Shown: positions 1 through 25,942, counted from the first letter of the stretch. The stretch is DNA of 25,942 nucleotides from a virus (IMGVR_UViG_3300022202_000005:1-25942); one strand, 5' to 3'. Notes: generated by a model not told the origin, from the sequence alone. Numbers and translations: made by a program.

Positions 1-98
1 CTTATAGCAAGTGCGGCCATCTCGATGAACTTAACAGCACCTTCATAATCAGTTGGTACTGCGCCTAAAAACTCTACACTTGGTTTGATAATTTTCAT
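1..98 (-). CDS. thyX: Probable flavin-dependent thymidylate synthase, N-terminus only (partial)
   Basis: Only the first 32 codons are in the window; the gene continues past the left edge. The start reads MKIIKPSVEFLGAVP and continues with an amphipathic stretch, GAVKFIEMAA. ThyX proteins of phages and bacteria commonly begin with K-(I/V)-I-x-P-S-V-E-(I/L)-L followed by a helix of the type I-L-K-x-I-E-x-A, so the match is in the right order and spacing. ThyX makes dTMP from dUMP using FAD and methylene-tetrahydrofolate, which would fit a phage replication module. Its ATG overlaps the stop of the preceding gene (ATGA), so translation is probably coupled. The signature RHR motif lies outside the window, so the call rests on the N-terminus alone. 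Confidence 0.5.
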   Translation of the reverse strand, partial: MKIIKPSVEFLGAVPTDYEGAVKFIEMAALAI

Positions 99-286
99 GA
101 TTGTACCTTCACTCTTTTATTAAAACTCATTACGTTTATATGGAAATTATTAGCGGTCCATGCGAACTCACCATGGCATTTTGTACATACAATATGCTCG
201 GTCTTTTTGTATGTACAGCTGCATTTCTTACAAACACCTCCACAACAAGGACAATGTATAAGATCTTTCTCACCGAGCACAGACAT
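95..286 (-). CDS. Small zinc-ribbon protein (63 aa)
   Basis: The protein has three Cys pairs in its first 40 residues: CPCCGG, CKKC and CTKC. This spacing is typical of a small zinc ribbon, though the function is unknown. An open frame continues upstream to 445, but the start at 286 (MSVLGEK) was chosen because it follows the upstream stop at 288 directly, and translating further upstream would overlap the previous gene in a different frame. The stop overlaps the ATG of the probable thyX gene. Nucleic-acid binding is an inference from the zinc ribbon only. Confidence 0.7.
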   Translation of the reverse strand: MSVLGEKDLIHCPCCGGVCKKCSCTYKKTEHIVCTKCHGEFAWTANNFHINVMSFNKRVKVQS

Positions 287-287
287 A

Positions 288-683
288 TCAACCCCCTTCT
301 GGTTTTGAAAGTGTGTGTATCTTCTCAAAAATATCACAGACTTTATCTCTAGCATGTGGAGTAAGTTTGGAAATACAGCTGCTTGGTAAATCGTCAGCCC
401 AATTGTAACAAAGGTAATCTCCGAGAGATTCCCATATACTTCCAAACACCCACCCTTCCTTGAAAAATTGCCAGATTATACTTTGACAATCATTACATAC
501 TTTAAAGTTTTGTATGGTGCTCTCTCCAAACACTGAATGGTAAAAATACCCTTTACCTTTTTCTATCCTGTCGCCGCATTCGAAGCAGGTGTGATCTTTT
601 CCAGCTTTGTTTATTTCTCTAACACCACAATTCCAAACGCTATCATCATCGTAGTCGTTGCTAACGCTACATGCGCAGTCCAT
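288..683 (-). CDS. Cys-rich phage protein (131 aa), putative zinc-binding
   Basis: The N-terminal half contains CFECGDRIEKGKGY and, about 25 residues later, CNDC, giving a two-pair metal site of the treble-clef or zinc-ribbon kind. The C-terminal half is Trp/Asp-rich and helical in character. Small phage proteins with this CxxC-x(n)-CxxC layout are common and usually uncharacterised. The start at 683 (MDCACS) was preferred over the ATG at 707 because GGAGG lies a few bases upstream of it. It sits downstream of the primase-helicase and just ahead of the 63-aa zinc-ribbon gene, apparently in one transcript. No catalytic motif is visible. Confidence 0.75.
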   Translation of the reverse strand: MDCACSVSNDYDDDSVWNCGVREINKAGKDHTCFECGDRIEKGKGYFYHSVFGESTIQNFKVCNDCQSIIWQFFKEGWVFGSIWESLGDYLCYNWADDLPSSCISKLTPHARDKVCDIFEKIHTLSKPEGG

Positions 684-732
684 ATCAACCTCCGTTCTGC
701 TTGGCATGGTTTTCGCTTATCAAAATATTCTC

Positions 733-3609
733 CTAAACTTTAAATTCGTTATCTTTTCCCAAAGCCTCAGCCGTCTGGACGAGATTACTTACAGATCTTC
801 CGAGCCTAGAACTCTTCATGTTTATCTCCCAACACACTTGCTGAGCTCCGCCATAGTAGGTTCCAGCTCCTAGTACTTTGCGTTTATTAGGATTAATGAG
901 AACTTTGTCACCAGCTAGATCGTTTTTAATTTGGGTATAGCTTCCAAATCTTTTCGATACCCATGTCTTAAATACTGCTCTTGACAGGTACAATCTGTGA
1001 GCATCAAGTTCATATCGCATAACCAGAGGACCACGAGGTTCTTCTATAATACAGCACTTCAATGCACCCCGAGCACTTCCTTTAACAAGTAGCCTGGAAG
1101 CTGCGTACTCATCGATGAACTGTCCGAGGATATCTACAGAGCTTCCGGCCAGGTCGTTCTTATCCCCTCTCATGTTAAATATCGTATCCGATGCCCAGTT
1201 CATCACCCTGACTACATCAAAGCGAATGAGGCCTAGTTTCTTTGCAACCAGCCCACCATATATTGCCGTCGAAGCTACCGCGCCCCAGAATCTCTCATCG
1301 CCTTTTATCTCAGCATCCTGGTCTATACGTTCTCGTACTTTATCAAGTGAATCTTTAATACTTCCTATGTTTTGAACTAACCACTTGGCGTATGCCACAC
1401 CTGCATGCCCATAATTTTCATGAAGTAACCAGTAAATAGTTGTGGTTCTCTGCCCTTTAAATTCTGGATTCTCCAGTACTGGGTATTCAAACAATCTGTT
1501 TATCTCAGCGGAAGCATCATGCTTGGTGCCTGATAGCTTATCAACAAGCGAAGAGTTTGAGCTGGTAACAGCCAATGTATTCCAAGCATTTAGTAGTTTT
1601 CTTTCTTCTGAGTTTTTCGTCAGTCTGGCCTTGTCACGGCCTTGAGTTACTCGGTAAACAAGATCGGATAATTCGATCCCACTTATATTGGTAATCTCAT
1701 CCACAGTAAGAGGTAGGTTACCATATACTCCAAGGCGGCTTACCAAAGCGTTCTTGGTATCATCTCTCAGCATCATCAAGTCATTGTGGAACCCCCACAC
1801 GGACTGGATCCATCGAAGCATTAAAGTTTTACCAGCACCTGTCCCTCCTACAAGAGAAACCATAGCACCATCGAAACCGGTGAACTTCATTAGAGGTGCA
1901 CCAAATCCTCCAGCGAGGAGTGCGAAGGCAAACGGCTCCATTCCTGGCTTATCTAGAACCTCAGTAGCCAATGCCCACCTATCCAGAGATCCTGACACAC
2001 GGTACCCGTCGGCTGACTTCGGTACGTTTTTAGCCAGACTAGCATCTTCGACTGTACCATCATTGTGAAATATCTTACGACCTAGGACAAATATAGGTTT
2101 GCCGCTCCGAGATTTTTTCCACCCCATCTGGCACAGAAGCATGGACATTCTTCGCTGCCTTTGCAACTTTGCTTGGTATGATTCAAGGTATTGTGCCATG
2201 TACTTTTTCTCCCTAAGCCCTACCACTTTTATATGGTTATCTGATAGAATATTTATAAGTGCCTTCGGATCGTTGACGATAGATGATCTTATGGTGCACT
2301 CCATTTCCCCTTCGTAAGGCAAAACATGTTTGATGGTCATCACTTCGTAACCGAGGGATTCGTCATATGCCAGCCTCTCAGGATACAGATCTTGGTCATA
2401 AAACCTGATCCATCTACCATCTTGCTCAGCGAATAGTCCATCAGCCGTGCGCCTGAATCCGGAAGGAGGTTCGCATTGCTCTATCGGTGTCTCTTTCTTA
2501 ACCGGCTCTGGCCGCCCAAGTACTATAGGGCTTTTTATCTTTCCATTATTTTTGCAACCAATACATCCTGCAGAATTAATTGACCCGATGTTGGCACATG
2601 TTGATGGACCAACCATAGCATCTCGCCACTGCTGCATCTTGTTATCAGTCTCAGCGATGTCGTACTGAGGGTGTCCTTTTGACCATTCATGTACAATAGA
2701 TTCTCCGTCTTCACAGTGGACCAATAATCCAATACACGCATACCACAGAGGTTCTATTATATCTCCAGAGGTTGAACGCATAAACCCAAGCTGTGCGCAG
2801 TTGTCAGCTATCTGGTGAGCATTACTTGGGGCACTCTTCTGCTCTAATCCGCTGAAAAATTCTGAGTTCAGATCTGTGTTAGGCTTGGGTGCCGATGTAA
2901 CTGTCGTATCAATATGTTTCTTTTTAGCTGCTTTTCTTAAACTATCAACAAAATCTGTAAATAATATAGGGTCGGTGTCTTTTAATATTACAACTTTCTT
3001 CTCAGGCTTTCCCGGTTTTCTATTGGTCGTACCTGGTGCTCTTAATACTGATGCAGAATCGGATGTCCTTGATGCATCTCCTCCGATGTCAGGAGAATAT
3101 TTAGTTACTACCTGTTTCAAGATAAAGGCTATGGTTCTCCATTGGCTTGCAGGTACAGCATCGCTCAGTATCCAGTGAGCGTACAGGCCGTTGCCAGAAT
3201 TAACTACAGCTGGGAACGGTAGACCAGTCTCAGATATAAATTTCTTTAAAGCAATGACACCTTCTTTTTGATTTTTTAATGGCCACTTCTCACCACAGTC
3301 AATATCTAGAAAGAAGTTCTTTAGGTATTTAGCATTTTCCTGACCTCGTACTACCTTTCTCTGTTGTTTATACTCAGCACGGGAGAGGTTTTTAGGCAGA
3401 GCTTTGTTATGTTTTTGTGCTGTTTTTATCTTCTCAGGATCGAATGTAGCTTGGGCTATATAGCAGGTACTTCCAGCAGCATCCAAAGAATCAAGCCTGG
3501 ACTGTGCAGACTGTATATCTGTAAAAAATACATGCTTAAAACCTCCGCGAGGCATTAGCGTAGCTACACAATACATTCCATCAGCTGGTAATATTTTCGA
3601 TAGGAACAC
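733..3609 (-). CDS. Replicative primase-helicase: AEP-type primase, PriCT-like segment, DUF927-type ATPase
   Basis: This 958-residue protein probably primes and unwinds DNA at the phage replication fork. Residues about 95-200 hold an archaeo-eukaryotic-primase core: the acidic FFLDID (D102, D104), SGNGLYAHW at 138-146 and a basic RAPGTTNRK at 190-198. Residues about 285-330 (PLWYACIG to KMQQW) resemble a PriCT linker domain, followed by Cys residues at 339, 349 and 352 that could bind zinc. From about 385 a DUF927-like region leads to a P-loop GGTGAGKT (588-595) and a Walker B-like LPLTVDEI (632-639), as in helicase superfamily 3/DUF927 proteins. The start is GTG at 3609, preceded by GGAGA; an in-frame ATG at codon 12 is the alternative. 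An HTH gene lies 30 bp upstream and may be co-transcribed. Confidence 0.9.
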   Translation of the reverse strand: MFLSKILPADGMYCVATLMPRGGFKHVFFTDIQSAQSRLDSLDAAGSTCYIAQATFDPEKIKTAQKHNKALPKNLSRAEYKQQRKVVRGQENAKYLKNFFLDIDCGEKWPLKNQKEGVIALKKFISETGLPFPAVVNSGNGLYAHWILSDAVPASQWRTIAFILKQVVTKYSPDIGGDASRTSDSASVLRAPGTTNRKPGKPEKKVVILKDTDPILFTDFVDSLRKAAKKKHIDTTVTSAPKPNTDLNSEFFSGLEQKSAPSNAHQIADNCAQLGFMRSTSGDIIEPLWYACIGLLVHCEDGESIVHEWSKGHPQYDIAETDNKMQQWRDAMVGPSTCANIGSINSAGCIGCKNNGKIKSPIVLGRPEPVKKETPIEQCEPPSGFRRTADGLFAEQDGRWIRFYDQDLYPERLAYDESLGYEVMTIKHVLPYEGEMECTIRSSIVNDPKALINILSDNHIKVVGLREKKYMAQYLESYQAKLQRQRRMSMLLCQMGWKKSRSGKPIFVLGRKIFHNDGTVEDASLAKNVPKSADGYRVSGSLDRWALATEVLDKPGMEPFAFALLAGGFGAPLMKFTGFDGAMVSLVGGTGAGKTLMLRWIQSVWGFHNDLMMLRDDTKNALVSRLGVYGNLPLTVDEITNISGIELSDLVYRVTQGRDKARLTKNSEERKLLNAWNTLAVTSSNSSLVDKLSGTKHDASAEINRLFEYPVLENPEFKGQRTTTIYWLLHENYGHAGVAYAKWLVQNIGSIKDSLDKVRERIDQDAEIKGDERFWGAVASTAIYGGLVAKKLGLIRFDVVRVMNWASDTIFNMRGDKNDLAGSSVDILGQFIDEYAASRLLVKGSARGALKCCIIEEPRGPLVMRYELDAHRLYLSRAVFKTWVSKRFGSYTQIKNDLAGDKVLINPNKRKVLGAGTYYGGAQQVCWEINMKSSRLGRSVSNLVQTAEALGKDNEFKV

Positions 3610-3639
3610 AGGGATGTCTCCAAATTAATTTTGTATTAT

Positions 3640-3945
3640 TTATTTTGAAGACATTTCTTTTATAATTCCACGCAATACAAGAATCCTCTGATCTTTTTTT
3701 AATTTGTTCTTTAGAGGTAATTTTTTTAGCTGTACCGCTTTTCCCAACCTGACTGCATTTGCGTATACGAAATTCAGACGGAATTTGTCTGTAATATTGT
3801 TGCCACTCCTCCAACGGTACAATGATTCTCTACTGACAGATGTCAGCTCAGCAGCATCTACCATTGATATTCCGGCTTTTTTGAAAACGTCAAATATATA
3901 TTTAACTTGCTCGGCTACTTTTTCCTGATCCATTATATTATCCAT
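3640..3945 (-). CDS. Helix-turn-helix DNA-binding protein (101 aa)
   Basis: The segment AGISMVDAAELTSVSRESLYRWRSG (about residues 24-48) has the spacing of a helix-turn-helix in which SRESLYRW is the recognition helix. The C-terminus is Lys-rich. It is probably a phage transcription regulator and may control the primase-helicase just downstream. No clear ribosome-binding site precedes the first ATG (3945) or the second in-frame ATG (3933). A terminator hairpin ends only about 15 bp upstream, so the gene must rely on read-through, a promoter overlapping the hairpin, or a later start. The assignment as HTH is clear; the target is not known. Confidence 0.75.
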   Translation of the reverse strand: MDNIMDQEKVAEQVKYIFDVFKKAGISMVDAAELTSVSRESLYRWRSGNNITDKFRLNFVYANAVRLGKAVQLKKLPLKNKLKKDQRILVLRGIIKEMSSK

Positions 3946-3959
3946 TAATTAAATTGCTG

Positions 3960-3988
3960 AAAAGACACCCAATAATTAGTTGGGTGCC
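3960..3988 (-). terminator. Rho-independent terminator after the 5949-4021 operon
   Basis: On the minus strand GGCACCCAA, a 7-nt loop and TTGGGTGTC form a 9-bp stem with one G-U pair, followed directly by TTTT. It lies 33 bp beyond the stop of the 348-aa gene, so it would end the leftward operon that starts near 6.0 kb. The plus-strand flank is also T-rich (tttgttt), so weak bidirectional action is possible. Confidence 0.8.
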
Positions 3989-4020
3989 TTTGTTTGTCAG
4001 AAACATTCACATATTAGAAA

Positions 4021-5067
4021 CTATAATCCTAGCTCAGCAGCAAGCTCTTCATTTGACACATCTGCAGCAGAAGATGTAGTTGTTTCAGCAGGGAGCGTAA
4101 CTGGTTCCGATGTCACTGGTTCCGATGTCATTACCTCCATATCACCAACTAGTCCAAGATCTCCAAGTCCAAGATCGTCAGTTATAGCAGTTGCATCAGC
4201 TTCGGCTTTAGCTTTTGCATCAGCTTCGGCTTTAGCTTTTGCATCAGCTTCGGCTTTAGCTTTTGCATCAGCTTCGGCTTTAGCCTTTGCATCAGCTTCG
4301 GCTTTGTCACTGGGCTGCACAGCTAATGCTGTCGCAGAAGTTCCACCAATAATATCATTAACTTCCTCAGACGCTCTAACTTTATCGATGGCTGGCATAA
4401 CCTTTTCTGGCAAATATCCACCGAAACCAAAAATCAATTTTGGAAAGTCACAAGTAAGATCGAATCCTACAAGGGTTTTGATTGAGCCTACAGGAATACC
4501 TTTAACTGATAGATTTTTTACAAATAGCCCGAAGTTTTTTAGACTGGCAGCCGGGATTTTTAAACTATGGACACCGAAGTCCGGCACGAATACTGCCAGA
4601 ATTTTTGTGTCTGAACATGCTTTCCCTTTAGTAGAATTACCATTCTGATCGGTACCTGAACCAAATGCATTGAGTGGGCACGTTTCACACGACTCACTTT
4701 GAGGGGTATTTACTTCAGGGTGTGGCTTCAGTGTATCTTCTGAAAAACAGTCCGGTGCTTTCGCATCTTCATCAGGATTATATGCACCTGTATACCAGGT
4801 TTTGCGCAGCTCTCTTTTTGCTCTGAGAACTATGACTGGAAGGTATGTATTGCCTTCATCGTCCGCCACCATTTTTGCAGGCGGGTATGGCTTTTCTTCA
4901 CCATTCCCATCTACCAGCTTAAAAGTTTTGGCAGAGATTTTTACTCTCGGCGGTACGCCTGTCGAGATACCACAACCAGCATCTGCATTTGCAACTTTGG
5001 CTGCATCCGGGTTACGAATGTGGGCCGGTACGTTTTCGGCTTCAGGGATTACCATCACATTACTCAT
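4021..5067 (-). CDS. Phage protein with four-Cys site and EADAKAKA repeats; possible ssDNA-binding or replication protein
   Basis: The 348-aa protein has three parts. Residues 1-160 include C107, C127, C130 and C151 in the pattern C-x19-CxxCP-x20-C with a GKAC element, a probable zinc site. Residues about 160-250 look like a compact beta-rich domain. Residues 257-291 are an Ala/Lys/Glu repeat (EADAKAKA), followed by an acidic, Thr/Ser-rich tail ending in EELAAELGL. Acidic C-terminal tails are typical of phage and bacterial single-strand-binding proteins, and the gene sits in a replication cluster, so an SSB-like role is plausible; this is inference. The start at 5067 overlaps the previous gene by 8 bp. 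A terminator follows the stop. SEPVT is also repeated twice near the C-terminus. Confidence 0.8.
   Translation of the reverse strand: MSNVMVIPEAENVPAHIRNPDAAKVANADAGCGISTGVPPRVKISAKTFKLVDGNGEEKPYPPAKMVADDEGNTYLPVIVLRAKRELRKTWYTGAYNPDEDAKAPDCFSEDTLKPHPEVNTPQSESCETCPLNAFGSGTDQNGNSTKGKACSDTKILAVFVPDFGVHSLKIPAASLKNFGLFVKNLSVKGIPVGSIKTLVGFDLTCDFPKLIFGFGGYLPEKVMPAIDKVRASEEVNDIIGGTSATALAVQPSDKAEADAKAKAEADAKAKAEADAKAKAEADAKAKAEADATAITDDLGLGDLGLVGDMEVMTSEPVTSEPVTLPAETTTSSAADVSNEELAAELGL
4193..4306 (-). repeat. Tandem 24-bp repeat (4.75 copies) encoding EADAKAKA
   Basis: On the plus strand the unit gcatcagcttcggctttagc plus tttt repeats from 4193, 4217, 4241, 4265 and (partial) 4289. The copies are nearly identical; the fourth has one change (gcctttgc). 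It stays in frame and encodes an alternating Ala/charged helix like that of TolA. Near-identity of the DNA suggests recent expansion by slippage, so copy number is likely to vary between relatives. Confidence 0.95.
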
Positions 5068-5308
5068 TAGTTTTGCTCCTTATTTTTTCTGTTTTAGATG
5101 TAGGAACTACTCGTACACCATCGTTATCTGATATCAATAATATGCCTATGTATTTGGCAAGAGTACTAACTTCGTCTCTCAACAAGAAAACTTCTTCTTG
5201 GAGATTTGCTACGGCAGCCAAAGCATTTCGATGCTCACTATCTAACTTAGTCTGCAAGTCTTCAAGACGTTTTACTTCATCATCTGAAGATGGGCTACGA
5301 TCAGACAT
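5060..5308 (-). CDS. Small coiled-coil protein (82 aa)
   Basis: Residues about 10-55 show a heptad-like run of Leu and Ala among Glu, Lys and Arg (VKRLEDLQTKL, ALAAVANLQEEVFLLRDEV), which predicts a coiled coil. The ends are Ser/Asp- and Lys-rich. No enzyme motif is visible. The start codon overlaps the stop of the upstream gene as TAATG, and the stop overlaps the next start by 8 bp. The three genes 5949-4021 are therefore translationally coupled, and the protein may be a partner of one of its neighbours. Confidence 0.75.
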   Translation of the reverse strand: MSDRSPSSDDEVKRLEDLQTKLDSEHRNALAAVANLQEEVFLLRDEVSTLAKYIGILLISDNDGVRVVPTSKTEKIRSKTNE

Positions 5309-5949
5309 TACGCCCTCCGTATCTTAACACCTTTAAAGCGCACATACTTTACGCCATCAGGACTTGTCTTGCCGTCCTCATGTCGCTGCTTGACAGCTGA
5401 TTTAGATACACGATTTTCGAGGAAGTGTTTATGTGCTTCCCAATCAGCATGTACCCACGTTTTGAACTTATCCGGATCCTCGACAGTCGCTGTGTCTTTC
5501 CAGTCAAAGAATACAGTACCGGCACCAGCCCCTAATTTCTCAACACCGAGCTTTTGCATCATACCTTGCAGATAATTTTCCCTCTTGGTTTGGAATTCCT
5601 TAAGGGCTTTTACTCTTTCCTTGTGAACTTTTTCTAATGCTGAGATTTCATCCCGAGTTTCAATGTACTTGGAGATGACTGCATCAGGAGTAATTCCACT
5701 AGGACTTGTTGGTTGTGTAGCGAGGGTAACCACCTCCTCAGTCTGTACCTGATCAGGCAAGGTAGCACCTTCTTTAGGCACACACTTATGCTGCCTGGGT
5801 TTCCCGGCTTGCGTCCATGTTACAAGCTTACCACAAAGGTTGCACGGTTTTCTTTCCGGGCCGGTTTTCTCTGGAGGTGTCGAAGGTTTTTCTGCATCAC
5901 CTGAAGGTGTTACTCCTTCAGATAACTCATTCATCTGGGCTGCGTCCAT
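5308..5949 (-). CDS. Conserved phage protein with N-terminal zinc finger and central coiled coil (213 aa)
   Basis: Residues 35-57 contain CNLCG, a spacer of about 16 residues and HKC, a probable zinc finger. Residues about 90-135 are a charged helix likely to form a coiled coil. The C-terminal 80 residues (GAGTVFFDW, TVEDPDKFKTWV, VSKSAVK, then DGVKYVRFKGVKIRR) resemble a domain found in many phage proteins of unknown function, often near recombination genes. It is the first gene after the palindrome-flanked promoter at about 6.0 kb, with a near-consensus SD (AGGAG) upstream. A role in recombination or DNA binding is inferred from context only. Confidence 0.75.
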   Translation of the reverse strand: MDAAQMNELSEGVTPSGDAEKPSTPPEKTGPERKPCNLCGKLVTWTQAGKPRQHKCVPKEGATLPDQVQTEEVVTLATQPTSPSGITPDAVISKYIETRDEISALEKVHKERVKALKEFQTKRENYLQGMMQKLGVEKLGAGAGTVFFDWKDTATVEDPDKFKTWVHADWEAHKHFLENRVSKSAVKQRHEDGKTSPDGVKYVRFKGVKIRRA

Positions 5950-5970
5950 ATCTTACTCCTAGTTAGTAGT

Positions 5971-6022
5971 TGTTTACCAATATGTAAACAGGTTAACAGA
6001 AAGTAATGTACTTGTCAAGTAC
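5971..6022 (-). promoter_or_regulatory. Leftward promoter flanked by two perfect palindromes
   Basis: On the minus strand TTGACA (6013-6018) and TAACCT (5990-5995) are 17 bp apart and point at the 5949-4021 operon. The -35 box sits inside a perfect dyad, GTACTTGTCAAGTAC (6008-6022). Just downstream of the -10 is a second dyad, TGTTTACCAATATGTAAACA (5971-5990), with 7-bp arms. The dyads differ in sequence, which suggests two regulators, for example an activator or repressor over the -35 and a repressor over the start site. The -10 matches consensus at only three positions, so the promoter may need activation. Confidence 0.6.
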
Positions 6023-6030
6023 TTTACAGA

Positions 6031-6399
6031 TTATTTATTTTTTCTTCTCTGGGCATATCTTTCAGATTTAAGCCTAGCCAATCCTATAAGTTCTTCCGGG
6101 GCATGTTCGAGTGCTTTATTAGAAAATATGAAACGCATATCTAAACCAAAAAACTCTTCACGCCTTGATCCTATATGTTTAAAACATATTAACCCACCAC
6201 TACACCATTTAACCATGCGACAGTATTTATGTTTTTCTGTACCACGTACTTCACACTCTCGAAATAAAAATAATGCCTCCTTGTGGCTATGCAGTATTAA
6301 ACAGATTTTCTCGCCCTTCATCGCAGCCCATATACTAGTATAAAGTGCGCTAAAATCTTCATCTTTTCTTGATTTGGCTTTAGCTGATATGATCATCAC
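6031..6399 (-). CDS. Hypothetical protein (122 aa) coupled to the SNF2 helicase
   Basis: I do not recognise this protein. It begins with Ala/Lys residues, has a hydrophobic strand (KICLILHSHKEALFLFRE) and a second strand-like segment (GGLICFKHIG), then RREEFFGLDMRFIFSN and a basic tail (RYAQRRKNK). The strand-rich pattern could be a small remnant of an ATPase-like fold, but no Walker motif is present. Its ATG overlaps the helicase stop (ATGA), with a purine-rich GGGAGGGGAG just upstream, so it is translated together with the helicase and may work with it. Confidence 0.65.
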   Translation of the reverse strand: MMIISAKAKSRKDEDFSALYTSIWAAMKGEKICLILHSHKEALFLFRECEVRGTEKHKYCRMVKWCSGGLICFKHIGSRREEFFGLDMRFIFSNKALEHAPEELIGLARLKSERYAQRRKNK

Positions 6400-7949
6400 T
6401 CCCCTCCCGCCAACGCCAAGACGATATCTTGGAACCGGCCTTTTTCTTTTAAGGTTGTATAGATCCTACGCTCCTCAGCGGTGGCGTAGATATGAGCGAT
6501 ATCCATCTTTACTTTCTGCCTACTTCCATCAGTTCGAGCATTGGCCTGTTGGTAGATCTCAGGCTTGCAAAATGGTGCATACCATATAGATAAAGATGCT
6601 GTGGTTAGGTCCAGGCCATGGGCCATGACTTGAGGGTGGCACACTATGACATGTGGATCTTTTAATGTTCTGAAGTCTCTGAATGTTTGGTTGCGTCTGT
6701 TTGTAGTTGTTCGACCATCAACTACATCCACTGACCACTTTTTCCTAAGCTCTGTAGCCAAGGCATCTAGGACTCCGGTAAACGGAACGAACACCAAAAC
6801 TTTCTCGTTGTTCTCTTCGATTAACTCTTCAAGAACTGCAAGGCGGGGCCCGAAATCTACCTCGACAAGTGATCCGTCGGCGGCGATGACGACTCCACAT
6901 GCAACTTGAACAAGCTTACTGAGCAGCACGGCGGCGTTCACAGCTGTTATCGTTGATCCTTGAGCTTCGGTTACTGCAAGATTGATGAGCTGCTTATAGG
7001 CCTTCTGCTGCTCGGCAGATAGCTGCGCTCTTCGGTCTATATATACTGGCTCCATATCTGTGCAGACATTTCTCTCAAATCTAATTGAAGGTCTGAGTAT
7101 CCTGGCCACTGATTGCTCAGCTCCCTTTTTGGATACCCATTTGAACTGGCTAAACTGCACCATAGTCTCACGTTTGAAACTGGTGTAGTGACCAGAGTAA
7201 TTCTCTGGGGTAACTAATTTGCACTGCCCAAAGGCATCGGGCGGCTCATTTGGAGTAGGTGTACCGGTCAATCCCCAAGCTGTTCGAATAATTTTTTGCT
7301 TATTCAGTACACGATCTAAAGGTTTGAATAATGTCTTGGCTCTGCTGTTGCGAAAAGTGGCAACCTCATCAATTATTATATGGTCAATATCATCTCGCTT
7401 GGCTAGATCCTTCTCAATTATTTTAATACCATGGTGGTTGATGATATAAAAATCACATGGAGTGTTTAAAAGCCTGAGTCGTTTTTCCCTGGTACCATGC
7501 AAGACAGCAAACGTTCTAAGCGGGAATGATTCAAATATATTCTGCTCCCATACATCCCACAGAGTAGAGAGCGGGGCAACGATAATGGTTTTCTTAATCC
7601 TCCCGGCTCGTCTGAGATAGTCGGCGGCCCATAACGAACTGAGAGTTTTCCCTGTACGCTGGGCCGAATGGCAATGAGCCCTCATGTTAAGAGTGAAAAA
7701 CTCAGCAGTCTCTACCTGGTACCATCTCGGGGTGTATCTTCCAGGCCAATCATATTGAGTACGTATTGGCGACTGAACTTTTATCCCTAAGTTATTTAAG
7801 ATCGTCGCCGACTCTACAGTAAAAGGCACGGCATGGAACAACTGTCCCTGAATAATGGCCTCTTTAATAGAAGGGAATATTGCTTTTAACTGCCCGGCCT
7901 TATCTGTCTGGACTACGATGTGACCTTTGATGATTCTGGATTCAGGCAT
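6396..7949 (-). CDS. SNF2-type superfamily 2 DEAD/DEAH helicase (517 aa)
   Basis: This is a DNA-dependent ATPase that probably remodels or translocates along DNA during replication or recombination. Motifs appear in order: PRWYQ (Q-motif region, about 74-78), SAQRTGKT (Walker A, 95-102), IIIDEVA (motif II, 191-197), LTGTPTPN (motif III, 227-234) and, near the C-terminus, QQANARTDGSRQKV (motif VI) following AHGLDLTTAS (motif V). Length and motif spacing match the compact phage SNF2 helicases. It starts 2 bp after the stop of the 69-aa gene and its stop overlaps the following gene. Such helicases are common beside VRR-NUC nucleases and family A polymerases in phage replication blocks. Confidence 0.93.
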   Translation of the reverse strand: MPESRIIKGHIVVQTDKAGQLKAIFPSIKEAIIQGQLFHAVPFTVESATILNNLGIKVQSPIRTQYDWPGRYTPRWYQVETAEFFTLNMRAHCHSAQRTGKTLSSLWAADYLRRAGRIKKTIIVAPLSTLWDVWEQNIFESFPLRTFAVLHGTREKRLRLLNTPCDFYIINHHGIKIIEKDLAKRDDIDHIIIDEVATFRNSRAKTLFKPLDRVLNKQKIIRTAWGLTGTPTPNEPPDAFGQCKLVTPENYSGHYTSFKRETMVQFSQFKWVSKKGAEQSVARILRPSIRFERNVCTDMEPVYIDRRAQLSAEQQKAYKQLINLAVTEAQGSTITAVNAAVLLSKLVQVACGVVIAADGSLVEVDFGPRLAVLEELIEENNEKVLVFVPFTGVLDALATELRKKWSVDVVDGRTTTNRRNQTFRDFRTLKDPHVIVCHPQVMAHGLDLTTASLSIWYAPFCKPEIYQQANARTDGSRQKVKMDIAHIYATAEERRIYTTLKEKGRFQDIVLALAGGE

Positions 7950-7950
7950 C

Positions 7951-8160
7951 TTAATCCCTACCTATAGATCTTTTAAGGAAATCTCTAGATTCTCCGAGAG
8001 TATATACTAGAAATTCACCAGTATCTTTATTTTCTATCCACACAAAGGGGCAAGACTGCGGACTTTCGTCTTTTAAAATGTTACGATATTCTTCACACAG
8101 CTTGAGAATCTGTGTAGCTAACGCAATCTGTTGTTCTGTCATCGTATCCAATTCCCACAT
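7951..8160 (-). CDS. Small hypothetical protein (69 aa)
   Basis: The sequence starts with a helical region (TEQQIALATQILKLCEEYRNIL) and ends with short strands (FVWIENKDTGEFLVYTLGES). No known motif is present. Two starts are possible: the ATG at 8160, which abuts the upstream stop at 8162, or the ATG seven codons in (8142), preceded by GGGAATTGGA. The tight packing between the 163-aa gene and the helicase supports it being a real gene in the operon. Confidence 0.65.
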   Translation of the reverse strand: MWELDTMTEQQIALATQILKLCEEYRNILKDESPQSCPFVWIENKDTGEFLVYTLGESRDFLKRSIGRD

Positions 8161-8161
8161 T

Positions 8162-8653
8162 TTAGTCTCTATCTACTAGGTTGTAAGGGATGCATGAACA
8201 TTGCTTATTAGCAACAGAAGGACATATGCCTACACTATCTTGGCAAGATTTATAGGGCATAGCAAGATGTGCAGGCTCATGTGGATTAGAATGAGCACAT
8301 ATACTTACACATTCTCTAGTAGCAGCGCGGCTACATACTACTTTGGTATCTTCTGATCCATCACCGCCCTTCTGTGTATTTTGTTCCTGCTGAGGTTCGC
8401 CTGCCTCAAGAACACTCACGAGGATTTTGCCGGTTTTAATACAGCCTCTGTGATTATACATGAACTCTATGGTAGGTCTTCCACCCCGTGCCTCATATAC
8501 TTCTACTACAGTTGCATCAATTCCTAGAACATTTATTATAGATCCTTCAGAGTATTTCTTTAGGAGGGCTTCGTATGTTTTTCTTTTTTCCTCGGCAACT
8601 TTTTTGTGCCTTTCACGCACTTTGTCTACGATTTTCTGACGTGCTTTGTCCAT
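8162..8653 (-). CDS. Two-part phage protein with Cys/His-rich C-terminus (163 aa)
   Basis: Residues 1-85 begin with a very basic helix (KIVDKVRERHKKVAEEKRK) followed by a small beta-rich segment (IINVLGIDATVVEVYE, PTIEFMYNHRGCIKTGKILVSVL). After a Gln/Gly-rich linker, residues about 105-158 hold seven or more Cys plus two His, including CVSICAHSNPHEP and CPSVANKQCSC, a pattern seen in small phage zinc proteins. The two halves look like separate domains joined by a linker. The start is supported by GTAGGAGAAT upstream. Function unknown; nucleic-acid binding is inferred. Confidence 0.75.
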   Translation of the reverse strand: MDKARQKIVDKVRERHKKVAEEKRKTYEALLKKYSEGSIINVLGIDATVVEVYEARGGRPTIEFMYNHRGCIKTGKILVSVLEAGEPQQEQNTQKGGDGSEDTKVVCSRAATRECVSICAHSNPHEPAHLAMPYKSCQDSVGICPSVANKQCSCIPYNLVDRD

Positions 8654-8684
8654 TTTAATTCTCCTACATTTGTGGTTACTGACT

Positions 8685-8697
8685 TACCAATATGGTA
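8685..8697. promoter_or_regulatory. Dyad TACCAATATGGTA, possible operator
   Basis: A 13-bp dyad with arms TACCA/TGGTA lies between the 148-aa and 163-aa genes. Its core, TTACCAATATG, is shared with the dyad at 5971-5990. On the minus strand it lies directly beside TTGACC, a possible -35 box, but no good -10 was found. It may be a second site for the same regulator. Confidence 0.35.
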
Positions 8698-8705
8698 GGT
8701 CAAAT

Positions 8706-9152
8706 TTAGTTGTCCTTCCTAATCCTACGAATCTTTGCCGGAAGATGTCCGCTTTTAGAAAAGCCGTACCTCCGAGGAACCAGTTGTTCTGGTCGATGTC
8801 CTTTAAGGTCGTAGACCTTATTCCTATACAAAGACTCAAGAGATACTATTACGACTTTAAAAGGCCATGCTCGTTTGTGGGCATCTAGAGATCTAGGCAA
8901 AGATAAACGATCCCAAGCTTTAGCAGATATAGTTCCAGGTTCGTCGTAGAATACATCAGACGCATTATTGTGCGTATGTGGTACGTTTCTTGCTTCGTCG
9001 ACAACTATTGTGATATTACCATTATTCCTGATAGCAATTACCTCGACAATAGCACCAGCCATTATTAAAGTATCCCCTACGCGCCATGCAGTGCCTCCGC
9101 CTACAATTGGTGATAGCATGCTGCCTCCGGTTGGACAACCCTCGGCAATCAT
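8706..9152 (-). CDS. Hypothetical protein (148 aa)
   Basis: The N-terminal half looks like a small beta barrel (GDTLIMAGAIVEVIAIRNNGNITIVVDE), comparable in feel to SH3- or OB-like folds. The C-terminal 40 residues are strongly basic (YRNKVYDLKGHRPEQLVPRR, KIRRIRK), suggesting contact with nucleic acid. No family was recognised. The start overlaps the stop of the 63-aa gene (ATGA) and is preceded by GAGGTGGGAA. The Gly-rich first 25 residues contain no signal peptide. Confidence 0.65.
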   Translation of the reverse strand: MIAEGCPTGGSMLSPIVGGGTAWRVGDTLIMAGAIVEVIAIRNNGNITIVVDEARNVPHTHNNASDVFYDEPGTISAKAWDRLSLPRSLDAHKRAWPFKVVIVSLESLYRNKVYDLKGHRPEQLVPRRYGFSKSGHLPAKIRRIRKDN

Positions 9153-9340
9153 TTCCCACCTCTATGCCCTAATTTGCGGAGACAATGCGGACATGTCGTT
9201 GAGTGTTTGAAAGCGACGAGTTTGTTTCTCGCAAGCTGTTTGGCAGAATCTTTACCACATGCAGTAACTGCACAGATAGCATTCGCACATCTACGATTAC
9301 CGGGATAGACTTTTACGAGATGAGTTCTTTTACTTAACAT
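9149..9340 (-). CDS. Small basic zinc-finger-like protein (63 aa)
   Basis: Cys residues occur as C-x4-C-x4-C near residues 18-28 and again as CPHC (about 50-53), with many Lys/Arg between. This suggests one metal-binding knuckle and a basic surface. The start is supported by AGGAG 7 bp upstream. The stop overlaps the ATG of the 148-aa gene. Function unknown. Confidence 0.65.
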   Translation of the reverse strand: MLSKRTHLVKVYPGNRRCANAICAVTACGKDSAKQLARNKLVAFKHSTTCPHCLRKLGHRGGK

Positions 9341-9354
9341 GGTTTAGCTCCTAT

Positions 9355-9564
9355 TTAATATTTTTTAGGTTCGTACTTTTTGCCGCAATGAATACAAGGT
9401 GTACCGGGTGGGGTCAGCCACCCACTGAAAAGATTATCCGGAAGACTTCCGCCGGGCGGATAGTCCAGTTCGTAGACATGTGCACCGGCAAAACAAAGAA
9501 ACTTGGTGAAGCACTTCTTCAGAGCTTTCTTTATAACGATGTATATTTTATTTACGGTTTTCAT
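9355..9564 (-). CDS. Small protein with CIHCG motif (69 aa)
   Basis: The first 27 residues are basic and hydrophobic (KTVNKIYIVIKKALKKCFTKFLCFAG), which could be a membrane-associated or amphipathic helix. The C-terminus contains CIHCGKKYEPKKY, a half zinc knuckle. The gene overlaps the last 17 bp of the methyltransferase gene and has AAAGGTG upstream of its ATG. No function can be assigned. Confidence 0.6.
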   Translation of the reverse strand: MKTVNKIYIVIKKALKKCFTKFLCFAGAHVYELDYPPGGSLPDNLFSGWLTPPGTPCIHCGKKYEPKKY

Positions 9565-10627
9565 TTGACACCTTTACATTGTCTATTGTTTTAATCCTTT
9601 TACCTAACCACTTCATGACAGGTACTGCCATGGAGTTACCGACTGCTTTGTACCTATGTCCGTTCGGGCAATTCTCTTTAAGTTTTCCTCTCCAAGGGAT
9701 CTGTGTATAGTTATCAGGAAATCCTTGAAGCCTTTCACATTCTATCGGTGTTAGCTTCCTAACAAAGGGATCAAAAACTACATTTTCTTGTCCATTATTT
9801 CTCCCTAATGCAAAAGCATTATCTCCAACACAAAGGTCCTGAGTACCGTGGCAGACGAGTGTTGTTGTGCAATCACTATTAATACCTTTACTCATCTGAG
9901 CAGTAAGGCATCCACTTATTACAGTGGTACTACAAGCACTATCAACGGCTTCTGCACTCCTCGTAGTTAAAGGAGACGCTATTAGATGTCCTGCTTGTCC
10001 TTGGTTGTCGTCTGCGCCACAAGTTCCAACGCCTGTTGCAGTGAGGGAGGCAACGTTCGTCCTCGTTTTCTTGCCCTTCTTAGTATTCCGCGACAAGCTG
10101 TGGCGCTCAACCAAAACTGCTGCAGGTGGTCTCCAGTCTCCAAGATATCCAACAACGAAGACTCTACGTCGTCGCTGGGGTACTCCAAAGTACTGAGCGT
10201 TAAGAACTCTGAATGCATACCCATACCCGAGTTTTCCCATCTTCCCGAGGAAGGTACCAAAATCTCGTCCTCTATTTGATGACAATATTCCATGGACATT
10301 TTCCCAGAGAATCCAGCGAGGACGAAACCTCTCTGCAATTCTGAGATAGACCAAGGCCAAATTGCCACGCGAGTCATCCAATCCTTTTCTCTGTCCTGCA
10401 ACTGAGAAAGATTGGCAGGGTGTTCCTCCGACGAGGATATCGATTTTGTCAATGGCCCACTCCTTGTATTCTAACATATCTCCGAGATTTGAAACAGTCG
10501 GATAATGGTACTCGAGTACAGCGGCCGGAAATTTGTCAATTTCTGAAAACGCTGCCGGCTTCCATCCGAAAGAATGCCATGCTACTGTTGCTGCCTCAAT
10601 ACCTGAGCATACTGATAAGTATTTCAT
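9548..10627 (-). CDS. dcm: DNA (cytosine-5) methyltransferase, orphan
   Basis: This 359-aa enzyme transfers a methyl group from S-adenosylmethionine to cytosine C5 in DNA. Conserved motifs appear in order: SVCSGIEAA (motif I, 5-13), GGTPCQSFS with the catalytic Cys71 (motif IV), WENV (motif VI, 108-111), VPQRRRRVFVVG (motif VIII, 149-160) and near the C-terminus LTPIECERLQGFPD and AVGNSMAVPV (motifs IX-X). The region between VIII and IX, the target-recognition domain, is Thr/Cys/Ala-rich. No restriction endonuclease gene is adjacent, so it is probably an orphan methyltransferase protecting phage DNA from host restriction. The target sequence cannot be read from the protein. No strong SD precedes the ATG. 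Confidence 0.93.
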   Translation of the reverse strand: MKYLSVCSGIEAATVAWHSFGWKPAAFSEIDKFPAAVLEYHYPTVSNLGDMLEYKEWAIDKIDILVGGTPCQSFSVAGQRKGLDDSRGNLALVYLRIAERFRPRWILWENVHGILSSNRGRDFGTFLGKMGKLGYGYAFRVLNAQYFGVPQRRRRVFVVGYLGDWRPPAAVLVERHSLSRNTKKGKKTRTNVASLTATGVGTCGADDNQGQAGHLIASPLTTRSAEAVDSACSTTVISGCLTAQMSKGINSDCTTTLVCHGTQDLCVGDNAFALGRNNGQENVVFDPFVRKLTPIECERLQGFPDNYTQIPWRGKLKENCPNGHRYKAVGNSMAVPVMKWLGKRIKTIDNVKVSNENRK

Positions 10628-10634
10628 TGTGGTC

Positions 10635-11003
10635 TTAAGGGTTCAGCCATATACTTGGCCCTCTTTTAGCCCTCGCACCGCAGTAACCACATTTTATAAA
10701 GCATCCATCGGTATCCTGAGGAGTACTGTATGTTCTGCCATGTGTACAATTACCTAAATATTCTTCAGGAGATTGTTTCTCTTCACTTTTCTTATGACGA
10801 TCATCTGCTTTATTGACAGCATCAATTACACAGTACTTACAAAAATCTCCCTTATTGTAGGTATCGTTTAATTTTGTAATTACCTCTACACCTAGTGTCT
10901 GGCTCCCTCTGGAGAGCCTGGCGTTGATTCTATTGAAAGGGTGTGTGCAAGAGTTAGTCTTGTCTATCTCAACACCACAAATATCACAAAATGCTTTCTT
11001 CAT
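10635..11003 (-). CDS. Double zinc-finger phage protein (122 aa)
   Basis: Two Cys clusters are present. The first is CDICG near the N-terminus paired with CKYC at about 55-58. The second is C-x-H followed by CGYCGARAKRG near the C-terminus. This is a two-module zinc protein, probably binding nucleic acid or protein. The start is backed by AGGTGAAGGT directly upstream. It lies between the VRR-NUC nuclease and the methyltransferase, 7 bp from the latter's start. The specific role is unknown. Confidence 0.75.
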   Translation of the reverse strand: MKKAFCDICGVEIDKTNSCTHPFNRINARLSRGSQTLGVEVITKLNDTYNKGDFCKYCVIDAVNKADDRHKKSEEKQSPEEYLGNCTHGRTYSTPQDTDGCFIKCGYCGARAKRGPSIWLNP

Positions 11004-11011
11004 ACCTTCAC

Positions 11012-11371
11012 CTATATATTAGTGTCTATAAATTGAAAACTTATCATGCGTATCCAGTCTTCAAAAACCTCGAGGCTCTTCAGACTATCGACCACGAATA
11101 CCTTCCCACCCGATTTTTCAATAGCATCAAGCTGTAGCTGCTGAAACCCGGTAGGCTTCTTACCTAGAGCCTTTGCTTCGACGGCCCAAAATTGTCCACA
11201 GTAATGCCCCAAGAAATCAGGGATACCTTTTACTGAAAAATGTTGGACCGGCATGTAGTACCATCCTAACGCATCAGGAGGAAAAGCCCCTGCTTTTTTA
11301 GCAGGGTAGATTTTATACCGGTCCAATACTTTTTTGATTGCCTCTTTTACGATACCCTCTGGAGTGCTCAT
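11012..11371 (-). CDS. VRR-NUC family nuclease (119 aa)
   Basis: This is a minimal stand-alone VRR-NUC domain of the PD-(D/E)XK nuclease superfamily. The key segment is GIPDFLGHYCGQFWAVEAK, giving the catalytic Asp of PD and the E-x-K triad member, followed by TGFQQLQLDAIEKSGGKVFVVDS, where Q-x2-Q is typical. Phage VRR-NUC proteins can act as structure-specific endonucleases on branched DNA, for example resolving junctions before packaging. Its length is usual for the phage form. It is translationally coupled to the DHH gene (ATGA at 11368-11371). Confidence 0.9.
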   Translation of the reverse strand: MSTPEGIVKEAIKKVLDRYKIYPAKKAGAFPPDALGWYYMPVQHFSVKGIPDFLGHYCGQFWAVEAKALGKKPTGFQQLQLDAIEKSGGKVFVVDSLKSLEVFEDWIRMISFQFIDTNI

Positions 11372-12393
11372 TTGGATTCCTTTTTAAAAGCTTTTATAAA
11401 CTCATCAGGAGTTCTTTGCGGCCAACCGATATCGGTAACAAACCCTGCGGCATTTTTATGTCCTCCTCCTCCAAATGCTTTGGCTATCTCAGATACATCG
11501 AAATCGCCTACTGATCTCAAAGACCATGTTCGTACATCCTTACGATCGCAGTATGAGATACTGAATGGGTTATTTGGGTAGTGTTTACATAGAACATTTC
11601 CGATCTCAGATATATTGGCAGATGCATTGACACAAGGAATTTCATACTCGGTTTCACCGACAGTAAGAAACATAATCCTTACATTCTTAAGAGCGTACTC
11701 TACTTGAGCATCTCTAAATGCTTTGATGGCTGACCCTGCAGCCTTGGCACATTCTACGAAATCATATTGTGTGGCGTACAAGTGCCATATTTCGAAGTCC
11801 CATGGTAATGTGGATATGAAAAGATTAATCTCCTTAGAAAAAGGTAGTTCGAACTTCCACAGATCGTAGTCCTGAACATATCTCAAAATATCGGGCATCA
11901 CATCATGCATTGTCCAATCCCAGGCCAGGGCACATCCTGATTTATTCTGATCAAAATTTACAAAAGGCAGCCCTGTCAGAGCTTTTTCGGCTGTTTTGTG
12001 GTGATCTAGTATTACCAGCTGAGCATATTTTTTATGGAGATCTTCGCAGATCTCTCGGCTGTATGAAAAATCTACAATAAACAGCCGATCTGTATCTTCC
12101 GGAATTTCAGGTACAGGCTGCCCGTACTGTACCGGAATATATGTGGCATTGTCTTTGAAACGAGTCCACAAAGCATAAGCTGCGCCGAAACCACCATTGT
12201 CTGCATGGTATAAAACTGTAACATTTTTAGGCATTTTTAGTTTCCTCTTTAGAATTTTATTTTCCTTCTCAAGTTCCCTCGCCAACTCCCAAGGATCACA
12301 AGGAGGATAGTCTTTCGGTACTACAACCATCGATCCCCAGCCCAGAGCTATATTTCGTTTTAGATATACATCGGTTCTTGGGGTATCGCTCAT
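11368..12393 (-). CDS. DHH-family phosphoesterase with N-terminal SDTPRTD segment (341 aa)
   Basis: DHH/DHHA1 proteins hydrolyse phosphodiester bonds (RecJ-like exonuclease, nanoRNase, or cyclic-dinucleotide and oligonucleotide phosphodiesterase). Seen here: YHADNGGFGAA (about 62-72), IVDFS (106-110), the DHH signature LDHHKTAE (129-136) and a C-terminal GGGGHKNAAGF (308-318) typical of DHHA1. The first motif usually reads DxDG, and here the second Asp is Gly, so metal binding may be altered. Residues 1-53 (MSDTPRTDVY to LARELEKENKIL) resemble a separate small phage protein family and may be a fusion. An internal ATG at 12234 with AAAGAGG upstream could produce the DHH part alone. The start at 12393 was chosen for its ATGA overlap with the ASCH gene. 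Confidence 0.88.
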   Translation of the reverse strand: MSDTPRTDVYLKRNIALGWGSMVVVPKDYPPCDPWELARELEKENKILKRKLKMPKNVTVLYHADNGGFGAAYALWTRFKDNATYIPVQYGQPVPEIPEDTDRLFIVDFSYSREICEDLHKKYAQLVILDHHKTAEKALTGLPFVNFDQNKSGCALAWDWTMHDVMPDILRYVQDYDLWKFELPFSKEINLFISTLPWDFEIWHLYATQYDFVECAKAAGSAIKAFRDAQVEYALKNVRIMFLTVGETEYEIPCVNASANISEIGNVLCKHYPNNPFSISYCDRKDVRTWSLRSVGDFDVSEIAKAFGGGGHKNAAGFVTDIGWPQRTPDEFIKAFKKESK

Positions 12394-12848
12394 ATCTTCA
12401 CCCAAATAACAGCACCTTGAGGGTGCTTGTAAGGTATAGGTTCTTTGAAATATGTTGTATTCTTTAGAACCCAGGGAAAACGCCACTTTCTAAACTCAGG
12501 TTTTCGGAAATGTTTAATCCGATGTAGGTCTTGGTGCATCAGCATAGATCCTGCTGATTGTTCATAAAGAGAATCTACAAGATCTGCAGTACCGACAATT
12601 AGACCGGTCCCTTTTCTTATGAGACCTATTCGACCTCTAATTTTAGTCCGAGTAGTTCGCATCTCCCAGGATTTCATACCGTAAATAATCATACTAAGCC
12701 ATGGCTCGTCAACGATCAGGGCTCTTTCTATGTACGCTCCTCTGTAGTGCAACATTTCTCTTGTCCAGATCTTGTGACGTGCGGCTTCGTTGTCTTTTAA
12801 ATTTTCCAGACAAGTGGCCATTGTTCTTTGTATATCTTCGTCACGCAT
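12390..12848 (-). CDS. ASCH-domain protein (152 aa)
   Basis: Residues about 42-152 match an ASCH (ASC-1 homology) domain, a PUA-like beta barrel thought to bind RNA: ALIVDEPWLSMIIYG, the signature GMKSWEMR (57-64, G-x-K-x-x-E-x-R), RGRIGLI, and a closing GAVIWVKI. The first 40 residues are helical and precede the domain. ASCH proteins in phages have no fixed role; RNA binding or nucleotide-modification hydrolysis has been proposed for the family. The start at 12848 was preferred over 12917 because GGGAGG lies upstream and it gives a short 8-bp overlap with the preceding gene. Confidence 0.85.
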   Translation of the reverse strand: MRDEDIQRTMATCLENLKDNEAARHKIWTREMLHYRGAYIERALIVDEPWLSMIIYGMKSWEMRTTRTKIRGRIGLIRKGTGLIVGTADLVDSLYEQSAGSMLMHQDLHRIKHFRKPEFRKWRFPWVLKNTTYFKEPIPYKHPQGAVIWVKI

Positions 12849-13074
12849 ATTGCACCGCCTCCCACGCAGCAATAGCTTTCTTTTTACTGCTTCCTTCATA
12901 GATCGTTTTAGTTCCATGGATCACTTTAATGTGGCCGTTGAAATTGATGAGTAACTTAAGAGAAGCACCTTTTACATCTTGTCTGGCGTATTGTCTATAC
13001 TCTCGACAGTAGTTGGATAGCTCATTACCATCTATACTTATTTTCTTATGCTGGATAGTTATTCTATTAGACAT
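12841..13074 (-). CDS. Small hypothetical protein (77 aa)
   Basis: The protein is basic with alternating strands (RITIQHKKISIDGNEL, SLKLLINFNGHIKVIHGTKTIYEG) and a final Lys/Ala helix (KKKAIAAWEAVQYA). No family is recognised. The start at 13074 has AGGAAGGGGTGAT directly upstream; the longer frame to 13131 has no SD. It overlaps the ASCH gene by 8 bp. Confidence 0.65.
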   Translation of the reverse strand: MSNRITIQHKKISIDGNELSNYCREYRQYARQDVKGASLKLLINFNGHIKVIHGTKTIYEGSSKKKAIAAWEAVQYA

Positions 13075-13151
13075 ATCACCCCTTCCTTTGCTTGATAAAT
13101 CGTACTTTGGGCCAATTGGGTATATAGACAAGATTGTCAGGTTTTAACTTC

Positions 13152-13220
13152 TTATTTTTTTTGGCACCGATCACATCGCATTACATCTGCTTGATCACAA
13201 CAACATACTAACTTTCCCAT
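13152..13220 (-). CDS. Cys-rich microprotein (22 aa)
   Basis: A short open frame encodes MGKLVCCCDQADVMRCDRCQKK. It has a strong SD (GGAAGG, 6 bp before the ATG) and begins 12 bp after the upstream stop, the same spacing as its neighbours. Five Cys in 22 residues, including CDRC, could bind one zinc. Its size makes it easy to miss; no function is known. Confidence 0.5.
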   Translation of the reverse strand: MGKLVCCCDQADVMRCDRCQKK

Positions 13221-13231
13221 GTCACACCTTC

Positions 13232-13504
13232 CTATTTGTAAAGTAGTCTATAATGTTGTCCGGCTCGTATAACAAACCCATCTATTTCAGTTTTAAAAGG
13301 CTGAAACTCTATTAGTGCTTCTCCATCAAAATAAAATAACTCGACACCTTCATGGTTTATTTTGAATTTCCCTCTATCTACAATATCTTGAAATGTAAAA
13401 CATGTCCCAATTTTGTATATAATACTGTTAAGAATAGTTATCTCTTTAGCTTTCATGGCTTGTTCAGCTAGCTGCTTGGCCGTTTTACATATTAAGCTGG
13501 GCAT
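13232..13504 (-). CDS. Small hypothetical protein (90 aa)
   Basis: The protein starts MPSLICKTAKQLAEQAMKAKE, a helix, then strands (ITILNSIIYKIGTCFTFQDIV, KINHEGVELFYFDG) and ends FVIRAGQHYRLLYK. No motif was recognised. The start at 13504 was chosen because it lies 2 bp after the nuclease stop, with a purine-rich AGAGGG upstream; the frame continues to 13537 but would overlap the nuclease gene. Confidence 0.65.
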   Translation of the reverse strand: MPSLICKTAKQLAEQAMKAKEITILNSIIYKIGTCFTFQDIVDRGKFKINHEGVELFYFDGEALIEFQPFKTEIDGFVIRAGQHYRLLYK

Positions 13505-13505
13505 A

Positions 13506-14204
13506 TCACACAACCCTCTGTCCTCTACGTTTAGCACAGTTATCTACGGCACACCATGGGCATAGTCCTGATGGGGTTGCAGGAAAATCTTCGCGGTCCC
13601 ATGCTCTGGACATCTTCTCAGCGGCAGGTAGGAACTCTTGCCATACACCAGCTATATCATCACGGGTGAGAGGTTTCACCCCAGTTATTACCTTGTCCTT
13701 CAACCAGACGAACTTGCCGTCGAAGTTGGTAAGGTGTGGTCTGATCACTGAAAGAGCAGCCGCTGCCAATCTGAATTGGTCTTCATCTTCTCTGATCTTA
13801 CCGGTCTTCCAGTCGTAGATCATAACACTAGATTTGTTATTATGTATAATTACATCTACCTTTATACGGAACCATGCATTTACTGCAAACCAGGACGTTG
13901 ATCTGAAATCTTTTGTTAACGTAATTTCCAACTCAGCTTCTATTCTTTTACCGGTTCTGATCATAGCAGTAGCATATGGCTCAACAGGTAGCAAGGCTTC
14001 GATATCAGGGTGTGGCTTCCCTTTTAAAAACATTTCACCTGCTGTATGGACCCTATTTCCCCATATATTTGCTTCGTGCTGGATGAATGGGGTCGTGCAA
14101 TAGAACCGGTTGTGGGCATATTTAAGAGGGCAGTTCTTGTAATCCTTGTAATTGGAATAGGACCATGAGAACGGTTTACCTTTTGCATTAAGTGTCTGGG
14201 TCAT
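13506..14204 (-). CDS. Cas4/RecB-like PD-(D/E)XK exonuclease with probable iron-sulfur cluster (232 aa)
   Basis: This is probably a DNA exonuclease used in recombination or DNA-end processing. The RecB-type nuclease core is visible: GNRVH (His53), KVDVI (Asp117), MIYDWKTGK (Asp131, Lys133) and a following Gln143. Four Cys are placed as in Cas4 and AddB nucleases: Cys25 (NCPLKY) near the N-terminus and Cys215, Cys218 and Cys223 (CPWCAVDNC) near the C-terminus, which would hold a 4Fe-4S cluster. Length agrees with phage Cas4-like proteins. No CRISPR array or other cas gene is in the window, so a phage recombination role is favoured over adaptation. Confidence 0.88.
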   Translation of the reverse strand: MTQTLNAKGKPFSWSYSNYKDYKNCPLKYAHNRFYCTTPFIQHEANIWGNRVHTAGEMFLKGKPHPDIEALLPVEPYATAMIRTGKRIEAELEITLTKDFRSTSWFAVNAWFRIKVDVIIHNNKSSVMIYDWKTGKIREDEDQFRLAAAALSVIRPHLTNFDGKFVWLKDKVITGVKPLTRDDIAGVWQEFLPAAEKMSRAWDREDFPATPSGLCPWCAVDNCAKRRGQRVV

Positions 14205-14233
14205 TTCTTATCTCCACAGGAAAACGATAACTT

Positions 14234-14557
14234 TTACGGCAATTTATTTGGTTGTAAACATTCTAATAATTTGCAATGGATTTTGATTATTTTATTATCT
14301 CTCATGTTTAAATTTGCAAGTGTTCTAGGAGTTAATGCGAGATCCTTTAGCTGGTCTATAAGATCTATAATCAGTTCACTATTCCGCTCTCTACATGGTT
14401 TGTGCGTATCGAGAAAACTTTGAATTAACCTAAAACGTCCTATATTATCTTCATTGGTGTGTCTTAAAAATATATCTAAAGTATAAAAATCCAAAGATTG
14501 TACATCTTTACCAGTAGGTATCTCAAGAGACGCTCCGCAAGAGCATTTTACTTCCAT
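14234..14557 (-). CDS. CSCG-motif protein, paralog A (107 aa)
   Basis: The protein begins MEVKCSCGASLEIP and later has FLDTHKPC, giving a C-x-C ... H-x2-C metal-site pattern. The rest is mostly helical (IIDLIDQLKDLALTPRTLANLN). It is clearly related to the gene just upstream (14548-14889): same N-terminal M-x-VKCSCG, same H-x2-C, similar IIDxxxxL helix. Its translation start region is also near-identical to that gene's. Function unknown; the pair probably arose by tandem duplication. Confidence 0.75.
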   Translation of the reverse strand: MEVKCSCGASLEIPTGKDVQSLDFYTLDIFLRHTNEDNIGRFRLIQSFLDTHKPCRERNSELIIDLIDQLKDLALTPRTLANLNMRDNKIIKIHCKLLECLQPNKLP

Positions 14558-14889
14558 GGTTTATTCTCCAAAGGTTGTGTGCCTAGTCTACATTTTAAAT
14601 AGTTATCTACTATGTAGTAGTGTAAATCGATCCCAATTCTAGCAGCTTCATCTGCACTTGTAGTAATAGTATTCGATTTATATAACATATATGTCATATC
14701 TATAATTGTTTCATTATATGTTCTGTTTATACTGGTTTTACTTCTTTTCACTACTGCTACAGGAGCACATTGTAAATGATTTTCTAAAAATTTAAGAATC
14801 TCTGAGTCTTCTGGTGCACGGTTGTAGAAATCAACTATATCTACTTCTCCTAAATCAATAGAATCTCCGCAGCTACATTTTACTTTCAC
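14548..14889 (-). CDS. CSCG-motif protein, paralog B (113 aa)
   Basis: It begins MKVKCSCGDSIDLG and contains FLENHLQC, matching the metal-site pattern of the neighbouring gene, followed by a helix ETIIDMTYMLYKS. It starts with GTG at 14889, preceded by TTTGGAGAATAGACC; the paralog has TTTGGAGAATAAACC before an ATG. The gene overlaps the start of its paralog by 10 bp. No enzyme motif is present. Confidence 0.75.
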   Translation of the reverse strand: MKVKCSCGDSIDLGEVDIVDFYNRAPEDSEILKFLENHLQCAPVAVVKRSKTSINRTYNETIIDMTYMLYKSNTITTSADEAARIGIDLHYYIVDNYLKCRLGTQPLENKPWK

Positions 14890-14914
14890 GGTCTATTCTC
14901 CAAAGATGATCTTT

Positions 14915-15346
14915 TTATAAGCTTGTTACGTCTTTCTTCACAGCTGTGCACACTAGGTTGGTAATATCCTGAACCGTTTCAAGATATTTGATTCTGTCTG
15001 TCGTCAGTGGCACTACTTTTGCAAGGTTTACATCGCACCATTGGGAGTGTCCTTGCTCCCATAGAGACCTGGACATACCGCAACAGTTACATACTTCTAC
15101 GGCTTCTCCTGTTGTAAGCACATTCACATCTGTTAGAACAAACGTGGATGTGTGTTTGCATTTATCAGTGTTTTCTAAAAGTTCGGAAAACTTTTCACCT
15201 ATATCGGTGATCGTTTTAACATCACCATCACAGAATGCTATATGGTCGTGTTCGATGACACCATCGTCGAACCTCTCAGTATCGCATTGTTTCAGAACAT
15301 CGACCAATTCAATAATTAGTTTTATTATTTCTTTATCGTCTGACAT
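14915..15346 (-). CDS. Acidic zinc-binding-like protein (143 aa)
   Basis: The N-terminal half is acidic and helical (DDKEIIKLIIELVDVLKQC). Residues about 82-120 hold CKH, a beta segment, CNCCGMSRSLWEQGHSQWC, a Cys/His cluster suited to zinc. Function unknown. It is the first gene after the promoter at 15435-15462 and its leader hairpin, with a strong TTAAGGAG SD, so it is probably the head of the 15346-to-left transcript. Confidence 0.75.
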   Translation of the reverse strand: MSDDKEIIKLIIELVDVLKQCDTERFDDGVIEHDHIAFCDGDVKTITDIGEKFSELLENTDKCKHTSTFVLTDVNVLTTGEAVEVCNCCGMSRSLWEQGHSQWCDVNLAKVVPLTTDRIKYLETVQDITNLVCTAVKKDVTSL

Positions 15347-15359
15347 TTTATTCTCCTTA

Positions 15360-15423
15360 AAAATATCGCCTCCTCAGAAAGTATCCCTAGCCAGAGGAGT
15401 GCTGCCATGAGGAGGCGTATTTT
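15360..15423 (-). promoter_or_regulatory. Leader hairpin with 16-bp arms ahead of the 15346 operon
   Basis: On the minus strand, AAAATACGCCTCCTCA and, after a 31-nt loop, TGAGGAGGCGATATTTT pair over 16 bp with a single bulged T. The 3' arm contains an SD-like GAGGAGG and is followed by a T-run, so the element could be an attenuator or terminator for transcripts from the polymerase gene, or a 5' mRNA-stabilising stem for transcripts starting just upstream near 15428. The true SD (TTAAGGAG) lies just downstream. Confidence 0.6.
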
Positions 15424-15434
15424 GACCACACTCT

Positions 15435-15462
15435 ATTGTAACCTGGTTGACATGAAATGCAA
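15435..15462 (-). promoter_or_regulatory. Leftward sigma70-like promoter
   Basis: On the minus strand TTGCAT (15457-15462) and TACAAT (15435-15440) are separated by 16 bp. The -10 matches consensus in five of six positions. It lies in the gap between the 47-aa gene and the 143-aa gene, and would give a transcript that begins almost at the foot of the leader hairpin. Confidence 0.55.
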
Positions 15463-15485
15463 GGAAAATGTGACTTGTTTAACTT

Positions 15486-15629
15486 TTATTTTCTTCGAGT
15501 CTTTCCTCTTTGTTTCCATGCTTTTTTCGAATTAACTCTAACAGGAGTAGGTCTTAAACTTCCGAAATTCTTTATTTGCATGTAATCCCATAGTCGGTTA
15601 TTTCCTGATCGTATGTAATTGATTAACAT
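15486..15629 (-). CDS. Very basic small protein (47 aa)
   Basis: The frame starts with ATG one base after the polymerase stop (TGATATG), using an SD (GAGGATG) within the end of the polymerase gene. It encodes MLINYIRSGNNRLWDYMQIK and then a Lys/Arg-rich tail (SKKAWKQRGKTRRK). About a quarter of the residues are Lys or Arg, which suggests nucleic-acid binding. Coupling to the polymerase suggests a replication-related role, but this is inference. Confidence 0.6.
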   Translation of the reverse strand: MLINYIRSGNNRLWDYMQIKNFGSLRPTPVRVNSKKAWKQRGKTRRK

Positions 15630-15630
15630 A

Positions 15631-18564
15631 TCACATCCTCGCTTTGAATTTTTCTAAATTCTCCAAGTCTCCCCACGATTTACCTATCATGGCATCGACC
15701 GGGAACTTTATAGGTAAGTCAATCCCCCATGCTGCTTTATAGGGAAGATTCGAGAGTTTATCTAAAAACATCTCTGATGCTGCGATTGCATTGTCTTTTG
15801 GAAAGATAAAAAACAATCCGTCGTGGAGTTCGTAGTAAAAATATCCTCCGAACTGAGCAAGCATGTTTCGGGCTACAGCCAAGGCGAGATATTTTTGGTC
15901 TCCGCCGGTACCTTGGATTGGGTAGTTGATGGCTGTGCTCTCCATGGGCCATTTAAAGCGCCCTGCCCAGTTGTCTTTCAACTGCACCCTTCGTCCTGCA
16001 AATGTCTCGGCGTAGCCTAATTCCTTACATTTTGCGATCTGAGAAGCCCAATAACCTCCCACTCTCCTACCTGGAGGTCCTCCCACTCCTGGGTACGACT
16101 CTTTGTAAATGGCCTGGGTGTGGCTGATAAATTGCTCATCAACGTCGAGTTCGTAATCTATTCGAGCTTTTGTTGTGGCAGTTCGGGCACTTACGCGGTA
16201 CTGATACGATAAGTTGCAGTTAGAAACTAAACATCCAGATACAGTGAAGCGATGGCGGGGTCCGGCGTTGGCAATATCGTACACCCTTTTGGTTTGGTGC
16301 TTGGTTTTTCCCACCGCTCTACTATTTTTTCGATGGTTAGTCCTTTCGATACGAGGTTCATAATTACACCTTCTGCATATTTCACATGAGGGTATAAAGT
16401 TCTCAGTACATGGTATACGTGTTTTCTCTGAATTTGTACCTCTTTGTACTTCAGAAACTTGTTTGTTCGTTTGTTGTTCATGTTCTCTGTCTTGGTGATC
16501 AGTCGCAAATTTCCAGGTTCGTAATGACCGTTGTTGTTGATGCGATCTATCTCCAATCCTAAATACGTCGAATGTTGTAGATTGTTCAACATATATGCAA
16601 TAGCTTCGGCAACAGTATTGAATTTGAAGAGTATCCCTCTGGCTCCATAGTTCGCATAGTTTTGGTCGTTGGGGTTCTCGCATCTCTGCTTCATTGCATT
16701 GCATCTTTTCTGTAGACGCATTACAGCTTTGCTGCTTATAATTGCATGACCTCTTTTGGAATGTTGCTCTACAGATGCACAACTTTTGCATTGTGTAGAT
16801 CTGCCCTTGATCAAATTCTGTGGATAAATCCACAAAGCTTCTCCGCATGTGCATTTGCAATGTACACATACTTCGTTTCTCTTGCCTTTCCGTTTGATAT
16901 TTATGCTGTCTATAATTAATTTTCCGAACTGGGTACCTACCATCTCCGGTGATAGTGAGACTATAACCTTTCTTGGCTGCTTCGCCGAATCTAACTTTGC
17001 CGTTTTCCGTATATACTTCATGGTCTTTTGTTGCTGTAAGTCCTTCATACGTAATAACCTCTTTATATCCTTGGTTAATAACTCCTTCATGATTTACCCA
17101 GTCTATACCATCCCATACTTGATCGTCAAGTGAAATTTGCTCTATAGGTATAAGTCCTTTATCTGTTAAAACAAGCTCACCTTCAGCAATACAGAATTTC
17201 CCACACTTACGATCATTCTCTGCTACATCATCTCCTGATTTAGCGAGGATGGCAAGCTGCTTGTAATCTCGTTGTGCAATCTGGGCACCCATGTAGCTAT
17301 GAGCATCTTCACCTGGTGCACAAAGAGAAAGCATGGTTTCATCTCCAGAGGCTACAGCCATCCATCTGAACTCCTGCCCAGCAAAGTCAAATTCTGCAAG
17401 GTAATAGCCCTCTGGTGGTCGAATTAGTCTGCGATACACCTGGCCGCGCTTCCACTGATGAAGTGCTATCCCTACAGGGACTTTTACTTTTTTCTCTATC
17501 CATTCGTCGGGCTTTCTTTTATAAGTTTTCAGAACTTTTCTTTTACATGTATCACTGGAAGCATATGTGATCCTGGATGTATATGTGGAAAAGATTTTAG
17601 GTTGAGGTCTCACAAACCCATCACCGTTGTATTCCAAACTATTTATTGTACCGATGGCGTACTTTTTCCTGTTGCCTTTGGCTTCCCTGAGCTTTTTAAG
17701 AATGCCACATCTCGGGTCAATTAATGCTAGGTCGTAAAGAGCATATTTATCGGTAGAGGGAAGTTGTGTTTTCTTAGAAAATCTCTCTGCAACCATCCCC
17801 CATGTTTCATATATAAGTTTTTGTAGCTGCTTAGGGCTTCCGATGTTTACACCTCTAGCCTCTGGAGCAACAGATATTAATTCTCTGTAAATCTCTATGG
17901 CTTCTTTACCTAAAATGTCTGCCAGTACTTGAGCATCTTCTTTAGTAGACTTTATCCCAAGCACTTTGTTTTTTGCCATCATAGGGATGCACCTAGCTTC
18001 GATACGAGCCACGTTGCGTTGGCGTGAGCCCAACATCCTCCAGAACTTTTCTGCGAGCCTGGCGGTCCACAGTGCGTCCATTTCGTTACGATGAAGGAGA
18101 AGCTTCATACTATCATCATCTGTAGCTGCAAAATCATCGAAATCCTTAAATCCGGCTTCATCCGGATAGAACTCATGCATTGCTGATTCAAGGGAGTAGC
18201 TTTTACGCTTAGACTTCGGAATATCATCACCCTCTGGTTCTACTACTGCATGTCTCCACAAGAGCATAGCATCCAACCATTTGGCTTGGAAAACTTCATT
18301 CTCCAGCCCGATAGCAATACACCACGCAGCATCAAAAGCTACATTCCATCCAGTTATGTATGAATTTGACATTATCGCGTAGTTAAGCATTTTCTTAACT
18401 TGATTTGGTTCTGGGTAAAGTCTTCCAGCAGTTTTGTCTCCTACAGAAATACTTGCTGCTTTTATTCTCGCTTCTCCTGTAAGGCAGCGGAACGGTTGCA
18501 ACATGTATTCGTCGAGATCCCCTTCGGTCTCAAGGTCGAAGCCAACTATCGATAGATCTGCCAT
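15631..18564 (-). CDS. polA: Family A DNA polymerase with 3'-5' exonuclease, interrupted by an intein
   Basis: The 977-residue precursor should splice to a 652-residue replicative polymerase. Residues 6-15 (SIVGFDLETEG) are exonuclease motif I. Polymerase motif A is YYLAEFDFAGQEFR (catalytic Asp393), motif B (O-helix) is RKCGKF...CNLSYQYR with R452, and motif C is YELHDGLFF (His914, Asp915). The intein occupies residues 458-782, exactly within motif B, so the enzyme is inactive until spliced. The start at 18564 (MADLSIVGFD) was chosen over 18609 because GAGAAGG lies upstream and the longer form would overlap the XRE gene. The stop is followed immediately by the 47-aa gene. Family assignment is firm. 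Confidence 0.95.
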   Translation of the reverse strand: MADLSIVGFDLETEGDLDEYMLQPFRCLTGEARIKAASISVGDKTAGRLYPEPNQVKKMLNYAIMSNSYITGWNVAFDAAWCIAIGLENEVFQAKWLDAMLLWRHAVVEPEGDDIPKSKRKSYSLESAMHEFYPDEAGFKDFDDFAATDDDSMKLLLHRNEMDALWTARLAEKFWRMLGSRQRNVARIEARCIPMMAKNKVLGIKSTKEDAQVLADILGKEAIEIYRELISVAPEARGVNIGSPKQLQKLIYETWGMVAERFSKKTQLPSTDKYALYDLALIDPRCGILKKLREAKGNRKKYAIGTINSLEYNGDGFVRPQPKIFSTYTSRITYASSDTCKRKVLKTYKRKPDEWIEKKVKVPVGIALHQWKRGQVYRRLIRPPEGYYLAEFDFAGQEFRWMAVASGDETMLSLCAPGEDAHSYMGAQIAQRDYKQLAILAKSGDDVAENDRKCGKFCIAEGELVLTDKGLIPIEQISLDDQVWDGIDWVNHEGVINQGYKEVITYEGLTATKDHEVYTENGKVRFGEAAKKGYSLTITGDGRYPVRKINYRQHKYQTERQEKRSMCTLQMHMRRSFVDLSTEFDQGQIYTMQKLCICRATFQKRSCNYKQQSCNASTEKMQCNEAEMREPQRPKLCELWSQRDTLQIQYCCRSYCIYVEQSTTFDVFRIGDRSHQQQRSLRTWKFATDHQDREHEQQTNKQVSEVQRGTNSEKTRIPCTENFIPSCEICRRCNYEPRIERTNHRKNSRAVGKTKHQTKRVYDIANAGPRHRFTVSGCLVSNCNLSYQYRVSARTATTKARIDYELDVDEQFISHTQAIYKESYPGVGGPPGRRVGGYWASQIAKCKELGYAETFAGRRVQLKDNWAGRFKWPMESTAINYPIQGTGGDQKYLALAVARNMLAQFGGYFYYELHDGLFFIFPKDNAIAASEMFLDKLSNLPYKAAWGIDLPIKFPVDAMIGKSWGDLENLEKFKARM
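16219..17193 (-). mobile_element. Intein in polymerase motif B (325 residues)
   Basis: The intein begins at Cys458 of the precursor (CIAEGELVLTDKGLIPIEQI, block A), has block B at TATKDHEVY (Thr512, His515), and ends with block F RVYDIANAGPRHRFTV (760-775) and block G CLVSN followed by extein Cys783. The N-terminal Cys, terminal Asn and +1 Cys are all present. The penultimate residue is Ser instead of the usual His. In the polymerase frame, residues about 541-751 have no intein or endonuclease homology and are rich in Gln, Arg, Cys and Thr. That stretch is the +1-frame image of a homing endonuclease gene. The whole 975-bp unit is the presumed mobile element. Splicing itself is inferred. Confidence 0.93.
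16227..17048 (-). CDS. HNH-type homing endonuclease nested out of frame inside the intein
   Basis: The open frame begins at 17090 (287 codons) and is in the +1 frame relative to the polymerase. The start at 17048 was chosen because AAAGAGG lies 9 bp upstream; 17090 has no SD. Numbered from 17090, the core runs from about residue 50 to 260: VGTQFGKLII, a zinc site CVHCKCTCG plus CKSC (75-104), MKQRCENPNDQNYANYGARGI (133-153), the HNH core LEIDRINNNGHYEPGNLRLI (179-198), NMNNKR, and a C-terminal DNA-binding-like segment (LVSKGLTIEKIVERW). It would cut an intein-less polymerase gene to drive homing. The TAG stop (16227-16229) lies 8 bp before the intein ends, so the gene travels wholly within the intein. 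The first 35 codons after 17048 and the last 25 overprint conserved splicing blocks. Confidence 0.9.
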   Translation of the reverse strand: MKDLQQQKTMKYIRKTAKLDSAKQPRKVIVSLSPEMVGTQFGKLIIDSINIKRKGKRNEVCVHCKCTCGEALWIYPQNLIKGRSTQCKSCASVEQHSKRGHAIISSKAVMRLQKRCNAMKQRCENPNDQNYANYGARGILFKFNTVAEAIAYMLNNLQHSTYLGLEIDRINNNGHYEPGNLRLITKTENMNNKRTNKFLKYKEVQIQRKHVYHVLRTLYPHVKYAEGVIMNLVSKGLTIEKIVERWEKPSTKPKGCTILPTPDPAIASLYLDV

Positions 18565-18565
18565 T

Positions 18566-18772
18566 TTAAACCTTCTCGGTTTTATACGATTCTTCCATCT
18601 TCTTAGCATAATTATCTAATTTTACCAATTTCTCCAAGAAGATGGGAGATGGTTTGCTCTCACCTCTTTCCCACCTTCCTATGGTTATGGCTGTGGATGT
18701 GACCAAATTAGCCATCTGTGCCTGGGTTCGTCCTAAGAATACTCTTATGTGCTTGATTCTTTCTGGTGTCAT
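18566..18772 (-). CDS. XRE-family HTH transcriptional regulator (68 aa)
   Basis: The protein is a single Cro/CI-type helix-turn-helix: ERIKHIRVFLGRTQAQMANLVTSTAITIGRWERGESKPS, where TQAQMANLV and STAITIGRWERG form the two helices, followed by a short helical tail. It is short, like Cro, and lacks a dimerisation or cleavage domain. It has an excellent SD (AAAGGAGAACAAAATG) and sits directly ahead of the polymerase gene. It is one candidate for binding the repeated palindromes in the control region at 21.5-22.2 kb. Confidence 0.88.
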   Translation of the reverse strand: MTPERIKHIRVFLGRTQAQMANLVTSTAITIGRWERGESKPSPIFLEKLVKLDNYAKKMEESYKTEKV

Positions 18773-18804
18773 TTTGTTCTCCTTTTGCTTTAAACTGGAT
18801 TAGC

Positions 18805-19026
18805 CTACTCTACAATCTCACAATGTATAATATATTGTGTGTGTAGCCGTATAACTGCCGCACATTCATCGCACTGTTGTTCCTCACCATCAAGATCTCC
18901 TGCAACTCTTGGCGGCATTTTTAGCACATGGTAACGAAGAAGTGAACATTCTCCAGCTTTTGATTGATACTCTATTTCCGCTCCACATTTTGGACATGTG
19001 ACAATTGCTGTATCATACATTCCCAT
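18805..19026 (-). CDS. MGMYDT-type zinc-ribbon phage protein (73 aa)
   Basis: It begins MGMYDTAIVTCPKCGAEIEYQSKAGEC and later has CDEC, so CxxC ... CxxC forms a zinc ribbon. Small proteins starting MGMYDT with a following CPxCG and QSKAGEC are widespread in tailed phages and have no established function. The start is supported by AGGAGAAGG. Sequence between the zinc pairs (MPPRVAGDLDGEEQQ) is typical of the family. Confidence 0.85.
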   Translation of the reverse strand: MGMYDTAIVTCPKCGAEIEYQSKAGECSLLRYHVLKMPPRVAGDLDGEEQQCDECAAVIRLHTQYIIHCEIVE

Positions 19027-19096
19027 TATCCTTCTCCTTTAATCATCTGTTAGTTCGGAACGATGGTTAAGCGTCCAACCATGCTGTTTAATTAAA

Positions 19097-19315
19097 TCAA
19101 GAAAGACTCACTAAAATTTCTCGGGCTTCTTTGTTATCTTCTAGCCATTCAAGCAAGGTTTCCCACTCTATTTTACATCCGTCTGAGTTACCATATATCT
19201 TGTTGTCTTCGTACCAATCTTTAAGTTCTAAGACTCTCTCATGTGCAACTGCTTTTTGTCTTGTGTTGTGCAGAGTCCCATCAACGGTCCTAAATAATGT
19301 TGTTTCTTCTATCAT
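19097..19315 (-). CDS. Conserved small phage protein (72 aa)
   Basis: It begins MIEETTLFRTVDGTLHNTRQKAVAHERVLEL and is acidic and helical afterwards (LLEWLEDNKEAREIL). The N-terminus, a short strand plus D-G-T-(L/I)-H followed by an Ala/Glu helix, resembles the 69-aa protein encoded at 22212-22421 (YVADDGTLHHIPQEVNEH), and both belong to a type common in phage early regions. The SD is GGAGAAT. Function unknown. Confidence 0.75.
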   Translation of the reverse strand: MIEETTLFRTVDGTLHNTRQKAVAHERVLELKDWYEDNKIYGNSDGCKIEWETLLEWLEDNKEAREILVSLS

Positions 19316-19336
19316 GGTTATTCTCCATCCAAAATT

Positions 19337-19411
19337 TTAAATATAAGCAATTGTAAAAACAATTGCCACCATACCCCAGAGTGTTAATGCGAGTATTTGT
19401 ATAAAAAACAT
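19337..19411 (-). CDS. Single-pass membrane microprotein (24 aa)
   Basis: The frame encodes MFFIQILALTLWGMVAIVF and then TIAYI, almost entirely hydrophobic and just long enough for one membrane helix. The SD is near perfect (AAAGGAGGGAAA before the ATG). It lies between two short genes in the same operon, in a stretch otherwise lacking genes. It could be a small membrane effector; its role is unknown. Confidence 0.55.
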   Translation of the reverse strand: MFFIQILALTLWGMVAIVFTIAYI

Positions 19412-19535
19412 TTTCCCTCCTTTGGTTAAATCCAAGTCATAAGCCATTGTCCGTTTCCCCTAAGCCAATAGCTTATAAGCCGGGTTTAATCGTGCATGTA
19501 CATATTTATACCTCTCTGTTCATTTTGTTCCTTAG
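19412..19535. other. Short non-coding gap in the small-gene operon
   Basis: No convincing frame is present between the membrane microprotein and the 40-aa gene. Two very short frames (5 codons each) with SD-like purines occur near 19500-19525 but are too small to call. A 5-bp inverted repeat (taagc/gctta) lies near 19471-19485. The segment may only hold leader sequence for the microprotein. Confidence 0.4.
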
Positions 19536-19658
19536 TTATGGTTGTGTTTGGAAAATGTAGTAATAAACCATATCTAGTCTCTCAGCGGGAGCATGTTCCC
19601 AATAAATAGGAGACTCGATTAGTACAGATATGGCGTCTCTCATTAATAAATGTTGCAT
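19536..19658 (-). CDS. Small hypothetical protein (40 aa)
   Basis: The protein reads MQHLLMRDAISVLIESPIYW and continues EHAPAERLDMVYYYIFQTQP. The ATG is 2 bp after the stop of the 60-aa gene, and the SD (GGAG) lies within the end of that gene, so the two are translationally coupled. It is acidic-aromatic and probably helical. No family known. Confidence 0.55.
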   Translation of the reverse strand: MQHLLMRDAISVLIESPIYWEHAPAERLDMVYYYIFQTQP

Positions 19659-19660
19659 AC

Positions 19661-19843
19661 TTATTTTACTCCTGTTGTCTTTTCAACACAATAAGTAGGA
19701 AAAGTCACTTTCTGACCACTCCCAAGTCTGCGACCTATACATGTTGCAGATGGTTCGGTGGTTTTGGGTAGTTTCTCAACACGGACTAGGATGAACTTAT
19801 TTCCAGGTCCTTGTGGTACTAGAACTACATCGTTTAGTTTCAT
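19661..19843 (-). CDS. Small hypothetical protein, SH3-like (60 aa)
   Basis: The sequence MKLNDVVLVPQGPGNKFILVRVEKL followed by VTFPTYCVEKTTGVK alternates strands and turns, like a small beta barrel. No family was recognised. GCGGAG lies upstream of the ATG, inside the end of the preceding 59-aa gene. Neighbours on both sides are of similar size, in one leftward operon. Confidence 0.65.
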   Translation of the reverse strand: MKLNDVVLVPQGPGNKFILVRVEKLPKTTEPSATCIGRRLGSGQKVTFPTYCVEKTTGVK

Positions 19844-19845
19844 AG

Positions 19846-20025
19846 TTATGCTCCGCTCTCTTTATACCATTTTTCCCATTCTCTCCACCAGGATAGCCGA
19901 TAACCTCCGCGCTCTGCGTCCATGTCTCGTCGATCTCGCCAAGACAGTGTATAATCTTGTGGGGATGGTTTTGGGTGCCTGTCGTCTCGCCAAGTTGCTG
20001 CAGGTTTTCTTAGTGTATTTGGCAT
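19846..20025 (-). CDS. Trp/Arg-rich small protein (59 aa)
   Basis: The frame encodes MPNTLRKPAATWRDDRHPKP, then LSWRDRRDMDAERGGY and RLSWWREWEKWYKESGA. Six Trp and more than ten Arg occur in 59 residues, with WRDxR-type segments repeated. It has a good SD (GGGAGATAAAACC before ATG) and fits exactly between neighbouring genes, its stop lying in the next gene's leader. The composition suggests binding to nucleic acid or membrane, or an inhibitory peptide; this is speculation. Confidence 0.6.
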   Translation of the reverse strand: MPNTLRKPAATWRDDRHPKPSPQDYTLSWRDRRDMDAERGGYRLSWWREWEKWYKESGA

Positions 20026-20029
20026 GGTT

Positions 20030-20296
20030 TTATCTCCCAGTTGCGAGTATTATGCCGTCAATATAGGAGGCTATGCGGTAATAGAGTTCTCTTTTTGGTA
20101 CATGGCCACAGTTAAATACATCGTTGGAACCACCACCATTAGATATACGGTGCAGCGAGACACCACCATATGCATAATCGATATGGTAGTTACCTGCATT
20201 CGCGCCTTTGCCCTGCGTGTAGGGTTCTGCAGGGCTTTTGGTTATTTCGTTGAGGCAATCGACCTTTTGATCTAACATTTTTTGTGTGATTCTCAT
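20030..20296 (-). CDS. Conserved MRITQKML-family phage protein (88 aa)
   Basis: It reads MRITQKMLDQKVDCLNEITK, then GNYHIDYAYGGVSLHRISNGGG, DVFNCGHVPKRELYYRIASYIDGI. This layout (N-terminal helix, GNYH...AYGGVSLHR core, final helix) matches a small protein found in many phages of Gram-negative hosts, with no known function. The start at 20296 was chosen for its AAAGGAGAACAAAATG context and ATGA overlap with the upstream gene; the longer frame to 20329 lacks an SD. Confidence 0.85.
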   Translation of the reverse strand: MRITQKMLDQKVDCLNEITKSPAEPYTQGKGANAGNYHIDYAYGGVSLHRISNGGGSNDVFNCGHVPKRELYYRIASYIDGIILATGR

Positions 20297-20598
20297 TTTG
20301 TTCTCCTTTGATTGTTTAACACTTCCCATCTTGTATGGCTCTTGGCGGCTTTATATGCGCAAAGTTCCCAAAGACTAAGATTCGCACTGAGATCCCATAA
20401 AGACTCCAAATAGATATAATCATTTGATTGCATTTGATTACACGCTCTGGAAGCGGTTCTCTTAGCCTCTTTGAGTGATTTCGCAAGAAAGACAGCCACG
20501 AACTTTGATTTTTCTAGAGTTACACGATATATCTGTTTATCTTCATAGTCGCAGAAATGTGGCGGAATGTACCTTTTTATAATGTAATTTCTGTTCAT
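20293..20598 (-). CDS. Small hypothetical protein (101 aa)
   Basis: The N-terminal half has strands (YIIKRYIPPHF, QIYRVTLEKSKFVAVFLAKSL) and a helix EAKRTASRACNQM. The C-terminal half is helical and Trp-containing (LESLWDLSANLSLWELCAYKAAK). No family was recognised. The start is weakly supported (AAAGATAAAT upstream), and the stop overlaps the next ATG. Confidence 0.65.
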   Translation of the reverse strand: MNRNYIIKRYIPPHFCDYEDKQIYRVTLEKSKFVAVFLAKSLKEAKRTASRACNQMQSNDYIYLESLWDLSANLSLWELCAYKAAKSHTRWEVLNNQRRTK

Positions 20599-20603
20599 AG
20601 TAT

Positions 20604-20777
20604 TTATCTTTCTGCAATATTCAAATATTTATAGACCTGATAACGCAAATCTTGGATTACTGAACTAGTATGGTAATTCATCGACCAGTACCAATTGTTG
20701 AGATAGTGCAATTCAGCTTGTGTTGGATTTTTCTTTTCTAACAAATCTCTGATGCTTCTCTCATCCGTGTTAGACAT
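20604..20777 (-). CDS. Small hypothetical protein (57 aa)
   Basis: It begins MSNTDERSIRDLLEKKNPTQAELHYLNNWYWSMNY, followed by a helix ending YKYLNIAER. No motif is visible. The start at 20777 is backed by TGAGGAGAGCAAAATG. A longer frame to 20870 exists but overlaps the Lar-like gene in another frame and lacks an SD. Confidence 0.65.
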   Translation of the reverse strand: MSNTDERSIRDLLEKKNPTQAELHYLNNWYWSMNYHTSSVIQDLRYQVYKYLNIAER

Positions 20778-20787
20778 TTTGCTCTCC

Positions 20788-20991
20788 TCAGTTGGTTGAT
20801 CTATGTGCCTCATTCCACACTCGTACAGCTTCTGCGTATGTTTCGCTTCTGCTGTGGAAAGCATGTTCAAGCATTACATACCAGGTATGGCAGCAATCAC
20901 CTGAAGCCATTTCAAAATTGTAATCGGCATCGTGTAAAATATCTAGATCTTCTGGAGTTTTTCCACAAGGGCATTTAGAAAGTTTTGGCAT
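20788..20991 (-). CDS. Lar-like (restriction alleviation type) zinc protein (67 aa)
   Basis: It contains SKCPCGKTPED, a central GDCCHTWYVMLEH and a C-terminal SETYAEAVRVWNEAHR. The combination of an N-terminal Cys pair followed by G-x-P, a second Cys pair and a final A-x-x-x-W-N-x-A helix is that of Lar-like phage proteins, some of which reduce type I restriction of incoming DNA. The function here is therefore inferred from family resemblance. It has an AAAGGAGAACAAAATG start and lies directly downstream of the first copy of the repeated RNA leader element. Confidence 0.75.
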   Translation of the reverse strand: MPKLSKCPCGKTPEDLDILHDADYNFEMASGDCCHTWYVMLEHAFHSRSETYAEAVRVWNEAHRSTN

Positions 20992-21007
20992 TTTGTTCTC
21001 CTTTAGT

Positions 21008-21063
21008 TAATTAATCTGTCACCGGATAGCGGACATCATTGCTACCCGGTAAGAGGTTAATTA
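21008..21063 (-). ncRNA. Structured leader element, copy 1
   Basis: In the transcript, TAATTAA pairs with TTAATTA (outer stem), an internal loop (CCTCTT/GACAGA) follows, then ACCGGGTAGC pairs with GCTATCCGGT (10 bp, one G-U) around the loop AATGATGTCC. It fills the gap between the stop of the 135-aa gene and the SD of the Lar-like gene. No U-run follows, so it is not a simple terminator. It is 49/56 identical to copy 2 at 23134-23189. It is probably a cis-acting RNA (translation control, processing or stability). Confidence 0.7.
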
Positions 21064-21468
21064 TCTTTGTTTTATCATCTCGTCGGCTATAATGTACGCG
21101 CTCTCTACCATGTATGTAGGATTTTCGTCATATCTGATGGAAACAAGAGCAGCCAGTGCAAATTTATCACGGATTGTCAATGTGTCCGGGTCTGGTGACT
21201 TCTCAGGTTGCTTTGTTGTTTCTTCAACCTTTTTGACGAATCTGCTTGTATGGAGAAAGATTCTCCCGAGATTGTCTTTAACAAAAATATCATGGACAAC
21301 ACCAAATAGATTGATGCATCTGTCATGTGTATTTATACGAATTACCTCAACCACATCACCTTTTAAATTGATAGAGGGATCAGGTGTTTGATGGTCGAGC
21401 TTATCCACTCTTAAAATAAAGGGATTGTCACGTATAATTACTTTATCACCAACTTTTAAATCAGTCAT
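21061..21468 (-). CDS. Conserved phage protein (135 aa)
   Basis: The N-terminal 75 residues look like a small beta barrel (LKVGDKVIIRDN, LKGDVVEVIRIN, NLFGVVHDIFVKDNLGRIFLH). After a charged linker (KKVEETTKQPEKSPDPD) the C-terminus reads IRDKFALAALVSI ... AYIIADEMIKQR, a short helical motif (IRD-x-FA-x-x-ALxxx ... AYxxADxMLxxR) found at the end of many phage proteins of unknown function. SD AAGAGG. It is the first gene after the promoter at 21540-21568. Confidence 0.8.
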   Translation of the reverse strand: MTDLKVGDKVIIRDNPFILRVDKLDHQTPDPSINLKGDVVEVIRINTHDRCINLFGVVHDIFVKDNLGRIFLHTSRFVKKVEETTKQPEKSPDPDTLTIRDKFALAALVSIRYDENPTYMVESAYIIADEMIKQR

Positions 21469-21539
21469 TTTATTACCTCTTAATTAATGGTTGAAAACTA
21501 CACCTCTTTGAAAGGCATTTAAAGTTTTAAACATGACTA

Positions 21540-21568
21540 AATGTATCATTTGTATAGTTAGAAGTCAA
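21540..21568 (-). promoter_or_regulatory. Leftward promoter with operator in the spacer (copy A)
   Basis: On the minus strand TTGACT (21563-21568) and TACATT (21540-21545) are 17 bp apart. The spacer contains TATACAAATG (plus-strand 21547-21556), a near copy of the regional palindrome. It would drive the 135-aa gene and the operon to its left. The layout is the same as at 23386-23414. Confidence 0.6.
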
Positions 21569-21695
21569 GTGAAAAGTAACAAATATTTCTACTAATAATA
21601 CCAGGTATCTAGTCTACAATAAATCGGACTGTACTAAATACATATGAAAGATACCACGGTGTTATAATGTGTATACATTTGATTATGGTGCGAAG

Positions 21696-21724
21696 TTGAC
21701 ACGAAAACTATACAGATGTATCAA
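21696..21724 (+). promoter_or_regulatory. Possible rightward promoter with operator in the spacer
   Basis: TTGACA (perfect -35) at 21696-21701 is followed after 17 bp by TATCAA (21719-21724). The spacer holds CTATACAGATG, part of a perfect TACANNTGTA site. It points rightward, away from its nearest genes and antisense to the 23117-22212 operon. Confidence 0.4.
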
Positions 21725-21838
21725 AATAGCGTGTATATACACTACATTGTTTCCTTATAAATACCAAGAGGTTATGTTAGTAGTAGTACAAATAGTATAA
21801 AAAAACACAAAACAAGAGAGAAGAAAACGTTTTCGGGT

Positions 21839-21867
21839 TTTACCATGGAGCTATACAAATGTATGTT
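21839..21867 (+). promoter_or_regulatory. Possible second rightward promoter with operator
   Basis: TTTACC (21839-21844), a 17-bp spacer containing CTATACAAATG, and TATGTT (21862-21867) repeat the spacing of the 21696 site. Both boxes match consensus at four of six positions. No rightward gene follows within the region. Confidence 0.3.
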
Positions 21868-22131
21868 AAGCATTTCATTAACCGAAAATAAAATATGGAG
21901 TATGTATTCTATTTTTTATTACTATTAATACTATTACTACTAGACTACACTACACCACCATGGTTTTATTGCGTTTTCAAAACAGGCATTATGGTGTATA
22001 TACACCGAAAAAACATACAAATGTTCGTGTTTCTGTCAACTTGGTACATATACAAATGATAGATCATACACATGTATGTATACAAATGTAACCGAAAAGT
22101 AGTTAAGCATTTCCTTTACAATACATATGTA

Positions 22132-22171
22132 GTTAAGCAAACACTTAACTATAGTTAATGAGATGCTTAAC
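22132..22171. repeat. GTTAAGCA inverted-repeat cluster
   Basis: GTTAAGCA (22132-22139) and TGCTTAAC (22164-22171) form 8-bp inverted arms. Between them are CTTAAC (22144-22149), which pairs with the first arm's GTTAAG, and the perfect palindrome TAACTATAGTTA (22146-22157). Two further direct copies, GTTAAGCATTTC, are at 21865-21876 and 22102-22113. The set resembles initiator or repressor binding sites. Confidence 0.6.
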
Positions 22172-22211
22172 AACACACATGTTACATCTATCACTTGTAT
22201 ACATACAGATG

Positions 22212-22421
22212 TTATTCTTCTTTGTCGTTTTGGACTATTGCTATTAGGTTGTGTATCTCATATATATTTGATATTATGTAATCTTCAAAAGCTGTGGCAG
22301 ATGTTTCATTGGCTTTTAAATACGTTTCAAGAATTTTACTCCTCATATTGTGCTCGTTTACCTCTTGTGGTATATGGTGGAGTGTACCATCATCCGCCAC
22401 ATAGGCTGTCACTTTCTTCAT
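22212..22421 (-). CDS. Conserved small phage protein (69 aa)
   Basis: It begins MKKVTAYVADDGTLHHIPQEVNEHNMRSKI, a start seen in many phage small early proteins (a strand, then D-G-T-L-H, then an amphipathic helix). The rest is acidic and helical. SD GAGGTAAGGCA precedes the ATG. It is the last gene of the 23344-22212 operon. Function unknown. Confidence 0.75.
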   Translation of the reverse strand: MKKVTAYVADDGTLHHIPQEVNEHNMRSKILETYLKANETSATAFEDYIISNIYEIHNLIAIVQNDKEE

Positions 22422-22444
22422 TGCCTTACCTCATTAGGTTGTGG

Positions 22445-22717
22445 TTATTTATCCAACGCTTTTATTAATTTGTGTATCAGCGAAGGATTGTGAGCTTTTA
22501 TAACATCAATAATACGCACATCCTCATCGATTTTAGATTCTAATGATGCTACTAATTTCCTGATACGCGTCTCTGCATCACCGTGTAACAGACGAGAAGC
22601 TATATAGTTACATTCTTTCTCTGTACCAACACCTGTTACCTCTATTTGATATTTGGCTGCATAATTGTCGGTACTTGAAGGACGTAATCGTTTTATAGTT
22701 GTTTCTAATTTCAACAT
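22445..22717 (-). CDS. Small helical protein (90 aa)
   Basis: The protein is mostly charged helix (MLKLETTIKRLRPSS, ECNYIASRLLHGDAETRIRKLVASLESKIDEDVRIIDVI, HKLIKALDK) with a short strand YQIEVTGVG. No motif was recognised. The start at 22717 has AAGAGGTGAG directly upstream and follows the membrane protein's stop by 1 bp, so it is coupled to it. The longer frame to 22786 lies over that gene and is unlikely. Confidence 0.65.
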   Translation of the reverse strand: MLKLETTIKRLRPSSTDNYAAKYQIEVTGVGTEKECNYIASRLLHGDAETRIRKLVASLESKIDEDVRIIDVIKAHNPSLIHKLIKALDK

Positions 22718-22718
22718 C

Positions 22719-22865
22719 TCACCTCTTAAGTGCTTGTTCAATTTGTAAAATTCCACCGGTCTTCTCTGCCCACTGTTCGGCAGCATTAAACATACAGCGC
22801 ACGGCTGATGTGACGAGAATTACAGATACTGCCAATATTATGATGTATTGGACAAGTCGTGTCAT
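22719..22865 (-). CDS. Single-pass membrane small protein (48 aa)
   Basis: It reads MTRLVQYIIILAVSVILVTS, then AVRCMFNAAEQWAEKTGGILQIEQALKR. Residues 4-22 form one membrane helix; the tail is soluble and helical. It has a clear SD (AAGGGAGAACAAAATG) and is packed tightly with the next gene. It could be a membrane effector in early infection; nothing specific supports a holin or spanin role. Confidence 0.65.
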   Translation of the reverse strand: MTRLVQYIIILAVSVILVTSAVRCMFNAAEQWAEKTGGILQIEQALKR

Positions 22866-22895
22866 TTTGTTCTCCCTTAGTTAATTGTGGAGTGT

Positions 22896-23117
22896 TTAAG
22901 AATATATGTAATCGTTTACTGCTTCGATTATTTCCAACTCATCTGCTTCATAGCCGTTTTTTAAGCATAAATCTTGGACTTTGTTGTATATTGTTTTAGG
23001 ACACATTTGTTCTAAACGCCCTTTGTATGCCGTCTTTAACCATTCGACTGCGATATCAGGGAACAGTACGTCCTGTTTGCTAACTGCTTTTTGCAGTAAG
23101 GTATTCATAAGAGACAT
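22896..23117 (-). CDS. Small hypothetical protein (73 aa)
   Basis: The sequence MSLMNTLLQKAVSKQDVLFPDIAVEWLKTAYKGRL, then CPKTIYNKVQDLCLKNGYEADELEIIEAVNDYIYS, is mainly helical. No family was recognised. The start context is AAGGGAGAACGAAATG, nearly the same as for several genes in the region, and it lies immediately downstream of RNA leader element copy 2. Confidence 0.65.
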   Translation of the reverse strand: MSLMNTLLQKAVSKQDVLFPDIAVEWLKTAYKGRLEQMCPKTIYNKVQDLCLKNGYEADELEIIEAVNDYIYS

Positions 23118-23133
23118 TTCGTTCTCCCTTAGT

Positions 23134-23189
23134 TAACTAATCTGTCACCAAGTAGCGGCCTCCATTGCTACCCGGTAAGAGGTTAATTA
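23134..23189 (-). ncRNA. Structured leader element, copy 2
   Basis: In the transcript, TAATTAA pairs with TTAGTTA, followed by the same CCTCTT/GACAGA internal loop and ACCGGGTAGC pairing with GCTACTTGGT (two G-U pairs) around the loop AATGGAGGCC. The 5' arms are identical to copy 1; changes in the 3' arms keep every pair through wobble. It lies before the SD of the 73-aa gene and overlaps the last 7 bases of the 53-aa gene. Confidence 0.7.
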
Positions 23190-23344
23190 GACTGATCTTG
23201 TTCGTTCTGCACTGGTACACATTGAGGACAGTAGTTAGTGCAGTAGACACAATCTCTATCGGGATCATGAGGTACATCGTGACCTCCACAATCTTTCTTG
23301 ATATCACAGGTCTCAGCTTTCGGGCAGATGTATAAAGTCTTCAT
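23183..23344 (-). CDS. Cys-rich small protein (53 aa), first gene of the early operon
   Basis: It encodes MKTLYICPKAETCDIKKDCGGH, then DRDCVYCTNYCPQC and a polar tail. Eight Cys and two His in 41 residues suggest two zinc sites or an iron-sulfur-like knuckle. AAAGGTGAAACG precedes the ATG. It lies about 35 bp downstream of the predicted start site of the promoter at 23386-23414, so it is the first gene transcribed leftward. Confidence 0.65.
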   Translation of the reverse strand: MKTLYICPKAETCDIKKDCGGHDVPHDPDRDCVYCTNYCPQCVPVQNEQDQSN

Positions 23345-23385
23345 CGTTTCACCTTTAAGTTAAATTCTCTTTCACTCTTAATTAA

Positions 23386-23414
23386 AATATAACATTTGTA
23401 TGATCCAAAGTCAA
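23386..23414 (-). promoter_or_regulatory. Leftward promoter with operator in the spacer (copy B)
   Basis: On the minus strand TTGACT (23409-23414) and TATATT (23386-23391) are 17 bp apart. ATACAAATGT sits in the spacer 1 bp from the -10, the same register as in the 21540-21568 promoter. The -10 matches consensus at five of six positions. It would drive the 23344-22212 operon. An upstream TTGACA at 23422-23427 is an alternative -35 but has a poor -10. Confidence 0.65.
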
Positions 23415-23728
23415 GAGGAATTGTCAACCAATTTACATTTTATTTTGTGTTGCTGGATTGACAATGGTTATAAGTGTGTAGATGTAGAGAAGACACCATG
23501 CAAGAGTTGTGCCAGTTTTAGAGAGAAAAGAGTTTTCTGGTTAGGGGTGCTGGGGGGAGAGGGGAGGAGGGGGTCGTCCTTATATCATACCCTTACACAC
23601 ACAACCTAAAAATTTACTCAAAAATATGTAAACCATACCACAATAAATTTTATCTTAAAAATCATACATCTGTAGAAATTATTTATATTTTATTTGTCTT
23701 TCTTATATTTTTGATGTACATATATAAT
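23415..23728. other. Divergent intergenic region
   Basis: This gap separates leftward early genes from rightward late-type genes. It contains an inverted pair of TTGACA-type boxes (attgtcaa at 23420-23427 and ttgacaat at 23458-23465), a small hairpin near 23526-23540 (agaaaa/ttttct), the G-quadruplex motif at 23544-23573, and a perfect TACATCTGTA palindrome at 23665-23674. No clear rightward promoter was found, although TATAAT lies at 23723-23728. A plus-strand frame at 23400-23609 runs through the G-tract and has no SD, so it is not called. Confidence 0.6.
23544..23573 (+). other. G-quadruplex-forming motif
   Basis: Four G-tracts of 4, 6, 4 and 5 Gs are separated by TGCT, AGA and AGGA loops on the plus strand, matching a strong four-tetrad pattern. 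It stands out sharply from the AT-rich surroundings. It lies between the divergent operons, upstream of the packaging genes, so it could affect transcription, replication or packaging. The function is unknown. Confidence 0.8.
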
Positions 23729-24001
23729 ATGAAAAATGATAAAAATATCACAAATCGAGTCGAAGTGTTGGTCAGCCGAATTATTGAGGACGCTGATACA
23801 TTCAATGAAAATGAATTATCAAGTAATTCGTTAGGATATAGTTATAATATATCTAAGGAGGATGGAGATGATTGGTATATACTAGTATGTCCGTATGAGC
23901 AGAGTTATCTATATGAGGGATGGTGGAGAGGATCTAAATTAGAACCAATCGAAAATGCTATCAAGGAAGCAATCAGAGGTGCGATGATTCTAGAGGACTG
24001 A
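23729..24001 (+). CDS. Hypothetical protein, first rightward gene (90 aa)
   Basis: It reads MKNDKNITNRVEVLVSRIIEDADTF, then a strand-rich part (YSYNISKEDGDDWYILVCPYEQ) and a final helix PIENAIKEAIRGAMILED. No family is recognised. The start at 23729 is tentative: no SD is seen, and an ATG five codons upstream (23714) or a leaderless start just after TATAAT are alternatives. It is clearly in a coding stretch, with an acidic, low-GC composition. Confidence 0.6.
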   Translation: MKNDKNITNRVEVLVSRIIEDADTFNENELSSNSLGYSYNISKEDGDDWYILVCPYEQSYLYEGWWRGSKLEPIENAIKEAIRGAMILED

Positions 24002-24031
24002 ATCAAGGTTACCTTAGCACCCTAAAGAAAA

Positions 24032-24601
24032 ATGAACAACGACAATCTAATAGATTTTATCAGCGAATCACTTGACAACGAAAACCTTTCAAACGACACA
24101 GCTACGTCTGTTGAGAGCACAGCTCTGATTGAGTCATGCAAAGAACCTTTCCATGATAGCAGTGTAGAGTTAATACATCCTGCATCTGAGCAAGAAGAAC
24201 AACCTACTACTCCTCACCAACCAGCATCGACTAATATCTGGGATCCGAGAATGGTCATGGATTTAGCTATCGGTATTGATGACCTCGATGAGATCCTTGT
24301 AAGATACGACTTATCGCATACTGAGTTTAACATTTTAACAGAGACATCATCTTTTAGAAGAGAGCTCGCTTTGGCGATGAAGGATGTGAGGGATAAAGGG
24401 GTAACATTTTCTTCAAAGGCTAAAGTTCAAGCAGAAAGTTATCTAGAAGTTCTTGACAATCTGGTATATGATTTAGGTACACCGGCTGGTGTAAGACTCG
24501 ATGCTATAAAATCCGCAGTTAAGTGGGGTGGGCTTGAACCAAAAGACGATAAAAATTCTGCGGAAGGTGTTCCACAAGTAAATGTTCAGATAAATTTTTA
24601 A
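24032..24601 (+). CDS. Putative small terminase subunit (189 aa)
   Basis: The first 70 residues are acidic and low in complexity. From residue about 71 the sequence WDPRMVMDLAIGIDDLDEILVRYDLSHTEFNILTETSSFRRELALAMKDVRDKGVTFSSKAK has an HTH-like N-terminus (DEILVRYDLSHTEFNIL) followed by helices, and ends DAIKSAVKWGGLEPK. This layout resembles phage proteins placed at the head of the packaging and structural operon and often called small terminase or terminase-like. That role, recognising phage DNA for packaging, is inferred from layout and position. No large terminase gene is in the window to confirm it. The SD is weak (AAAG before the ATG). Confidence 0.55.
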   Translation: MNNDNLIDFISESLDNENLSNDTATSVESTALIESCKEPFHDSSVELIHPASEQEEQPTTPHQPASTNIWDPRMVMDLAIGIDDLDEILVRYDLSHTEFNILTETSSFRRELALAMKDVRDKGVTFSSKAKVQAESYLEVLDNLVYDLGTPAGVRLDAIKSAVKWGGLEPKDDKNSAEGVPQVNVQINF

Positions 24602-24610
24602 GGTATCGTT

Positions 24611-25600
24611 ATGACCATATGTGTAGGGGCAACTGATTATATCGGTGGTGGAGCTGGAGCACTTGACGCTTACGACGGTGATGATTTTGTGGTAGGCGAT
24701 ATTTCCATGGTTGCAGGGCAAGGAGCTCCGCAATTTTACGAGTTTATCTCAACTACAGATACAGAGAACAGCCCGTACCTAATCCGTCCCGATACAAACG
24801 GAACTGGAGTTGCATGGCGACAGGTTAGTATTATAACTGCAAATGCTACGTTTTATGTTACAACAGCAGGGAGTGATTCAACCGGGAATGGCACATCAAG
24901 TGCTCCATGGCTGACCCTTGAGAACGCTATTGACTGGTTTAAGGATAAAAGAATTGCTGCTGATGCTATTGTGACGATAAGTCTTGGTAGTGGTACGTTT
25001 ACTCAGAGTGCGTTGATAACAGTTCAAGGGGATCAATATGGTCGCATCCAAATCGTCGGAAACGGCAGCTCCAATACGACAGTGACATGTGCTACTGCAG
25101 GTGTAGGTTGTTTGCTCATTACGAAGTGCTCCAGTCTGTATGATATTAAGAATATAAAACTCCTTGGTGACGGTACCAATGGTAACGGTATTGAACTTGA
25201 ACTTAATTCTTCTCTTGAGACATCTGCTGATTTACTTGTTGATTCTTTTAACCGAGGAGTGTATATCGGTCAATCATGCGCATTATATGCAAGTTCTGCT
25301 TTAACAAGTCAAAATAATAACAATGATGGTATTATCATCATATCTGGAGCACATGCTCGTATTGATGGATGTACTTTTGATAGTAATGGTAGTAAGGGAG
25401 TATATTGTGTTAGTTCGTCTAATGTATATGCTTCAGGTTCTACGTCAACCAATAACACAGACGGATATTACGCATTTCGAAACTCTTTTATTGAAGCCTC
25501 CTCATGTACTGTGAGTGGAAATACTACTGATTATTCTCCTGCTAAGCAAACGGCAGCTGACCCGACTTTTGCCCAGCAAGGGTCCTGGATTTACGGATGA
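24611..25600 (+). CDS. Right-handed beta-helix tail protein (329 aa)
   Basis: Residues 1-75 form a small Gly-rich N-terminal domain (ICVGATDYIGGGAG ... YLIRPDTNGTGVAWRQV), common at the head-binding end of phage tail fibres and spikes. Residues about 80-329 are a pectate-lyase-like beta-helix: FYVTTAGSDSTGNGTSSAPWLTLENAIDWF, then rungs such as VTISLGSGTF, RIQIVGNGSSNTTV, IKNIKLLGDG, ARIDGCTFDSNGSKGVYCVSSS and ASSCTVSGNTTDY. It probably forms a trimeric spike or fibre contacting host surface polysaccharide. At 329 residues it is short for a complete spike, so it may be one of several. AAGGTATCGTT precedes the ATG. The stop overlaps the next ATG. Confidence 0.85.
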   Translation: MTICVGATDYIGGGAGALDAYDGDDFVVGDISMVAGQGAPQFYEFISTTDTENSPYLIRPDTNGTGVAWRQVSIITANATFYVTTAGSDSTGNGTSSAPWLTLENAIDWFKDKRIAADAIVTISLGSGTFTQSALITVQGDQYGRIQIVGNGSSNTTVTCATAGVGCLLITKCSSLYDIKNIKLLGDGTNGNGIELELNSSLETSADLLVDSFNRGVYIGQSCALYASSALTSQNNNNDGIIIISGAHARIDGCTFDSNGSKGVYCVSSSNVYASGSTSTNNTDGYYAFRNSFIEASSCTVSGNTTDYSPAKQTAADPTFAQQGSWIYG

Positions 25601-25942
25601 GATTTTATAGTCCATCCTCATCATTTAGATGGAAGAATGCTAACTTATTTGGATGGAATCTTCCTCTTATACAAACAGATTTTCACGAATATTCTGGAAG
25701 CTTTCCAGACTGGACTTCGCGTTGGCATGGATATGACTCCCTTACTACCGACACTGATGCATCATACCTTGGCGGAACAGCTATGGTTTTTAATGCTGCA
25801 GATGATAGAGGTGCAGTATCGTGGGATGATGTAGGTGTATGTACAAATGTTGAAATTTTGTGCCTTGTAAGTGGGGCCTTCTCTGGACAAGGTGGGGAGA
25901 ATATATCTAGTCGTGTTTATTTGCGGGGATCTGGTACGACAA
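25597..25942 (+). CDS. Structural (probably tail) protein, N-terminal part only (partial)
   Basis: The start codon overlaps the beta-helix gene stop (ATGA) and the frame is open to the right edge, about 115 codons. It reads MRFYSPSSSFRWKNANLFGW, then aromatic- and Gly-rich sequence (SGSFPDWTSRWHGYDSL, YLGGTAMVFNAADD, FSGQGGENISSRVYLRGSG). The alternating aromatic and polar strands suggest a jelly-roll or LamG-like fold such as is found in tail or capsid decoration proteins. The call is based on composition and position; no motif is diagnostic. Confidence 0.65.
   Translation, partial: MRFYSPSSSFRWKNANLFGWNLPLIQTDFHEYSGSFPDWTSRWHGYDSLTTDTDASYLGGTAMVFNAADDRGAVSWDDVGVCTNVEILCLVSGAFSGQGGENISSRVYLRGSGTT

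Follow-up and report, generated by a model that had tools for sequence, protein, structure and literature searches.

The stretch of DNA analysed here, referred to as the window, is a single virus record of the metagenome type, 25,942 bases in length, which carries a gene for a family A DNA polymerase (PolA), recognised by its match to the Pfam family DNA_pol_A (E = 3.5e-28) and by a match to a DNA polymerase among the PHROGs. The frame of this gene contains an intein, and the same DNA encodes, in the +1 frame relative to the polymerase, a complete HNH endonuclease gene (Table 1). Both had been described in an original prediction, which listed intein blocks A, B, F and G, the splice residues Cys and Asn and the extein Cys, together with a nested gene that has a start backed by a Shine-Dalgarno (SD) sequence and a stop 8 nt short of the end of the intein; each of these elements is present in the sequence and the limits given for the nested gene are exact.

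Table 1. Features of the polymerase locus, numbered from the first base of the window
Feature	Position	Strand	Remarks
Family A DNA polymerase (PolA) ORF, host gene	15631..18609	-	992 aa; uninterrupted across the whole intein
Intein, polymerase frame, Cys1 to Asn325	16219..17193	-	975 nt, 325 aa; from sequence, relatives and predicted Hint fold
N-terminal splicing part, residues 1-85	16939..17193	-	blocks A and B (TKDH, 17031-17020); from pLDDT and invariant alignment columns
C-terminal splicing part, residues 300-325	16219..16296	-	blocks F and G; ends Ser-Asn, not the usual His-Asn; pLDDT ~97
Cys+1, first C-extein residue	16216..16218	-	from sequence
Linker, the polymerase-frame reading of the endonuclease core	16351..16908	-	open, unconserved, predicted disordered; pLDDT mostly <50
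Nested HNH endonuclease gene, +1 frame	16227..17048	-	273 aa and stop codon; from selection and stop avoidance
Shine-Dalgarno-like AAAGAGGT of nested gene	17057..17064	-	inside intein Lys-Glu-Val codons
HNH core DRINNNGHYEPGN	16509..16547	-	D168, R169, Y176 and N180 invariant in 67 nested relatives
Cys pairs C66, C68, C87, C90	16779..16853	-	probable zinc site; conservation of 90% or more across 67 nested relatives

The intein and the nested endonuclease

The intein begins with CIAEGELVLTDKG and ends with VYDIANAGPRHRFTVSGCLVSN, which is followed by Cys, and it occupies the polymerase motif in which the inteins of its relatives sit as well. The window sequence contains Cys1, TKDH, VYDI...HRFTVS, Asn325 and Cys+1, and the splice residues and Hint blocks are invariant, or nearly so, among 54 relatives; in the splicing blocks, the polymerase frame has a pN/pS of about 0.3. 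A structural model, predicted with the alignment of relatives as input, brings residues 1-80 and 300-325 together in a Hint fold with a pLDDT of about 97; its top matches in the PDB, of which the best has E = 2e-4, belong to inteins or intein-like domains. Curated intein profiles match the window intein only weakly. Its penultimate residue is Ser, where nearly all of the relatives listed have His, so that splicing could be slow. A group I intron carrying an endonuclease ORF was considered and rejected: at the gathering threshold, Rfam gave no match in the window, to a group I intron RNA structure or otherwise, and the host frame is open throughout.

The nested gene starts at the ATG at 17048, downstream of AAAGAGGT, and its stop codon occupies 16229-16227. 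The encoded protein matches the HNH endonuclease family PHROG 374 (E = 2.8e-35); Pfam has no match for it, and a search of NCBIfam yielded nothing of use. It is predicted to be a folded protein, with a mean pLDDT of 85, for which Foldseek found no significant match in the PDB, and sequence searches of the PDB returned nothing useful. In the Streptococcus, Gardnerella and Salmonella phage records that were inspected, the nested gene carries no annotation.

Relatives and selection on the two reading frames

Relatives were collected by scans of viral contigs and of isolate and MAG genomes, yielding about 200 loci, with some contigs present twice, and removal of near-duplicates left 91 inteins, 74 of them with an endonuclease and 17 of them mini- or remnant forms. 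One partly deleted copy was set aside from the 74 to give a set of 73 non-redundant elements, in which the window is counted and whose sources are phages, prophages, isolate genomes and metagenomes; one genome copy (L219), in which the N-terminal part of the intein is split over two frames, was excluded as frameshifted. The endonuclease lies at offset +1 in all 73 elements and in frame in none. The polymerase genes of Javan255 and Javan101, both Streptococcus phages, and of Gardnerella phage AB1 have the same nested layout. This layout, for which the original prediction had proposed looking in close relatives, is seen in both close and distant ones and is a conserved, widespread architecture rather than a one-off.

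The window was subjected to 50,000 synonymous-codon shuffles in which the endonuclease protein was held fixed. These lead one to expect 15.1 stops in the polymerase frame over the endonuclease; the window has none, and no shuffle reached zero, whilst the third frame, under the same shuffles, has 26 stops against 27.5 expected. The codons of the endonuclease that precede a codon starting with AA, AG or GA never end in T (0 of 86), as compared with 52 of 186 elsewhere. Over the 73 elements, the polymerase frame, whose closure by stops in relatives would have spoken against the original prediction, contains not one against 704 expected and the third frame, as a control, contains 1010 against 967, related sequences being treated as independent in both of these counts. 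In 22 free-standing HNH relatives there is no such avoidance: the corresponding frame has 311 stops where 350 are expected. The synonymous shuffles, the third-frame control and the free-standing control together reject openness of the polymerase frame by chance.

Selection on each frame was analysed with 21 non-redundant copies of 927 nt, down to 57% nucleotide identity. In these copies, the splicing blocks evolve fastest at position 3 of the polymerase codon; the endonuclease core does so at polymerase position 1, equivalent to position 3 of the endonuclease codon, and the last splicing block returns to polymerase position 3. A finer profile, from 37 copies, places the switch of the wobble position to the endonuclease frame between nt 151-180 and nt 181-210 of the intein, soon after nt 146, where the endonuclease starts, and the return to the polymerase frame near nt 870. 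The pN/pS in the core is 0.31 in the endonuclease frame, which is under purifying selection, an outcome in favour of the original prediction, which had proposed this test. For the polymerase-frame linker it is 1.35, and the linker is therefore kept solely as an open frame. The earlier claim that the linker frame is under selection thus holds for its openness but not for its amino acids.

The SD sequence of the nested gene, with a duplex energy in the window of -6.5 kcal/mol, is built from the Glu-Val codons GAG-GTN, and the ATG from TAT-GNN, which encodes a conserved Tyr and the residue next to it. With expectations taken from extein codon usage and kinship ignored, the Tyr codon at the start site is TAT in 40 of 47 copies against 22.4 expected and the Glu codon of the SD sequence is GAG in 40 of 47 against 22.2. 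Codon usage was chosen for this test because a comparison with the mini-inteins is uninformative: both signals are kept there (the ATG in 15 of 17, a strong SD sequence in 13 of 17), some of these mini-inteins carrying remnants of the +1 endonuclease, and the signals are therefore not exclusive to the copies with an endonuclease. In several copies without the usual ATG, another one, likewise backed by an SD sequence, is present at nt 104 or 134 of the intein.

Signs of mobility

The intein is absent from the same site in Streptococcus phages whose protein identity in this region of the polymerase is 90-94%, and such empty alleles would agree with precise protein splicing. The boundary of the insertion reads GCT|TGT in the invaded allele and GCC|TGT in the empty one. 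When PhiSdyV1524 (L008) is compared with the intein-free Javan181, the nucleotide identity is 78-86% in flanks that reach 250 nt upstream of the site and 100 nt downstream of it, mostly 96-100% just beyond these flanks and lower again further upstream. Javan255 and Javan101 share the intein, at 95% identity, and are almost identical over about 450 nt of the upstream flank, beyond which their identity falls to 68-90%. Such flanks are the expected trace of homing with co-conversion, though ordinary recombination could also produce them; the intein-free alleles and short, apparently co-converted flanks in the Streptococcus phages point to homing. The endonuclease of PhiSdyV1524 contains a stop whilst its polymerase frame is still open, and mini-inteins without an endonuclease exist (L005, L006, L119, L153 and L156). 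This degraded endonuclease and the mini-inteins with +1 remnants would fit a homing cycle.

A two-frame mobile intein, its alternatives and related systems

Taking these observations together, we consider it highly probable that this is a mobile intein made of two overprinted frames, in which the polymerase frame provides splicing and a separate, internally initiated +1 HNH endonuclease provides homing. We infer splicing, internal initiation, DNA cleavage and homing, and the Hint fold is a prediction. Ribosomes in the polymerase frame would make a single PolA precursor, in which the Hint-forming ends (residues 1-85 and 300-325) would fold around the disordered, unconserved linker and the insert would be spliced out by way of Cys1, Asn325 and Cys+1. 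Other ribosomes would start at the internal SD sequence and ATG, inside the intein codons just upstream of block B, and their translation of the +1 frame would yield an HNH endonuclease as a free-standing protein, probably with a zinc site. Alleles of polA that lack the intein would be cleaved by this enzyme at the insertion site, and in the course of repair they would receive a copy of the whole intein together with short flanks. In the middle of the element, selection preserves the endonuclease protein and, of the polymerase frame, nothing but its freedom from stops.

A layout of this kind in a single metagenome-type record might be put down to two compensating sequencing or assembly frameshifts that displaced an in-frame endonuclease, an explanation for which we found no support and to which we assign a negligible probability: such an error is excluded because the relatives, amongst them independent records of cultured phages and isolate genomes, share the +1 layout in 73 of 73 elements, and the signatures of dual-coding selection are present as well. 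Ribosomal frameshifting is known in phages and, given that in some copies the open stretch of the endonuclease frame reaches well past the ATG on its upstream side, it might in principle fuse the endonuclease to the N-terminal part of the intein. In 42 of the 73 copies, however, the endonuclease frame is closed by a stop no more than about 45 nt ahead of the start, and upstream of the start this frame is unconserved; these two facts lead us to favour internal initiation, to which the bias in the start and SD codons also points, and to consider frameshifting unlikely.

Nor is it at all likely that the linker is a functional domain in its own right, with the endonuclease frame secondary to it, even though the frame is kept open and its translation is rich in Arg, Gln and Cys, since its pN/pS exceeds 1, its changes are concentrated at the first codon position of the polymerase, it is predicted to be disordered and the mini-inteins named above manage without it. 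An insert that remains unspliced, as a tolerated loop in the polymerase, would have a precedent in the ShiLan element, an out-of-frame HNH gene in an open host frame without splicing (PMC11855218), and the missing penultimate His of the window intein would be in keeping with this. We nevertheless judge this extremely improbable in view of the conservation of the splice residues and Hint blocks, the low pN/pS of the polymerase frame in the splicing blocks and the predicted Hint fold; furthermore, a conserved polymerase motif should not tolerate an unspliced insertion of 325 residues.

The two-frame intein proposed here may be set beside several known systems. In a canonical bifunctional intein, such as PI-SceI, a Hint domain carries an in-frame endonuclease between blocks B and F. 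The present elements resemble these inteins in having the endonuclease encoded between the same blocks, in their apparent mobility and in sitting at a conserved position within a replication gene, and differ from them in that the endonuclease, at +1 throughout the set, is a separate protein in another frame and the precursor holds only a disordered linker. Dassa et al. reportedly described, in 2009, split inteins whose two halves are separated by a free-standing endonuclease gene. Here too the endonuclease is a separate protein whose gene lies between the parts of an intein, but host gene and intein form one continuous ORF that would be spliced in cis. The original prediction that the layout matches neither arrangement is accordingly borne out. 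Free-standing phage HNH endonucleases (PHROG 374 and its relatives) belong to the same sequence family as the nested gene, and differ in lying outside inteins and in showing no stop avoidance in the corresponding frame.

Of the published cases, the nearest to this layout is the ShiLan element, in which the gene of an actinophage DNA methylase contains an HNH gene out of frame whilst the host frame is open (Arsenault, Gosselin and Gogarten 2025, PMC11855218). It has no detectable splicing domain, starts with GTG without a detectable ribosome binding site and is thought to stay in the methylase (PMC11855218); an out-of-frame HNH gene of this type has also been noted for phage Applejack (PMC12613952). 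The likeness lies in an HNH gene in another frame of a phage host gene, an open host frame and a patchy distribution suggestive of homing; in our case, however, a complete Hint intein surrounds the HNH gene, the start is SD-backed, and stop avoidance and dual selection have been measured. The original reading of the arrangement is supported, with the amendments that an out-of-frame HNH gene with an open host frame had already been published for the non-splicing ShiLan element and that the layout also occurs in other host genes and in a second register. No description of a Hint intein whose endonuclease is read from a different frame was found in the full-text literature, a scope outside which most subscription journals and all preprints available only on bioRxiv fall.

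Conservation in more than 70 related elements leads us to regard the layout as real and the overprinted intein and endonuclease as an apparently undescribed design of mobile intein. In a conserved, dual-coded intein of this kind, the same DNA would supply one protein for splicing and another for homing, and surveys that read only the host frame will class such inteins as endonuclease-free or degenerate. The elements also form a large natural data set, with dozens of lineages, several host genes and two frame registers, for studying the entry of endonuclease genes into inteins, the tolerance of the splicing domain towards its linker and the upkeep of overlapping genes.

It seems likely that mobile inteins with overprinted endonucleases make up a recurrent class, a third route to joining splicing and homing besides in-frame fusion and split halves, and that this layout has arisen at least twice and probably three times: in the +1 PolA and helicase family, in a +2 PolA intein of Jerseyvirus and in +2 terminase-like inteins with an unrelated HNH gene. 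If so, endonuclease genes can invade the loop of a mini-intein whatever the frame, and the splicing domain tolerates an almost arbitrary linker. Hosts of the +1 family are PolA of several types, DEAD/ResIII helicases (L013, L216, L220 and L221), a gene with weak similarity to DnaB (L157) and a large terminase-looking ORF (L069). The third intein of that last ORF and those of L230 and L232 have an unrelated HNH gene in the +2 frame, with individual stop tests that are weak (P = 0.05-0.15); the terminase label is a reading of the sequence, Pfam confirming only the intein domains there. The Jerseyvirus polymerase (L009 and relatives) likewise has its nested HNH gene in register +2; its intein lies in the same motif as that of the +1 family, some four codons away, and stops are avoided, with none observed against 5.5 expected (P = 0.0005). 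The splicing and endonuclease parts of this intein both show a recognisable kinship with the +1 family, and it may stem either from a capture of its own or from a common ancestor in which the register changed.

Endonucleases nested in the +2 frame

An HNH endonuclease nested in the +2 frame, relative to that of the polymerase, is found in the Jerseyvirus PolA intein of Salmonella phage SLMP1 and of the related loci L222-L228. A search with the window's own nested HNH endonuclease gave matches in a total of 155 Salmonella phage records, and a DNA polymerase annotation is common among these. Nested HNH endonucleases of an unrelated type, also in the +2 frame, lie in the terminase-like inteins of loci L230 and L232.

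Altered and additional inteins among the relatives

Endonuclease remnants persist in the +1 frame of shortened inteins at locus L004 and at L100, L188, L196, L201 and L204. In phage PhiSdyV1524 a stop interrupts the endonuclease frame and the polymerase frame is still open. The polymerase frame of the Eubacterium plexicaudatum copy is broken because the N-terminal part of the intein is split over two frames, which may represent an error or a pseudogene. Three relatives have an additional intein, or intein N-terminal part, at a different site in the same polymerase ORF.

Further features of the window

The window intein ends in Ser-Asn, where nearly all of the listed relatives have His-Asn; this ending may affect splicing. 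Elsewhere, a tandem repeat (24-bp unit, 4.8 copies) encodes a peptide repeat rich in Ala, Lys, Glu and Asp.

Coordinates of the features described
Locus	Position	Feature
Window	16219-16224	Intein end
Window	4191-4305	Tandem repeat, inside ORF 5067-4021 (-)
L009 (SLMP1)	2316-3212	PolA intein with +2-frame HNH
L004	4002-4505	Shortened intein
L008 (PhiSdyV1524)	4140-4916	Interrupted endonuclease
L219 (E. plexicaudatum)	4001-4926	Broken polymerase frame
L149	4001-4369 and 4736-5620	Second intein or N-terminal part
L185	3238	Additional intein or N-terminal part
L193	2140	Additional intein or N-terminal part
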